A stretch of DNA of 64,000 nucleotides from Corallococcus macrosporus DSM 14697 (GTDB lineage: Bacteria; Myxococcota; Myxococcia; Myxococcales; Myxococcaceae). Below, piece after piece: positions 1-64,000 of this stretch. The stretch is from positions 7,970,001-8,034,000 of the forward strand of contig NZ_CP022203.1 of the NCBI RefSeq assembly GCF_002305895.1, given 5' to 3'. The notes beneath the pieces were generated by a model that saw only the letters and a program-made list of their open reading frames with translations, searched no databases and was not told the origin of the DNA. Every line of letters begins with the position of its first letter. Positions within the stretch are counted from its first letter, which is position 1. A program made the position numbers and the translations under genes.

Positions 1-251
1 CAGTCCCGCATGAAGAGCACCTTGCCCTCGCGCATCTGGAACCAGCGCGAGCGCGCCAGGTTCCCCAGCGCGCGGCCGTAGGCATTGTGCGAGGCGTCGA
101 ACACCGTCGTGCCGCCGCCCGCCAGGGCCTCGTCGTCCGGCGCCCGCGCGGCCTCCGGAACGGGCGCGTCAGGCGCCGGTGAGGCGGCCTCCTCCTGCCT
201 GGGAGTCCCCGCCGTCAGCAGCAGGGCCGTCATCCACCACGATGCCTTCAT
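1..251 (-). CDS. Probable di-heme c-type oxidoreductase, N-terminal part (cut by window edge)
   Basis: Only the first 83 codons lie in the window; the rest runs off the left edge. The start is the ATG at 251. A short hydrophobic stretch (WWMTALLLTAG) looks like a signal sequence, followed by an Ala/Pro/Glu-rich linker. From about residue 45 the motif GGGTTVFDASHNAYGRALGNL followed by G-K-V-L-F-M-R-D resembles the segment that precedes the first heme site in the di-heme oxidoreductase family (PF06537 type). No CxxCH heme motif is visible because it would lie outside the window, so the assignment rests on this short motif alone. A different secreted protein with the same entry motif remains possible. 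Confidence 0.5.
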   Translation of the reverse strand, partial: MKASWWMTALLLTAGTPRQEEAASPAPDAPVPEAARAPDDEALAGGGTTVFDASHNAYGRALGNLARSRWFQMREGKVLFMRD

Positions 252-344
252 GGGACGCTCTTCGGGAGTGAGGACCGGAAAGGAAAGCCAACGGCCCGGA
301 GCGCGCCACGGCTGCGCCCGCCCCAGGCTGGAACAGCACGGCGA

Positions 345-1169
345 CTACTTGCTGGCCGGGGCGACGGACTCGCCGGTGATGACCGTCGTGCGCGCGGTGG
401 TCTGCACGTCGATGCGGTTGAAGTTCAGGTACGGGTAGTTCGACGGGCCGGAGACCTCCTCCTGCATCACGATCTGGTCGGCCTGGACGACCTGGCCGTT
501 GGGCAGACGGACGGCGGGCTCCGCCACGGCGTGCTGCCAGAAGCAGGCGCTGTTGTACGAGGCATTGCCGAAGCCCGTGGAGATGGGGCACAGCGTGTAG
601 CAGTAGTTGCAGTTGGCGTAGCCGTTCGACCAGCAGGCCTGCTCGCACTGGAGCACCGTCTGCCCGCGCGGGCGGCAGTTCGGCGTCCAGCCCGGGTTGG
701 GGACCATGAGGCCCACGGCGCCCGTATCACCGCTGCGGATGCCACCGACGGCGGCCTGGAGACGGCCGTTGCGGTACGCGAGCACCGAGTAGGTGGTCGC
801 GTCACCGGAGCCGGTGAACGTCGCGGAGTACGTGGTGGACTCCGCCGTCGCGTTGACGGTGGAGGTGCTGACCGGGACCTGCTCCGCGTAGGCGGTGAAG
901 GCGTTGCGCTGCGCGCCGTCCGACACGGCCTCGGACGTCCAGGCCGCCGCGGGCGGCATGTGGATGGCGACGCCGCCCTTGCCCGACGTGTCCGCGTTGT
1001 CGATGCGGACGCCGCGCTCCGAGCCCGTCACCTTGGCGGCGCCGACGGCGCAGTGCTGCAGCCCCTGGAACTCCACACAGTTGTCAGCAGCGGCCGCCTG
1101 GCTGAGCGGGAAGGCGAGCGAGAACACAGCGGCCCAGAGGGCGGTTCCAACGCGACGGGACGAGCGCAT
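345..1169 (-). CDS. Secreted Cys-rich hypothetical protein
   Basis: 274 residues with a clear signal peptide (two Arg, hydrophobic core, cut near AAAADNC). The middle is Ser/Thr-rich and probably beta-structured. Residues about 165-215 hold a dense cysteine cluster (CRPRGQTVLQCEQACW, then CNYCYTLC and a later CFW), which suggests disulfides in the periplasm or outside the cell. I recognise no family. The start ATG has a good ribosome site (CAGGAGT) ten bases upstream, and the promoter region is unusually AT-rich for this genome. It is transcribed toward the di-heme gene, about 90 bp away, and could share its transcript. Confidence 0.7.
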   Translation of the reverse strand: MRSSRRVGTALWAAVFSLAFPLSQAAAADNCVEFQGLQHCAVGAAKVTGSERGVRIDNADTSGKGGVAIHMPPAAAWTSEAVSDGAQRNAFTAYAEQVPVSTSTVNATAESTTYSATFTGSGDATTYSVLAYRNGRLQAAVGGIRSGDTGAVGLMVPNPGWTPNCRPRGQTVLQCEQACWSNGYANCNYCYTLCPISTGFGNASYNSACFWQHAVAEPAVRLPNGQVVQADQIVMQEEVSGPSNYPYLNFNRIDVQTTARTTVITGESVAPASK

Positions 1170-1198
1170 GAATGACTCCTGATGACCCAGGGGGAATC

Positions 1199-1210
1199 CC
1201 TGAAATCAGG
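1199..1210. promoter_or_regulatory. 12-bp perfect palindrome upstream of the Cys-rich protein
   Basis: CCTGAAATCAGG is a perfect dyad 30 bp before the start codon at 1169, inside an AT-rich patch. The position suits an operator, but no promoter hexamers could be fixed with confidence, so this is an inference. Confidence 0.3.
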
Positions 1211-1262
1211 AAATTCAAATTCAAGCGGCATGCCATTTTTTACCGCACTCTCATGACGCAAT

Positions 1263-1289
1263 GGGCTGTGACAGGAATCATCACAGCCC
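1263..1289. terminator. Strong hairpin after the NYN-domain gene
   Basis: Nine perfect base pairs (GGGCTGTGA / TCACAGCCC) around a nine-base loop. It begins 24 bp past the stop codon of the NYN gene (stop at 1314, minus strand). No U-run follows, so it could be a U-less terminator, an mRNA 3' end stabiliser, or a regulatory dyad for the next gene. Confidence 0.4.
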
Positions 1290-1313
1290 AGACGGGTCAT
1301 GTGACTGTCTTTG

Positions 1314-1901
1314 CTACAAGAACACCCCGGGGTCGAACTCGTCCACGTTGACGGGGAGCATGCGGGGCAGGGGCCGGTTGAACACGCGGGCATTCAACTC
1401 CAAATCCAGAATCTTGAGCCCGGAGGGGACGAGCTCCCGGAAGCGCTGGCTGACGTATTCACGCAGGCCGAGCACCGCGACCTGACGCTTCTCCTCCAGC
1501 ATGGGCTTGAGGGCCTCGGCGAAGTCCGCGCCGTCGTGGCTGGCGAGCACCACCGCCGCGCCGGGGCGCTGGGTGCGGATGTTCTCCAGCAGCTTGAGGA
1601 TGCCCAGGTCCACCACCTTCTGGTCGGGGCGGCCGTAGAGCAGGGCCACCTCGCAGCCGGCGGACTTGAGCGCGCGCACGAAGCCAATCATGACGTCTGG
1701 CAACTGCTCGCCCCGGGCGTTGAGCACCACCACGCAGCGCACGGGCGCCGGGAAGTTCGTCTCACAGAAGGACACCAGCCGGTCGAACTGGACGCGGTCC
1801 TGGGACTCGGGCTTGCGCCCCACCACGTTGGAGACGGCCCAGTCGATGTTCTCTGCGTCGATGAGTACGTAGGAGGCTGCGGGGGGGCGTCCGGAGAGCA
1901 T
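1314..1901 (-). CDS. NYN-domain (PIN-like) putative RNase
   Basis: 195 residues covering one compact NYN domain. The hallmark VLIDAENID near residue 12 supplies the first acidic residues of the PIN-like nuclease fold, and further acids follow in ASHDGADF (about residue 120) and in the C-terminal half. NYN proteins are predicted metal-dependent RNases in RNA processing or toxin-like contexts; the substrate here is unknown. The C-terminal 40 residues (KILDLELNARVF...) extend the fold. It stands alone: the kinase gene upstream is about 70 bp away on the same strand, so it may be read from the same transcript. Confidence 0.8.
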   Translation of the reverse strand: MLSGRPPAASYVLIDAENIDWAVSNVVGRKPESQDRVQFDRLVSFCETNFPAPVRCVVVLNARGEQLPDVMIGFVRALKSAGCEVALLYGRPDQKVVDLGILKLLENIRTQRPGAAVVLASHDGADFAEALKPMLEEKRQVAVLGLREYVSQRFRELVPSGLKILDLELNARVFNRPLPRMLPVNVDEFDPGVFL

Positions 1902-1971
1902 GCGCGCGAGGATACGCGGGAGCCCTTCCGCCCGGGGAACTCAGTTCAGTCCCCCCGCTCGCCCGTGTGCG

Positions 1972-3480
1972 TCAGAAGCGGTCGTGCCCGGAAGAGGACG
2001 GCATGGGCGCCAGCGCGGACAGCCCGCCGTGCTCCGTCAGGGGCGGCTGGAGCGGCAGCACCACCGTGAAGCGCGAGCCCCGGCCGAACTCGCTCTCCAC
2101 GGACACGCGGCCGCCGTGGCCCTCCACCAGGCTCTTCACGATGGCCAGGCCCAGCCCCGCGCCGCCGTGCTCGCGGGTGGAGCTGCCATCCACCTGGTAG
2201 AAGCTCTGGAAGATGTGCTCGAACTGGTCCTCGCGGATGCCCACGCCGGTGTCTTCCACGCTCACCCGGTAGCCCGGCGCGCCCAGCTCCTTCTGCGAGG
2301 ACGCCTCCGACAGCACCACCGACACCCGGCCTCCGGACGAGGTGAACTTCACCGCGTTGGCGAGCAGGTTCACCACCACCTGGCGCAGCTTGTCCGCGTC
2401 CGCGGCCAGGCGCGGCTGGGGCAGCGGCGGCAGGCGCACCTCCAGCTCCACGCCCTTGCGCTGCGCCTGGGGCGCCACGCTGGACACCGCCGTCTGGATG
2501 ACGCTGCCCAGGTCCACCGGGCCCATCACCAGCCGCAGCCGGCCCGCCTCAATCTGGCTCAGGTCCAGGATGGAGGAGATGAGGTTGAGCAGCGACTCGC
2601 CCTTCTCCACGATGGTGCGGACGTAGAGGAGCTGCTCCGGGTTGAGCGCGCCGGCCAGGCCCTCCGCCAGCATCTCCGAGTAGCCGATGATGGAGGCCAG
2701 CGGCGTGCGCAGCTCGTGGCTCACCGTGCCCAGGAAGGTGGACTTCAGCCGGTCCAGCTCCTTGAGGCGGGTGTTGGCCTGCGCGAGCCGGGCGTTGTTG
2801 GCCTCCAAGTCCCGGTGCGTCTCCAGCATCGCCTCGATGTGGAGCTGCGTCGTCAGGTAGGCGCGCTGCCCGCTGGCCACCAGCGCGGCGAGCACCTGCC
2901 CGAAGTGGACCAGCACCTGCGCGGCGGTGCGCTCGGGCACGCGGCGCACGCGGCCCACCAGCTCGTGCGCCCGGGACAGGTCCACCCCGGTGATGTCCGT
3001 CAGCGAATGTGGGAAGTCCGCCAGCTCCTCCGGCGTGAAGGGGCCCATGATGACGCGCCCCAGACTGTCCCCCTCCCAGCGCACCGGCATCACCAGGTAG
3101 CGCAGGCCGGTGAAGCAGGGCAGCGCGATGATGCCCGCCGCCTCCGCGCCGTCTCCCCGCGCGGGCCGGGCGCCCTGCACCGGGGCCACCGGGCCGTCCT
3201 TCACCCGGGCCACCGTGGCGGTGCAGCGCGAGCGCCCGTCGGGGAAGCCGAACACGTACGAGCAGAAGTCGCCGTGGCCCACCTTCACGTCGGCCAGCTT
3301 GTCGCCCGCGGTGTCCAGCACCTTGATGCCCACGCGGTACAGCTCGCTGAAGCTGCGCACCACCTCCACGAAGGAGGGCAGGTCCAGCATGTCCGCCAGC
3401 GACAGCCGCCGCTGGAGCACCGATTCGCGGCGCGCGGCGCCCACGCCGTCCGGCGTCCCGTTGCCCGGCGCGCCGCTCAT
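1972..3480 (-). CDS. PocR-domain sensor histidine kinase
   Basis: 502 residues without membrane segments. Residues about 25-210 match the PocR ligand-sensing domain (LPSFVEVVRSFSELYRVGIK, then GHGDFCSYVF and RCTATVARV with paired Cys, which in this fold can hold ligands). A coiled coil (residues about 215-245) leads to HisKA with phospho-acceptor His in [11 protein letters not shown] near residue 254. The HATPase follows with N box (NLLANAVKF), G1 (DTGVGI) and G2 (GAGLGLAI). It has no receiver domain, so it needs a separate partner. Its ATG overlaps the stop codon of the upstream MglA-like GTPase gene (ATGA at 3477-3480), so the two are probably translationally coupled and may act in one pathway. 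Confidence 0.88.
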   Translation of the reverse strand: MSGAPGNGTPDGVGAARRESVLQRRLSLADMLDLPSFVEVVRSFSELYRVGIKVLDTAGDKLADVKVGHGDFCSYVFGFPDGRSRCTATVARVKDGPVAPVQGARPARGDGAEAAGIIALPCFTGLRYLVMPVRWEGDSLGRVIMGPFTPEELADFPHSLTDITGVDLSRAHELVGRVRRVPERTAAQVLVHFGQVLAALVASGQRAYLTTQLHIEAMLETHRDLEANNARLAQANTRLKELDRLKSTFLGTVSHELRTPLASIIGYSEMLAEGLAGALNPEQLLYVRTIVEKGESLLNLISSILDLSQIEAGRLRLVMGPVDLGSVIQTAVSSVAPQAQRKGVELEVRLPPLPQPRLAADADKLRQVVVNLLANAVKFTSSGGRVSVVLSEASSQKELGAPGYRVSVEDTGVGIREDQFEHIFQSFYQVDGSSTREHGGAGLGLAIVKSLVEGHGGRVSVESEFGRGSRFTVVLPLQPPLTEHGGLSALAPMPSSSGHDRF

Positions 3481-4196
3481 CGCCCGTCCCCGCTGCGCGC
3501 TTCACCGGCCGCGCGCCCGTACATGGCCGCCAGCGCCGTGCCCGTGAGGTCCATGCGGCGGAAGATCTGCCCCAGGAACTCCTCCTCCGTCAGGCGCAGG
3601 TTGCGGGCCAGATGGGCGCGCGTGTCGAGCCGCCGGTAGGCCGCCTGCGCCACCGCGTGGAAGGTCTCCAGCACGCCCTCACCCCGCAGCGCCACGGCGC
3701 CCACCACGGCCTCGCCGCCGCGGCGGCGCGACTCCTCGATTTCGGCCTCCGTCCGGGCGTCCGGCAGGTCCTTCTTGTTGAACTGGATGACCACCGGGAC
3801 CTGGCTGGGGTCCAGGTTGTTCTCCCGCATGTCCTCCTGGAGGTTGCGCCAGTAGGCGTTGTTGTCCGCCGTGGCGCTGCGCCGGCAGTCCGCGATGAAG
3901 GCCACCGCGTCCGCCCCCTGGAGGACGATGCGCCGGGTGGCGTTGTGGATGACCTGGCCCGGCACGGTGAAGAGCTTCACCTTCACCTTGAAGCCCGAGG
4001 ACGTGGAGAAGAAGACGGGGAGCAGGTCGAAGAAGAGGGTCCGGTCGTCGTGGGTCTCCACGGTGAGCAGTCGCCCCCGCACCTCCGGGGACGCCTTCGC
4101 ATGGAGGTGGCGCAGATTCGTCGTCTTCCCGCTGAGACCGGGCCCGTAGTAGACGATCTTGAGCGTCAGCTCTCGCTGGGCGTGGTTGAGTTGCAA
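3477..4196 (-). CDS. MglA-like small Ras-type GTPase
   Basis: 239 residues from a TTG start at 4196, chosen because it gives the conserved entry QLNHAQRELTLKIVYYGPGL; upstream codons are not family-like. P-loop GPGLSGKT is at residues 18-25. The switch region has FFDLLPV and the G3 site reads TVPGQ instead of DxxGQ, as in MglA. The G4 motif is NKKD. After residue 195 there is a C-terminal extension (LTEEEFLGQIFRRMDLTGTALAAMYG) not found in MglA itself, possibly for partner binding. MglA sets cell polarity and motility in Myxococcus; paralogues are often paired with other regulators. The gene overlaps the PocR kinase by 4 bp. No roadblock/MglB-type GAP gene is adjacent. Confidence 0.88.
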   Translation of the reverse strand: MQLNHAQRELTLKIVYYGPGLSGKTTNLRHLHAKASPEVRGRLLTVETHDDRTLFFDLLPVFFSTSSGFKVKVKLFTVPGQVIHNATRRIVLQGADAVAFIADCRRSATADNNAYWRNLQEDMRENNLDPSQVPVVIQFNKKDLPDARTEAEIEESRRRGGEAVVGAVALRGEGVLETFHAVAQAAYRRLDTRAHLARNLRLTEEEFLGQIFRRMDLTGTALAAMYGRAAGEARSGDGR

Positions 4197-4486
4197 GGTG
4201 GGGGCTCTGGCTGACGGTCGAACCCAGGAGTTTGACTCCTCCGCGCCCGACTGCGGGTTTTTATAGTGGGAAGCGGCCCGGCACGGAAGGCCGGCGGGGA
4301 AGCAGGCGTGGTAGCGGGGCTCATTCCTGGAATGGGCTGAACGCATGGCCCGTTGGACGGAATCCTGCTGCGCTCCTCCGAGGAGGAGGGCGTCTCCTCA
4401 CTTGATGGGACAATGTGCGCGGAATCACTGCGTGCACCGGCGGCGCCGGAGCGGTTAGGATCGCAACTCGACGGAGGAGCAAGGCG

Positions 4487-5023
4487 ATGACGATGAAGCA
4501 GGTGGACGCAGGCGTGGAGGTGGCCCCAGCACCGGTCCTGGATGTGGCTGGCCTCCCCAACGACCTGATGGCGGCGGTGAAGTTCAGCCTGCCCACCGAC
4601 GAGGACATGACGGCGGTGGCGGCCATGCGCGCCAGCTCCGAGCCCTGGAAGACGCGGGGTGAGACGCAGGAAGACAGCCTCACGGCCCTGACGCAGCTCA
4701 AGCCCTTCATCCACGTGGCGAAGCTGCAGAGCCAGCTTGTCGGCTATGTCACGGTGGAGCGGGACGGCCCGGTTCCGGGCGCGGCGTACCTGCGCAACAT
4801 CGTGGTGAAGCCGGAGCTGCGCCGCAAGGGGCTGGGCAACGTCCTGCTGGAGCAGGCGCTGAAGGCGGCCCGGGACATGTACCGGAAGACCATCGCCCTG
4901 CGGGTGGACCCGTCCAACTCGCCCGCGGTGAGCTTCTACCGCAAGGAAGGCTTCACCACCGTGGCCACGGTGGTCTCCAAGAAGTCCGGGAAGCTCCGCC
5001 TCCTGATGTCCCGCGAGCTCTAG
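4487..5023 (+). CDS. GNAT-family N-acetyltransferase
   Basis: 178 residues. The ATG at 4487 is preceded by GGAGGAG at 8-bp spacing. The core from about residue 35 follows the GNAT fold: strand 4 (LVGYVTVERDG), acetyl-CoA binding loop A (VVKPELRRKGLGNVLLEQAL, the R-x-x-G-x-G/A pyrophosphate loop), and motif B (RVDPSNSPAVSFYRKEGF), the usual NxxAxxFYxxxGF. Substrate cannot be told from sequence. Divergent from the MglA-like gene; the 290-bp shared upstream region contains two short palindromes (4226-4240 and 4373-4385). Confidence 0.88.
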   Translation: MTMKQVDAGVEVAPAPVLDVAGLPNDLMAAVKFSLPTDEDMTAVAAMRASSEPWKTRGETQEDSLTALTQLKPFIHVAKLQSQLVGYVTVERDGPVPGAAYLRNIVVKPELRRKGLGNVLLEQALKAARDMYRKTIALRVDPSNSPAVSFYRKEGFTTVATVVSKKSGKLRLLMSREL

Positions 5024-5045
5024 GCCCGCCGGCCGTGTTGCCTCC

Positions 5046-5069
5046 GGGCGGGAGGCCTCCCTCCCGCCC
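5046..5069 (+). terminator. GC-rich hairpin after the GNAT gene
   Basis: A perfect 10-bp stem (GGGCGGGAGG / CCTCCCGCCC) with loop CCTC, 22 bp past the stop codon. There is no U-run, so termination strength is uncertain. Confidence 0.5.
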
Positions 5070-5124
5070 GCCGCTCCGCGCGGACCCCGGTGGGTCCCGG
5101 AGCCCCCCTCCCCTGACGACCCTT

Positions 5125-5138
5125 GTCACCCAGGTGAC
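5125..5138. promoter_or_regulatory. 14-bp dyad upstream of the PilT-like pair
   Basis: GTCACC-CA-GGTGAC is a perfect dyad about 150 bp before the first PilT-like gene. It may be an operator; no promoter hexamers are clear near it. Confidence 0.25.
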
Positions 5139-5285
5139 GGCCTTGCGCCGGACACGAACGATTTTCGTCTCCGCGGAAGCAGGCGAGCAGTCCGGGGACA
5201 AGGGGTGGCCGCATTCGCGGGAATGTCGTCTATCCTGCGGCTCCCCCGCGCCCGCGCGCCGTCGCGGACTGAGCCGACATCCCGC

Positions 5286-7121
5286 ATGAAATCGCTCGCA
5301 GAACTGTTGCGGCACCTGTCGCGTCCGGGTGTCACCGAGTTGACCCTGGCGACCGGCCGCCCACCGATGATCCGCGGCGCCAACGGCTATGAGCCGGTGG
5401 ACCCCACCGCCGCGACGGCCGAGGACATCACCCGCGCCCTCCAGGCGATGGTGGGCGTGGCCCGGGCCTCCACCGTGACGGAGACGCCGGTGCAGTGGTC
5501 CGTCAACGCCACGGGCCTGGGCGCGCTGTCCATCGCCGCCATGCGGCGGGGGGACCTCATCCACCTGCGCCTCAGCAAGGCCGCCGACGCGGGCGCCGCC
5601 GCCCAGGCCGCCGCCGCCACCGCGAGGCCCGCCGCCGCCCAGGCCGCCAGCGCGCCCGCCGCGCGTCCCGTGGCGTCCGCGCCCGCCGCCGCTTCCCGGA
5701 CGCCCGAGCCCGCGTCTGCGTACAGCGCGCATGCTCCCGCCTCCGCGCACCGGGCGCCCGAGCCCGCGTCTGCGTACGGCGCGCATGCTCCCGCCTCCGC
5801 GCACCGGGCGCCCGAGCCCGCGTCGGCGTACGGCGCGCCCGCCTCCGCGCACCGAGCGCCCGAGCCCGCGTCTGCGTACGGCGCGCCCGCCTCCGCCTCG
5901 GCGTACCGGGGGACGGAGCCAGCCCCGGCCTCCAGCCCGTCCGCCGCGCCGTCCCGCGCCTTCGCCGGGGCGGGGCGCGAGCTGGCGGCGCTGCTCGAGG
6001 AAGGGCGCAGGAGCCTGGCCAGCGACGTGCACATCATCGCGGAGCGCCCGCCCCTCTTCCGCGTCGCCGGGGAGCTGACGCCCCAGGGCCCGGTGCTGGA
6101 CGCGGCGATGGTGGAGAAGCTGCTCCTGCCGGTGGTGCCGGACCGGCTGAGGCTGGTGCTGGAGCGAGAGGGGAGCTGCGACTTCTCGCTGGAGACGCCG
6201 GAGATGGGGCGCTTCCGGGTCAACGTGGGCCGCCAGCGCACCGGCCTCAAGGGCACCTTCCGGCTGATTGCACGGGAAGTGCCCACGCTGGCGTCGCTGG
6301 GGCTGCCCGCGGACATCGCCAAGGCCACGCACCACCACCAGGGCCTCATCGTCATCACCGGCCCGTCCGGCCACGGCAAGACGAGCACGCTGGCGGCCCT
6401 GGTGGACCTCATCAACCGCGAGACGTCCCACCACGTGCTCACCGTGGAGGACCCGGTGGAGTACGTCCACCCGCGCAAGCGCGCGCTCATCAGCCAGCGC
6501 GAGGTGGGCTCGCACACCAAGACGTTCGCCAGCGCGCTCAAGGGCAGCCTGCGCGAGGACCCGGACGTCATCGTGGTGGGCGAGCTGCGCGACACGGAGA
6601 CGGTGCGCATGGCGCTGTCCGCCGCGGAGACGGGCCACCTGCTCATCAGCACCATGAACACGCCGAGCGCGGCGAAGACCATCGACCGGCTCATCGACCT
6701 CTTCCCGCCGGGAGACCAGCAGCAGGTGCGCCTGTCGCTGTCCAGCGGCCTGCGCCTCATCGTCAGCCAGCGGCTGATGCAGGGCACGGACGGCAAGCTG
6801 GTGGCCGCGGCGGAGGTGCTGCCGGGCTCGGTGTCGCTGGGCAACCTCATCCGCGACAACAAGACGTTCCAGATTCCGTCGCTCCAGCAGCGCGGCAAGA
6901 GCCTGGGCATCGTCCGCTTCGAGGACTCGCTGGCGGACCTGGTGCGCGCCGGCAAGGTGAAGCTGGAGGTCGCCAAGGGCTTCGCGGACAACCCGGACGA
7001 GCTGGAGGCCGTGGTGACGGGCAAGCGGGCCGGCGCCACCGTGGCCGCGCCGGAGTCGCAGCAGGACAGCGCGAGGCTCCTGAGCAAGATGGGTTCACTG
7101 ATGGGAAGGAAGGGCTCCTGA
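5286..7121 (+). CDS. PilT-like ATPase with extended N-terminus (secretion/pilus motor family)
   Basis: 611 residues, far longer than PilT (about 370). Residues 1-100 resemble a degenerate PilT/GspE N-terminal domain (GVTELTLATGRPPMIRGANG). Residues about 105-215 are an Ala/Pro low-complexity linker with repeats of the type APASAHRAPEPASAYG. The motor domain follows: second N-domain (SLASDVHIIAERPPLFR), Walker A GPSGHGKT at 359-366, Asp box (VLTVEDPVEYVH), Walker B (LREDPDVIVVGELRD). The usual His box HTNSA is MNTPSA here, near residue 457, so a His conserved in retraction ATPases is missing. It is followed one base later by a second PilT-like gene; the pair may form a hetero-motor or a regulator of pilus retraction. 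Confidence 0.88.
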   Translation: MKSLAELLRHLSRPGVTELTLATGRPPMIRGANGYEPVDPTAATAEDITRALQAMVGVARASTVTETPVQWSVNATGLGALSIAAMRRGDLIHLRLSKAADAGAAAQAAAATARPAAAQAASAPAARPVASAPAAASRTPEPASAYSAHAPASAHRAPEPASAYGAHAPASAHRAPEPASAYGAPASAHRAPEPASAYGAPASASAYRGTEPAPASSPSAAPSRAFAGAGRELAALLEEGRRSLASDVHIIAERPPLFRVAGELTPQGPVLDAAMVEKLLLPVVPDRLRLVLEREGSCDFSLETPEMGRFRVNVGRQRTGLKGTFRLIAREVPTLASLGLPADIAKATHHHQGLIVITGPSGHGKTSTLAALVDLINRETSHHVLTVEDPVEYVHPRKRALISQREVGSHTKTFASALKGSLREDPDVIVVGELRDTETVRMALSAAETGHLLISTMNTPSAAKTIDRLIDLFPPGDQQQVRLSLSSGLRLIVSQRLMQGTDGKLVAAAEVLPGSVSLGNLIRDNKTFQIPSLQQRGKSLGIVRFEDSLADLVRAGKVKLEVAKGFADNPDELEAVVTGKRAGATVAAPESQQDSARLLSKMGSLMGRKGS

Positions 7122-7122
7122 G

Positions 7123-8232
7123 ATGACGACGCCCCGTCTGTCCGTCCTGTTCGACGCGCTGCTGGAGCAGAAGGGCAGCGACCTGCACATGAGCATCGGC
7201 TACCCGCCCATGGGCCGCATCCGCGGCGAGCTGGTGCCCCTGCGCGAGCAGCCGCTCTCCCCCCAGGAGATGCGAGCCCTGCTCTTCGAAATCTGCTCGC
7301 CGGAGCAGCAGCGGCAGATTGTCGAGGACCTGGACCTGGACTTCGCCTACAGCTACGGGACGAAGGCCCGCTTCCGCGCCAACTACTTCAACAAGATGAC
7401 GGGCCTGGCGGCCGTCTTCCGCACCATCCCCAGCAAGGTGCTGTCGCTGGAGGACCTGAAGACGCCGGAGGTGGTGCGCAAGCTGGCGGAGCGCCGCAGC
7501 GGGCTCGTGCTCGTCACGGGCCCCACGGGCAGCGGCAAGTCCACCACGCTGGCCGCGATGATCAACTACATCAACAAGACGCGGCCGGCGCACGTGCTCA
7601 CCATCGAGGACCCGGTGGAGTTCGTGCACGAGTCCATGCGCGCGCAGGTGACGCACCGGGAGGTGGGGCCGCACGCGTCCAGCTTCGCCACCGCCATCCG
7701 CTCCGCGGGCCGCGAGGACCCCAACGTCATCCTCATTGGCGAGCTGCGCACCAACGAGACGATGAAGCTGGCGCTCCAGCTCGCGAGCTTCGGCGTGCTG
7801 GTGTTCGCCACGGTGCACACCAACAGCGCGCCGGCCACCATCGACCGCATCATCAACGCCTTCCCCGCCGACGAGCAGCAGCAGGTGCGCGGCATGCTGG
7901 CGGAGAGCCTGGCGGGCATCGTGGCCCAGCAGCTCATCAAGACGGCGGACGGCAAGGGCCGCGTGGCCGCGCTGGAAATCCTGGTGGGCGGGCCCGCCAT
8001 CGCCTCCATGATTCGCGAGGGCAAGGTGTTCCAGATTGCCTCCAAGATGCAGGCGGGCCAGGGCCAGGGCATGCAGACGCTGGACATGCACCTGGAGCGG
8101 CTGGTGAAGGACGACGTGATTACGCCCGAGGCCGCGCTGGAGAAGGCACAGGACAAGGAGAACCTGGCCAAGGTCATCTCCCGCCTCAAGCCGGACTGGC
8201 AGGTGCCGGAGTCCCTGAAGTCGCTGGGCTGA
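7123..8232 (+). CDS. PilT-like twitching-motility ATPase
   Basis: 369 residues, the normal PilT length. Motifs are complete: N-domain GSDLHMSIGYPPMGRIRGEL, Walker A GPTGSGKST near residue 133, Asp box VLTIEDPVEF, Walker B REDPNVILIGELR, and His box HTNSAPATIDR near residue 232. This family forms cytoplasmic hexamers that power type IV pilus disassembly. It starts one base after the stop of the long PilT-like gene, so the two are an operon. No pilus structural genes are in the window, so these are probably paralogues outside the main pil cluster; M. xanthus is known to carry several such paralogues. Confidence 0.92.
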   Translation: MTTPRLSVLFDALLEQKGSDLHMSIGYPPMGRIRGELVPLREQPLSPQEMRALLFEICSPEQQRQIVEDLDLDFAYSYGTKARFRANYFNKMTGLAAVFRTIPSKVLSLEDLKTPEVVRKLAERRSGLVLVTGPTGSGKSTTLAAMINYINKTRPAHVLTIEDPVEFVHESMRAQVTHREVGPHASSFATAIRSAGREDPNVILIGELRTNETMKLALQLASFGVLVFATVHTNSAPATIDRIINAFPADEQQQVRGMLAESLAGIVAQQLIKTADGKGRVAALEILVGGPAIASMIREGKVFQIASKMQAGQGQGMQTLDMHLERLVKDDVITPEAALEKAQDKENLAKVISRLKPDWQVPESLKSLG

Positions 8233-8267
8233 GGCCGCGGGCGCGAGAACCCGAAGGGAGCACGAGC

Positions 8268-8663
8268 GTGTCGATGAAGAAGCCGGCGGTGGGCAGCGTG
8301 GGCTGGATGGACCTCACGGTGAAGGACGCCGTGGCGGTGCGGGACTTCTACAAGGACGTGGTGGGGTGGACGGCCACCGGCGTTGACATGGGCGGCTACG
8401 AGGACTTCGTCATGATGCCCCCGAGCGGCGGAGAGACGCCCGCCGGAGGCATCTGCCACGCGCGGGGGCCCAACGCGGACATGCCCTCCGGGTGGATGGT
8501 CTACATCACCGTGGCGGACCTGGAGCAGAGCCTGGAGCGCGTCACCGCGATGGGCGGCAAGGTGCGCGGCGGGATTCGCGGCTCCGAGAAGGCGGGGCGC
8601 TTCTGCGTCATCGAGGACCCGTCCGGCACGCTGTGCGCGCTCTACCAGTCAGGGAGCGACTGA
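8268..8663 (+). CDS. VOC-family (glyoxalase/bleomycin-resistance fold) protein
   Basis: 131 residues from a GTG start with GGGAG seven bases upstream. One VOC unit pair is visible: WMDLTVKDAVAVRDFYKDVVGW at the start (split here as WMDLTVKDAVAVRDF then YKDVVGW) and VYITVADLEQSLERVTAMGG in the second half, ending with CVIEDPSGTLCALYQ. Members are metal-dependent lyases, dioxygenases or drug-binding proteins; the ligand here is unknown. It follows the PilT-like pair by 35 bp on the same strand and may be a passenger in that transcript. Confidence 0.85.
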   Translation: MSMKKPAVGSVGWMDLTVKDAVAVRDFYKDVVGWTATGVDMGGYEDFVMMPPSGGETPAGGICHARGPNADMPSGWMVYITVADLEQSLERVTAMGGKVRGGIRGSEKAGRFCVIEDPSGTLCALYQSGSD

Positions 8664-8729
8664 CGGGCCGCACGCGCCTCCCCGGGTTGCTTCCGGGCGT
8701 CAGAGCCGGGTGGTAGAGCCGACTCCGTC

Positions 8730-9293
8730 ATGGACGAAGCGCGGGGAGGACAGGACAGGAAGAAGGAGCGCGGGCCCAAGCGGCCCCGGAAGGTGTCCCC
8801 CACCTATCTGGAGAACGCGGCGCTCCACTACCTGAAGCGGTACGCGGCGACGAAGCGCCAGCTCCAGCGCGTGCTGCTGCGCCGGGTGGACCGCTCCCTC
8901 AAGTTCCACGGCGGTGAGCGCGGCGAGGCGCTCGCCTGGGTGGACGCGCTGCTCGCCAAGCTGGTGCGCAACGGCCTGCTCAACGACGAGGCCTACGCGC
9001 AGATGAAGGCGAACTCGCTGCGCGCCTCGGGCCGCAGCACGCGGGTGATTGCCCAGAAGCTGCGCCTCAAGGGGGTGCCCGCGGAGCTCGTGGCGCGGAA
9101 GGTCGCCGACGCCACCCAGGAGGTCTCCGAGGAAGAAGCCGCGCGCATCTGGGCGCGCAAGAAGCGGCTGGGCCCCTTCCGCAAGCAGCCCGGCACCCGG
9201 GAGGAGCACCGGAGGAAGGACCTCGCGGCGCTGGCCCGGGCGGGGTTCTCCTTCGGCATCGCGAAGAAGGTCATCGACTCCAGCCCGGCCTGA
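8730..9293 (+). CDS. recX: RecX-family regulatory protein
   Basis: 187 residues, made largely of the three-helix repeats of RecX: YLENAALHYLKRYAATKRQL, then WVDALLAKLVRNGLLNDEAYAQ (the signature GLLNDxxYA), then RVIAQKLRLKGVPAELVA. RecX binds RecA filaments and limits or tunes strand exchange. An N-terminal Lys/Arg-rich segment (DRKKERGPKRPRK) is an addition over the typical protein. recA is not adjacent; the gene sits alone after the VOC gene and faces a small lipoprotein gene. Confidence 0.85.
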   Translation: MDEARGGQDRKKERGPKRPRKVSPTYLENAALHYLKRYAATKRQLQRVLLRRVDRSLKFHGGERGEALAWVDALLAKLVRNGLLNDEAYAQMKANSLRASGRSTRVIAQKLRLKGVPAELVARKVADATQEVSEEEAARIWARKKRLGPFRKQPGTREEHRRKDLAALARAGFSFGIAKKVIDSSPA

Positions 9294-9309
9294 CGCGGCG
9301 ACGTGAAGC

Positions 9310-9345
9310 CGCGGTGGCCCGCCCCGGCTGGCGCGGGCCACCGCG
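9310..9345. terminator. Bidirectional hairpin between recX and the small lipoprotein gene
   Basis: A perfect 13-bp stem (CGCGGTGGCCCGC / GCGGGCCACCGCG) with a ten-base loop fills the gap between the two convergent stop codons (9293 and 9355). No U-run on either side. Confidence 0.65.
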
Positions 9346-9354
9346 AGCGCACGC

Positions 9355-9558
9355 TCAGTCGTCGGTGGCGTCTTCGATTTCGTCCCCGGCCTCCTCGGCC
9401 GTGTCCTTGATTTCGTCGCCCGCGTCTTCCGCGGCGTCCTCGGTCTTCTCCGCGGCGCGCTCGACGTCGTTCTCCGCGCTCTCCCGCGTGTTGCGGTGGC
9501 AACCCGTGCCAACCACCAGGACGCCCAGCGCCGCGGCCAACAGCATGTTCTTCAGCAT
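9355..9558 (-). CDS. Small acidic lipoprotein
   Basis: 67 residues from the ATG at 9558, with AGGGAGGG upstream. The signal peptide ends in the lipobox VGTGC, so the mature protein is anchored by Cys20. The mature part is a charged helix built of short repeats (AEDAGDEIKDTAEEAGDEIEDATDD), resembling entericidin-like or helix-repeat lipoproteins. Function unknown; the helical heptad-like pattern suggests a structural or stress-related envelope role. Confidence 0.75.
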   Translation of the reverse strand: MLKNMLLAAALGVLVVGTGCHRNTRESAENDVERAAEKTEDAAEDAGDEIKDTAEEAGDEIEDATDD

Positions 9559-9662
9559 GCGTTCATCCCTCCCTGAAAGTGCGGCGGAAGATAGCCACGG
9601 CCGCGCTGGCGCCAAGGAGGGGGGGTGCGCAATGTCAGGACACGCACATGAAGGTGGGCCCG

Positions 9663-11117
9663 CTACCGGGCGCGCCAGGCCTTCATGCGGGCGTCGCTCG
9701 CCTCGCCGCGCCGCAGGGCCTCCAGCCCCGTGGGGAGGTGCACCGGCGCGTCCGCCCACTCCGACAGGCGCCCGAGCAGGAAGCTGCGCTGCGGCTCCGG
9801 CAGCGCGCCCAGCGTCCCGAAGAAGCCGATGCTGTCATCGGCGATGACGCGGTAGGCGTCGTTGCTCGGCGTGACGTTGAAGGCGCTGGCGGTCCAGGGG
9901 CTCAGGCCGCCGTAGATGAGCAGCACGCGCTTCGCCTCGAAGCGGGTCCACGCCTCCAGCAGGCCCGCCGTCCAGGGCTCGTAGGACTTGCGCACGCCCG
10001 CGGGCGGGAAGCGCGTGGGGACGTGCTCACCGGCGTAGCGCAGCAGGGGCCGCAGGTGCACCTCCGGGTAGCCCGGGCCGCCGAGCTGCGTGGCGCCCTG
10101 GTAGTAGAGGGGCGCCGACTCCTCCAGCGCCTGGTCGGAGAAGGTGAACTCCAGCGTGGAGACGTAGCTGAAGAAGGCGAAGAGCTCCTCCGCGCTCGCC
10201 TCCGGCGAGGGCAGCCCGTCACACGTCCCCGCCATGCCGTAGTACTGCCAGAAGATGAAGGGCACCTCGATGACGGCGAACTCGAGGGCGCGGTCCTTCC
10301 CCAGCGTGTTGAAGGTGAAGCCCTGGGCGTCATAGCCGTCCATGAAGGGCAGCAGCTCGTCGCGGCGGGTCAGCGCGGCGTACTGGAGGGACGCGAGCTG
10401 CTGGCGGCAGGCCGCGTCGCCCACCTTCGTGAGGAGGAAGCGCCCGTGGCGCGCGTCATGGAGGCCCCGGTTGTGCTGCGCCGAGTAGGTCACCGTGGCG
10501 TGGACGTCGTTCGGGAAGAAGAAGCGGTGGGCCAGGGCGGCGGTGCCCCCCTTGAAGACGCCCGTGGACAGCCAGCGCCCGCCGTACAGCGGCTTGAAGG
10601 CCTCCACCAGCCGGTGCGCATCCGCCGCCGCCTGCCACACCGTCAGCTTCCGCCAGTCCATGGCGGCCGGCTTCGACGCGCCGTAGAAGCGGTGCTCCAC
10701 GGTGAGCTGGTTGCCCTGGAGCAGGTCCGTGGGCTCGGCGGGGATGGGCTCCTCGAAGATGGCGGTGCCCTCCGTGTCCAGCACCATGGGCGCGGACGCC
10801 GAGCGGTGCATCAGCGTCACCCGCTGCTGGAAGCGCGTGCCCCAGGGACGCAGGTGGTCCACGGGCTGCTCGTAGTCCATGGTGAAGAAGCGGAAGCCGC
10901 TGACCTCGACGTCGCTCAGCACCGTGAGGCCGGGGATGGACTCCAGGTGGGTGCGGATGTCCGCGCTCGACAGGTCCACGGAGACGGGCGCGGGCGCGGT
11001 CCCCTGCTCCAGGGACTCCAGCCCCTCCGTCGTCGAGCCACCACAGGCGAACAGCCACGCGACGAGCAGCCCGCCTACCGCGAACCGCGCCCCGCTCCGT
11101 ATCTGCCTGCTTCGCAT
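9663..11117 (-). CDS. S37-family (tripeptidyl-aminopeptidase-like) lipoprotein, nucleophile apparently lost
   Basis: 484 residues from the ATG at 11117; the lipobox FACG gives an anchored Cys near residue 21. The body follows the secreted tripeptidyl aminopeptidase family S37 (alpha/beta hydrolase): FRFFTMDYEQPVDH, LTVEHRFYGASKPAAMDW, HRFFFPNDVHATVTYSAQHN, and KRVLLIYGGLSPWTASAF near the end. The nucleophile elbow, expected as G-x-S-K-G-G, reads G-V-F-K-G-G near residue 186 (codon TTC). Unless the nucleophile lies elsewhere, the enzyme would be inactive and might act as a binding protein. It stands alone on the minus strand. Confidence 0.75.
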   Translation of the reverse strand: MRSRQIRSGARFAVGGLLVAWLFACGGSTTEGLESLEQGTAPAPVSVDLSSADIRTHLESIPGLTVLSDVEVSGFRFFTMDYEQPVDHLRPWGTRFQQRVTLMHRSASAPMVLDTEGTAIFEEPIPAEPTDLLQGNQLTVEHRFYGASKPAAMDWRKLTVWQAAADAHRLVEAFKPLYGGRWLSTGVFKGGTAALAHRFFFPNDVHATVTYSAQHNRGLHDARHGRFLLTKVGDAACRQQLASLQYAALTRRDELLPFMDGYDAQGFTFNTLGKDRALEFAVIEVPFIFWQYYGMAGTCDGLPSPEASAEELFAFFSYVSTLEFTFSDQALEESAPLYYQGATQLGGPGYPEVHLRPLLRYAGEHVPTRFPPAGVRKSYEPWTAGLLEAWTRFEAKRVLLIYGGLSPWTASAFNVTPSNDAYRVIADDSIGFFGTLGALPEPQRSFLLGRLSEWADAPVHLPTGLEALRRGEASDARMKAWRAR

Positions 11118-11247
11118 GGTGTCGTCCCTTCGGTGCCGTTGAAGCCCGCGAGGATAGCAGGCCAGGGCTTGCTCCAGGCATGGGTGAATTGACGCACCCC
11201 GCCTGCACACCGGCACACCAGTCCCCCACAACGGGCGGTGACGCGGA

Positions 11248-12117
11248 CTATTTCCAGGACGCCGGCGGCGCCTGCTCCAGCAGGTCCTCTCGCATCACCG
11301 AGAAGACGGCCTGCCCACATCGGCCCCGCATGTCCGCCGTGGCGCGCGCCACCCGGACGACATAGCGCACACCGTCCAGGGTCAGCCGTGCCGGCGCTCC
11401 GACAGGGGCCGCCACCAGGCTCCCCGGGCCCGGCGTGTGTTTCGCGGCGCGCACCTGGAGCTGGGCGCCCAGTTCGTGCGAGCCCTCCGCCAGCTCGCAG
11501 CCCGCGTCCTCCCAGCGGACGCGCAGCTCCGGGACGAGTCCTTCGGGGAGCAGCACGTCTCCCGCGGTGGTGGTGGGGGCGTTCGGCACCGTGAGCAGCA
11601 GCAGCCGGCCCTGTGCGTCCCGCAGGGTGTCCCCCGACAGCAACACGGGGAGCTCGCCATCCTCCTTCGTCGGACAGGGCGCGGACTCGCGATGGCTGGT
11701 CCATTGAACGACCCGTCCCTCCAGGTCCGCCAGCACGTCCGGCACCTGGAGGGTGTAGCTCACGCCGCCGCGCACCCGCCCCGCGTCGTACTCCAGCACC
11801 GAGGCCCACCGGTCCTCGTGGCGGTAGGCGCCGCGCAACTGGCGGGCGATGGTGAAGCGGCGCTCCAGCCGCGTGCCCGCGCGCTGCTGGGCGGCGTCCT
11901 CGGGCACTTCCTTGAACGCCACGTCCACCTGGGCCGCGCGCCAGACGTCGGCGCACCGGCCTTCGCGCTGGAGTGCTGCGAGGTCGCGCCCGGCGTCGGG
12001 GATGGGCTCGGAGCACTTCACCTGGCAGCCCGTCAGGCTGGCCAGGAAGAGCCCCACGGCACCGCGCGCCCAGCCCATCCGGGCATGACTCCGCCCCGGA
12101 CGAGGCCGCCTGCTCAT
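11248..12117 (-). CDS. Hypothetical lipoprotein, third gene of the metzincin operon
   Basis: 289 residues. The ATG at 12117 overlaps the stop of the protease gene (ATGA, 12114-12117), which fixes the start. The N-terminus is basic, then GLFLASLTGCQVKC gives a lipobox. The rest is a beta-rich domain of no family I recognise, with cysteines at CADVWR, APCPT, AGCEL and GRCGQ that could form two disulfides. Coupled translation with the metzincin suggests a partner, inhibitor or anchor for it; that is inference. Confidence 0.72.
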   Translation of the reverse strand: MSRRPRPGRSHARMGWARGAVGLFLASLTGCQVKCSEPIPDAGRDLAALQREGRCADVWRAAQVDVAFKEVPEDAAQQRAGTRLERRFTIARQLRGAYRHEDRWASVLEYDAGRVRGGVSYTLQVPDVLADLEGRVVQWTSHRESAPCPTKEDGELPVLLSGDTLRDAQGRLLLLTVPNAPTTTAGDVLLPEGLVPELRVRWEDAGCELAEGSHELGAQLQVRAAKHTPGPGSLVAAPVGAPARLTLDGVRYVVRVARATADMRGRCGQAVFSVMREDLLEQAPPASWK

Positions 12118-13862
12118 GGGCACTCGGCGTACAGCGTCGTGCCATCGGGCGACACGAGGAAGGACTCGCCCTCCACCTGCCCTCGCGCCCGCAGCCGCTC
12201 CCGCTTGCGCTCCACCGACCGGCGCCGCGCCGCCACGGACGGCTCCGCGTGCGGCACGTGCGGCTGGAAGCGCGCCGGCCCGCCCTTGTCGTCCGGCGCG
12301 TACCTCGCCAGCCACGCGCGGTGGGCGCCGTCATCCGCGTCACCGTCGTCCAGGAAGTCGAGCTCCACCGTGCCCCACTCGTTCACGTCGCAGTCACAGG
12401 AGCCACAGCCGGGGAAGCCGCACCCCAGGAAGCCGTCCCGGCAGGAGACACACCTGCTCTTGGGGGAGGTGCCGCAGGCCGCGCACGCGTTGGCGCCGAA
12501 CGAATACGTGTGCCAGCCCGGCGAGCCCACGCCGAGCATCTGGTAGCGGTAGTTCATCACGCTGGCGTGCACCACGCTGGTCTGCCCCGGCACCTCGTTG
12601 CCGTTGTGGTCCAGCGCCAGATTGTGCCCCAGCTCGTGGATGAAGGTGCCGCGCTGCTCCTGGAGGCTCGGGCTGCTCCAGCAGCCCAGGCTGACGATGA
12701 GGTCATTGCCCAGCACCTCCGCCCTGCCGGACGAGCACGACGTGCCGCTGCCCTGCCGGTACGCCCACAGCGCATAGTGGAAGTAGGGCCGCCGCTCCGG
12801 ATTCCCGGAGGAGAAGCCGCTCTGCTTCAAGGCGTAGAAGTCCACGCCGCCCGAGCACGCGCCGAAGCACACCACTTCATGCCAGGGCAGCGCGCTGTCG
12901 ATGAAGGCATGCAGCCGCACGCCCGAGTCCCGCGCGAACACCGCCGCCGCGTCCGCCACCAGCCCGGCATACGGCTTCCGCGTGAGATAGGGATTGGTGG
13001 GGTGCTCCATCCAATCCACCTCCACGTAGAGGTCCTTCACGGTGGGGCTGCCCCACTCGGAGAAGGAGAAGCCGTCGTTGCCGAACAGCTCCAGCGTGTC
13101 CGGAATCCCGTCCCCGTCCGAGTCCTTCGAGTCCGGGTTCATCCCCACCAGCGGCTCCAGGGCGTTGGAGATGCCGTCTTCGTCCTCGTCGTTGTCGCTG
13201 AAGATGGTGGACCACAGCGCCTCGTCGTGGACGAAGCTGGCCGTGCCCGTGCTCCCGGGGAAGCGGCCCACCACCGCGCGCTGGGCGCCCGCGTTCTGCG
13301 TGCTCGCCGCGACGGCCAGCGGATAGGCGCGAGGCCCGCTGTCGTCGTCGTGTTGCAGGTACTCCGTGTTGGAGCGCAGCAGGAAGACCAGGTGGTCTCC
13401 CGCGCCCGGCGTCGTGGACGTGGCCCTGAAGGTGTCCCGGGCGTTCCAGGCGAAGCTGAGCGGCACGCCGCCGAAGGGCTGGTTGCTCAGGACGAGCATG
13501 CCGTTGCGATACAGGCTGGCGGTGCCGCCTCGCCCGTCCGCGTACGCGCGCACCCAGACGCGGTAGAGGCCGGAGTCCGGCGCGGTGAACGTCACGCAGG
13601 AGCGCGCCGCCCCCGCGCAGTCGTCCCCCACGGCCACCTGGCTCCAGACGCCGCCGCGCTCCCTGAGCACGTGCAGGACGGTGTCGGGCGCGGTGCCCGT
13701 CAAATCCCGCGTCTCGTAGGTGTAGGTCTGCCCCGCGTCCAGCCAGGTGGCGAGCCAGATGAAGCTGCCCCAGTCGCGCGAAGCCACGTAGTGCGGCCCG
13801 GCCAGCGCCAGCGCGGGCGCCAGCAGCGCCAGCGTGAAGAGCCCTCTCAGGGGTGCCTTCAT
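12114..13862 (-). CDS. Secreted metzincin-type zinc metalloprotease with calcium-binding repeats
   Basis: 582 residues with a signal peptide (LALLAPALALAG). Residues about 20-200 form a beta-rich domain like bacterial pre-peptidase modules. Residues about 215-260 hold thrombospondin type-3-like acidic repeats (DNDEDEDGISNALEP, DSKDSDGDGIPDTLE), which bind calcium. The catalytic site is HELGHNLALDH near residues 409-419, the full HExxHxxxxxH of metzincins, with Met-turn SVMNYRY downstream. A Cys-rich segment follows (CAACGTSPKSRCVSC ... CGFPGCGSCDCD). Both flanking genes overlap it by 4 bp, so all three are made together. Confidence 0.88.
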   Translation of the reverse strand: MKAPLRGLFTLALLAPALALAGPHYVASRDWGSFIWLATWLDAGQTYTYETRDLTGTAPDTVLHVLRERGGVWSQVAVGDDCAGAARSCVTFTAPDSGLYRVWVRAYADGRGGTASLYRNGMLVLSNQPFGGVPLSFAWNARDTFRATSTTPGAGDHLVFLLRSNTEYLQHDDDSGPRAYPLAVAASTQNAGAQRAVVGRFPGSTGTASFVHDEALWSTIFSDNDEDEDGISNALEPLVGMNPDSKDSDGDGIPDTLELFGNDGFSFSEWGSPTVKDLYVEVDWMEHPTNPYLTRKPYAGLVADAAAVFARDSGVRLHAFIDSALPWHEVVCFGACSGGVDFYALKQSGFSSGNPERRPYFHYALWAYRQGSGTSCSSGRAEVLGNDLIVSLGCWSSPSLQEQRGTFIHELGHNLALDHNGNEVPGQTSVVHASVMNYRYQMLGVGSPGWHTYSFGANACAACGTSPKSRCVSCRDGFLGCGFPGCGSCDCDVNEWGTVELDFLDDGDADDGAHRAWLARYAPDDKGGPARFQPHVPHAEPSVAARRRSVERKRERLRARGQVEGESFLVSPDGTTLYAECP

Positions 13863-14461
13863 CGCGTCGCCTCCGCGTGGAAGAAGGACTCCTTGAAGGC
13901 GTCATGCTGCCGCGCCTGCTCCTCCGGCGGGAGTGAACGCCACTTCTCGCGCTCCACGCTGAGCGCGTGTTGGTAGCGCGCGTCGACGTCTCTCGCGTGG
14001 AGGTCCGCGGCCGAGGGCTCCGGCGGTGGGGCCAGCTTCGCCACCAGGTTCAGCGCCGCCAGGTAGCGCCGCTCCTTCTCCGCGCGCTCGCCGGGCGCCG
14101 CGTCCATGAAGGCGCGCTCCGTGCGCGCCACCAGCGCCGCCAGGTCGTCCACCGGCTCCTCGCGGAGCACGGCCAGCTCGTCCGGCGTCAGGGGTACCAG
14201 CGCGCGCGCCGCGAACCGCTCCCACTCCGGGACTTCAGCCTGGTCGCGCGCCACCTGCACCAGGGAGCCGGTGTCAGCCTTCGCCGGCTCGACGTGGAAG
14301 CGCGGCTCGGCGGCGACCTTGGGCGGAGAGGCGCGCGTCCGGGCGGCTTCGAGCGATGCGCCTCCATTGCCAAGCGCCCACCGGGGGACCAGCAAGGAAG
14401 TCCCGGCTCCAACCAGCAGGACGCCCAGCACCACCGCCGCGACCTCTCCTCGTGCGCGCAT
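13859..14461 (-). CDS. Membrane-anchored hypothetical protein, first gene of the metzincin operon
   Basis: 200 residues. One N-terminal membrane segment (VAAVVLGVLLVGAGTSLLV) is followed by a helical, charged soluble region rich in Glu/Arg/Ala. Segment SLPPEEQARQHDAFKESFF near the C-terminus is reminiscent of lipase-chaperone or LifO-like helical proteins, but not enough to assign it. Its stop overlaps the protease start (ATGA at 13859-13862). A role as membrane-bound chaperone or regulator for the secreted protease is a reasonable guess only. Confidence 0.7.
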   Translation of the reverse strand: MRARGEVAAVVLGVLLVGAGTSLLVPRWALGNGGASLEAARTRASPPKVAAEPRFHVEPAKADTGSLVQVARDQAEVPEWERFAARALVPLTPDELAVLREEPVDDLAALVARTERAFMDAAPGERAEKERRYLAALNLVAKLAPPPEPSAADLHARDVDARYQHALSVEREKWRSLPPEEQARQHDAFKESFFHAEATR

Positions 14462-14549
14462 GCGAACTCCCCCTCTCGCTCGCGCGCAGCTCTAGCTCCA
14501 TTTTCCGGTGACGGCAAACCCACCCCGCCTGGGGCCTGCACACCATGCG

Positions 14550-14643
14550 GAAGTGTCACGCCCCGGACGCATCGCGAGGCGGCTTCACCGCGCCACGGCA
14601 TGCGCGTGGGCCTCACGCCCTGCGTGCCGAAGTGTCATGCCCC
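14550..14643. repeat. Two direct copies of a 15-bp motif upstream of the metzincin operon
   Basis: GAAGTGTCACGCCCC (14550-14564) and GAAGTGTCATGCCCC (14629-14643) match at 14 of 15 bases, 79 bp apart, in the otherwise empty 200-bp gap. They lie about 90 and 170 bp upstream of the operon start. They may be activator or repressor sites; no promoter was assigned. Confidence 0.4.
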
Positions 14644-14661
14644 AGATGTCCGAGGGGGACG

Positions 14662-15318
14662 CTAGGCCTGGGGAATCGGCCGGCCCGGGCCATGGAACAC
14701 CACGACGGGCGCGGGCAAGGTGAGCGATTCACCCTCTGGCGTCGTGCCCGTGGCGCCCTGGGCGAGCGGACGTCCGCCGGACAGCCACGCGCGCGCCCGC
14801 GACACCAGCCACTGCGCCCCACGAAGCGCGTCGCGGACCAGCAGCAGCGGCGCGTCGCGCGTCAGCAGCGCGGGAGAGGTCGCCCTGCCCGTGGCGTCGG
14901 GCTGCCCCACGCCCAGCTCGTAGACCAGCTTCCCGCCCAGCGTCGCCGTGTAGAGCGCCAGTCCACAGGCGCCCAGGCCCAACACCACGGTGGCCGCGGT
15001 GGGCTCGCGCCGCAACCGCCACACCGTCACGCCCAGGGCGCCCAGCAGCACGGTGGCATTGCCCATGCCATGCACGAACGTCATGTCCCGGGCACGAGGC
15101 GCCTCCAGCCGCACCTCCTGGCTGGCCGCCAGCCCCGTCACCCCCGCGAAGATTCCTCCCACGGTGCCAACCACCCAGATGCGGCGTGCCACCCGGGCCC
15201 AGGCGCTGTCACCCGTCGACACGGAGATGAGGTCCGCCACCGCCGCGGTGGGCAGCAGGGCCAGTGGCATGTGCACCAGCGCCGGGTGCAATTCGTGCAG
15301 CGTCATCTGCTTCTTCAT
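14662..15318 (-). CDS. DUF2231-type inner-membrane protein
   Basis: 218 residues. The family entry motif LHPALVHMPLALLPTAAVADL is clear at residues 8-28, with four hydrophobic segments up to about residue 135. The C-terminal 80 residues are soluble. The paired His residues in the first helix and FVHGMGNATV in the third could bind heme or metal, as proposed for related membrane redox proteins. Function is not established. A short perfect dyad (15370-15385) lies upstream. Confidence 0.78.
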   Translation of the reverse strand: MKKQMTLHELHPALVHMPLALLPTAAVADLISVSTGDSAWARVARRIWVVGTVGGIFAGVTGLAASQEVRLEAPRARDMTFVHGMGNATVLLGALGVTVWRLRREPTAATVVLGLGACGLALYTATLGGKLVYELGVGQPDATGRATSPALLTRDAPLLLVRDALRGAQWLVSRARAWLSGGRPLAQGATGTTPEGESLTLPAPVVVFHGPGRPIPQA

Positions 15319-15369
15319 CGCGCGGCCTCCTGACCTCGTCTTCGAAGGTTAGGCACCCCGAGGACCCAT

Positions 15370-15385
15370 GGCAGGCACGCCTGCC
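15370..15385. terminator. Short perfect dyad between map and the DUF2231 gene
   Basis: GGCAGGC-AC-GCCTGCC, 7-bp arms. Two bases are too few for a stable RNA loop without opening inner pairs, so it could be a weak terminator for map or a protein-binding site for the DUF2231 gene. Confidence 0.3.
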
Positions 15386-15432
15386 TGCCCGCCCTGGAAG
15401 GCGCAGGCCGCGTTCAATCCTGGGCGAAGCGT

Positions 15433-16215
15433 TCAGCAGGCGATTTCGAGCGGGATGACACGCTCTGGCTGGGTGAGCACCTCGCAGCCCTCGGCCGTCA
15501 CCAGGAGGGTGTGCTCGAACTGGGCGGAGAGGCTGCCGTCCTCCGTCACCACCGTCCAGCCATCCGCCAGGATGCGGATGTCCGGCCGGCCCAGGTTCAC
15601 CATGGGCTCCACGGTGAAGACCATGCCCGAGCGCAGCTTGATGCCCGAGCCCCGCTTGCCGGTATGGGGAACGGTGGGCGGCCCGTGCATCTGGTGGCCA
15701 ATGCCATGCCCGCCGAACTCCTCCACCACGCTACAGCCCTCCTTCTTCGCCAGCTCCTCGATGGCCGCGCCAATGTCCCCCAGCCGCGCGCCATGGCGGA
15801 CGACGGCGATGCCCGCGTCGCGGCACCGGCGCGCCACGTCCACGATGTGACGGGCATCGTCGGACACCTCGCCCACGAGGAACGTGGCGGAGGTGTCTCC
15901 GTGGAAGCCATCCAGGAACGTCGTCACGTCCACGTTGATGATGTCCCCGCGGGCCACCCGCTCGGCGGGGCTCGGAATGCCGTGGCAGATGACGTGGTTG
16001 CGGCTGGTGCAGACGGTGGCCGGGAAGCCCTTGTACCCTAGCTGGCTGGGCTTGCCGCCCCGGCGCGCCGTGTCCTCACGAACCCACTGGTCGATGTCTC
16101 CCGTGGACACACCGGGGGTCAGCTTCGAGGCGACGAAGGCCAGCGTACCCGCGGCGGCCTGGCTCGCGCGGCGCAGGCGCTCGACCTCCGCGCCCTTGAA
16201 GAGAGGGATGCTCAT
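15433..16215 (-). CDS. map: Methionine aminopeptidase, type I
   Basis: 260 residues from the ATG at 16215. It removes the initiator Met from new proteins. The metal-binding residues of the pita-bread fold are in place: CHGIPSP with the substrate-site His, INVDVTTFLDGFHGDTSATF (the two Asp ligands), GHGIGHQMHGPPTVPH (His ligand), MVFTVEPMV (Glu) and DGSLSAQFEHTLLVT (Glu). Length and order suit type I without extra N-terminal zinc fingers. It is not next to ribosomal protein genes, so it is probably a second map paralogue. A LysR-type HTH gene starts 103 bp away, divergently. Confidence 0.95.
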   Translation of the reverse strand: MSIPLFKGAEVERLRRASQAAAGTLAFVASKLTPGVSTGDIDQWVREDTARRGGKPSQLGYKGFPATVCTSRNHVICHGIPSPAERVARGDIINVDVTTFLDGFHGDTSATFLVGEVSDDARHIVDVARRCRDAGIAVVRHGARLGDIGAAIEELAKKEGCSVVEEFGGHGIGHQMHGPPTVPHTGKRGSGIKLRSGMVFTVEPMVNLGRPDIRILADGWTVVTEDGSLSAQFEHTLLVTAEGCEVLTQPERVIPLEIAC

Positions 16216-16317
16216 GGCCGCCAAGGTGGGGTGCCAGGGGGCCCACCGTCCAATGCTGTTTCGGTATGGCCCGCGGGGGCGTGTACCCGCCATGGGCCGC
16301 GCGCTAGAGTGGCGGAC

Positions 16318-16596
16318 GTGAGCCTCACGCACATCCAGTCCTTCGTCGCCGTTGCCGAGGAGTGCAACGTGAGCCGGGCCGCGCGCCGCCTGCACCTGAC
16401 GCAGCCGCCGCTCACCCGCCACATCCAGGCGCTCGAGGACGAGCTGGGGGCCCGCCTCTTCGAGCGGACCCGGGGTGGCATGCGCCTGCTCCCCGCGGGC
16501 GAGGCCTTCCTGTGCCACGCGCGTCGCATCCTGGCGGAGGTGGACGCCGCCCTGCTCACCGTGCGGGACGTGGCGGGCAGCCGCACCGGCGGATGA
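16318..16596 (+). CDS. LysR-type DNA-binding domain protein, no effector domain
   Basis: 92 residues from the GTG at 16318. The whole protein is a LysR winged-helix domain plus linker helix: SLTHIQSFVAVAEECNVSRA, then the recognition helix AARRLHLTQPPLTRHIQAL, ELGARLFERTRGGMRLLPAG, and the linker helix CHARRILAEVDAALLTVRDV. It stops at TGA where a normal LysR (about 300 residues) would enter its substrate-binding domain. No effector-domain remnants are visible in the 130 bp that follow. Either a genuine mini-regulator or an old truncation; it is divergent from map. Confidence 0.75.
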   Translation: MSLTHIQSFVAVAEECNVSRAARRLHLTQPPLTRHIQALEDELGARLFERTRGGMRLLPAGEAFLCHARRILAEVDAALLTVRDVAGSRTGG

Positions 16597-16729
16597 CCCG
16601 CGCCTCACGCGCCGGGCCCCTGGCGTGCGTTCAACACCGGACGGACAGGGGCGCGCCGAGGCCGGCCTCGCGCGCGCCCTGGCCCCATCCGCCTGCCGCC
16701 CCGGCCGGGGGCTGCTAGAGCGAGCAACG

Positions 16730-19171
16730 ATGCCCGCCCTCCCCGTACGTCATCGGAGTCAAAGCCCGCGCCGCTCGCGCGCCTTCGCGTTGCTCGCAGC
16801 CCTGCCCTGGGGCGTCGCGACAGCTACCGCGGCGGAGGCACGGACGCATGCGCCTGCGACGCTCGCGAATGCCTCCGACGCACCGCTGCCACCACCAGCG
16901 AGCCACGCGTCCGAAGAGGCCTCGGATGCGCGGCGCACGGCACGCGCGGCGGCGGGATATCAGCCGGAGCACTCCACTGGAGCGTGGGCACAGGCTCCCG
17001 CCCACGCGCAAGGCACCGCGGTGCCGGGCGGCAGCGCGGACGTCCCGAAGGCATCCCGCGACAGCGCGCGTGGTCCGGTGGAGGCGGGAGACACCGCCGA
17101 CGCCACGAACGTTCCGGGCCCCAGCGCGCGCGGTCCGGAGGAAGCGAGAGACACCGCGGACGCCGCTGCTCCGGAAGCGACTCCCTCCGGTGCCTCACAA
17201 ACCGTTGTCACCGGCTCCCGCCGTCCCCGGCCCGCGCGAGACGTGCCCGCCACCACCACGGTCCTCCCCCGGACGGAGATCGACCGGAGCCCCACGCTGA
17301 CGCAGGACTCGCTCGTCCGCACCGTCCCGTCCGCGGCCACCTTCCGGCGCACGCCCAGCCTCGTCTCCGACCCGACGGCGCAGGGGCTCAACCTGCGCGG
17401 GCTCGCGCCTTCGGGCGTGGCGCGCAGCCTCGTGCTGCTCGACGGCATCCCCGTCAACGACCCGTTCGGCGGCTGGATTTTCTGGCGCTCGCTGCCGCGG
17501 CTCGGGCTGGAGCGCATCGAGGTCGTCCCCAGCGGCGGCTCCGCCCTCTACGGCAGCGGCGCGCTCGGCGGCGTCGTGCAGCTCGTGTCCCGTTCCATCA
17601 CCGGGCTCCAGGTGGACGCGGACGCCGCCTACGGCAATGCCCACACCGGCCTGCTCGCCGCGCGCGCGGCGGAGGCGTGGGGCCCCGTGCGCGCCTCGCT
17701 GGAGGCGGAGTACCTCTCCAGCGACGGCTACCCCATCGTCAGCCCCGCCCAGCGCGGCGCCATCGACGGGGACACGCCCAGCCGCCACGCCGTCCTCAAC
17801 GCGCGCGTCGAGGCGGATGCCACCGACGCGCTCACCCTCTCCGCTCGCGCGGGCCTGTTCCGCGAGGACCAGAACGGCGGCACCCGCCTCACCACCGCGC
17901 GCGTGGAGCTGGCCCACTTCGGCGCGGGCGCGCGGCTGCGCACCGCGGACAGCGGCACCTTCACGCTGGACCTCTTCGGCCGCGTGCAGCGCTTCGAGCA
18001 GGACCGCGCGCGCATCGCCGAGGGCCGCGCCTCCGAGACGCTGGCCGCCAGCCAGGACGTGCCGGCCGATGACCAGGGCCTCTCCCTCGTCTGGACCGGC
18101 CCGTCCTGGTCAGCCCTGGGCACGCACGTCCTCACCGCGGGCCTGGACGCGCGGCGCATGGCGGGCACGTCCCGGGAGCAAATCTTCCCTCCGTCTCCCA
18201 CGGAGACCTCCCTCCGCTGGCGCGACACCGGAGGCACCCAGGTGTCCGGCGGCGTCTTCATCGAGGACCTCTACACGCCCTCGCCCCTCCTGGAGCTCAG
18301 CGCCGCGCTCCGGATGGACGTGTGGCGGAACACGGACGGCGCGCAGCGCCTGGAGCGCGGCAACGGCGCCGTGGACACCACGCGCTTCGACGACCGCACC
18401 GAGCAGCAGCTCAGCCCGCGCCTGGGCCTGCGGCTGCGTCCCCTGGAGTGGCTCACCCTGCGAGGCTCCGCCTATCGCGCCTTCCGCGCGCCCACGCTCA
18501 ACGAGCTGTACCGCCCCTTCCAGGTGGGCACCATCCTCACCGCGGCCAACGCCGACCTGGGCGCGGAGCGGCTGTGGGGCGCCGAGGCCGGCCTGGAAGC
18601 CGAGTCCACCTCGCTGGGCCTCACCACGCGCGTGACGGGCTTCTGGAACGTGCTCGACGACCCCATCACCAATGTCACCCTGGAGCAGCCGCTGCCGGAC
18701 GGCGCCGCGCGCCAGCGGGAGAACCTGGGACAGGCGCGCGTGCGCGGCGTGGAGGCCAGCGTGGACTGGAGGCTGTCGCGGCGGTGGACGGCGCTGCTCG
18801 CGTACACCTTCGTGGACCCCGTCGTGACGCGCTCCCCCGGACAACCCGGGCTGGTGGGCAAGCAGCTCGCGCAGGACCCCAGGCACCGGGGCACGGCCAT
18901 CGTCACCTTCCATGACCCGGACCTCGTGACGGCCACGGTGCAGCTCCGCGTGACGGGCTCGCAGTTCGAGGACGACCTCAACGCGCGCCCCATGGGCGGC
19001 TACGCCGTGGTGGACGTCTCCGCCAGCCGCCGCCTCTTCTGGAAGCTGCACGTCTTCGGCGCGGTGGAGAACCTCTTCGACCGCGAGTACCTCGCGGGCC
19101 GCGCCGGGGTGGACACGCTGGGCCCGCCCCTGCTGGCGCGCATCGGCCTGCGGCTGCGCGACGCGCCCTGA
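16730..19171 (+). CDS. TonB-dependent outer-membrane receptor
   Basis: 813 residues with a signal peptide (AFALLAALPWGVATATAA). A long Ala/Pro/Glu-rich linker (residues about 35-155) has internal duplication (SRDSARGPVEAGDTADA / GPSARGPEEARDTADA). The TonB box region and plug follow: TVVTGSRRP, then LNLRGLAPSGVARSLVLLDG and RIEVVPSGGSALYGSGALGG. The barrel occupies about residues 290-813 with many alternating strands and a closing ENLFDREYLAGRAG. It imports a scarce ligand (siderophore, cobalamin or sugar) with TonB energy; the substrate is not deducible. Ends 3 bp from the convergent helicase gene. Confidence 0.9.
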   Translation: MPALPVRHRSQSPRRSRAFALLAALPWGVATATAAEARTHAPATLANASDAPLPPPASHASEEASDARRTARAAAGYQPEHSTGAWAQAPAHAQGTAVPGGSADVPKASRDSARGPVEAGDTADATNVPGPSARGPEEARDTADAAAPEATPSGASQTVVTGSRRPRPARDVPATTTVLPRTEIDRSPTLTQDSLVRTVPSAATFRRTPSLVSDPTAQGLNLRGLAPSGVARSLVLLDGIPVNDPFGGWIFWRSLPRLGLERIEVVPSGGSALYGSGALGGVVQLVSRSITGLQVDADAAYGNAHTGLLAARAAEAWGPVRASLEAEYLSSDGYPIVSPAQRGAIDGDTPSRHAVLNARVEADATDALTLSARAGLFREDQNGGTRLTTARVELAHFGAGARLRTADSGTFTLDLFGRVQRFEQDRARIAEGRASETLAASQDVPADDQGLSLVWTGPSWSALGTHVLTAGLDARRMAGTSREQIFPPSPTETSLRWRDTGGTQVSGGVFIEDLYTPSPLLELSAALRMDVWRNTDGAQRLERGNGAVDTTRFDDRTEQQLSPRLGLRLRPLEWLTLRGSAYRAFRAPTLNELYRPFQVGTILTAANADLGAERLWGAEAGLEAESTSLGLTTRVTGFWNVLDDPITNVTLEQPLPDGAARQRENLGQARVRGVEASVDWRLSRRWTALLAYTFVDPVVTRSPGQPGLVGKQLAQDPRHRGTAIVTFHDPDLVTATVQLRVTGSQFEDDLNARPMGGYAVVDVSASRRLFWKLHVFGAVENLFDREYLAGRAGVDTLGPPLLARIGLRLRDAP

Positions 19172-19174
19172 GGC

Positions 19175-21163
19175 TCAGCGGATGGTGCGCACCGGCCGCA
19201 CCGGGCCGTTGAACCAGCGGCTGAGCGACACCACGTCCTGCATGCGGCGCGCGGGCGGGAGGCTGTCCAGGAAGACGCGGCCATACGCCTTCGTCACGAT
19301 GCGCCGGTCCAGCATCGCGACGATGCCCCGGTCCGCCTGCGTGCGGATGAGCCGGCCGAAGCCCTGCCGCAGCGCCAGCGCCGCGTGCGGGAGCTGGTAC
19401 AGCTCGAAGGGCTCCTCGCCCCGCTCCTGGAGCTGCTTGATGCGCGCGGCCACCAGCGGGTCCCCCGGCGACGCGAAGGGCAGCCGGTCGATGATGACCA
19501 GGCTCAGCGCGTCACCCGGCACGTCGACGCCTTCCCAGAAGCTGTGCGCCGCGAAGAGCACGCTGGGCGTCTCGCGGAAGGCCTCCAGGAGCTGCTGCTT
19601 GGGGCGCTCGCCCTGGAGCAGCGCCTGGTAGGGGAGCCGGGGCGCCACCAGCTCGTAGGCCCGCACCATGTTGCGCAGGGACGTGAAGAGCACGAAGGCG
19701 CGCCCGCCCGTCACCTCGCAGAGCCGCTCAATCTCCTCCGCCGCCTCCTCGATGAAGCCCGGGGCGGACGGGTCCGGCAGGTGCGTGGGCAGGTACAGCG
19801 CCGCCTGCGACGGGTAGTCGAAGGGGCTGGGCACCGCCAGCGTCCGCACCTTCGTCACCGGCTGGCCGTCCTCGCCGTACAGGCCCATGCGGTTGGCGAA
19901 GAAGTCGAAGCGGCTGTCCGCCGCCAGCGTCGCGGACGTGTACACCACCGTGTCCAGCGCGCCATACATCCGCTCGCGCAGCTCCTTCGCCACGTCGATG
20001 GGACTGGCGCGCAGGAACAGGCCCTTGCCGCGCTGCTCCGCCCAGTAGACGTGGTCCGAGGACTCGGCCTTCTCCAGGAAGGAGAGCTGCTCCTCCAGCT
20101 CGTCCGCGCGGCGGGTGATGGCGGCCAGCTCCGGCTCGCGCTCGCCCACGGTGAAGGCGGACAGCGCGGCCAGCGCGTCACGCACGCCCGAAAGCGGCGT
20201 GGACAGCTTCGCCATGACCTCCGAGCGCAGCGCCACCGAGGACTCCTGGCCGGACAGCCCCAGCGCCCGGGGCGCCTGCGCGAAGAGCGCGTCCGCCCCC
20301 GCGCGCAGCCGGGCCGCCAGCGCGCGCAGCATGGCGTGGCGGGCGTCCTCCTCCTTCAGCGACGCCACCGCGTCCCGCGCCAGCTCCTCCAGCCGGTAGT
20401 TGGACACGCTGCAGCCGAAGTGGCCGCTGGCCGCGTCCTCCAGCGCGTGGGCCTCGTCGAAGATGACGGCCTCGTACCAGGGCAGCACGCCTTCGCTGCG
20501 CTTGCCGGAGCTGCGCAGCGCCAGGTCCGCGAAGAAGAGGTGGTGGTTGACCACCAGCAGGTCCGCCTGCTCCGCGCGCTTGCGCATGCGCGTGACGAAG
20601 CACGTCTCGTACTGCGGGCACTTCGTCCCCACGCACGTCTCGGACGTGGTGGACAGGCGCGGCCAGGCGCTGAAGGACTCCGGCAGGTCCAGCTCGCTGC
20701 GGTCGCCGGTGTCCGTCTCCTCCGCCCACGCCTTCAGCCTGGACCAGTAGCGCGCCTCCTCGCGCGAGCCGAACTGCGGCTCCTTGGAGAAGGCGTCATA
20801 CCGGTGCAGGCACAGGTAGTTGCCGCGGCCCTTGAGGTAGGCGGCCTCGAAGCGCAGGCCCATCTTCTCCCGCATCAACGGCAGGTCCTTGAAGAAGATC
20901 TGGTCCTGCAAGGTCTTCGTCGCCGTGGACACCACCACCCGGCGCCCCGACAACAGCGCGGGCACCAGGTAGGCGAGCGTCTTGCCCGTGCCCGTGCCCG
21001 CCTCGGCCAGCAAATAGCTGCGCTCCGCGAAGGCCCGCTCCACGGCGCGCGCCATCTGAAGCTGCTCCGGGCGGTGCTCGTACGCGGGCAGCGCGACCTC
21101 GAGCGCGCCTCCCGGACCGAGCAGGCTGTCGACGGACGGAGGGATGGAGACGGAGAGCGACAT
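19175..21163 (-). CDS. DinG/XPD-family ATP-dependent DNA helicase
   Basis: 662 residues from the ATG at 21163 (a GTG two codons earlier is possible; neither has a good ribosome site). Superfamily 2 motifs: Q-like RPEQLQMARAVERAF, Walker A GTGTGKT at 56-62, motif II DEAH near 235, motif V/VI region LIIDRLPFASPGDP and QGFGRLIRTQADRGIVAMLD. Four cysteines that can hold a 4Fe-4S cluster are visible: one in NYLCLHRY and three in CVGTKCPQYETC. Such helicases unwind 5'-3' and act in repair of R-loops or stalled forks. Lacks the exonuclease domain of Gram-positive DinG. Confidence 0.9.
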   Translation of the reverse strand: MSLSVSIPPSVDSLLGPGGALEVALPAYEHRPEQLQMARAVERAFAERSYLLAEAGTGTGKTLAYLVPALLSGRRVVVSTATKTLQDQIFFKDLPLMREKMGLRFEAAYLKGRGNYLCLHRYDAFSKEPQFGSREEARYWSRLKAWAEETDTGDRSELDLPESFSAWPRLSTTSETCVGTKCPQYETCFVTRMRKRAEQADLLVVNHHLFFADLALRSSGKRSEGVLPWYEAVIFDEAHALEDAASGHFGCSVSNYRLEELARDAVASLKEEDARHAMLRALAARLRAGADALFAQAPRALGLSGQESSVALRSEVMAKLSTPLSGVRDALAALSAFTVGEREPELAAITRRADELEEQLSFLEKAESSDHVYWAEQRGKGLFLRASPIDVAKELRERMYGALDTVVYTSATLAADSRFDFFANRMGLYGEDGQPVTKVRTLAVPSPFDYPSQAALYLPTHLPDPSAPGFIEEAAEEIERLCEVTGGRAFVLFTSLRNMVRAYELVAPRLPYQALLQGERPKQQLLEAFRETPSVLFAAHSFWEGVDVPGDALSLVIIDRLPFASPGDPLVAARIKQLQERGEEPFELYQLPHAALALRQGFGRLIRTQADRGIVAMLDRRIVTKAYGRVFLDSLPPARRMQDVVSLSRWFNGPVRPVRTIR

Positions 21164-21326
21164 CGGCACCGGGGGGGAGACGGGATGCGGCCGGACAAAA
21201 TAGCAGCGACCGCCGCTTCAAGCGCGTTTCCGGCCACGTCCGCGGCGCCTGGGCGGGGCGGCTGCCTGCCCCTTGGCCAGCGAGCCACACCCGCCGCGGC
21301 GGGCCGGCCGCTGGACAGCCCGGCGC

Positions 21327-22109
21327 TCAGTACCCCGCGGACAGGCTGCGCAGGTGCTGGAAGACGAGCACGGCCAGCACCAGCACCACGATGAACCCCA
21401 CGCCCAGCGCCACCTTCTTCATGCGGTCGAGGGGGCCGTGGGCCCCCACCGGCTCCAGCGATGACGGCACCCCCAGGGTGGCCCGGCGGACCACCTCGTC
21501 CCGGCCCCGCTGCGCGACCGTGTCCCCGGGCGCGCGCGCCAGCCGGACGCGGTACAGCCGCCCCACCATGGCCAGCTCGCCCCGGCCCACCGCCAGCGTC
21601 ATCAGCCGGTCATGGGCGTCCCAGTCCTCCCAGCGCGCCGCCAACTTCCGCCACGCGTCCGCCAGGACGTCCGACAGCGGTGGCTCGCCCGGCAGGTAGT
21701 TGACGTAGACGAGCCCGCACTGCGCGCAGGACAGGGCCTCCTCGCGCCGCGGCCCCACGCACTTGGGGCAGACGCCGGGCGGCGGCTCGAAGAGCGCTTC
21801 GTCCGTCAGCGGCGCCGCCGGCGGCCCGGCGTCCAGACGCACCACGCGCAGGGCCGGCGTGGCCGCGCGCGCGACGGGCTCGCCCGAGTCTCCGGGCAGC
21901 GGCATGGGCGCGGGGACGGCGGGCGGCGCGCTCACGGGCTCGAAGGCGGGCGCCATCCCAGCGCCAACGTCCGCGCGAGGCGCGGCGGAAGGCGGCCCCA
22001 CGCGGCTGTCCGCGCCGCAGCGGCCACACGTCACCACGAGCCCCCCGGCCTCCGTCCGGAAGGTCTGCAGCGGCACGAGCCGCTCACACGCGTCGCAGAG
22101 GAACTTCAT
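21327..22109 (-). CDS. Zinc-ribbon protein with C-terminal membrane anchor
   Basis: 260 residues. Start ATG at 22109 overlaps the stop of the site-2-protease gene (ATGA, 22106-22109). Two zinc ribbons are visible: CDACERLVPLQTF...CGRCGAD at the N-terminus (MJ0042-type) and CPKCVGPRREEALSCAQCG near residue 130 (written here as CPKC ... CAQC). A Pro/Ala linker separates them. The C-terminus has one membrane helix (VALGVGFIVVLVLAVLVF). Such proteins sit with their zinc domains in the cytoplasm. Coupling suggests it works with the protease, perhaps as adaptor. Confidence 0.75.
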   Translation of the reverse strand: MKFLCDACERLVPLQTFRTEAGGLVVTCGRCGADSRVGPPSAAPRADVGAGMAPAFEPVSAPPAVPAPMPLPGDSGEPVARAATPALRVVRLDAGPPAAPLTDEALFEPPPGVCPKCVGPRREEALSCAQCGLVYVNYLPGEPPLSDVLADAWRKLAARWEDWDAHDRLMTLAVGRGELAMVGRLYRVRLARAPGDTVAQRGRDEVVRRATLGVPSSLEPVGAHGPLDRMKKVALGVGFIVVLVLAVLVFQHLRSLSAGY

Positions 22110-23104
22110 GTCATCACCTGGCGCAGGGGAATGGGCATGGCGCAGCCGATGAGTGCCAGCAGGCACAGCGCGCAGATCCACTTCCGCAGCGGGCTGAGCG
22201 GCGCCTGGGGTTCCACCACCTCCGGATGGCCGAAGCCTACCAGCTTGCTCGTCACCAGCAGCCATAAGCCCCAGGACGCGGTGACGAAAACGGTGAGCAC
22301 CAACAACACCAGCGCCACCGCGCGGCCCACCCAGTGCGCGTGGCGGCCCCACAGCGCATAGGCCAGGTGCCCGCCGTCGAGTTGCCCCACCGGCATCAGG
22401 TTCAGCAACGTGACGAGCAGCCCGAACCAGCCGGCGATGACCACCGGGTGCACCAGCACGTCCTTGCCCTCCGGGAGCGGCCCCAGGGCCAGGCGCGTCA
22501 GGCCCTGCATCAGCAGGCTGTCACCGAAGAGCGTCTGCACGCCGTTGAAGGGCGTCTCCGGCGCGGGCGGCGCGTTGGTGATGCGGTCCATCACCCAGGC
22601 GAAGACGTCCTGGATGATGACCCACAGCGAGCCGTCCCCCGGGAAGGTGGTGGCCGGGATGTCCGGCGCGTCCACCACCGTGGAGTGGGCCAGCCCCCAG
22701 AAGAGGATGGGCAGCGCCACCACCAGCCCCGCCAGCGGCCCCGCCGCGCCAATGTCCACCAGCGCGTTGCGGTTGGGGATGCGGTCGCGAATCCGGATGA
22801 CGGCGCCCAGCGTGCCCACGCCCAGCACCGGCAGCGGGATGAAATAGGGCAGGGAGGTTTCAACCCGGTGCCAGCGCGCGAGCAGGTAGTGCCCCATCTC
22901 ATGGGTGCCCAGGATGGCCAGCAGCGACAGGCTGAACGACAGCGCGCGGAAGGCCGCCTCGGAGGACACCTCTCCCAGGGAGTAGGGCCGCTGGAAGTGG
23001 AAGTAGAGCAGGTACGAGGTGAAGGTGGTGCCCACCGTCAGCACCAGGAGCAACAGGTGCACCCAGTAGCGCGGCGCGGGGCGGGCAGCGGAGACGGTGT
23101 CCAT
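22106..23104 (-). CDS. Site-2-protease-like membrane metalloprotease (M50 family)
   Basis: 332 residues from the ATG at 23104, preceded by GAGG. Six or more membrane segments. The zinc site is HEMGH near residues 68-72 inside GTHEMGHYLLARW, and the third ligand lies in NLMPVGQLDGGHLAYAL near residue 235, the NxxPxxxLDGG motif of M50. No PDZ domain is inserted. M50 enzymes cut membrane-bound anti-sigma factors or signal peptides; the substrate here is unknown. The long loop between the two motifs (FPGDGSLW ... TPFNGVQTLFG) is typical of the ancestral archaeal-type branch. Confidence 0.88.
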   Translation of the reverse strand: MDTVSAARPAPRYWVHLLLLVLTVGTTFTSYLLYFHFQRPYSLGEVSSEAAFRALSFSLSLLAILGTHEMGHYLLARWHRVETSLPYFIPLPVLGVGTLGAVIRIRDRIPNRNALVDIGAAGPLAGLVVALPILFWGLAHSTVVDAPDIPATTFPGDGSLWVIIQDVFAWVMDRITNAPPAPETPFNGVQTLFGDSLLMQGLTRLALGPLPEGKDVLVHPVVIAGWFGLLVTLLNLMPVGQLDGGHLAYALWGRHAHWVGRAVALVLLVLTVFVTASWGLWLLVTSKLVGFGHPEVVEPQAPLSPLRKWICALCLLALIGCAMPIPLRQVMT

Positions 23105-23196
23105 GAAGGGAGCCTCGAGGTTGGCTAGCAAGGGGAGGTGTGCATTGCAACGCGCCGCTGCCCGCCCTGACTGACACCGAGTGTCCCGGACGGACC

Positions 23197-23224
23197 TTGA
23201 CATGGAGTCGACATCTGCTACGAC
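23197..23224 (+). promoter_or_regulatory. Predicted housekeeping promoter of the small lipoprotein gene
   Basis: Perfect -35 TTGACA (23197-23202), 16-bp spacer, -10-like TACGAC (23219-23224), giving a leader of about 85 bases before the ATG at 23316. The weak -10 limits confidence. Confidence 0.4.
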
Positions 23225-23315
23225 CCCGCCCGCTTGAAGGTTTCAAGAGCACGGCCGGTCGCTCTCCAAGGCGTCCGGCCACCACCCAAGCGTCCAGTTC
23301 AAGAGGGGAAAAGTC

Positions 23316-23663
23316 ATGAAGAAGCTCGTCCTGTCCGCCGTTGCCGCCAGCAGCATGGTCGCCTGCACCAGCGTTGAGAGCGCCGTTGTCTCCGGTACGG
23401 AGATCGCCTCCAACGGTGAGGCCATCGCCGTCGTTCAGGCCAACGCCCTGGGCCTGACCGCCATCTTCCACATCGTCGACATCGTCCAGAGCGACCTCGA
23501 CACCGTCATCAACAAGCTGCTCGTCACCGAGGCCAAGGCCATGGGCGCCAACAAGGTGGAGCTGCTGACCGCGGGCACCACCGCGCGTCACGGCATCTAC
23601 GCGCTGACGGGCACCATCATCGGCGTGACCAGCTCCAGCGCCGTGGGCGTGGCGGTCAAGTAG
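23316..23663 (+). CDS. Small secreted lipoprotein of unknown function
   Basis: 115 residues. Signal peptide MKKLVLSAVAASSMVACTS has a lipobox-like MVAC. The mature part is one compact alpha/beta domain: a strand (SAVVSGTEI), VVQANALGLTAIFHIVDIV, a helix LDTVINKLLVTEAKAMGANK, and hydrophobic strands to the end. The helix with LVTEAKAMGAN recalls YbjQ/TRL-like small domains, but not strongly. RBS AGAGGGGAAAAG is strong, the gene has its own likely promoter and a textbook terminator, and codon choice is uniform, so it is probably abundantly expressed as a single gene. Confidence 0.75.
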   Translation: MKKLVLSAVAASSMVACTSVESAVVSGTEIASNGEAIAVVQANALGLTAIFHIVDIVQSDLDTVINKLLVTEAKAMGANKVELLTAGTTARHGIYALTGTIIGVTSSSAVGVAVK

Positions 23664-23695
23664 TCCACACCGCGCAAGCCGCGCGGTCCACGCGG

Positions 23696-23731
23696 AAGGC
23701 CCCCTGGCGACAGGCGGGCCTTCTTGCTTTT
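23696..23731 (+). terminator. Intrinsic terminator with GNRA loop
   Basis: Stem AAGGCCC-CCTG / CAGG-C-GGGCCTT (11 bp, one bulged C) closed by the tetraloop GCGA, followed by CTTGCTTTT. It lies 33 bp after the small lipoprotein stop and overlaps the leader of the next gene. Confidence 0.85.
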
Positions 23732-23741
23732 GTGCCTCCCC

Positions 23742-24545
23742 ATGAGCAAGCGCTTCCTCCTGCTGTGCGCCCTGACGGCCCTCACCGGCTGCTCCAAGAA
23801 GAGCGGCGATGACGCGGCCGCGCCGCTGCCCGAAGTCAAGGCCGGGCTCGCCGCGCGCGAGGCGAAGCTGAAGAGCTACCGCATCGCCGGCACCGTGCAG
23901 GACACGGGGCTGGAGCCGGTGACGTTCACCTTCGAATACCGCGCGCCCCAGCGCCTGCGCGGCTCGCTGGGCCCGCCCGCCTCGCGCACCTTCGCCTGGG
24001 ACGGCACGCACTTCTTCCAGCAGCTCGACGGCGAGAGGCGCTTCAGCACCTTCACCTCGGAGCTGCCGCCGGCGAAGCTCGCCGGCTTCCTGGCGGAGAC
24101 CTTCCACCCCTTCATGCCGGAGGGCTTCCGCGCGCCGCTGCTCCTGAGCCACGCGGCGGTCCGCCGCGCCACGCACCCGCTGGCGCCGCGGGCCGTGGAG
24201 CTGGTGCAGACGCTGGAGGGCGAAGCGGCGGGCCTGGAGATGGTCTACGTGCTGCGCTGGCCCCAGCTCGACTTCCTGGGCCGGCGCACCGGCGCCCCCG
24301 GCGGCGCGGCGGCCGAGGAGCGCGTGGAGGAGGAGCACTGCGACGAGGCCCTGGCGCTGTGCGTGCCCAGGCGAATCAGCCGGTGGCAGGGCGGCAAGCG
24401 CGTGGGCGAAACGGTGCTGACGCGCGTGGAGCTCAACGCGGCCCTGCCCAACGACGGCTTCACGCTCACCGCCCCCGAAGGCTACGACGTGCAGACGCGG
24501 ACACTGGTGGAGTCCGCACCCACGCCGCCGCCCGCGGGCGGTTGA
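23742..24545 (+). CDS. Lipoprotein with LolA-like fold
   Basis: 267 residues from the ATG at 23742. Lipobox LTALTGCSKK anchors Cys. The body resembles the LolA/LppX half-barrel: helix LAAREAKLKSYRIAGTVQDT followed by strands PVTFTFEYRAPQRLRGSL and RTFAWDGTHFFQQLDGERRF (short pieces of one antiparallel sheet), then a helix-rich lid. Such folds carry lipids or lipoproteins through the periplasm. There is an insert with acids and Cys (EERVEEEHCDEALALC), likely a disulfide. Assignment is by pattern and is not certain. Confidence 0.65.
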   Translation: MSKRFLLLCALTALTGCSKKSGDDAAAPLPEVKAGLAAREAKLKSYRIAGTVQDTGLEPVTFTFEYRAPQRLRGSLGPPASRTFAWDGTHFFQQLDGERRFSTFTSELPPAKLAGFLAETFHPFMPEGFRAPLLLSHAAVRRATHPLAPRAVELVQTLEGEAAGLEMVYVLRWPQLDFLGRRTGAPGGAAAEERVEEEHCDEALALCVPRRISRWQGGKRVGETVLTRVELNAALPNDGFTLTAPEGYDVQTRTLVESAPTPPPAGG

Positions 24546-24591
24546 CCGCCACCCCCGGCATCCCCACCTTCGGGGCCGAGGGCCAAGGCAA

Positions 24592-25308
24592 ATGGTGGAA
24601 AACGTCATCTTCGACGTGGATGGAACCCTGGTGGATTCGGTGGACGAGCACGCCGAGGCATGGCGGCGCGCATTCCTGCACTTCGGCCGGGACATCCCGT
24701 TCACGCATGTGCGCAGCCAGATTGGCAAGGGCGCCGACCAGCTCATCCCCGTCTTCTTCAACGACGAGGAGGTGGAGCGCTTCGGCAAGGAGCTGGACGA
24801 CTACCGCGGCAAGCTGTTCCTGGACGAGTTCCTCCCCAAGGTGCGCCCCTTCCCGCGGGTGCGGGAGCTGTTCCAGCGGCTGCGCGCGGGCGGCGTCCGC
24901 ATCGTGCTGGCCTCCAGCGCGAAGGAGCAGGAGCTGAAGCACTACGTGAAGCTGTGCGGCATCGACGGCTTGTTCGAAGCGAAGACGAGCGCGGACGCGG
25001 TGGACAAGAGCAAGCCCCACCCGGACATCTTCGAGGCCGCCCTGGCGCGGCTGGGCAAGCCGCCACAGGACGTGACGGTCGTCGTGGGCGACACGCCCTA
25101 TGACGCGCTCGCCGCCAACAAGTTGGGCCTGCCCTCCGTGGGCGTGCTGGCCGGCGGGTTTCCTCCGGATGACCTGCGCGCCGCGGGCTGCCGCGCGCTG
25201 GTGAAGGACCCGGCGGCGCTGCTCGCGCGCTACGAGGCGTCCCGGCGCGAGTGGCCCTGGAACGAGTCCGACACGAGCCAGGTGGCCAAGGACGACGAGC
25301 GGCGCTGA
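24592..25308 (+). CDS. HAD-superfamily phosphatase, phosphoglycolate-phosphatase-like
   Basis: 238 residues. HAD motif I FDVDGTLVDS (nucleophile Asp near residue 8), motif II LASSAK, motif III KSKPHPDIFEAAL, motif IV VVVGDTPYDALAANK. The helical cap between residues 15 and 85 places it with the Gph/beta-phosphoglucomutase class. Small phosphorylated metabolites are likely substrates. C-terminal 25 residues are charged and look like a tail. It follows the LolA-like gene by 46 bp on the same strand. Confidence 0.9.
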   Translation: MVENVIFDVDGTLVDSVDEHAEAWRRAFLHFGRDIPFTHVRSQIGKGADQLIPVFFNDEEVERFGKELDDYRGKLFLDEFLPKVRPFPRVRELFQRLRAGGVRIVLASSAKEQELKHYVKLCGIDGLFEAKTSADAVDKSKPHPDIFEAALARLGKPPQDVTVVVGDTPYDALAANKLGLPSVGVLAGGFPPDDLRAAGCRALVKDPAALLARYEASRREWPWNESDTSQVAKDDERR

Positions 25309-25323
25309 CGCGGCCGCCCCGCC

Positions 25324-25352
25324 CTTCCCCACCCCCACGAGGGATGGGGAAG
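25324..25352. terminator. Bidirectional hairpin between the HAD gene and the basic-tailed protein
   Basis: CTTCCCCA / TGGGGAAG, 8 perfect pairs, between convergent stops at 25308 and 25363. Confidence 0.6.
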
Positions 25353-25362
25353 CGGCGGTGAA

Positions 25363-25842
25363 TCAGCTCCGCGAACGGCCGCGGCCGCGCGGGCTCCGGC
25401 TGCCGGCGCCGCGCCGCGCGGTGCTCCGGGACGTGGTGCTGGAGCGCTTCGCGGGGGTGGTGCGCCGGGCGGTGGCGCGCCGCGCCGCGGTCTTCCGCGT
25501 GGTGGACTTCGAGCCCGAGCGCGTGGCGCGGGTGGGCTTGCGGGTGCGGCCCGTCGTGGTGGTGGAGCGGCGAGTCCCCGCGCGCTTCGCGGCGGTGGCC
25601 TTGCCTCCCTTGCGGCCCGCCTTGCGCGCGTTCTTCCGCGCCGCGGGGCGGCTGCGTGCGACCTTGGCCTTGCTGCCCGAGCCGCCCTTCTTCATCCCAC
25701 CGCCGGTGAGCTTGTTCACGGTGGCCCAGGCCCGAGCCTCGGCCGTTTCATCGGACGCGCCGCGCTTCTCGTAGCCCTCTTCGATGTGCTCGGCCATCCG
25801 CTTCTGCTTCGCCGTGTACTTCGCCTTGCTTCCTCGTGCCAT
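25363..25842 (-). CDS. Small protein with conserved N-domain and Lys/Arg-rich histone-like tail
   Basis: 159 residues from the ATG at 25842, with GGAG upstream. The first 50 residues (ARGSKAKYTAKQKRMAEHIE, then EARAWATVNKLTGGG) match a widespread family formerly annotated as plasmid stabilisation protein. The remaining 110 residues are almost only Lys, Arg, Ala, Ser, Thr and Gly in histone H1/AlgP-like runs (RKAGRKGGKATAAKR, TRKTAARRATARRT). Strongly basic tails of this type bind DNA. A nucleoid-associated role is likely, but the N-domain function is not known. Confidence 0.78.
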   Translation of the reverse strand: MARGSKAKYTAKQKRMAEHIEEGYEKRGASDETAEARAWATVNKLTGGGMKKGGSGSKAKVARSRPAARKNARKAGRKGGKATAAKRAGTRRSTTTTGRTRKPTRATRSGSKSTTRKTAARRATARRTTPAKRSSTTSRSTARRGAGSRSPRGRGRSRS

Positions 25843-26090
25843 GCGACTTGCTCTCCAGGCGTGGCTGACACCTGCATGGGGCCAGCACCAGCGCAGAGGT
25901 GGGCAGTCACCCACCCATCCGGAAGCGTCTGGCCGGATGGACCTGTTCACCCCGCGACGCACGCATGGACGCCGGCGCGGCATCCGACACCGGGAATGCA
26001 CCGGGGCACGACGTGAGCCACGGCGCCGTCCGCTGGCCGGACGGTGCGTGCGTGCACAGATTGGCGTGCGACACGAAAGAGGAGGCACCC

Positions 26091-27062
26091 CTGGAACCCG
26101 CCCTCATCAAGCCGCCGCGCCGGCCCGTCCTGGATGACGGCCCCGCGGTGTTGGTGGTCAACACGCGCTCGCGTTCGGGGCGAGAGGCGTTCGAGGCCGC
26201 CAGGGAAACGCTCGTGGCGCGGGGCGTCTCCATCACCGAATGCCACGCCCTGTCCCGGGCGGAGCGGCTGGACGCGGTGGTGCAGCGGATGGTGGCGCAG
26301 GGCACCCGCCGCCTCATCGTGGGAGGAGGCGACGGCACCCTGAGCCGCGCGGTGGCCCGGCTGCTGGGCCGCGACGTGACGCTGGGCGTGCTCCCCCTGG
26401 GCACCGGCAACGACTTCGCGCGCTCGCTGGGAATCCCGGCCGACATCGAGGCCGCGTGTGACGTCATCGCCCAGGGCTACACGGCCCGCGTGGACGTGGG
26501 CCTGGCCAATGGGCGCCCCTTCCTCAACGCGGCCAGCCTGGGGCTGGCCACCGGCATCGCCAGGCGGCTGACGAAGCGGCTGAAGCAGCGCGCTGGGAAG
26601 CTGGCCTACCCCGTGGCGGCCGCCGCGGAGGTGAAGGACCTGCGCCCCTTCCACATCCGGCTGAAGGCGGACGACCAGGAGCTGGCGCTGGACGTGCTCC
26701 AGCTCGTGGTGGGCAACGGCCTCTACCATGGGGCCGGCAACATGGTGGCCCCCGACGCCCGGCTGGATGACCGGCGGCTGGACGTCTACGCCATCGCGGC
26801 GCCCTCCGCGGCGTCCGGGAACGAGGGCACCGGCCTGGGGCAGCTCCGGGACATCGCCACGCTGATGCGGGTGGCCCTGTCCCTGCGCAGCGGCGAGCAC
26901 GTGGACCACCCCTCCGTCACCGCTCTGCGCGCCGCGCGGCTCTACGTGGAGGCGGAGCCCATCCAGGAGGTGAACGCGGATGGGGAGCTGGTGGGCAAGA
27001 CGCCCATGCGCTTCGAGGTGGCCCCCGCCGCCCTGCGCGTCTACGCCCCCGCGCCCTCCTGA
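26091..27062 (+). CDS. Diacylglycerol/sphingosine-kinase-like lipid kinase (YegS/DagK family)
   Basis: About 323 residues. DAGK catalytic domain: VLVVNTRSRSGREAFEAARE, the nucleotide loop VGGGDGTLSRAV, and LGVLPLGTGNDFARSLG. C-terminal domain: VGNGLYHGAGNMVAPDARLD and the closing VNADGELVGKTPMRF with the metal-site DGE. It phosphorylates a lipid such as diacylglycerol at the membrane. Start choice is odd: the only strong ribosome site (AGAGGAGG, 26078-26085) sits 5 bp before an in-frame CTG at 26091; in-frame GTG (26052) and TTG (26061) upstream have no such site. Confidence 0.9.
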   Translation: MEPALIKPPRRPVLDDGPAVLVVNTRSRSGREAFEAARETLVARGVSITECHALSRAERLDAVVQRMVAQGTRRLIVGGGDGTLSRAVARLLGRDVTLGVLPLGTGNDFARSLGIPADIEAACDVIAQGYTARVDVGLANGRPFLNAASLGLATGIARRLTKRLKQRAGKLAYPVAAAAEVKDLRPFHIRLKADDQELALDVLQLVVGNGLYHGAGNMVAPDARLDDRRLDVYAIAAPSAASGNEGTGLGQLRDIATLMRVALSLRSGEHVDHPSVTALRAARLYVEAEPIQEVNADGELVGKTPMRFEVAPAALRVYAPAPS

Positions 27063-27085
27063 AGTTTCGATTTCACTGCGAGGCT

Positions 27086-27102
27086 GGCCTACACTGTAGG
27101 CC
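27086..27102. promoter_or_regulatory. 17-bp perfect palindrome between lipid kinase and PDZ protein genes
   Basis: GGCCTACA-C-TGTAGGCC, 8-bp perfect arms, 40 bp upstream of the GTG at 27142. The core TACA-N-TGTA is the form bound by BlaI/MecI-type repressors. It includes a TACACT hexamer that could be a -10 element. It could also form a terminator hairpin for the kinase gene, though the one-base loop argues against that. Confidence 0.45.
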
Positions 27103-27141
27103 GCCGCGTCGGTGCCGGCAGGACGCGGGGAGGCCGCGCCC

Positions 27142-29988
27142 GTGCGTCATCGAATTCCCCTCCTGATTGCCTCATGCCTGGCCATCGCGGCCGTGCTGCT
27201 CCTGTGGTTCCGCATGCCCGTCCCCGCGGCGCCGCCCGCCGCGCGTCCCGGCGCCGCGGCGCTGTCCGCCCCCGTGCCTGTCACCCACGCGCCGGCCCGG
27301 GACAGCACGCCGCCCACGCCGCCGCTGGACGAGGCCCCGGCCGCCGAGCTGGGCGCCTTCGTGGTGCGGGTGGTGGATACGCGAGGCCCGGTGGAGGGCG
27401 CGCGGGTGCGGGCCTACCTGCGCGTGGGCGCGGACGGCACCGGCGCCACGCCCTGGCGCCGCGCGGGTGAGGGCGCCACGGCGGAAGGAGGCGTCCTGCG
27501 CCTCCCCGCGGGCCCGGGCGACTACCTGTTGTCCGCGCGGGCGCCGGGCCACGGGCCGGTGCGGCTGGAGGCCACCCGGCCGCTGGGTGAAGCGGAGACG
27601 GCCGTCGAGCTGCGCCTGTCCGAAGGCGTGACGCTGCGCGGCCGCACCGTGGTGGAGGGGCGCGAGGAGCCGGTGCCGCTCGCGGCGCTGACGCTGCGGC
27701 CCTACCCCGGGACGCCCACCGCCTGGGCGGTCCCCACCGGCCTGCCCGAGGAAGCCGCGGAGACGACGAGCGACGCGCGGGGGCACTTCACCTTCACGCG
27801 GCTCGCGCCCGGGCGCTACGCGCTCACCGCCGAGGCGCCGGGCTTCAGCCGCCGCACGCTGCGCCTGCTCCAGGTGCCACGGGCCAGCGACGTCGTGGTG
27901 GGCCTGTGGGGCGCGAGCACCCTGGAGGGCTTCGTCGTCGACGCCAGGGGACAGCCCGTGGCCAACGCGGAGGTGACGGCGGCGGGCGGCAGCTCGCCCG
28001 TGCGCGCCACCACGGGAGAAGGGGGCGGCTTCGCGCTGGAGGTCAACGCCGGGACGTGGTTCGTGTCCGCGCGCCACGGAGACCAACCAGGCCGCGTGCC
28101 CGGGCCGCTCTCCGTCGCGCCGGGCGAGACGCTGCGGGGGCTCGTGGTGACGCTGGGCGCCGCCAGCGGCCTGGCGGGCAGCGTGTCCTCCGTGGACGGC
28201 GCGCCGGTGGGCGGCGCGGTGCTGGTGGCGGCTCCCGCGGGCGGCGAGGGCGAGCTGGGCCGGGCCGCGTCCCATGCGGACGGGACCTGGCGGATGGACC
28301 TCCCCGCGGGCGACTACGACGTGACGGTGCGCGCGGAGGGGATGACGGGCCGCGTGGTGGAGGCCGTGGTGGTGGACGTGGGCGCCTACACGCCCGTGGA
28401 CGTGCGGCTGGAGCCGGCGACGGCGGCGCTGGAGGGCCTGGTGGTGGACGCGGAGGGCCAGCCCCTGGAGGGCGCCCAGGTGCGCGCCTCGCCGGAGTCC
28501 TTCTCGGGCGTGGCCCGCACGGCCCTCACCGACGCCCAGGGCGCCTGGCGGCTGGAGGGGCTGGAGGCGGGGCGCACGTCGGTGGGCGCCCGGCGCGAGG
28601 GCTCGAAGCGGTGGACGTCCCGCCTGGAGACGCTGAAGGCCGGGGCCGTCACCCGCGTGGACTTCACCCTGGCGGACTCCGGCTCCGTGTGGGGCCAGGT
28701 GACGCGCGCGTCGGGCGGGCCGCTGACCGAGCCCGCGCTGGTCCACGCCGTGCCCCGAGGGGGCTCGGGCGCGGCCTCCACGGAGACGGACGCGCGGGGC
28801 CGATTCCAGTTGGAGCTGCCCGCGGGCGTGTACCAGCTCGTCGCGCTGCCCCCCCAGACGCCCGCCATCTACTTCCACCTGGAGAGCGACCCCTTCGTCA
28901 CGGTGCCTTCGGGCAGCGCCGTGCGGCAGGACCTGACGCTGAAGGACGACCCCGTGTTGTCCGGCGTGGTGCTGGAGCCCTCGGGAGTGCCCAGCCCGCT
29001 GGCCATCGTGGCCGCCATCCAGGGCGGGGACTTCCCCGTGACGCGCAAGGAGCGCGCGGACGAGGCGGGCCAGTTCACCCTGCCGCCGCGTCCCCGGGGC
29101 GCCCAGCCCCTGGCGCTGGTGGCCCACAACGCGGGGCGCGTGGGGCGGCTGTCCGGCGCGCACGAGGACCAGGCGCCGCTCACGGTGCGGCTGGAGCCCG
29201 CGGCCACCCTGCGCGGGCGCGTGGTGGCGGGCAGCGGCGCGCCGCCGGACGGCTTCGTCCTGGAGCTGCACGAGGCCAACGGCGAGGCCCTGCCCTGGGC
29301 GGGCGCGTGGCCCACCACGCGGCGCTTCGCCGGCAGCACCTTCCTGCTGCCGGACGCGCCCGGCCAGGCGCTGAAGGTGACGGTGCGCACCGAGGACGGC
29401 CGCACGGGCGAGGCCCAGGTGTCGCTGCGGCCGGGAGGCTCGGCGGACGTGGAGGTGCCGCTCACCGGGGGCGTGGCGTCCATCTCCGGGCGCGCGGTGT
29501 GGAGCCGGGGCGGCGGGCCGGCGCCGGGCGTGGCCGTCTTCCTGGACAAGGCCGTGGGCGGGCGCCCGGAGGCCTTCACCGGCCAGGACGGGCGCTTCCG
29601 GCTCGGCGACGTGCGCCCGGGCATCCACACCGTGCGGCTGCTGCCGCCGGAGGGCCGCGTGGAGACGCGCACCGTGAAGGTGGCCGAGGCGGAGGCCGCC
29701 GACGTGGGCGACGTGACGGTGTCCCCGCGCCGGGCCACGCCGGGCACGCTGGGCGCGGGCTTCAGCGAGGACCGGGGCCACGTCGCCTTCGCGTGGCTGA
29801 CGCCGGACGGGCCGGCGGCGCGCGCGGGCGTCAACGTGGGAGACCGGCTGGTGGCGGTGGACGGCCAGGTGGTGCGCGACAGCACCGAGGCGGAGTCCCG
29901 CACCCGGGGCGCGCCCGGCACGCCGGTGCGGCTCCACGTCCGGCGCGCGGGCGGGGAGCAGGAGGTGCTCGTCACCCGCGCGGAGTGA
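27142..29988 (+). CDS. Large protein of carboxypeptidase-regulatory-like repeats with C-terminal PDZ domain
   Basis: 948 residues from the GTG at 27142 (GGGGAGG eight bases upstream). An N-terminal membrane segment (IPLLIASCLAIAAVLLLWF) anchors or exports it. The body is about nine beta-sandwich repeats of 85-100 residues with the recurring pattern G-x-V-V-D-A-x-G-x-P-x-x-x-A-x-V and later G-x-Y-x-L-x-A, as in the CarboxypepD_reg fold, for example FVVDARGQPVANAEVTAAGG and LVVDAEGQPLEGAQVRASPE. The last 90 residues are a PDZ domain (FAWLTPDGPAARAGVNVGDR, then LVAVDGQVVRD). Such proteins are cell-surface or periplasmic scaffolds. No catalytic domain is seen. Confidence 0.82.
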   Translation: MRHRIPLLIASCLAIAAVLLLWFRMPVPAAPPAARPGAAALSAPVPVTHAPARDSTPPTPPLDEAPAAELGAFVVRVVDTRGPVEGARVRAYLRVGADGTGATPWRRAGEGATAEGGVLRLPAGPGDYLLSARAPGHGPVRLEATRPLGEAETAVELRLSEGVTLRGRTVVEGREEPVPLAALTLRPYPGTPTAWAVPTGLPEEAAETTSDARGHFTFTRLAPGRYALTAEAPGFSRRTLRLLQVPRASDVVVGLWGASTLEGFVVDARGQPVANAEVTAAGGSSPVRATTGEGGGFALEVNAGTWFVSARHGDQPGRVPGPLSVAPGETLRGLVVTLGAASGLAGSVSSVDGAPVGGAVLVAAPAGGEGELGRAASHADGTWRMDLPAGDYDVTVRAEGMTGRVVEAVVVDVGAYTPVDVRLEPATAALEGLVVDAEGQPLEGAQVRASPESFSGVARTALTDAQGAWRLEGLEAGRTSVGARREGSKRWTSRLETLKAGAVTRVDFTLADSGSVWGQVTRASGGPLTEPALVHAVPRGGSGAASTETDARGRFQLELPAGVYQLVALPPQTPAIYFHLESDPFVTVPSGSAVRQDLTLKDDPVLSGVVLEPSGVPSPLAIVAAIQGGDFPVTRKERADEAGQFTLPPRPRGAQPLALVAHNAGRVGRLSGAHEDQAPLTVRLEPAATLRGRVVAGSGAPPDGFVLELHEANGEALPWAGAWPTTRRFAGSTFLLPDAPGQALKVTVRTEDGRTGEAQVSLRPGGSADVEVPLTGGVASISGRAVWSRGGGPAPGVAVFLDKAVGGRPEAFTGQDGRFRLGDVRPGIHTVRLLPPEGRVETRTVKVAEAEAADVGDVTVSPRRATPGTLGAGFSEDRGHVAFAWLTPDGPAARAGVNVGDRLVAVDGQVVRDSTEAESRTRGAPGTPVRLHVRRAGGEQEVLVTRAE

Positions 29989-30000
29989 CGGGCCCGGGCG

Positions 30001-31032
30001 CTACACCTTGTCCAGCACGCGCGACAGCACCTGCGCGGTGAAGTTCACCAGCGGAATCACGCGCCGGTAGTCCATGCGCGTGGGGCCGATGACGCCCACC
30101 GTGCCCAGCACCTGCTCCTGGTTGCCGTAGGGGCTGGCGATGACGGTGACGTCGCCGGCGGCGGAGAAGTCGCTCTCCGCGCCAATGAAAATCTGCATCT
30201 CGTTGGCCACCTGCACCCGGTCCAACAGCGACAGCAGCTTGTGCTTCTCGTCCAGGGCCTTGAAGAGCGCGCGCATGCGCTCCACGTCCGCGAACTCCGG
30301 CTGCTCCAGGAAGGAGCCCGTGCCCTGGATGAGCACCCGCTCCGTGGCGGCCAGGTCCGTGGCCGCCACGCCCAGCTTCAGCGCCTTGGCCGTCAGCGCG
30401 TTGTAGAGCGCCTGCTCCTGGTCCATCTCCGCGCGGATGCGCTCCCGCGCCGACTCCAGCGGCACCTCCCGCAGCAGCTCCGACAGGTAGTTGCTCGCCT
30501 TGAGCAGCTCGTCGGAGGTGATGGGGAACTCCACCGTAATCGCCTTGTTGACCACCTGGCCGCTCTGCCCCACCAGGATGGCCAGCACCCGGTCCTCGCG
30601 CAGGCGGACGAACTCGATGCGCCGGAACACCGCCGCCTCCGGCCGCGGCGTCACCACCACGCCCGCGTGGCGCGTCAGGGAATGGAGGATGCGGCTGGCC
30701 TCGCCCAGCATCTCCGCCAGGTCCGCCTCGTGCGCGAGCCCCGCGTGGATGAACTCCCTGTCGCGCGGCGTCGGGTCCTTCAGCTTCACCAGCGTGTCCA
30801 CGTAGAAGCGGTAGCCCTGGTCGGTGGGGACGCGCCCGGCCGACGTGTGGGGCTTCTCCAGAAAGCCCAGCTCCTCCAGGTCCGCCAGCACGTTGCGCAT
30901 GGTGGCCGAGGACACCTCGAACCCCGACCTGCGGGTGAGCTGCTGACTGCCTACCGGCCCGCCCGTGGAGATGTACTCCTGCACGACGGCCCGGAGAACT
31001 TCCTTCTCACGTTCACCCAGCTCTTCGGACAT
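30001..31032 (-). CDS. hrcA: Heat-inducible transcription repressor HrcA
   Basis: 343 residues. N-terminal winged helix (EREKEVLRAVVQEYISTGGP, VGSQQLTRRSGFEVSSATMRN) and the conserved DLEELGFLEKPHTSAGRVPT and GYRFYVDTLV are diagnostic. The GAF-like middle and C-terminal regulatory domain follow, ending with GPTRMDYRRVIPLVNF. HrcA represses chaperone genes through the CIRCE dyad. No CIRCE element is visible near its own start, and grpE/dnaK are not adjacent, so its targets lie elsewhere. It converges with the PDZ-protein gene, 12 bp apart. Confidence 0.95.
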   Translation of the reverse strand: MSEELGEREKEVLRAVVQEYISTGGPVGSQQLTRRSGFEVSSATMRNVLADLEELGFLEKPHTSAGRVPTDQGYRFYVDTLVKLKDPTPRDREFIHAGLAHEADLAEMLGEASRILHSLTRHAGVVVTPRPEAAVFRRIEFVRLREDRVLAILVGQSGQVVNKAITVEFPITSDELLKASNYLSELLREVPLESARERIRAEMDQEQALYNALTAKALKLGVAATDLAATERVLIQGTGSFLEQPEFADVERMRALFKALDEKHKLLSLLDRVQVANEMQIFIGAESDFSAAGDVTVIASPYGNQEQVLGTVGVIGPTRMDYRRVIPLVNFTAQVLSRVLDKV

Positions 31033-31095
31033 CCCTGGCGCTCACTCCGGAGCCACCGGCGCGGCGGCACCCTCCGCGCCCTGGCTCCATGGGAA

Positions 31096-31124
31096 AGTCT
31101 AAGAAAGCGGCCGCGGGCATTCAA
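31096..31124 (-). promoter_or_regulatory. Predicted sigma-70-type promoter of hrcA
   Basis: On the minus strand: TTGAAT (31124-31119), 17-bp spacer, TAGACT (31101-31096), with a leader of about 55 bases to the hrcA ATG. Each hexamer matches four of six consensus bases. Confidence 0.4.
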
Positions 31125-31269
31125 TCCGGGAGCCGCCCTGGCCCTACGTGCAGGACGGCGCGTCATTCCCAACGCGGACCTTCCAGCCAGCCGGACGGCC
31201 GCCCCACCGCACGGGCCCGGTGCCGGCCACTGTACTTCCCCGGCAGGGGCCCGGCTGTGAGGTGTGGCA

Positions 31270-32253
31270 ATGCCCACATGGCCGGCGGGATTCGCCAGCG
31301 CTACAAGCCGCGCCGTGCTCGCTCCGCGTGCCGAGTCCCTCCCTGCTCCACAGCCAGCCCCCGTCAGCCTGCCCACCGGAGACGTCGCTCCCGGGGGCGC
31401 CCAGCGCGGGTGGCTCGTCGCCAGCCTCCTGTCCCTGTACGTTATTTGGGGCTCCACCTATCTGGCCATCCGGTGGGCGCTGGAAGGTGGCCTGCCCCCC
31501 TTCCAGATGTCGGGGGCGCGCTTCGTCTGCGCGGGAGCGCTGCTCTTCGGCGTCCTGTGGCTGAAGGGCGCGCCGGTGCCCACCGGGCGCCAGTGGGCCG
31601 CCAGCACCGTGGTGGGGGTGCTGCTGCTGGGCATGGGCAACGGCGGGCTCGTCTTCGCGCAGCAATGGGTCGCCTCGGGCGTGGCCGCGCTGGTGGTGGG
31701 CAGCCTCCCCCTGTGGACGGCGCTCTTCGGGGGGCTCTTCGGGCAGTGGCCTGGACGCGCGGAGCGCTGGGGCCTGGCCATTGGCTTTGGCGGCATCATC
31801 CTGCTCAACCTGGGCAGTGACATGGGCGGCCGGCTGCTGCCGACGCTGGCGCTGCTGGCGGCGCCCATGAGCTGGGCGTTTGGCTCCGTGTGGAGCCGCC
31901 GGCTGCCCATGCCCCAGGGGCTGATGTCCACCGCGGCGCAGATGCTGTGCGGCGGCGCCGTCATCCTGACCTTCAGCCTGGTGATTGGGGAGCGCCCCAC
32001 GGCCATGCCCACGCCGAAGGCGGTGGCCGCGTTCTTCTACCTGGTCATCTTCGGCTCGCTGGTGGGCTACAGCGCCTACGGCTACCTGCTGCGCAACGCG
32101 CGCCCGTCGCTGGCCACCAGCTACGCCTACGTCAACCCGGTGCTGGCGGTGTTCCTGGGCGGCCTGCTGGCGGGCGAGACGATGTCGCCCACGGCCTGGC
32201 TGGCCATGGGCGCCATCCTGGGCGCGGTGGTGCTGCTGACGCGCAAGAAGTGA
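31270..32253 (+). CDS. EamA-family (DMT) transporter
   Basis: 327 residues from the ATG at 31270 (GAGG seven bases upstream; a GTG two codons earlier is possible). Ten membrane segments in two EamA repeats. The first repeat begins with LLSLYVIWGSTYLAIRWALE, the typical drug/metabolite exporter signature, and the second ends with SYAYVNPVLAVFLGGLLAGE. Relatives (YedA/RhtA group) export amino acids or metabolites. About 35 extra residues precede the first helix. Confidence 0.9.
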   Translation: MPTWPAGFASATSRAVLAPRAESLPAPQPAPVSLPTGDVAPGGAQRGWLVASLLSLYVIWGSTYLAIRWALEGGLPPFQMSGARFVCAGALLFGVLWLKGAPVPTGRQWAASTVVGVLLLGMGNGGLVFAQQWVASGVAALVVGSLPLWTALFGGLFGQWPGRAERWGLAIGFGGIILLNLGSDMGGRLLPTLALLAAPMSWAFGSVWSRRLPMPQGLMSTAAQMLCGGAVILTFSLVIGERPTAMPTPKAVAAFFYLVIFGSLVGYSAYGYLLRNARPSLATSYAYVNPVLAVFLGGLLAGETMSPTAWLAMGAILGAVVLLTRKK

Positions 32254-32275
32254 CGCGGCTTCCGTTGACGAGCGC

Positions 32276-33834
32276 TCATTGGTTCGGACGGTAGATGCTC
32301 AACGAGCCGCCTTTCGACACAGCGATGACCGGGTGGCCCGCCGCATCCAACGCCAGGGAGGTTGGCACGGCGCCCGAATAATCCCGGACGCGCTCCTTCC
32401 GATGAAGCTCACGGGGGTACCAGTTCGCATAGAGGCTTGATGACGAACGGCCTCCGATGAACGTCGTCAACACCCGGCCATGGCCATCCACGGCAACCGT
32501 CGGCCAGCGCCGTTTCTCGCCGTCAAGTCCCTCCTCCCAGGAGGTCGCGACTTCGAGGTTCCATGCCGAACCGGACCAGCGAGCCACCACCATCCCGTCA
32601 TGGTACTCCGAGCCATGCATCTCCCCCCAGACAGCCACGGGGCGACCATCCGGCAGCGTGGCCAGGGCGGGCTGGGTGACTCGATAGCGGTCTGGGAAGT
32701 AGCGGTCGTGAAGGAGCCGCTCTCCGAGCGCGGTCCAGCCAGCGCCATTCCAGTGACGGACATGCAGTCCCGCCAATACGTCCGCGGACTCGGCTTCGGC
32801 CCACGCCACGAAAATCCCGCCGGAGCCATCCACACTCAACGCGGGCGCATCCGTGGAGACCGTTGAGCCGGGCCCCGTGCCTACCCGCTGGATGTCTCCC
32901 AGGGCGAGCCACTGCCCCTCCGTCCAACGTCGCACGCGAACGCCGTCGGAGGCACTCCAGGCCACCACCGGACGGCCCTCGCTGTCCATGGCGAGGGCGA
33001 CATCATACGGCGCCGCGTCCTCAGCCAGGTTCAGGCGCGCCCCGAGCGGCATCCAGGCCGGGGGCCTCCATTGAAAGACATGGAGCGCGGCACCGGCGCT
33101 CGCGGAGTCACGTTGCAGGAAGGCCACCACCGGGTGGCCGTCCGAGCCCAGCGCGAGCTGCGGCCGCGAGACGGTCGCTTCCTCGCGCGCCCCCGGAGCC
33201 GCGAACGGCGCGCCCAGGACAGCCCAGACGTTGCCCTCCAAGCGCCCGACGACGATGCGGGCTCCGTCTGTCTCGTTCCGCTCCGTCATGCCATGGCTGT
33301 CGGCGACCGCGACCACCAGGGCCCCACCGGACTCCACGGCCAGCGCCGGCCGCCCCGCGACCGAGGCACCCTCCCGTACCCCTGGCGTACGCTCGAAGGA
33401 AAAGGCGGGCTCCGACTTGAACGAGGGGACCCTCCAGGACCAGTGGATGCGCGGTCCTGGATAGGGATTGAACTGGGCGGGATTTCCAGCCAGGTCCGTG
33501 ATGTCCTCGCAGGACATTGAAGCCGAGCCTTCCGACGGCAACAAATAGGGCTGAATCATCGTCGTGGACAAACTCAAGCGGTCGTCGGACAGCGTCATCC
33601 GGGAGGACCACTCCTGGTAATCGACCTGGATGCTGGCCATCGGCGCTTCGGCGCTCTTGAGCCGGATGGGCTCCGAGAACGTCACCCGCAGGGTCGCCGT
33701 CTCGCTGAAGAGCGTCTCGAAGGCATTGGGAGAACTCGAGCTGACGGTGGGCCCCGTGCGGTCCACCGTCACGGGATGCGCGTCACTCTTGAAGGTATGC
33801 CCCTTCCACTCCGCGCGAGCCTGAAGGTGGTGAA
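32276..33834 (-). pseudogene. C-terminal part of an IS-interrupted secreted lipoprotein gene
   Basis: Reading continues in frame from the piece at 35147-35474 once the IS and one copy of its 9-bp target repeat are removed: ...TTVFREG joins VHHLQARAEWKGHTFKSDA, giving one 629-codon frame. This part holds an Ig-like/SbsA-type domain (TVDRTGPTVSSSSPNAF, ATLRVTFSEPIRLKSAE) and then about six propeller-like repeats of the type GHPVVAFLQRD / RPVVAWSASDG / GIFVAWAEAES. It could be translated from an internal GTG at 33772, but without a signal peptide it would stay in the cytoplasm. Confidence 0.85.
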
Positions 33835-33843
33835 CGCCCTCCC
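33835..33843. repeat. 9-bp target-site duplication, left copy
   Basis: CGCCCTCCC directly outside the left inverted repeat, identical to 35147-35155. Confidence 0.9.
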
Positions 33844-33864
33844 CTGAGCCGTCCCCTCATTCGA
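33844..33864. repeat. IS terminal inverted repeat, left
   Basis: Begins CTGAGCCGTCCCCTCATTC. Differs from the right end at positions 6 and 19. Lies two bases after the transposase stop codon. Confidence 0.9.
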
Positions 33865-33865
33865 A

Positions 33866-35014
33866 TCAAATGAAGCCGAATGCCTCGCGGAAGACGGCCT
33901 GCTCGCGGATGAGCTCGGCGAATTTCTCCATGAGGGGGCGGAGCCACTCCTCTCGCATGTTGGCGAGGGCGCCGTAGTAGATGATGCCTTGCCGAAAGAG
34001 AGAGTACTCGCGCGTCTTACGGGTGTCGGCGCGGAACTTCCTGTCGAGCCCCGTCGCTTCGCCCGCAGCGCCGAGCAGCGTCAGCAGCGCCATGGCGAAG
34101 GCGGACAGCAGCAACAGTCTGTCGCGGCGCTCGCAGGTGCCGATAGCGATGGCGGACAGGCCCATGCCGAAGCGCAAGTCCTTGATGTCCCGGTGCGTCT
34201 CCTCGCAGGTGAATCGACGTCCGTAGGCCTTCACCAACTCGGTGGCAGTGGCTTCCTTGCTGCTGGCCGCCAGAAACCAGGCCTCTTTCATTCCCTTCTG
34301 GTGCACGCAGACGACGGCACCCACGCCGAAACGGGCCTGGGTGACGCGCGCTCCGCGCAGCAACTTCGGACGGCCCGTCGGGGGCACCCACTCCTTCGCC
34401 TTGTGCACCTCCCCTCCGGCACTTTCGACGTGCACGACGCCACGAAAGCGAATGACGTAGCCGAAGCTGAGTCTGTCCAGCAATTCATACAGGGCGACGT
34501 CTCCGAATCCTCGGTCCGCGAGCACCGTCACCTCCACGTCGGAGGGCAGCACCTGGTGCAACCGCTCCAGCAACGCGTCCTCATGGGCATTGCGCTGCCC
34601 GGCCAACTCGCTCTTGGGCACCGTCTTCCACAGCAACGGCGTGGCGCGGCCGTGGCGGGTGACAAGCTGGATGGCGACCGTGGTGTGGTCGTCCGACTCG
34701 AAGTCCGTCCAGTCAATGGTGACTGTCACCGCTTTGCGCTCGGCCACCACGAAGGGCACCCACTGCGCGAACAGTCGCCACACGTCGACGCCAGAGTTGG
34801 ACAGCAGTCGGTCCACCTGCTTGATGGCGTGCTTGCCTTCCAACCCCCGCGCCTGGGAGAGCGCCAGTCCGATGGCCCTCACCGAGAGGCTGGCGGCGTG
34901 CACGGCGCCCAAGGTGGCATTGGACAGCGACAGCACACGCTTGGCATGGGTGTCCGGGCCGACGGCTTCCTCAATGAACCGATGCACCTCGGCGTGCGTT
35001 ATGGATTTCGACAT
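33866..35014 (-). CDS. IS4-family transposase (DDE)
   Basis: 382 residues from the ATG at 35014 (a TTG at 35035 would add seven). DDE residues: first Asp in VTVTIDWTDFES, second Asp in VTVLADRGFGD, and the YREK signature Y-G-R-R-F-T-C-E-E-T-H-R-D-I-K (Y-x2-R-x3-E-x6-K) carrying the Glu. The order and spacing are those of IS4. It cuts and pastes the element. Codon use is slightly less GC-rich than the neighbours, as expected of a mobile gene. The frame is intact throughout. Confidence 0.93.
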   Translation of the reverse strand: MSKSITHAEVHRFIEEAVGPDTHAKRVLSLSNATLGAVHAASLSVRAIGLALSQARGLEGKHAIKQVDRLLSNSGVDVWRLFAQWVPFVVAERKAVTVTIDWTDFESDDHTTVAIQLVTRHGRATPLLWKTVPKSELAGQRNAHEDALLERLHQVLPSDVEVTVLADRGFGDVALYELLDRLSFGYVIRFRGVVHVESAGGEVHKAKEWVPPTGRPKLLRGARVTQARFGVGAVVCVHQKGMKEAWFLAASSKEATATELVKAYGRRFTCEETHRDIKDLRFGMGLSAIAIGTCERRDRLLLLSAFAMALLTLLGAAGEATGLDRKFRADTRKTREYSLFRQGIIYYGALANMREEWLRPLMEKFAELIREQAVFREAFGFI

Positions 35015-35125
35015 GCTCCGCACGATGCAGGACAACCTCTGGCGCCGAAAAGCGCGCGCCTCACTGCCGCTTCCCGCGCTGCTCCGGCACCAGCCAACCG
35101 CTGGGGACGGCCCTTGACGCTCGGC

Positions 35126-35146
35126 TCAAATGAGGGGACGACTCAG
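35126..35146. repeat. IS terminal inverted repeat, right
   Basis: Complement reads CTGAGTCGTCCCCTCATTTGA; 19 of 21 positions match the left end. Confidence 0.9.
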
Positions 35147-35155
35147 CGCCCTCCC
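35147..35155. repeat. 9-bp target-site duplication, right copy
   Basis: CGCCCTCCC, identical to 33835-33843. Confidence 0.9.
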
Positions 35156-35474
35156 TGAACACGGTTGTGTCCCAGGTGAACTGGAAGGGAGGCAGCAGCG
35201 TGGCCAGCGGCTCTCCACTCCGGAGGAGTTCAATCTTGTCCGGAGTACCGCCCTGCGTCTGCACTGTGACGAGGAGCGAACCGTTCACATATTCCATGCC
35301 TCGCGAGTTGTTGATTTCCAGGTGCAGTGGGTCAACGGGAGGAGGCGTCCGAGGAGTCCCGTCGGAGAGTTCGCCGCACCCCAACAGGGGCAGCGTGGCG
35401 AAGAGCAATGCGGAACGCGCGGAAGGACACGAGAAAGAGCGAGGCATCACGGCTCCAGGCATGACGTGCTTCAT
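35147..35474 (-). pseudogene. N-terminal part of the IS-interrupted secreted lipoprotein gene
   Basis: Begins at the ATG at 35474, or more likely at an internal ATG nine codons later that has GGAG five bases upstream. A signal peptide with lipobox LLFATLPLLGCGE is followed by a Pro-rich linker and the first Ig-like strands (LEINNSRGMEYVNGSLLVTV). The IS enters after TTVFREG, and the frame runs about 28 codons into it. It lies 38 bp downstream of the caspase-like gene on the same strand, so it may have been the fourth gene of that operon. Confidence 0.85.
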
Positions 35475-35512
35475 TTGGACACGTGAGCCCGTCCGGCTGG
35501 GAACCTGCCATG

Positions 35513-37039
35513 TCAGAAGTTCCAGCCAAGTCCGATGCCGGCGCTCGCGAGCGCCCTCAGCGCATTCCCCTGGGGCAATGGCATCACGGCGCCGCCCACG
35601 GAGCCGGTGACGACCAGCGACACCCGTTCAACGCCCAGCCACGCCGAAGCGCTCACGCCACCGTACGGCGCCGTCCCCGTGCTGGACGTGCCCGCCTCGC
35701 GCTGGCGGAAGTACAAGGCGCCCAGCTCCGGACCGAGCGTCAGCGCGCTCCACTGTCCCTGGAATCTGCGCCCCATGCCCAGCCGCAGGGACCACTCCGT
35801 CTGCCGGAGCCCGCCGCTCACGACGGACTTGCTGGCGCGCCCGGCGACGGTGCCCCACACCACGTCCAGGAGGCCCGGCTGGATGGGCGCGTTGAACAAG
35901 GCCTGGAGCTGCCCCCCGACGCTCGAACCGAAGTTGCTGGCGGTCCGCGTCGCGAAGGCGCCGCCCAGGTGCAGCGCGCCCCGCCAACCCGAAGCGCCCT
36001 TCGCCTGCATCGCCACCAACGTCCCCTCGCGAAGCAGCGACTCATCCACCAGCACGTGCCCCTTCTCCGGCACCGCGACGCGCAGCTCCAGCCACGAGGC
36101 CTCCCGCCGCGAGCGCAGCCGGTAGCCCCCGGGCGGCAGGGCCAGCATCACCGGGCCACTCCCCTTGGAGAACACGCCCATCACCATGCCGTCCTGCTCC
36201 GACGCCACCACCCACTCGCCCGGCTCGGGCACGGTGATGAGCAGCCGGCTGGGCGCGAGCACGGGCTCGGTGAGCACCAGCTCCCCCTGCCCCTTCAAGT
36301 CGAAGTGGAAGTTCGGGTGCTGCGTCCCCGCGCGGGTGAGCAGCGTGGACTCCACCGTGCGCCCATACGCGTAGGCATAGGACTCCTGGAGCGTGACGCG
36401 CCCGTCCCGGTTGAGGTCTCCCGCGCCACGCAGCCCCGCCAGCAGGTGGTGCGTGAAGAAGGAGCCCTGGAGGTCATCGGCCTCCTGCGAGGCCTCGTCC
36501 GCGCTGGACGACGTGACGATGACGCGCCCCTTGATGGCGGGCGTGGCCCACTGCACCAGCCGCTCCTCCACCGGCTCCAGCCCCTTGACGCGGGTGGCGG
36601 CGCCGGAGCGGCACGAGTCAATGAACATCACCGCCACGCCCACCGGCGACGCCTCCATGAACGACACCAGCTCCTTCACGGGAAGGCGCGTCCCGGAGAG
36701 GTGCAGGGCCTCACCGTCAGCGTGGCTCGACACGTAGACGAGGAGCTGGTCACCCGGCGTGGCATCCCGCGCCATGCGCTCCCGCAGCGTCCCGAGCGCC
36801 GCCTTCACCCGGCTCGCGTCCGCGCCCAGGACGACCTGGGCGTCCTCCGGGAGCAGACCGCCCGCGTCCCGGAACAGGGTGAACATGCGGCGCGCGTCCG
36901 CGTCCGCGAAGCGCAGGGGCTCATCGGCGGACAGCCCCTGGTTGGCGCCGATGAGCAGCGCGTAGCGCCTGGGAGGCGGCGCGTCGTCGGCGGGGGACTG
37001 TGACAACAGCGCGGCGGTCAGCAGCGAGAGCAGCATCAT
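35513..37039 (-). CDS. Secreted caspase-like (C14) protein, third gene of a sigma-factor operon
   Basis: 508 residues with a short signal peptide (MLLSLLTAALLSQSPA). Caspase p20-like domain: RRYALLIGANQGL, catalytic His in LVYVSSHADGE near residue 106, catalytic Cys in FIDSCRSGAATR near residue 143. An EF-hand-like loop (LNRDGRVTLQESYAYAYG) follows near residue 215. The C-terminal 250 residues contain beta-rich repeats ending in GIGLGWNF, like an outer-membrane barrel. The dyad reads SSHA where most family members have SGHG. Its ATG overlaps the stop of the anti-sigma-like gene (37036-37039), so its output is tied to that of the two regulators. Confidence 0.85.
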   Translation of the reverse strand: MMLLSLLTAALLSQSPADDAPPPRRYALLIGANQGLSADEPLRFADADARRMFTLFRDAGGLLPEDAQVVLGADASRVKAALGTLRERMARDATPGDQLLVYVSSHADGEALHLSGTRLPVKELVSFMEASPVGVAVMFIDSCRSGAATRVKGLEPVEERLVQWATPAIKGRVIVTSSSADEASQEADDLQGSFFTHHLLAGLRGAGDLNRDGRVTLQESYAYAYGRTVESTLLTRAGTQHPNFHFDLKGQGELVLTEPVLAPSRLLITVPEPGEWVVASEQDGMVMGVFSKGSGPVMLALPPGGYRLRSRREASWLELRVAVPEKGHVLVDESLLREGTLVAMQAKGASGWRGALHLGGAFATRTASNFGSSVGGQLQALFNAPIQPGLLDVVWGTVAGRASKSVVSGGLRQTEWSLRLGMGRRFQGQWSALTLGPELGALYFRQREAGTSSTGTAPYGGVSASAWLGVERVSLVVTGSVGGAVMPLPQGNALRALASAGIGLGWNF

Positions 37040-37818
37040 GGGCTGGAGCTCACGGGGACGGCGAGACGGTGGTGGTGCGCCGCGCCGTCAACGGGCATGG
37101 GCGGCTGACAATCCGAGGGCAACTGCTGAGCGGCGCACGCGGCGGCGCGAATCGCCAGGGCCGCGCGGCCCGGCTCGACGGGAAGCGGCGCATCGGAGAA
37201 GAACGCATCCAGCACGAAATCACCGGGCGTGACGATGAACGTGGGCGGCATCGTCAGCGTGGCCGGGTCTCCCGACTGCGTGCCCCGCGAGGGCCACAGC
37301 AGCGATACCTTGCCCGCCGCGTCCGTGGCGAACACCAGCACGTACCGATAGGGCGCTGTCTTCAGCGAGAGCGTCACCACGTCCCCGGGCGACAGCGGCG
37401 CATCCACGGCGCCATCCGACTGCCGCACCACGGACACGAAGGGGCCGCCCTTGACGCGGACGCCCTCCGGCGGCTCCCGCAGCACCACCACCGACGCCAA
37501 CCCCAGGACCGCGAGCAGCGGAACCGCCCACCGCCAGGTCCTCGGAGGCGCGCGCATCGGCGCGGCCTCGGCACGCGGGGCGAACACCCGCGCCCACGCG
37601 AACGCCCGTGACACTCCCGCGGGTGCAGGGGCCTCACGCCGCGCCAGCACGCGCGTCTTCCTCCACGCGAACTCCGGGGCCTCGCGTGCCGCGCCCGCCG
37701 CCTCGCGCAGCCGCTCCAGCTTCGCCTGACACTGCTCGCACGACGCCAGATGCGTGGGAGGTGGCGCGTCCCCCACCACCAGCTCGTCCAACGCGAGCCT
37801 CGACAGGTGCCCGCTCAT
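37036..37818 (-). CDS. Anti-sigma-factor-like protein: zinc finger, membrane helix, DUF4384-like domain
   Basis: 260 residues. The N-terminus has a zinc-binding anti-sigma motif H-L-A-S-C-E-Q-C (HxxxCxxC) at residues 23-30. A single membrane helix lies near residues 93-110 (AVPLLAVLGLASVVVL). The outside domain (residues about 125-240: VSVVRQSDGAV, SPGDVVTLSLKTAPYRYVLVF, SLLWPSRGTQS) resembles DUF4384, a beta-sandwich often found beside caspase-like proteins. This layout fits a sensor that holds the sigma factor until a periplasmic cue. It overlaps both neighbours by 4 bp. Confidence 0.8.
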   Translation of the reverse strand: MSGHLSRLALDELVVGDAPPPTHLASCEQCQAKLERLREAAGAAREAPEFAWRKTRVLARREAPAPAGVSRAFAWARVFAPRAEAAPMRAPPRTWRWAVPLLAVLGLASVVVLREPPEGVRVKGGPFVSVVRQSDGAVDAPLSPGDVVTLSLKTAPYRYVLVFATDAAGKVSLLWPSRGTQSGDPATLTMPPTFIVTPGDFVLDAFFSDAPLPVEPGRAALAIRAAACAAQQLPSDCQPPMPVDGAAHHHRLAVPVSSSP

Positions 37819-38315
37819 GACCGGGGCTCCAGCGCCAGCTCCCGCGCGCGGACCCGGACCTTCTCCAGCTCGCGCCCCACCGTCTTGCGCGACAGGCCCA
37901 CCACCTCCACGATTTCCTCCTGGGTGAGCGCGTCCACGAAGTGGAGCGTCGCAATCTGGAGGGCGCGGTCATCCAGCTCGCGGGCCAGCACCCGCAGCAG
38001 GTTGCGCGCCTCCACCTCCTGCGGGTCCGCCCCCGCCTCCTCTGCTTCGGCGAGCGCCTGGGCGGGGACGTCCTTCAACGCCCGGCTCCGCAGCATGTTG
38101 AGGCAGACATGGGTGGTGACCCGGAAGATGTAGGTCATGGGGCGTGCCTCCGCGCGGAACGCCCCGCCCGCCTGGAGGAGCCGGCAGAAGACCTCCTGCA
38201 CGGCATCCCAGGCGTCCGAGTCGCGGCCGAGCAGGGTCCTGGCCCTCCCGTGGACGGTGGGCGCGTACTTTTCATAGAGGTCGGCGAGCTCCGAGGCGCC
38301 TAGTCCCCGGGCCAT
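37815..38315 (-). CDS. ECF-type RNA polymerase sigma factor
   Basis: 166 residues from the ATG at 38315, with GGAGA six bases upstream. Region 2: LYEKYAPTVHGRARTLLGRD and SDAWDAVQEVFCRLL, then EARPMTYIFRVTTHVCLNML. Region 4: LHFVDALTQEEIVEVVGLSR, KTVGRELEKVRVRARE, a normal helix-turn-helix. No region 3. It directs polymerase to a small regulon, probably including its own operon. The stop overlaps the start of its likely anti-sigma factor (ATGA at 37815-37818). It is first in the transcript. Confidence 0.88.
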   Translation of the reverse strand: MARGLGASELADLYEKYAPTVHGRARTLLGRDSDAWDAVQEVFCRLLQAGGAFRAEARPMTYIFRVTTHVCLNMLRSRALKDVPAQALAEAEEAGADPQEVEARNLLRVLARELDDRALQIATLHFVDALTQEEIVEVVGLSRKTVGRELEKVRVRARELALEPRS

Positions 38316-38372
38316 TGATTCTCCACGCGCATTGGACACGCGACCGTGCCAGCGTGGGAACCGCGCCCCTAG

Positions 38373-38414
38373 AAAAAACGCGGACCCGCTCAGTTCGTGG
38401 AGCGCGTGTCCGCG
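38373..38414 (-). terminator. Intrinsic terminator overlapping the end of the REC-PAS kinase gene
   Basis: On the minus strand: stem CGCGGAC / GTCCGCG with inner stem CGCTC / GAGCG, then six U (A-run 38373-38378). The stop codon at 38392-38390 lies in the structure. Confidence 0.8.
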
Positions 38415-40399
38415 TCCGGATGCACGGTGCCGGGGGGCGCCTCCGTCTCCCGCGGCAGCCACACGTGGAACGTGGAACCCTCCCCCGCCACGCCCGGTGA
38501 CTCCACCCAGATGCGGCCGCCGTGCTGCTCCACGATGCCCTGGCTGATGGTGAGCCCCAGGCCCAGGCCGCCGTACTTGCTGCCGTGCGCGCGGCCGAAG
38601 CGCTCGAAGATGAGCGCCTGCTTCTCCTTGGGGATGCCCACACCGGTGTCCGTCACCGACAGGTGGACGCCCTCGTCGCGCTCGCCCTGCACCCGCACCC
38701 ACACCGGCCCGCCCTCGGGCGAGTAGCGCAGCGCGTTGGACAGGAGGTTGGTGAGCACCTGGTCCAGGCGGCCCCGGTCCCACGTGCCCTCGAGCTGCTC
38801 GGAGGCCTCGACGTGGATTTCATGGCCCTGCGACAGCACCGCCATGCGGTCCCGCGTCTCGTGGACCAGGTGGCTCAGGTCGAAGCGCTCCAGCTCCAGG
38901 GACAGGCGCCCGGCCTGGAGGCGGCTGATGTCCAGCAGGTCCTCCACCAGCTTGGCCATGCGGTCGATCTGCCGGTTGATGATTTTGAGCGACTTGCCCG
39001 GCCCGGTCTCCGTCTCGCCGCCCAGCTTCAAGAGCGCCAGGTGCGCGTGGCCCTTGGCCGCGGCCAGCGGCGTGCGCAGCTCGTGGCTGGCCGCCGCGAG
39101 GAAGGCGTCCTTCGCCTCGCTGGCCAGCCGCAGCGCCGTCTCCGCGCGCTGGCGCTCGGTGATGTCGCGCGCCACGGAGATGAAGCGCCCGGGGCCGCCG
39201 TCCGCCGCCACGTACTGGAGCACCACCTCCACCGGCACCTCGGAGCCGTCCCGCCGGCGGTGGCTGGTGGAGTACGTCTGGCTGGGCAGCGTGCCGCTCA
39301 CCAGCGGCGCCAGCAGCTTGCGGAAGCCCGCCTCGTCGAAGGCGCCCTCCACCTCCAGCACCGACAGCCCCACCAGCTCCTCGGCGCTGCCGGCGAGCTG
39401 CTTGGCCGCGCCCGCGTTGGCGTAGGTGAGCGTCAGCGAGTCCGGGGAGAACATGAGGACGCAGTCCAGCGTCGCGTCCAGCGTCGCCTTGAAGCGGCCC
39501 TGCGCCTCCTCCGCCCGGCGCTTGTCGTCGATGTCCGTGGCCACGGCAATCCAGCCAACCAGCAGGCCATTCTCGTCGCGCTCCGGCACCGCGCGCGCCA
39601 GGTGCCAGCGGTACACGCCGTCGAAGCGGCGCAGGCGGAACTCGCGCTCCACGCGCTGCCCCAGGCGGATGGCCTGCCCCCACGCGGCGCGCATGGCCTC
39701 GCGGTCCGAGGGGTGGACGAACTCCAGGAAGGTGTTGAGCGACAGCGGCTGCTCCGCCTGGATGCCGGTGTAGTCGCGCGCGGCGCGGTTGGCATAGGTG
39801 AAGCTGCCATCCGAGCGCGCCGCCCACATCACCTCCGGCAGGGACTCCGTGAGCCGCAGGTGGCGCAGCTCGCTCTGCCGCTCCAGCGCCTCGCGCTCGC
39901 GCTCGCGCAGCAGCGCCGCCTGCCGCTGAATCTGCTGCTCCTTGAGGAACAGGTCCACGAAGACGCTGACCTTGGAGCGGAGGATTTCCGGGTCGAAGGG
40001 CTTGAGCAGGTAGTCCACCGCGCCGTGCGCGTAGCCCTTGAACACGTGGGCCGCGTCGCGGCTGAGCGCGGTGAGGAAGATGATGGGGATGGTGCGCGTG
40101 CGCTCGCGCTGCTTGATGAGGGTGGCCGTCTGGAAGCCGTCCAGCCCGGGCATCTGAACGTCCATCAAGATGACGGCGAAGTCGCGCTGAAGCAGGAACT
40201 TCAGCGCCTCCTCACCGCTGGTGGCCTTCACCAGCTCCTGCCCGAGCGGCTCGAGGATGGCCTCGAGCGCGAGCAGGTTGGACGGATGGTCGTCCACCAT
40301 CAGGATGCTCGCCCGGGGCTGGGAAGGCCCCTCCTGGTTGCGGTCCGCGGAGATGTGTTCGCTAGGCGTCATTGAAGTCGGCGGAGGAAGCTGCCCCAT
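38390..40399 (-). CDS. Receiver-PAS-PAS sensor histidine kinase
   Basis: About 669 residues from the ATG at 40399 (AAGG five bases upstream; a GTG two codons earlier is the alternative). N-terminal receiver (SILMVDDHPSNLLALEAILE, phospho-Asp in ILMDVQMPGLDG near residue 80). A coiled coil is followed by PAS-1 (LPEVMWAARSDGSFTYANRA) with PAC (GLLVGWIAVATDIDD), PAS-2 (ATLDCVLMFSPDSLTLTYAN), then HisKA with His in [15 protein letters not shown] near residue 439, and HATPase (NLLSNALRY, DTGVGIPK, GGLGLGLTISQ). No membrane segment. An N-terminal receiver feeding a kinase is common in myxobacterial phosphorelays. It follows the poly-HAMP kinase on the same strand. Confidence 0.92.
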   Translation of the reverse strand: MGQLPPPTSMTPSEHISADRNQEGPSQPRASILMVDDHPSNLLALEAILEPLGQELVKATSGEEALKFLLQRDFAVILMDVQMPGLDGFQTATLIKQRERTRTIPIIFLTALSRDAAHVFKGYAHGAVDYLLKPFDPEILRSKVSVFVDLFLKEQQIQRQAALLREREREALERQSELRHLRLTESLPEVMWAARSDGSFTYANRAARDYTGIQAEQPLSLNTFLEFVHPSDREAMRAAWGQAIRLGQRVEREFRLRRFDGVYRWHLARAVPERDENGLLVGWIAVATDIDDKRRAEEAQGRFKATLDATLDCVLMFSPDSLTLTYANAGAAKQLAGSAEELVGLSVLEVEGAFDEAGFRKLLAPLVSGTLPSQTYSTSHRRRDGSEVPVEVVLQYVAADGGPGRFISVARDITERQRAETALRLASEAKDAFLAAASHELRTPLAAAKGHAHLALLKLGGETETGPGKSLKIINRQIDRMAKLVEDLLDISRLQAGRLSLELERFDLSHLVHETRDRMAVLSQGHEIHVEASEQLEGTWDRGRLDQVLTNLLSNALRYSPEGGPVWVRVQGERDEGVHLSVTDTGVGIPKEKQALIFERFGRAHGSKYGGLGLGLTISQGIVEQHGGRIWVESPGVAGEGSTFHVWLPRETEAPPGTVHPDADTRSTN

Positions 40400-40429
40400 T
40401 CCCACCTTTTCTCAAGGGAGAAGAGGCTA

Positions 40430-40470
40430 GGCGGCCCCTCGTCCGGACCCAAGCCCGGAAGAGGGGCGCC
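40430..40470 (-). terminator. Long hairpin between the poly-HAMP kinase and the REC-PAS kinase
   Basis: Arms GGCGGCCCCTCGTCCGG and CCGGAAGAGGGGCGCC pair over about 15 bp with one bulge and one mismatch. It starts 25 bp past the poly-HAMP stop codon. A pyrimidine-rich stretch but no U-run follows on the minus strand. Confidence 0.55.
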
Positions 40471-40494
40471 GTACGGTAACCATCACTCAGTGAA

Positions 40495-47988
<7,494 letters not shown>

Positions 47989-48035
47989 GAATCTCCAGGG
48001 AGTTCGCGGACTTGTCGATTCAATGCCGGCCGCGC

Positions 48036-48071
48036 GAACCCCTGAGCGTTCACCAATGAACGCGGGGGTTC
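48036..48071. terminator. Two-part hairpin upstream of the poly-HAMP gene
   Basis: Outer stem GAACCCC / GGGGTTC (7 bp) and inner stem GCGTTCA / TGAACGC (7 bp) with loop CCAA, separated by a small internal loop. It lies 55 bp past the stop at 48127 and 48 bp before the poly-HAMP ATG. Likely a terminator of the upstream gene or a leader structure; no U-run. Confidence 0.5.
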
Positions 48072-48126
48072 AGGAGGCCCGGACACCCCGTGAAAGGCAC
48101 GAGACGGCGCGCCTCCTTCCAACATC

Positions 48127-49011
48127 TCAGGGGGCGGGGGCCGTGCACGGAAATCCGTCACAGCCATGCACATAGAGGGGCCGCCCGAGGAGCCTCCAGG
48201 CAGGCGCTCCAGACGGGCGCTTCGCTGGCTCGTAGCGGGCGGTCTGGAGATCCAACGCGTAGGCCAGCCCGGCGTCCTGCGCGCAGGCGACGAGGACCCG
48301 CTCGGGGCGCTCGAGCCACCACAGGCCCGCCACGCCACACGGAGGCTCCACGGGGAGCGGCGTGAGGGTGCGTGCCTCGTAGAACCGGAGCGACGGGCCG
48401 TCGAGCACGGCGGCGAAGGCCCCCTCCGCCCCCACCGAGAGCCGCGCTTCGGGTCCGGGCACTGGCACCTGGCCCAGCACCGCCCCGTCGGACGCCACCG
48501 AGACGAGCTGCCCCTCCGCGTCCAGCGCCAGCACCCCGCTCCCGTGGCTGACGAGCGACACCGGGAAGAAGTCGCCCACGCGCTTCGCGGTGCCTGCGTC
48601 GTCCCGCCACAGCTTCCCGGCCTGCGACCACCAGAGGCGGTTCTCCGCGTCGAAGGTGACGGCGCGCACCCCCGCCAGGGGCATGCGCCGCGAGCCGCCC
48701 GCCCGCGTGCAGACCGCCATGGCCTGGGAGCCATAGATGGCCGCGCGCGAGGCATCCGGAGAGACGGCCCACCCCAGCAGCGGGCCTTGCAGCAGGCGGG
48801 AGAGGCAGTGGTTCAGGGCGCCGAAGTGCGGGTCCGAGGCGGGCGCGGAGATGAGGTACGGCAGGCTGGTGGTGGCCACGTAGACGAGCAACCCGAGCGC
48901 GGCCGAGGTGGCCACCGTGAGAGGCCAGGGCCCCACGCGGCGCTGACGGGCCTCCTTCGCGGAAGCACGCGCCGCCTTGCCTCCTGACACCGGACTCTCC
49001 CGTCCACTCAC
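48127..49011 (-). CDS. Membrane-anchored hypothetical protein with propeller-like outer domain
   Basis: 294 residues from the GTG at 49011, chosen for GAGGAG at seven bases. One N-terminal membrane helix (PWPLTVATSAALGLLVYVA) is followed by a periplasmic domain of strand repeats: WAVSPDASRAAIYGSQAMAV, VRAVTFDAENRLWWSQAGK, GVLALDAEGQLVSVASDG, AEGAFAAVLDGPSLRFYEA. The pattern fits a four- or five-blade beta-propeller. No enzyme motif. It precedes the poly-HAMP kinase by 138 bp on the same strand, so a link to sensing is possible but unproven. Confidence 0.65.
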   Translation of the reverse strand: MSGRESPVSGGKAARASAKEARQRRVGPWPLTVATSAALGLLVYVATTSLPYLISAPASDPHFGALNHCLSRLLQGPLLGWAVSPDASRAAIYGSQAMAVCTRAGGSRRMPLAGVRAVTFDAENRLWWSQAGKLWRDDAGTAKRVGDFFPVSLVSHGSGVLALDAEGQLVSVASDGAVLGQVPVPGPEARLSVGAEGAFAAVLDGPSLRFYEARTLTPLPVEPPCGVAGLWWLERPERVLVACAQDAGLAYALDLQTARYEPAKRPSGAPAWRLLGRPLYVHGCDGFPCTAPAP

Positions 49012-49121
49012 ACGGCGGCTCCTCACGGCGGCGCGGCTGGTTCCGCCAGGCGGCGGCCCGGCGCCACGTCCCCATTCGCTTCCCACGACAGCACAGAACG
49101 GGGCCGAAGGGGGGCCGTGCC

Positions 49122-49655
49122 ATGATGTTCTGGAGGAGAGGCAACGGCCGGATGGAGGGGAAGAAGGCGCCGCGACTCGTTGGAGCCCTGCTGCCCACGC
49201 TGCTGGCGTCCAGCGCGACGGCGAATCCTGGGAGTGCCGCTCTGGGCACCGTCACCGATGCCCGATCCGGACAACCCGTCGCGGACGTCGTCGTGACCGC
49301 GAGCGCGGGGGCCCGTGAGCACACCGCGGTGACGGGGCACGACGGCGGATACCGGCTCGCCGGACTGCCTCCCGGTGGCTACACGCTGCGGCTTCGAACG
49401 CGAGCTCTTCGAGCCCCACACCGTCTCCCCTCCATCCGCGAGGGACGCTCACCGCGCGTCAACGTCGCGGCTGGGACGCCACGCGATTCGCATGCCGCGC
49501 GGGCCCCTCCCCTGACCACCCGTGAGGCTCGCTGTTCGGAAATGTCGGGGGTTTTCGGTACAGCGAGCTCCGAACCTCTGTCCGGGACCGCCCCCCACGC
49601 ACACGTCGGTCCGCTTTGGTGGCGCAGTCGTTCGCGGCTGCCATCGTTGGCGTGA
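49122..49655 (+). CDS. Remnant of a carboxypeptidase-regulatory/TonB-receptor-like gene
   Basis: 177 codons are open but only the first 90 look real: a signal peptide (LVGALLPTLLASSATANPG) and a CarboxypepD_reg domain (AALGTVTDARSGQPVADVVV, GGYRLAGLPPGGYTLRL), as at the N-terminus of many myxobacterial TonB-dependent receptors. After TLRL the frame reads RTRALRAPHRLP, whereas the +1 frame reads ERELFEPHTVSPP, the expected continuation. The original frame resumes at IREGRSPRVNVA. This points to two compensating indels. No plug or barrel follows. Probably a decaying fragment. Confidence 0.5.
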   Translation: MMFWRRGNGRMEGKKAPRLVGALLPTLLASSATANPGSAALGTVTDARSGQPVADVVVTASAGAREHTAVTGHDGGYRLAGLPPGGYTLRLRTRALRAPHRLPSIREGRSPRVNVAAGTPRDSHAARAPPLTTREARCSEMSGVFGTASSEPLSGTAPHAHVGPLWWRSRSRLPSLA

Positions 49656-49677
49656 AGGTTGCTGAAGCCCCCCGGCC

Positions 49678-50415
49678 ATGCGCTGGAAACGACTCCTCAA
49701 GGTGACAGTGTGGTTGCTGAGCCTCGGGTTTGTGGCGCTGCTGGCCGGCGTGGAGTGCGTCTACCGGGCCGCACTCGCCCAGGTGCGCGCCTTTCCCCAG
49801 AAGGTGACGACGCCCGCCTTGCCGGAGTCATGGAACCGGGTGGCGTGGGCGCACCGCGAGAAGACCGCGACGCCACAGGTGCAGCCCGCCTGGCCCACCA
49901 CCATCGTCTTCACGATGGCCAAGCTCGTGCTCCGCAGGCATCAACCACAGAGCGCGAGTCACGACCTGTCTCCCCAGGGGTTCAGGCTCGCCACTCACGT
50001 GGCCCGCCAGTGGTCGCGCCTCCTGGCGAATGAACACAAGAGATTGCCGCGACTCGGGGAGCTGGCCCTGACCATCTGGCTCACGCGAAACTGGAGCGCG
50101 GAGGAGTTGCTCGCCTTCGAGGCGCACCACATCTGGTTTGGACGAGACCTGTTCGGTGTGTCCGCCGCGGCGCCTGCGCTGCTGCACAAGGACGTGGCTC
50201 GGCTCGACCTCGCAGACGCAGCGTTCCTCCTCGTCGTCTCGGCGAAAGCCTGGGATGTGGAATGTGCACCAGACCGGCTCCGGCGTCGGCGCGACACCCT
50301 GCTGGAAGAACTGCGCGCGGTGGGCGTGGTGACGCAGATGGAATTGGAGTCGGCACGCTCGGCGCCCTGGCCCCTGGCCGCCACGGCCAGCGCCGCGTCA
50401 TGTCCCGACTACTGA
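49678..50415 (+). CDS. Degenerate GT51 (peptidoglycan transglycosylase)-like membrane protein
   Basis: 245 residues with an N-terminal membrane helix (VTVWLLSLGFVALLAGV). Later motifs resemble the GT51 glycosyltransferase domain of penicillin-binding proteins: FRLATHVARQW in place of STITQQLAKN, then RLGELALTIWLTRNWSAEEL, AHHIWFGRDLFGVSAAAPAL and LLHKDVARLDLADAAFLLV. The first motif with the catalytic Glu (E-D-x-x-F-x-x-H-x-G) is not found; the matching region reads EKTATPQVQPAWPTTIVF. It may be an inactive relative with a structural or regulatory role. No transpeptidase domain. Confidence 0.65.
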   Translation: MRWKRLLKVTVWLLSLGFVALLAGVECVYRAALAQVRAFPQKVTTPALPESWNRVAWAHREKTATPQVQPAWPTTIVFTMAKLVLRRHQPQSASHDLSPQGFRLATHVARQWSRLLANEHKRLPRLGELALTIWLTRNWSAEELLAFEAHHIWFGRDLFGVSAAAPALLHKDVARLDLADAAFLLVVSAKAWDVECAPDRLRRRRDTLLEELRAVGVVTQMELESARSAPWPLAATASAASCPDY

Positions 50416-50564
50416 TGAAGGGGTCTTGGAGAGGTAGCCGGTGGCGGCTGCCCGACGCCAACGCTCCCAACGCGCGACCATCCTCCTGACTGTCCGCCTG
50501 TCCTGGCGCTTGCCGCCTCGCCCTTGGGCCACACCTTTTCCAGGCAAAGGGAAAGGAACCGACC

Positions 50565-51620
50565 ATGCGACGCGCCATCACCCATGCCGCTCTGACCTTC
50601 AGCCTGCTCACGTCAGCGGCCGGGGTCGCCCAGTCAACGAGCGGTGGCTCGGCTGGCGGGGCAGCGTCTGGCGGAGCCCCGGGCCCCGTCCAGCCGCAGG
50701 AGTACTACGAGCCGGGCAACTTCACGCAGCCACCGCTGCTTGCACCGGGCACCTCGGGGGGAACCCCAATGGGGACGATTGAGACCAACACCGGCGCCGA
50801 GCCCGCCGCCGCGCCTCCCGCTGGCGCGACACGAGGGAGCCTCCTGGAGGCAGGGACCGGCGGCAGCGGTCAGGCCGGAGCGCCCGCGACCGGCGCCGGC
50901 GGCACCGGGAGGCCTGGAATGAACGTTCCGTCCACGGGCACGGCCAGGACGGGGGCGTCGGACGTGAGTGGCACCGGCGGCACCGGGGAGGCTGGAATGA
51001 ACGTTCCGTCCACGGGCACGGCCGGGACGGGGGCGTCGGACGTGAGTGGCACCGGCAGGTCTGGCGTGACGGATACGAACGTGGGCACGGGCGGCGGCAG
51101 TGGAACGACGACCGGGGCGGGAACAGGTCGCACGGCCACCAGCGGCGCATCGGTCGGCTCGATCACCAGCGGCACAGGCTCCGGGGCTTCCGCGGAGGCC
51201 CCGGCGGAGGGCTCCTCGCGTCCCGAGGACCTCCAACAAGAGGTCGCGCGCCTCCGCGACCAGGTCCAGCGGCTCGAAGCAGAGGTCAACACCTTGCGCC
51301 GCGAGGACACGGGCACTGGCGGCTCGGGGACGCAGACAGCGCCGCCTGACGCGGACACGGACTCCACGGTGCTGGCCAGCGTCGTCATGCAAGGCCAGGT
51401 GGCCTCCGTCGGAAAGGACCACGTCGTGGTCCGCGACGCGGAGTCCGGAGACACCTTCAACCTCCTCGTGACCAACACCACGCGCATCAGCGCCAACGGC
51501 AAGCGCGTCCCACCTCAGCAACTCGCCGAGGGCACGCCGGTGCAGGCCGCGTTCAACTACATCGCGGATGGCGACACCTACGCCACGCAGATTCGGACCT
51601 ACCCGAACCGCAGGCGCTGA
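50565..51620 (+). CDS. Secreted Gly/Thr-rich repeat protein with coiled coil and C-terminal beta domain
   Basis: 351 residues, start ATG at 50565 with AAAGGAA upstream. Signal peptide (THAALTFSLLTSAAGVAQS). Residues 25-215 are low-complexity Gly/Thr/Ser/Ala with a 26-residue repeat (GMNVPSTGTARTGASDVSGT ...) present twice. A short coiled coil follows (LQQEVARLRDQVQRLEAEVN), then a small beta domain (VVMQGQVASVGKDHVVVRDA, FNLLVTNTTRISANGKRV) resembling DUF5666-like OB folds. Probably a cell-surface or matrix protein. No enzyme motif. Confidence 0.72.
   Translation: MRRAITHAALTFSLLTSAAGVAQSTSGGSAGGAASGGAPGPVQPQEYYEPGNFTQPPLLAPGTSGGTPMGTIETNTGAEPAAAPPAGATRGSLLEAGTGGSGQAGAPATGAGGTGRPGMNVPSTGTARTGASDVSGTGGTGEAGMNVPSTGTAGTGASDVSGTGRSGVTDTNVGTGGGSGTTTGAGTGRTATSGASVGSITSGTGSGASAEAPAEGSSRPEDLQQEVARLRDQVQRLEAEVNTLRREDTGTGGSGTQTAPPDADTDSTVLASVVMQGQVASVGKDHVVVRDAESGDTFNLLVTNTTRISANGKRVPPQQLAEGTPVQAAFNYIADGDTYATQIRTYPNRRR
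50916..51071 (+). repeat. Two direct 78-bp repeats inside the Gly/Thr-rich gene
   Basis: Units 50916-50993 and 50994-51071 are near-identical over most of their length and keep the frame (26 codons). A partial further copy precedes them. Confidence 0.75.
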
Positions 51621-51654
51621 GTCCCCGCATCCACCGTCCAGGAGCCGGGGTCAG
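51617..51654. terminator. Hairpin carrying both convergent stop codons
   Basis: Arms CTGA-GT-CCCCG and CGGGG-TCAG (9 pairs, 2-base bulge). The plus-strand TGA (51618-51620) and the minus-strand TGA (51653-51651) lie in opposite arms. Confidence 0.55.
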
Positions 51655-51956
51655 CTCCCTTGCCGCTCCTGGACGAAGCGCTCGATGCGGGCAACGGCCA
51701 ACGCCATCTTCTGCCGAGCCGAGCTGTTCGCCGAATGCACCTGGACCCGTGGCGGCACGAAGCCACGGGTCGCCACGGCCTCCTCCAGCCACAGCAGGAC
51801 GTCATACCCGGTGCCATGCGCGTCGTCGCCCAGGTCATGGTCCAGGCTCAGCTCCGTCACCTGCCCCGCCTCGAGCAGCGCGATGGCCTCTTCGGGCCAC
51901 CACACCCGGACCCAACCCTCGGGCGTGGCGCGTTCGTCGTCCAGATAGACCTTCAT
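51651..51956 (-). CDS. Stand-alone cyclic-phosphate-processing receiver-like (cpREC) protein
   Basis: 101 residues from the ATG at 51956, forming one receiver-like domain. Motifs: VYLDDERATPEGWVRV at the start, EEAIALLEAGQVTELSLDHD, LGDDAHGTGYDVLLWLEEAV, then VQVHSANSSARQKM. The LDDER and SLDHDLGDD motifs set this family apart from phospho-accepting receivers. It is predicted to act on cyclic or nucleotide phosphates, including in RNA- or NAD-linked conflict systems. The activity is unproven. Next gene upstream is TipAS-domain protein, 88 bp away. Confidence 0.8.
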   Translation of the reverse strand: MKVYLDDERATPEGWVRVWWPEEAIALLEAGQVTELSLDHDLGDDAHGTGYDVLLWLEEAVATRGFVPPRVQVHSANSSARQKMALAVARIERFVQERQGS

Positions 51957-52044
51957 CGCATCCGCGCCTCCACCGCGGCGCCCCAGGGACGAGCCTGGGG
52001 CGCCGCGACTGAAATCCACCGGAACGACGCGGCTCGCGCAACAG

Positions 52045-52392
52045 CTACGCCGGCCCCTCGAGGCAAGCCATCGCCCGGCCGATGTACTCAAAGAGCTTCG
52101 GGTCCAGCCCGTGCCGCGCCGCGACCTCGGGCTCCTGCTGGTGGGTCGCGTTCAGCGCCCGCTCGATACCCGGGTCACCGCCCGTGAAGGCCGTCAAGAG
52201 CTCACGCCAGCGCACGGCCAGCGCACGCACCGGCTCGCTCGTGGGGTCCGTGCCCTTGTCCATCTCCGCGCGGACCCGAGCGATGAGCTGGGGCCATTCG
52301 GCCTCGACCGCGCGAAGGGCCTCCTCGCCCAGGGCCTCGCGACGAGCCTTCAACTGCTGGAGCTGCTCCGGCGTGTAGTGCTTCTCGGACAT
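52045..52392 (-). CDS. Stand-alone TipAS-type antibiotic-recognition domain
   Basis: 115 residues from the ATG at 52392 (GAGGTG upstream). It covers the all-helical TipAS fold without the MerR DNA-binding part: YTPEQLQQLKARREALGEEA, WPQLIARVRAEMDKGTDP, VRALAVRWRELLTAFTGGDP, HGLDPKLFEYIGRAMA. In TipA this domain traps thiopeptide antibiotics. A stand-alone version could sequester a drug or small molecule. No efflux or modifying enzyme lies next to it. Confidence 0.85.
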   Translation of the reverse strand: MSEKHYTPEQLQQLKARREALGEEALRAVEAEWPQLIARVRAEMDKGTDPTSEPVRALAVRWRELLTAFTGGDPGIERALNATHQQEPEVAARHGLDPKLFEYIGRAMACLEGPA

Positions 52393-52492
52393 GCTTCGCA
52401 CCTCATCTCGCCACGGCATTGTGGCGTGACGAGCTGGGTACCGCCTCACGCGACGTGAGGCGCAAGAGGCATGTCGCGCGCGAAGCCGCGCC

Positions 52493-52720
52493 TCAGCGCT
52501 CCCCGTCGGACGCGCCGTCCGCAAGCTTCCGCAGCTTCGCGGCGAACGGACTCTCCTCACCGGCGCGGAGCGAGCCGCCCGCCATCCGCTGCCGCCGCGC
52601 CATCGCGAGCCCACCCTCCGCGGGCCCCTCCAGCGCCTCCTTCTCGAAGCGGTCCTGCCCACCCAGCGCGCGGCCCACGGGGCGGGAGGCGATGACACGG
52701 CGGTTCGTATCCACGGTCAT
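52493..52720 (-). CDS. Small hypothetical protein
   Basis: 75 residues from the ATG at 52720. Sequence is charged and probably disordered in part (TVDTNRRVIASRPVGRALGG, then EALEGPAEGGLAMARRQRM, then SPFAAKLRKLADGASDGE). I recognise no family. Its frame has the usual GC-rich third positions of real genes here, and it fits between the acyltransferase-like gene (29 bp upstream) and the TipAS gene on the same strand. Confidence 0.55.
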   Translation of the reverse strand: MTVDTNRRVIASRPVGRALGGQDRFEKEALEGPAEGGLAMARRQRMAGGSLRAGEESPFAAKLRKLADGASDGER

Positions 52721-52748
52721 GACGGCCCTTTCGAAGCAGCGGCCGATG

Positions 52749-53639
52749 TTATCCCACCGGCGCCCCGCTCGCAGCCCCCGGCCCGCCCGACGAAGCCGCG
52801 CCCCACACGCGCTCCGGGTCCTCCAAGGCCGCGCCGATGTCACGCAGGACGCGCGCGACGTCCTCCACGCCGATGAGCCGGGCATCCCACGTACAGGTGA
52901 GCGTCATCACCTGTCCGGGCACCAGCTCGCCCGCCTCCAGCACCGGCTCGGTCCGCACCGCGCCCGGGGCCAGCAGCAAGGGCACCCGCGTGTACGGCAC
53001 CAGGGCCACGTAGCCACGCTCCAGCCCCAGCGAGCCCAGGCTCGTCACCGCCACGGAGCCGAACGGATCCCACGGCATCCCTACCCAGCGCAGGTCCACG
53101 TTCAACGTGAACCAGACGAAGGACAGCAGCCGCAGCGCCAGCCCCATGAGGAAGCCGGGGATGCGAGACGAGCGCCGCTTGCCCCGCTCGATGACGGCGT
53201 CCCGGCGCGCACGGACCGCGTCGATGCGCGAGGCCATCCGCTCCGCGAACGCCCCCAGCGGCAGCGTGTCCGCGCGATGCACGGTGGCTGTCGTCAGGTC
53301 CGCGCGGCCCGTCGCGCCCGGCTGCACCACCAGCACGCAGACGCCCACGTCCTTGCGCCGCCAGGGCCGGTTCCACCGCATCAGGACATTCGCCTCCGGG
53401 TGGCGCCGCAGCGCGTCCGCGGCCGCCTTGGCCACCAGGTGCGTCACCGTGAGGCGCTGCCCCGTCCGGACGCGGAAGGCGTCGAGAAAGGCCATGGCCC
53501 GCTCCATGCGCAGCTCGACGGCCGCGTAGGCGCTGGGGTCTCCCGGCGAGCGCCACGTCCCCAGGGCGAGCTTGCGGAAGGCACCGGCAGGTGGTGCGGG
53601 CTGAAGGTCGAGGTGCACGGGCAGCATCCGGCTTCGCAT
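52749..53639 (-). CDS. 2-oxoacid dehydrogenase acyltransferase (E2)-like protein, catalytic motif missing
   Basis: 296 residues from the ATG at 53639. The catalytic-domain fold of E2/CAT is visible: VELRMERAMAFLDAFRVRTG, LTVTHLVAKAAADALRRHPE with RWNRPWRRKDVGVCVLVVQP, and SVAVTSLGSLGLERGYVALV. No lipoyl or subunit-binding domain precedes it. The active-site motif, normally D-H-R-x-x-D-G, reads W-D-A-R-L-I-G-V near residue 252: His and Asp are both gone. So it probably does not transfer acyl groups by the classical mechanism. Stand-alone relatives of this type are of unknown function. Confidence 0.75.
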   Translation of the reverse strand: MRSRMLPVHLDLQPAPPAGAFRKLALGTWRSPGDPSAYAAVELRMERAMAFLDAFRVRTGQRLTVTHLVAKAAADALRRHPEANVLMRWNRPWRRKDVGVCVLVVQPGATGRADLTTATVHRADTLPLGAFAERMASRIDAVRARRDAVIERGKRRSSRIPGFLMGLALRLLSFVWFTLNVDLRWVGMPWDPFGSVAVTSLGSLGLERGYVALVPYTRVPLLLAPGAVRTEPVLEAGELVPGQVMTLTCTWDARLIGVEDVARVLRDIGAALEDPERVWGAASSGGPGAASGAPVG

Positions 53640-53722
53640 GGAGCCCGTCCCCCTGCAACCGGGGCCCTGCGCCTGCCCCGCCGCCCTGTTAGACAGGGGG
53701 CTCCCCCTTTCGAGGCCCCGAC

Positions 53723-54637
53723 ATGACGCCCTTCGCCCTGGCCCTGTCTCTCGCCCTCCATGCCGCGCCGGCCTCCCAAGCGGCGCCCCGGACCATGCCC
53801 AAGACCGCCACTCCCGCCGCCAATGACTTGCAGACGTCCACCCGCGCCTGGCACGAGCAGCGCATCCAGCGGCTCCAGGCGGAGGACGGTTGGCTCACCC
53901 TCGTGGGCCTGTTCTGGCTCAAGGAAGGCGAGCAGACCGCGGGCTCCGCGCCCGAGAACGACCTGGACTTCCCGGAGGGCACGCCCGCGAAGCTGGGCAC
54001 CTTCACGCGGCAGGGCACCACCGCCCGCTTCCAGCCCGCGCCCGGCGTCACCCTCACCCGCGACGGCCAGCCCTTCACGGGCGGCGCGCTTCAGTCGGAC
54101 GCGCAGGGCGCGCCGGACGTGCTCAAGCTCGGCACCGTCAGCTTCCAGCTCATCCTCCGCGGCGACAAGCTGGGGGTCCGCGTGCGGGACTCCAGCGCAC
54201 CAGCGCGCAAGCAGTTCCACGGCATCCCCACGTATCAGGCGAGCCCCGCCTGGCGCGTCGAGGCGCGCTTCGAGCCCGCGCAGACGCCTCGCATGGTGAG
54301 CGTCCCCAACGTGCTGGGGACTCTCGAGGAAATGAAGGCGCCCGGCACGCTCGTCTTCACGATGAATGGCAAGGAGCACCGGCTGACGCCCGTGGAGGAT
54401 GGCGCGGACGGGCTCTTCATCATCTTCGCGGATGAGACGAACCGGGACGCGACCTACGGCGCGGGCCGCTTCCTCTCCGCGGAGAAGCCGAAGGACGGGC
54501 GCGTCGTGCTCGACTTCAACCGCGCCTACAACCCGCCCTGCGCGTTCACGAAGTTCGCCACCTGCCCGCTGCCTCCGCGTCAAAACCGGCTCGCCACGCG
54601 CGTGGAGGCGGGTGAGAAGCGCTACGCGGACCACTGA
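53723..54637 (+). CDS. Secreted DUF1684-family protein
   Basis: 304 residues with a signal peptide (ALALSLALHAAPASQA). The family signatures are clear: WHEQRIQRLQAEDGWLTLVG and LFWLKEGEQTAGSAPENDLD near the N-terminus, RKQFHGIPTYQASPAWRVEA in the middle, GKEHRLTPVED, and the C-terminal VVLDFNRAYNPPCAFTKFAT with CPLPPRQNRL. The conserved C-terminal NPPCAFxxxxTCPLPP may bind a cofactor or metal. Biochemical function is not established. A tandem-repeat array follows. Confidence 0.88.
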   Translation: MTPFALALSLALHAAPASQAAPRTMPKTATPAANDLQTSTRAWHEQRIQRLQAEDGWLTLVGLFWLKEGEQTAGSAPENDLDFPEGTPAKLGTFTRQGTTARFQPAPGVTLTRDGQPFTGGALQSDAQGAPDVLKLGTVSFQLILRGDKLGVRVRDSSAPARKQFHGIPTYQASPAWRVEARFEPAQTPRMVSVPNVLGTLEEMKAPGTLVFTMNGKEHRLTPVEDGADGLFIIFADETNRDATYGAGRFLSAEKPKDGRVVLDFNRAYNPPCAFTKFATCPLPPRQNRLATRVEAGEKRYADH

Positions 54638-54678
54638 CGCCTGCAGCCACGTGCCGCCGCCCGGGCCTGGCGCCAGGA

Positions 54679-55052
54679 GCGGGCGAGCGGTCCGCCCCGC
54701 GGAGCATCCGTCCCGAGACGCTCCATGCCCGCGAGGCTGGAGCGGGCGAGCGCTCCGCCCCGCGGAGCATCCGTCCCGAGACGCTCCATGTCCGCGAGGC
54801 TGGAGCGGGCGAGCGGTCCGCCCCGCGGAGCATCCGTCCCGAGACGTTCCATGTCCGCGAGGCTGGAGCGGGCGAGCGGTCCGCCCCGCGGAGCATCCGT
54901 CCCGAGACGCTCCATGTCCGCGAGGCTGGAGCGGGCGAGCGCTCCGCCGACCGCACGTCCGTCCCCGGACGCGCCCTCTCCGCGAGGCTGGCGCGGGCGA
55001 GCGCCCCCCACGGCGCGTCCGTCCCTGGACGCTCCGTGCCCATGAGGCTGGC
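54679..55052. repeat. 63-bp tandem repeat array (6 units) in a 447-bp gene-free gap
   Basis: Units start at 54679, 54742, 54805, 54868, 54931 and 54993. The first four are 63 bp and differ at only three or four positions; the fifth (62 bp) and sixth (60 bp) are diverged. Each begins GCGGGCGAGCGGTCCGCCCC and ends in TCCGCGAGGCTGGA. Within and across units GCTCC...GGAGC arms can form hairpins. All six frames stay largely open because 63 is divisible by three, but none has a start, signal or composition of a gene. This is the only gap over 300 bp in the window; the remaining bases (54638-54678, 55053-55084) show nothing else. Confidence 0.9.
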
Positions 55053-55084
55053 GCATCCGCGCGCGCGCGGACATTAATCCGTCC

Positions 55085-56248
55085 ATGCGCACCTCTCTCC
55101 CGCTGCTCTCGGCCCTCGTGGTGCTCACCGTCTCCGCCTCCGCCTGCCGCAGGAGCCAGGCGCAAGGCACCGCCTCCCCCAAGGACTGCATCCTCGTGGA
55201 GGACGGCTGGGGCGCCGACGGCGCCGTACCCTTCGACGTCGAGGTGGTGGCGCGCGGACTGGAGACGCCGTGGGGCATCGCGTGGCTGCCCGGCGGTGAC
55301 GCGCTCGTCACCGAGCGCCCGGGCCGCATCCGCCTGCTCAAGGCGGGCGCCCTCCAGCCCCAGCCCGTGGCGACGGTGCCGGTGGCGGACGCCGCGGAGG
55401 GAGGCCTGCTCGGCATCGCGGCCCACCCGGACTTCGCGCAGAACCGCCAGTTCTACATCTACGTCACCACCGACGCGGGCGGCACCGAGGAGAACCGCAT
55501 CGAGCGGTGGACGCTGTCGGATGACCACACCTCCGCGGCGCGCGACCGCGTCATCTTCGGCGGCATCGCCTCCGCCACGTACCATGACGGCGGGCGCCTG
55601 CGCTTCGGCGCGGACGGCATGTTGTACGCGGGCACCGGCGACGCGAGAGACCCGGACCGCTCGCAGAACGCGAACGACCCGGCCGGCAAGCTGCTGCGCC
55701 TCACGCCGGACGGCGCGGTGCCGCAGGACAACCCCATCCCCGGCTCGCCCGCGTTCCTCACGGGCATCCGCAACCTCCAGGCCTTCGACTGGCGGGACGC
55801 CTCCACGCTGTACGTGGTGGACCACGGCCCCAGCGGGGAGACGCTGCGCCGGGGCCATGACGAGGTGAGCGTCGCCCGGCGCGGGGACAACCTGGGCTGG
55901 CCCGGCATCTACTCGTGCGAGACGCGCCAGGGGCAAATCACCCCGTCCATCACCTACGAGGACGCCCTGCCACCGGGCGGCGCAGCCATCTACACCGGCA
56001 CGGCCATCCCCGAATGGAAGGGCTCGCTGCTCATCGGCACGCTGGGCTCGCGCCACCTCCAGCGCGTGGAGTTCGCGCCCGACTCGAACCGCGTGGCGAA
56101 GCATGAAGTGTATCTGCGCGACACGCACGGCCGGCTGCGCGAGGTCATCATGGGGCCGGACGGCCACCTCTACGTCACCACCAGCAACTGCGACGGGCGC
56201 GGCGACTGCGGGCCGGACAAGGACCTCATCCTCCGCCTGAAGCGCTGA
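55085..56248 (+). CDS. PQQ-dependent sugar dehydrogenase lipoprotein
   Basis: 387 residues; lipobox VSASAC anchors Cys21. Six-bladed propeller of the soluble glucose/aldose dehydrogenase family: GLETPWGIAWLPGGDALVTE, GGLLGIAAHPDFAQNRQFYI, catalytic His in TYHDGGRLRFGADGMLYAGT near residue 167, NLQAFDWRDASTLYVVDHGP, and GDNLGWPGIYSCE. It oxidises aldoses at the periplasmic face using PQQ and calcium. Cys pairs near the C-terminus (NCDGRGDCGPD) probably form a disulfide. No PQQ-synthesis genes are nearby. Confidence 0.9.
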   Translation: MRTSLPLLSALVVLTVSASACRRSQAQGTASPKDCILVEDGWGADGAVPFDVEVVARGLETPWGIAWLPGGDALVTERPGRIRLLKAGALQPQPVATVPVADAAEGGLLGIAAHPDFAQNRQFYIYVTTDAGGTEENRIERWTLSDDHTSAARDRVIFGGIASATYHDGGRLRFGADGMLYAGTGDARDPDRSQNANDPAGKLLRLTPDGAVPQDNPIPGSPAFLTGIRNLQAFDWRDASTLYVVDHGPSGETLRRGHDEVSVARRGDNLGWPGIYSCETRQGQITPSITYEDALPPGGAAIYTGTAIPEWKGSLLIGTLGSRHLQRVEFAPDSNRVAKHEVYLRDTHGRLREVIMGPDGHLYVTTSNCDGRGDCGPDKDLILRLKR

Positions 56249-56259
56249 GCCCGGCCCCA

Positions 56260-56282
56260 GCGCTCCAGCGCAGCTGGAGCGC
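56260..56282. terminator. Bidirectional hairpin between sugar dehydrogenase and SDR genes
   Basis: Perfect 10-bp arms GCGCTCCAGC / GCTGGAGCGC with loop GCA, between convergent stops at 56248 and 56293. No U-run. Confidence 0.6.
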
Positions 56283-56292
56283 GCGCCAGGCG

Positions 56293-57063
56293 TCAGAGCA
56301 TCATCCCGCCCGAGGCCTCGATGCGCTGGCCCGTCACCCACGCGCCCTCCGGGGACAACAGCATGGCGACGGCGTCACCGATGTCGTCCGCCTCGCCCAC
56401 GCGGCCGAACGCAATCTGGGCGGCCAGCATCTTGTTCAGCGCCGCGTTGTCGCGCACGACGCCGCCCCCGAAGTCCGTCGCCGTCGCTCCGGGCGCGAGC
56501 ACGTTGACGGAGATGCGCCGGGGCCCCAGCTCCTTCGCCAGGTACCGGGTGAGCGCCTCCACGCCCGCCTTCATCGTCGCGTAGGTGGCGTAGCCGGGGA
56601 AGGTGAAGCGCGCGAGCCCGCTGGAGACGTTCAGGATGCGCCCGCCATCCGCCAGCACCGGCAGCAGCCGCTGGGTGAGGAAGAAGGTCCCCTTGAGGTG
56701 GACGTTCATCAACGCGTCGAACTGGGCCTCGGTCGTCTCCGCGAAGCTGGCGTGGATGCCCATGCCCGCGTTGTTCACCAGGAAGTCCAGGCGCTCGCGC
56801 CCGAAGTGACGGCCCAGCTCCGCGCGCACCGCCTCCACGAAGGCGCCGAAGCCGCGCGTGTCTCCCACGTCGAGCGGGAGCGCCACCGCCTTGCCGCCCG
56901 CCGCTTCAATCTGCTTCACGACGTCGGCCGCTTCATCCGCGCCGGTGCGGTACGTCAGGATGACGCCGGTGCCCCGGGCCGCCAGCTTGAGCGCCATGTT
57001 CTTCCCCAGTCCACGGCTTCCCCCCGTGATGAGCGCCACGGGCATGTTCTTCGAGGTGGGCAT
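56293..57063 (-). CDS. SDR-family NAD(P)-dependent oxidoreductase
   Basis: 256 residues from the ATG at 57063 (AAAGGA at six bases; an ATG two codons earlier overlaps the ribosome site). Cofactor loop TGGSRGLG at 14-21, NNAG near residue 90, Ser in LNVSSGLARF, catalytic YATMK near 160-164, and PGATATDFGG after it. Arg in the loop (GGSRG) favours NADP(H). It ends with the typical VTGQRIEASGGMML. Divergent from a LysR gene, with an operator-like palindrome between, so the LysR protein probably controls it. The substrate is unknown. Confidence 0.92.
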   Translation of the reverse strand: MPTSKNMPVALITGGSRGLGKNMALKLAARGTGVILTYRTGADEAADVVKQIEAAGGKAVALPLDVGDTRGFGAFVEAVRAELGRHFGRERLDFLVNNAGMGIHASFAETTEAQFDALMNVHLKGTFFLTQRLLPVLADGGRILNVSSGLARFTFPGYATYATMKAGVEALTRYLAKELGPRRISVNVLAPGATATDFGGGVVRDNAALNKMLAAQIAFGRVGEADDIGDAVAMLLSPEGAWVTGQRIEASGGMML

Positions 57064-57157
57064 GTCCATTCCTTTCAGGTGGCGCGGCGATGCGCCGCAC
57101 CTGTCCATGAATAGTGAGCCGTGCCCTGGTTGAGAAAGAGGCCGCGGTCCGACACAC

Positions 57158-57176
57158 TGTTTCGATTGGAGAAACA
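57158..57176. promoter_or_regulatory. LysR-type operator between the SDR and LysR genes
   Basis: TGTTTCGATTGGAGAAACA has 6-bp perfect arms (TGTTTC / GAAACA) and contains T-N11-A, the LysR box form. It overlaps the GGAG ribosome site and touches the ATG at 57177, which suits autorepression. Confidence 0.6.
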
Positions 57177-58091
57177 ATGAGCCTGGACCTCGACTCGCTG
57201 AAGATATTCGTGAAGGTGGCCGAGCTGGGCCACTTCACCCGCGCGGGCGAGCAGCTCGGCATGCCCAAGGCGCGGGTGTCCTTGCGGCTGAAGGCGCTGG
57301 AGGCGGAGCTGGGCTGCCAGCTCATCCAGCGCTCGACGCGCGTCGTGCGGCTCACCCCGGAGGGAGAGGAGCTGCTCCCCCGGGCCCGGCGGCTGCTGCA
57401 GGAGGCGGACGAGCTGAGCGCGCTGTTCCAGGCGGCCCGTGGCCTGCGGGGGCGCGTGCGCGTCGACCTGCCCGTCAACATCGCGCGCGAGCTCATCCTC
57501 CCACGCCTGCCGGAGCTGCTCGCGCGGCATCCCCACCTGGAGGTCCTCATCAACACGACGGACCGGCGCACCGAGCCCTTTCGCGAGGGCTTCGACTGCG
57601 TGCTGCGCGTGGGCTCGCAGGGGGCCCCGGGGCTCGTGGGGCGCAAGCTCGGCGTCCTGCGGATGATGAACTACGCCAGCCCCGCGTACCTGCGGAAGTA
57701 CGGCATGCCGCGCACGCTGGAGGATTTGAACCGGCACTTCGTCGTCCACTACTCGCCGGGGCTCGGCGCCGAGCCGCCCTCCTTCGAGTACCCCCACGAA
57801 GGCGGCTACCGCGAGTGGCCCATGCGCAACAGGGTGACGGTCAGCAGCGTCGACGCCTACGTCGCGGCCTGCCGGGCGGGGCTCGGCATCATCCAGATTC
57901 CCAGGCGCAAGTCGCGCCCCGGCGTGGGTGAAGGCGAGCTCGTCGAGGTGCTGCCGGAGCTCACCTGCATGCCCATGCCCGTCTCACTGCTGCACACCTA
58001 CGGCCGGAGCGTGCCCCGCCGGGTGCGCGTGGTGATGAGCTGGCTCGCCGAGCAGCTCACGGACTCCTTCGAGCCGCACCCGGAGGGCTGA
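57177..58091 (+). CDS. LysR-family transcriptional regulator
   Basis: 304 residues from the ATG at 57177. HTH: LDSLKIFVKVAELGHFTRAG, EQLGMPKARVSLRLKALEAE, GCQLIQRSTRVVRLTPEGEE. The effector domain starts near residue 90 (GRVRVDLPVNIARELILPRL) and has the CrgA/LrhA-type pattern (DCVLRVGSQGAPGLVGRKLG, RVTVSSVDAYVAACRAGLGI). It probably regulates the divergent SDR gene and itself. The stop codon lies in the loop of a perfect hairpin. Confidence 0.92.
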   Translation: MSLDLDSLKIFVKVAELGHFTRAGEQLGMPKARVSLRLKALEAELGCQLIQRSTRVVRLTPEGEELLPRARRLLQEADELSALFQAARGLRGRVRVDLPVNIARELILPRLPELLARHPHLEVLINTTDRRTEPFREGFDCVLRVGSQGAPGLVGRKLGVLRMMNYASPAYLRKYGMPRTLEDLNRHFVVHYSPGLGAEPPSFEYPHEGGYREWPMRNRVTVSSVDAYVAACRAGLGIIQIPRRKSRPGVGEGELVEVLPELTCMPMPVSLLHTYGRSVPRRVRVVMSWLAEQLTDSFEPHPEG

Positions 58092-58101
58092 CGCCCTCCG
58101 G
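58080..58101. terminator. Perfect hairpin with the LysR stop codon in its loop
   Basis: CCGGAGGGC / GCCCTCCGG, 9 perfect pairs; the loop is TGAC, whose TGA is the stop at 58089-58091. It also serves the convergent TPR gene (stop at 58108). Confidence 0.65.
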
Positions 58102-58107
58102 CGAGCC

Positions 58108-59277
58108 TCAGGCGCCAAGCTGCTTCAGCAGTTGCTCCGCCTGCGCGCGCACGTCGTCGGCGCCCAGCGCGAGCGCCTGTCGCGCGTGGTGCGCGGCGGC
58201 CACCTTGTCCGAGGGGGCGTTCCCCAGCGCCATGTTGAGGTGCGTGCCGGCGTCATTCGGGTGCGCGGCCAACACCGGCGCCAGCAGCGCCGGGACACGC
58301 GCGTGTCCGTTCTCCTGCATCAGCACCACGGCCAGGTCATTGGTGGGACCGGGGTCCGTCGGCACCGACGCCGACGCCGCTTCCAGCAGCTTCAAGGCGG
58401 AGTCGCGCTCGCCCAGCGCGAGGTGCATCTGCGCCAGCGCGTGCTGGGCCTGCCAGCTCCCGGGGGCCTGGCGCAGCACCTCGGCGAAGAGCTCCTTGGC
58501 CTCGGCGAAGGAGCCCGCGCTCATCAGCGCCAGGCCGTGCAGGTAGATGTAGTTGAGGCTGGAGGGCTCCAGTTGGCGCAGCTCCTGCGCCACGCGCCTG
58601 GCGCCATCCGAGCTGCCGCCGGAGAGGTACAGCTTGAAGAGGTCCTCCAGCACCGCGCGCTGGAGCCCGCCCTGGGCCTTCTCCAGGGCCTGCGTGGCCG
58701 CCTGGATGGCCAACCCGAGCTGGCCACAGGCGGCATGCGCTCGCGACAGCATCAGCAGCGGCATGGGCTGCTGGGGAGCCCCCTGGGCGGCGCGCAGGAA
58801 GTGGGACACCGCGCCGTCGGGCTCGCCCTGCTGGAGGCGGATGCGCCCCAGCTCGAAGTGGGCGTGGGTGCTGTCGGGTGACACCTGGAGCACGGACTCG
58901 AAGGCGGCGCGCGCGCCCATCAAGTCGCCCCGCTCGAACAGCAGCGCGCCCAGGTTGAAGCGCTCGAAGTAGCCGGCGGTGGGCGCGGCGGCCAGGGCCC
59001 GCAGGGACTCCAGCGCCTCGGGGTGGCCCGCCTGGGCACGGAGCATGGCGAGGTGCGCCTGCGCCTCCGTGTGGTCCGGCTTCACCTTCAACAGGCGAAG
59101 CACCGCGGCCTCCGCGTCCGCCGCGGCGCCGGTGCTCAGGTGCACACGCACGAGGCCCAGGAGGCAGTCCACGTCGCCTGGGTCGATGGAGAGCCCCATC
59201 TGAAAGCTCTTCACCGCGTCCTGGGGCCGTCCCATCTGGAGGGAGCGCCCCCCTTCCCGTGCATGCGTCGATGACAT
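58108..59277 (-). CDS. TPR-repeat protein
   Basis: 389 residues, nearly all tetratricopeptide repeats (about ten): QMGRPQDAVKSFQMGLSIDP, GAAADAEAAVLRLLKVKPDH, GDLMGARAAFESVLQVSPDS, QGEPDGAVSHFLRAAQGAPQ, GSFAEAKELFAEVLRQAPGS, and others. No signal peptide, so it should act in the cytoplasm as a protein-binding scaffold. Partner unknown. Alone on its strand, with 172 bp of unremarkable sequence (59278-59449) upstream. Confidence 0.88.
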   Translation of the reverse strand: MSSTHAREGGRSLQMGRPQDAVKSFQMGLSIDPGDVDCLLGLVRVHLSTGAAADAEAAVLRLLKVKPDHTEAQAHLAMLRAQAGHPEALESLRALAAAPTAGYFERFNLGALLFERGDLMGARAAFESVLQVSPDSTHAHFELGRIRLQQGEPDGAVSHFLRAAQGAPQQPMPLLMLSRAHAACGQLGLAIQAATQALEKAQGGLQRAVLEDLFKLYLSGGSSDGARRVAQELRQLEPSSLNYIYLHGLALMSAGSFAEAKELFAEVLRQAPGSWQAQHALAQMHLALGERDSALKLLEAASASVPTDPGPTNDLAVVLMQENGHARVPALLAPVLAAHPNDAGTHLNMALGNAPSDKVAAAHHARQALALGADDVRAQAEQLLKQLGA

Positions 59278-59449
59278 GCGTCAGGGTCTACCACGGGGTA
59301 CGAAGTCCCGGCAGTTCACGAGCGGCGGGCGCCCGTGGAACGCGCCTGCCAGCCCGGGCCCTCGCCCACACTGCCAGCGGCATCCGCCTCCGCCTCGAAG
59401 TGCGAGCGATGGAGGCCCCGGGGACCCACCCCGCGCGAGGCCACCCACC

Positions 59450-62020
59450 TCAGGTGGGCAGCGGCTGGCCCAGGCCCTTGCGCAGGGCCTCGTCGATGAG
59501 GTCGTGCACCTTCACCTCCGCCTCCCTCACGCGCGCCTGATGCTGCTCGCTCAACCGGACCTGCTCCTCGTGCAGGGCGTGCTGCTTCTCGCTGAGCTGG
59601 CCCTGCTCCTTGCTCAAGGCGCCCTGCTTCTCGGCGAGCCCCGCCATCTGCTTCTCCAGGGCCGCCATCTCCTGCTCCAGCGTGCGGTCCTGCTTCTTCA
59701 GCTCGGCGCGGCGGCGCTCGCGCTCGGTCTCCGACAAGGAATCCAGCCGCGTCTCCTCCAGGTGGAGCCCGGCTTGCCGATAGGCCAGGTCCCCGAGCTT
59801 GCGGCCCAGACCGCCCTGCTCATGGCCCAGGGTGGCCTGCTTCTGGCCGAGCGCGGCCTGCTGCTTGCCCAGGGCGGCCTGCTTCTCCCCCAGCGCGCTT
59901 TGCGCCTTGCCCAGCTCGCGCGTGCTGGAGAGGGCTTCACGCACGGCCTTCAGCGTGGCGGGGTCGCGGATGATGAACGCCTCGTCCTTGCGGCGGACAA
60001 AGAGAATCTCCTTGTTCTTCTGCTTGAAGGTGCGCGCCAGCTCAAGGTCGACCGTGGTGCCGTTCATCATCGCCGACCCATCCGCCAGCAGCACGTAGCC
60101 GCGGTCCGGGTCCCCCATCGGTGGCGCGGGCGGAGCCGGCGGCGGAGGAGGAGGAACCGCGGCGAGGTGAGGGCCGGCGCCCAGGACGTGCCGGTGCGAG
60201 GCGACCGCGATGCGGGGGGCCGGAGGCGTCGGCGGCAGCGGAGGCAGCGGCGAGGCAGCGCCGAGCTCAGCGGGTGTATTGGGCGGCGTCGGCGCGGCGG
60301 GCGGCGTTGGCGGCGGCATCGCGGGCGAAGCGCTCGCAACGCCCTGGGGATGGAACACGACCACGCCCCGCTTCACCACGACGCGCTCGTTCCTGGTCTC
60401 CGTGACGCGCTCGCCCTGAGCCGGAGACGGCGCGGGCTTCGCGGCTGGAGACGTCGTGGCCGTGCCCCGCGAAGGCGCGGGCTTCGCGGCCGGAGACGCC
60501 GTTGCCGTGCCTGGCGAAGGCGCGGGCTTTTCGGCTGGAGACGCCATGGCCGTGCCCCGCGAAGGCGCGGGCTTCGCGGCCGGAGACGCCGTGGCCGTGC
60601 CCCGCGAAGGCGCGGGCTTCGCGACAGGAGACGCCGTGGCCGCGCCCAACGAAGGCGCTGGCTTCGAAGCCTGAGCCGCCGCGGGCGCCGAGGCAGGCGA
60701 CTCAGGCGCCTGCCCGGACGCGGCGCCCGCTTCCCGCGCGACGACCTGGAAGGGCACCAGCGCCGCGACGCCCATGGCGGAGAGCGCCACCTTCAACACG
60801 CGCCGGATTCGAGGGGAAACGGCATCAACATGCTCCAGCATGCTCAACCTCCTGTGCAACGCATCAACGTGAGATGACGCACCAAGCGCCGCGGCCGAGC
60901 CGGGAGCCCTTGCGATTCCAAAGGCGAGAATCAGCTCGCCGTAGTCCGCGGGCTCCGCGTCCGTGAGCCGGATGGCCTCGGCGTCACACGCCTCCTCGCG
61001 AGCCAGCGCGTACTCGCGGGCAGCCCGCCGCGCGAGCGGGTGGAAGAAGAAGAGCGACTCCATCAGCGCGGGCACCCAGCCAAGCCACAAGTCCCCCCGG
61101 CGCAGGTGCGCCAGTTCGTGCGCCAGCGCCATGCGCAGCGCCGCCATGGGCAGCAACCGCACGGCCTTCGCGGGCAGGACCACCACCGGCGACAGCAACC
61201 CCGTGGCCAGCGGACTGGCCACCGTCTCGGAGACCAGGAGCATTGGCGCGCGTCGCAGCCCCGCGGCCGCCGACAACGCCCGCACCTCCGCCTCCAGCGC
61301 TGGGTGCACCAGCGGACGCGCCGCCCGGCGCAGACGACGCACCGCGAGCCCGCTCTTCACCTGGCCTCGCATCTGCCACAGCACCCCGGCGCCCCACACC
61401 ATCAGGAGGAGCCACGCCAAGGCGCGCCCCCATGAGAGGGAAACGCCGGGCTCGCCCTCCGCGTGCGCGGCACCGCCCCCGTCCCCCTGGCGCCCGGCCT
61501 CACGCGGCGCAGTCACAGGGAGCCCGCCGGCCCCCACCATCCAGGAGGAAGGCCCGGGCCCCGCCGCCACGAGGCTCACCACCTCGCCATGGCGCGCGGC
61601 CTCGCGCCGCGTGGACACGGCCACCTGGAGCCCATCAGGCGCAACGCCGTTCGCCGCCCACCGCGGAGGAGACACCGCCCCTTGCGTCGCGCCAGCCTCC
61701 ACGCCCTCCCGTGTCGAGCCTTGCGCCTGGAAGGCCGTCACCTTCGCGCCAGCCACGGGCCGCCACGCGGAAGCCCCGCTCCACCACGCCTCCACCCGCG
61801 CCACGCTGGACGCCACCGACGCGGGCAGCACCGGCAGCGCGAGCGTGGGCAGCCATCCCAGCGCCACCACGAACTTGAGCGCCACCAACCACCAGAGCCC
61901 GGCGCGCAGCGACGCCGGCAACCGGGGCCACGCGCGGGACACCGCCCACACCAACGCGGCGCACAGCGCCCCCTGCCACGACGCCCGCCACAAGCCCGAG
62001 GACATCCAGTCGGTGAACAT
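59450..62020 (-). CDS. BlaR1/MecR1-like M56 metalloprotease with C-terminal coiled coil
   Basis: 856 residues from the ATG at 62020. Membrane segments near residues 13-30, 42-65 and 210-230 and near 420 frame the M56 zinc site HELAH (residue about 302, in ALAHELAHLRRGD) with EEACDAEA behind it. In BlaR1 a penicillin-binding domain follows. Here there is instead a Pro/Ala linker with six 15-residue repeats (KPAPSRGTATASPAA), a small domain (YVLLADGSAMMNGTTVDLEL), and a coiled coil with heptads LGxKQAA (about 690-840). Penicillin sensing is therefore unlikely. It starts 4 bp after the BlaI-like gene, its presumed target. Confidence 0.88.
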   Translation of the reverse strand: MFTDWMSSGLWRASWQGALCAALVWAVSRAWPRLPASLRAGLWWLVALKFVVALGWLPTLALPVLPASVASSVARVEAWWSGASAWRPVAGAKVTAFQAQGSTREGVEAGATQGAVSPPRWAANGVAPDGLQVAVSTRREAARHGEVVSLVAAGPGPSSWMVGAGGLPVTAPREAGRQGDGGGAAHAEGEPGVSLSWGRALAWLLLMVWGAGVLWQMRGQVKSGLAVRRLRRAARPLVHPALEAEVRALSAAAGLRRAPMLLVSETVASPLATGLLSPVVVLPAKAVRLLPMAALRMALAHELAHLRRGDLWLGWVPALMESLFFFHPLARRAAREYALAREEACDAEAIRLTDAEPADYGELILAFGIARAPGSAAALGASSHVDALHRRLSMLEHVDAVSPRIRRVLKVALSAMGVAALVPFQVVAREAGAASGQAPESPASAPAAAQASKPAPSLGAATASPVAKPAPSRGTATASPAAKPAPSRGTAMASPAEKPAPSPGTATASPAAKPAPSRGTATTSPAAKPAPSPAQGERVTETRNERVVVKRGVVVFHPQGVASASPAMPPPTPPAAPTPPNTPAELGAASPLPPLPPTPPAPRIAVASHRHVLGAGPHLAAVPPPPPPAPPAPPMGDPDRGYVLLADGSAMMNGTTVDLELARTFKQKNKEILFVRRKDEAFIIRDPATLKAVREALSSTRELGKAQSALGEKQAALGKQQAALGQKQATLGHEQGGLGRKLGDLAYRQAGLHLEETRLDSLSETERERRRAELKKQDRTLEQEMAALEKQMAGLAEKQGALSKEQGQLSEKQHALHEEQVRLSEQHQARVREAEVKVHDLIDEALRKGLGQPLPT

Positions 62021-62024
62021 GCGA

Positions 62025-62408
62025 CTACCCCTTCCGCTTCTGCGAGCGCAGCCGCGCCACGACGTCCTGGAGCTGCGCCAGCTCCTCGTCGGACACATCC
62101 TCGGCCTCGGACAGGTACGCGGCGAACGGTGACACCGAGCCCGACAGCGAGCGCTGCACGAAGTCGCCCACCACGTCCCTGAGCAATTCGGCGGCCGGCA
62201 CCGGCGAGGCGTACTGGAACACGCCCTCCACCTTGCGCCGCGTCAGGTAGCCCTTCAGCCGCAGGCGCTCCATCACCGTGAGGATGGTGGAGCGCGCCAG
62301 CCCCTGGGCCTCGCCAAAGCGCTCGGCCACCTCACCCACGGTCGCCGGGCCGTGCTCCGCCACGTACCGCAGCACCAACAGCTCCTGCTCTCCCACCGGC
62401 TTCTTCAT
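62025..62408 (-). CDS. BlaI/MecI-family transcriptional repressor
   Basis: 127 residues from the ATG at 62408 (GGGAAGG upstream). Winged helix: GEQELLVLRYVAEHGPATVG, EVAERFGEAQGLARSTILTV, MERLRLKGYLTRRKVEGVFQ. The C-terminal dimer helices follow (AAELLRDVVGDFVQRSLSGS, DEELAQLQDVVARLRSQ). BlaI dimers block their own promoter until cleaved after a signal from the M56 partner. Two matching operators overlie its promoter, and the M56 gene follows directly, so the pair is a full BlaI-BlaR1-type circuit. Confidence 0.92.
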   Translation of the reverse strand: MKKPVGEQELLVLRYVAEHGPATVGEVAERFGEAQGLARSTILTVMERLRLKGYLTRRKVEGVFQYASPVPAAELLRDVVGDFVQRSLSGSVSPFAAYLSEAEDVSDEELAQLQDVVARLRSQKRKG

Positions 62409-62418
62409 GCGCCTTCCC

Positions 62419-62438
62419 GTGACGACAACTGTAGTCAC
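62419..62438. promoter_or_regulatory. BlaI-type operator 1, over the transcription start
   Basis: GTGACGACAACTGTAGTCAC, imperfect dyad. Its core (62420-62437) matches operator 2 at 16 of 18 bases; the two are 33 bp apart (three helix turns). The predicted start near 62436 falls in it. Confidence 0.7.
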
Positions 62439-62442
62439 GAAG

Positions 62443-62471
62443 AAGGTACGGCTGACTACAACCGTAGTCAA
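62443..62471 (-). promoter_or_regulatory. Predicted promoter of the BlaI-M56 operon
   Basis: On the minus strand TTGACT (62471-62466), 17-bp spacer, TACCTT (62448-62443). The -35 lies in operator 2. Confidence 0.55.
62453..62470. promoter_or_regulatory. BlaI-type operator 2, over the -35 element
   Basis: TGACTAC-AACC-GTAGTCA, perfect 7-bp arms. Confidence 0.75.
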
Positions 62472-62534
62472 GCAGGGCGAAAAGAGAGCGGCGTCAGGCC
62501 GACGAAGGCCCGGCCGCCGCTCGGAGCGCGGGAC

Positions 62535-63947
62535 TCAGCGCTGGAAGTCCACGCCCACGCCAGCCCCAGCGGTGACGCCTCGCACGAGCGTGCCGTCCGG
62601 TTGTGGGAAATGGACGGTGCCGCCGGAGCCCCAGGCGTAGAAGTGATTGAGGATGCGCTGGCGCAGCTCCACCCCCGCGGAATAGCGGGGCCGGTCTCCC
62701 AGGCCCGTCAGCACCACCCGGGCCAGCGCCCGCGTCTTGCCGCCGGGGAGCTCGAAGCCCGCGGACACATCCGCGTCCGTCCTGCCGAAGCCGAAGTACT
62801 GCGCGGCCACGCTGCCCAGCAGGAGCAGCTCGTTGGGGTTGCCCTTCGCGACGCTCACCTCCGCGTAGCCCGCGAAGCCCGACGGCAGCACCTCCTCCGC
62901 GATGGGCGTCTCCGACAGGCCGACGCCGGAGAAGCGGCCCAGCTCGTAGTCGGGGCCGAACATGCCGAAGCGGAAGCGGCCTCCCTGCTTGCGGCCCTGG
63001 ACGGTGACGCTCAACTGCGTGCCGCTGGCCATCTGCCCTTCGAAGGCCACGCCCAGCAGGCCGCCGAAGGCCGGCGTGTGGGCCTGCGTGAAGCGCGCGC
63101 CGCCGCCCAGCAGGGCCCACGCGCGCAGGCGCTCGCCCTTGTACAGCGCGATGTCTCCGCCCACCGAGGCCAGGGTGAGGTCGGGCGTCCTGCCGCCCGC
63201 GCGGCCCGCGTCGTGCGCCGCGGACAAGCGGAGGAGATACCGGTCGAAGTGCTTCGCGTCGTCGTTGGCCATGCGCCCGAGGTCCAGCAGCGCCTCGCCC
63301 GCGAAGATGCGCGCGGCGAGCACGTCACTGGCCAGGAGCTCCGCGCGGACCGCGCCCTTCACGAGCGTCAGCGAGCCGCCCGCGGGGTGGTAGTCCGGCG
63401 TCAGCGTGTTGCTGTAGCGGCCCACGAGATAGCCGCGGCCCAGCGTCTCCTCGGAGAAGGGCTCGACGCGGAGGAAGACGGGGCGCCCCTCCTGCCCGAT
63501 GCGCAGCATGCGCACCACCTGGCCGAAGTCGCTCAGCTCGTCCCAGTCCTCGCGGCGCAGACCGCCGCTGTAGTCGTCCTCGCGCGTGGGCGCTTCATCC
63601 ACCATCCGCAGCCGCAGGTTGGCGCCCAGCCGCAGCACGAAGGTCTCCCCGTGCGTCAGGCCCAGCGAGGGATGGATGCGCGCGAAGAAGTCCTGGCCAC
63701 CGTCGCGGGGCCCGGAGGGGAGGCTCAGGCCGCCGGCCTCCAGTTGGCCGCTGAAGCCAAAGCCCGCACCGCCCGGGTGCGTGCTCCCCGGAGGCGCGGG
63801 CTCGTCCAGCCGCGCGGCGGAGACAGGGCCTCCCTCCCGCGCGGGCGCGGAGACCTCCTCCTCCGAAGGGACCTCCTCCACGGTGGAGCTGCCGTCGTAC
63901 TGCGTGGACACCAGGGCGAGGAGAGCGAAGAGGGGGGCGCCAGTCAT
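62535..63947 (-). CDS. Predicted outer-membrane beta-barrel protein
   Basis: 470 residues from the ATG at 63947 (GGGGGA upstream). A short signal-like N-terminus (APLFALLALVSTQYDG) and an acidic/Pro linker precede a barrel-like region from about residue 60: alternating strands such as GFGFSGQLEAGGLSLPS, VLRLGANLRLRMVDE, LRAWALLGGGARFTQAH, QLSVTVQGRKQGGRFRFGMF, and a closing TAGAGVGVDFQR with an aromatic near the end. The pattern of periplasmic turns and long outer loops fits a barrel of 16 or more strands. Family and ligand unknown. Start is 53 bp from the right window edge. Confidence 0.65.
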   Translation of the reverse strand: MTGAPLFALLALVSTQYDGSSTVEEVPSEEEVSAPAREGGPVSAARLDEPAPPGSTHPGGAGFGFSGQLEAGGLSLPSGPRDGGQDFFARIHPSLGLTHGETFVLRLGANLRLRMVDEAPTREDDYSGGLRREDWDELSDFGQVVRMLRIGQEGRPVFLRVEPFSEETLGRGYLVGRYSNTLTPDYHPAGGSLTLVKGAVRAELLASDVLAARIFAGEALLDLGRMANDDAKHFDRYLLRLSAAHDAGRAGGRTPDLTLASVGGDIALYKGERLRAWALLGGGARFTQAHTPAFGGLLGVAFEGQMASGTQLSVTVQGRKQGGRFRFGMFGPDYELGRFSGVGLSETPIAEEVLPSGFAGYAEVSVAKGNPNELLLLGSVAAQYFGFGRTDADVSAGFELPGGKTRALARVVLTGLGDRPRYSAGVELRQRILNHFYAWGSGGTVHFPQPDGTLVRGVTAGAGVGVDFQR

Positions 63948-64000
63948 CGTCCCCCGACTCTACCTGCCCCCGGCGCCAGACGAAGCACGCGACCGCATCC

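Follow-up and report, generated by a model that had tools for sequence, protein, structure and literature searches.

We found that the repressor-protease operon of Corallococcus macrosporus DSM 14697 is a variant of the BlaR1-BlaI system that is both conserved and well delimited, with a C-terminal module for which we found no matching database family or paper. Our main reading, to which we give a probability of roughly 0.7, is that the operon encodes a transmembrane proteolytic derepression circuit of the BlaR1-BlaI type whose periplasmic input domain has been exchanged for one that does not recognise beta-lactams. Positions below refer to the window, i.e., the whole 64,000-nucleotide stretch of DNA that was analysed.

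Both genes lie on the minus strand, with the M56 gene downstream and a gap of 4 bp (62021-62024) between the two ORFs, which is the layout that the preliminary description had given. The repressor ORF (62025-62408, 127 aa) belongs to the BlaI/MecI/CopY family: it matches PF03965, the Penicillinase_R winged-helix family, with 85 bits against a cut-off of 22.6 (E = 6.4e-24), and its best PDB sequence matches are MecI and BlaI. The match to TIGR02698 (CopY/CopR) is weak (32.7 bits, cut-off 122), and the CxC metal motif of CopY is absent, the protein having no cysteine at all. The known BlaI cleavage site, Asn101-Phe102, aligns with Tyr98-Leu99 of the repressor, so that cleavage at the same place is not to be assumed. 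The second ORF (59450-62020, 856 aa) encodes a BlaR1-type M56 membrane metalloprotease with a PF05569 match over residues 198-395 (129.1 bits, gathering score 31; E = 2.5e-37), and the two family matches together bear out the earlier assignment to a BlaI-BlaR1-type pair. Genes farther downstream were considered as fixed operon members and dropped: an ALDH-like gene lies 3′ of the M56 gene in many relatives and is absent from the source genome (8.97 Mb, single contig, with Myxococcus and Pyxidicoccus as its named relatives), and a TPR gene, farther 3′ than the ALDH-like position, is separated from the operon.

The zinc protease domain (residues 198-395; 60836-61429, minus strand) contains HELAH at 301-305, E342, and D346, which are invariant in our alignment apart from L/V within HExxH. 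The spacing from H301 to E342 (+41) and to D346 (+45) is that of S. aureus BlaR1, where the residues are H201, E242, and D246 (PMC9834060). The predicted M56 model has a mean pLDDT of 56, with about 80-94 in the protease core, and returned just five PDB fold matches at E ≤ 0.001, all to S. aureus BlaR1 (best E = 3.8e-5). Hydropathy by itself picked out two clear segments (44-62 and 408-426) and not four membrane helices, further helices appearing in the low-confidence model only. By analogy with the topology of BlaR1, residues ~66-195 (61436-61825, minus strand) would form an enlarged extracytoplasmic loop equivalent to EL1; this region lies between predicted helices, is much longer than EL1 of BlaR1, is gap-rich in the same alignment, and is not conserved in sequence. 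After the predicted last membrane helix the motif PFQVVA is invariant.

The C-terminal part of the M56 protein sets it apart from a penicillin receptor. No penicillin-binding domain was found there by Pfam, NCBIfam, or PDB fold search, and residues 429-856 are free of SxxK, SxN, and KTG-like motifs; NF000326 reached 74.9 bits against a cut-off of 400, and in the protease part only. The profile search that had been proposed as a test thus came back empty, as did the motif and fold searches, and the expectation that the domain would be missing held. By its architecture, the M56 protein would therefore not be a penicillin receptor, and we consider it very unlikely that a beta-lactam provides the input by acylating it.

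In place of such a domain there is a Pro/Ala-rich linker (residues 430-635; 60116-60733, minus strand), with 52 Pro and 51 Ala among 206 aa and a 45-bp tandem repeat in its DNA (60429-60681), followed by a C-terminal module (residues 642-856; 59453-60097, minus strand). AlphaFold2 predicted the module with a pLDDT of 90.3 as two bba units and a hairpin of two antiparallel helices, closed by a strand. In the numbering of the 225-aa construct, the elements are strands 9-15 and 18-22, helix 25-34, strands 41-46 and 49-53, helices 56-130 and 133-216, and strand 220-222; we take the C-terminal strand to return to the bba part, which is a reading of secondary structure and not of coordinates. With a rise of 0.15 nm per residue, the two long helices, of 75 and 84 residues, would make a hairpin of ~11 nm. 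The LGxKQxx heptads of the C-terminus give 15 Leu-to-Leu pairs at +7, compared with 3.6 expected and a maximum of 11 in 20,000 shuffles. The stretch that starts at the RD motif and runs to the C-terminus measures exactly 170 residues, with zero indels, in 26 Myxococcus sequences down to ~50% identity, and this length is constant despite the heptad-repeat DNA; in the three loci with shorter modules, both hairpin arms are shortened. The hairpin fold is supported because the length is fixed and the two arms shorten together. The terminal motif KGLGQP.PT is invariant in the subset of loci compared. The Pro-rich linker, small domain, and heptads that had been described are all present, and what does not stand is the simple coiled coil, which gives way to one module of fixed length. 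The module matched no Pfam family, and Foldseek with the entire module returned unrelated coiled coils only; a second comparison, with VIA-align, was dominated by coiled-coil hairpins and is uninformative for the bba part. Among the papers searched, none dealt with a BlaI-BlaR1 pair of Myxococcus or with the C-terminal module.

Upstream of the repressor gene are two 18-bp dyads, TGACTACAACCGTAGTCA (operator 1, the upstream dyad, 62453-62470) and TGACGACAACTGTAGTCA (operator 2, 62420-62437), which agree at 16 of 18 positions and lie 33 bp apart from start to start, exactly as first reported. Each is one base off the family consensus TGACTACANNTGTAGTCA, which includes a TACA-N2-TGTA core, the published operator core of BlaI, MecI, and CopY (PMC7253601). 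By consensus, a promoter TTGACT-17-TACCTT is expected on the minus strand at 62443-62471 (-35 at 62471-62466, -10 at 62448-62443), with operator 1 overlapping the -35 element and operator 2 the expected transcription start. A simple sigma-70 scan called no promoter because TACCTT fits TATAAT at just 3 of 6 positions. Nevertheless, all 19 aligned promoters (window included) have TTGACT and a TACCTT-like -10 separated by 16-18 bp. In them TTGACT overlaps operator 1, the -10, of GTACCTT type, follows after about 17 bp, and operator 2 lies at the expected start, in agreement with the earlier placement of one operator over the -35 and the other over the start site. Among the Myxococcaceae loci examined, all those that include the upstream region have the same two-site arrangement (TGACTACANNTGTAGTCA, 33-35 bp spacing) 5′ of the operon. 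Judged by this phylogenetic conservation, the predicted operators are real autoregulatory sites.

The sites are rare elsewhere. There is no third operator in the 64-kb window at ≤3 mismatches to the dyad (dinucleotide shuffles gave 0), and in the source genome only the two operon sites appear at ≤2 mismatches; four more appear at 3 mismatches, about the number expected by chance (reversed-pattern control: 1). Across 86 genomes of the family, with sites counted at ≤1 mismatch and a reversed-pattern control of zero throughout, all 51 genomes with the module had the operators, as did 1 of the 35 without it, leaving 34 genomes with neither. The sole apparent exception has both BlaI and M56 on a contig that ends within the linker, so that the C-terminus is missing. 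Allowing for this truncated contig, operators and operon are found or lost together in the 86 genomes. One Myxococcus genome lacks the sites together with the BlaI and M56 genes of the operon, but still has three further M56 genes and a further two that are BlaI-like.

Each sampled Myxococcus genome with the operon has exactly two sites at ≤1 mismatch, and in this genus of predatory soil bacteria the switch seems to control itself alone. In a Corallococcus-like genus, a second operator pair, 32-33 bp apart, lies 5′ of a gene for a protein of ~86 aa with one hydrophobic segment, i.e., a small membrane protein; it occurs in 12 of the 86 genomes, all of this genus, and the extra operator stands beside the match in 12 of 12. 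In two genomes of a further genus, genes for secreted proteins, one of them an S15 X-Pro peptidase, are preceded by a single operator-1-like site that overlies a TTGACT -35. Because the extra operators of these two genera precede such genes, the candidate outputs are membrane or secreted proteins where extra ones exist, and the circuit itself everywhere. Two further candidates were rejected. An S9 peptidase is no general target: of the Corallococcus-like loci examined, just one has its gene 3′ of the second operator pair, and the Myxococcus homologues have no operator. The only palindromic intergenic site with 3 mismatches in the source genome, TGACAACAACAGTTGTCA, is not an operator of this BlaI; it belongs to another regulator, since it is near-identical in a Myxococcus genome without the operon's BlaI. 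That Myxococcus has no operator beyond the operon is odd for a stress-response circuit and counts against our main explanation.

Most of the sampled Myxococcaceae with larger genomes have the module fused to M56, and the intact loci read in this family retain both the long linker and the fusion into a single chain. In another myxobacterial family, the module stands alone, as a tandem pair of proteins whose N-termini resemble signal peptides, and the M56 protein of a genome with this free module ends differently, in a C-terminus of repeat type. The free, apparently secreted form supports a periplasmic location. The source genome itself has four BlaI-M56 pairs, whose M56 proteins end in TonB_C, SLT, a repeat array without assigned family, and the present module. 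Since C-termini vary in the same and in related genomes, domain exchange is general among M56 proteins here. None of the other BlaI-M56 loci of the source genome has such an operator within 3 mismatches. A pattern scan of genome contigs returned Myxococcus/Pyxidicoccus-type loci only, plus one labelled Comamonas, and the patterns are specific; plasmid searches gave no match.

The operon shares with BlaR1-BlaI and MecR1-MecI of Staphylococcus and Bacillus the adjacent repressor and M56 genes, the TACA..TGTA dyads over the promoter, the conserved gluzincin residues, and the protease fold (matches to 8EXQ, 8EXP, and 8EXR). It differs from them in having no class-D beta-lactamase-like sensor, the linker and (bba)2-hairpin module standing in its place, in its much larger extracytoplasmic loop, and in that no beta-lactamase or PBP target was found. 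The M. tuberculosis BlaR-BlaI pair also combines M56 and BlaI without a penicillin-binding sensor, its BlaR1 homologue being described as having no equivalent sensor domain (PMC9834060), but a different, conserved C-terminal module is present here. The copper repressors CopY/CopR share the repressor family and operator core (PMC7253601), whereas the present repressor has no Cys-X-Cys metal motif and has a partner protease in its operon. The other BlaI-M56 pairs of the source genome have the same gene pairing with an exchanged C-terminus, although their C-terminal domains are unrelated to the module.

We propose that, at rest, BlaI dimers would occupy both operators over the operon's own promoter and so hold down the levels of BlaI and of the protease. 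The M56 protein would be held by its membrane helices with the zinc protease on the cytoplasmic side, as in BlaR1, and the linker would extend the module into the periplasm, where its two bba units and long hairpin may contact a partner other than a beta-lactam, most likely an envelope protein or the cell-wall layer. Protein partners, envelope stress, and mechanical state, the inputs put forward earlier, would be candidates. Altered engagement of the module would activate M56, which would cleave BlaI; in BlaR1-BlaI, BlaI is cleaved directly (PMC9834060). Loss of BlaI would then derepress the operon and, in some genera, the extra membrane- or secreted-protein genes.

As the main alternative, the module could be the output and not (only) the sensor, M56-BlaI acting as a self-controlled dispenser: derepression would yield more M56 protein, from which signal peptidase would free the module to act in the periplasm. 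Signal peptidase cuts S. aureus BlaR1 after the last membrane helix (PMC9834060), which is where PFQVVA is invariant here; moreover, a role as product is allowed because no Myxococcus promoter other than the operon's own bears an operator and because free, secreted versions of the module exist in another family. Such a role is nevertheless unlikely, given that separate translation of the module was not seen, that the long linker and single chain are retained in intact loci, and that the Corallococcus-like genus has operators on another gene, hence a conventional output there. We consider it still less probable that the circuit, although it has no penicillin-binding domain, reports beta-lactams or damage to the cell wall, a role proposed for the M. 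tuberculosis homologue with its missing sensor. The large loop at residues 66-195 could contribute to such sensing, but its sequence is not conserved, the conserved C-terminal module is left unexplained, and no second operator-bearing promoter exists in the source genome at ≤2 mismatches, and hence no operator-bearing beta-lactamase gene.

Tandem repeats at the DNA level in both heptads and linker might suggest that repeats expanding in GC-rich DNA gave rise to the C-terminal extension, which would then be a low-complexity tail that the protein can do without. Conservation of the region effectively refutes this: the 170 residues without indels in 26 Myxococcus sequences, the invariant terminal motif in the compared loci, the confidently predicted fold, and the free-standing homologues all speak against a tail of no consequence. 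A more speculative reading, which we think improbable, is a self-only proteolytic switch in which the fixed-length hairpin serves as a periplasmic ruler or antenna and M56 activity would report envelope spacing or occupancy by a structural partner, and not a chemical ligand.

Although BlaR1 is regarded as a receptor for penicillin, there are M56-BlaI pairs that lack the penicillin sensor, and here one genome has four BlaI-M56 pairs, each with a different C-terminal domain. The operon offers a conserved promoter architecture together with a sensor candidate that has a predicted fold and can be separated genetically. With genera that have and lack extra targets, and a genus with workable genetics, the question of what a non-penicillin BlaR1 input might be would become directly testable.

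Besides the operon under study, the genome of C. macrosporus DSM 14697 carries three further BlaI-M56 pairs, L002 (G000:C1:5182207-5185779), L003 (G000:C1:235665-239192) and L004 (G000:C1:8727923-8731264). Of their M56 proteins, one has a C-terminus of TonB_C type, another a GVTPEYIx-like repeat array and the third an SLT transglycosylase domain. A penicillin-binding domain is absent from all three. Among the relatives, the M56 protein at L152 (G082:C193) ends in an array of GDYExA-type repeats, which is another exchanged C-terminal domain. The C-terminal module of the operon's own M56 protein was also observed free-standing: in a different family of the same order, one genome encodes two tandem stand-alone proteins consisting of the module only (L065:6495-7831), both with signal-peptide-like starts, and two sister genomes carry the module close to contig ends.

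Many relatives have an aldehyde-dehydrogenase-like gene between the M56 gene and the TPR gene; it is missing there in the window, where a 172-bp gap (59278-59449) separates the two. Elsewhere in the window, a 276-bp unit occurs in 14 tandem copies (43384-47257, 77% matches) and probably represents a repeated protein domain within a single long gene, and a 63-bp repeat (54676-55051, six copies, 88% matches) lies directly upstream of the gene at 55085-56248. The entire locus, in its Myxococcus-type form, was also found (L086) on a contig whose record bears the title Comamonas sp. KCTC 72670 and is probably mislabelled or contaminated.

Tandem palindromes, TGCCAACAGCCGTTGTCA and TGACAACAACAGTTGTCA, 20 bp apart, lie 5′ of an FHA-domain-like regulator gene (L099:1481-1518). 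The second is near-identical in several Myxococcus genomes, one of which lacks this operon's BlaI; we therefore rejected it as a site of that repressor and regard it as the site of another regulator. Lone sites resembling operator 1 of the operon, over a TTGACT -35 element, were observed upstream of secreted proteins at L108 (around 6228-6264) and L107 (around 5938); in one of these two genomes the protein is an S15 X-Pro peptidase. In the Corallococcus-like genus, a second operator pair lies upstream of a gene whose small protein product has a single hydrophobic segment (L105:6521-6842; also L101-L106, L109 and L110). Among the 86 genomes compared, this protein was found in that genus alone, and its gene adjoins an extra operator in all genomes encoding it (12/12).
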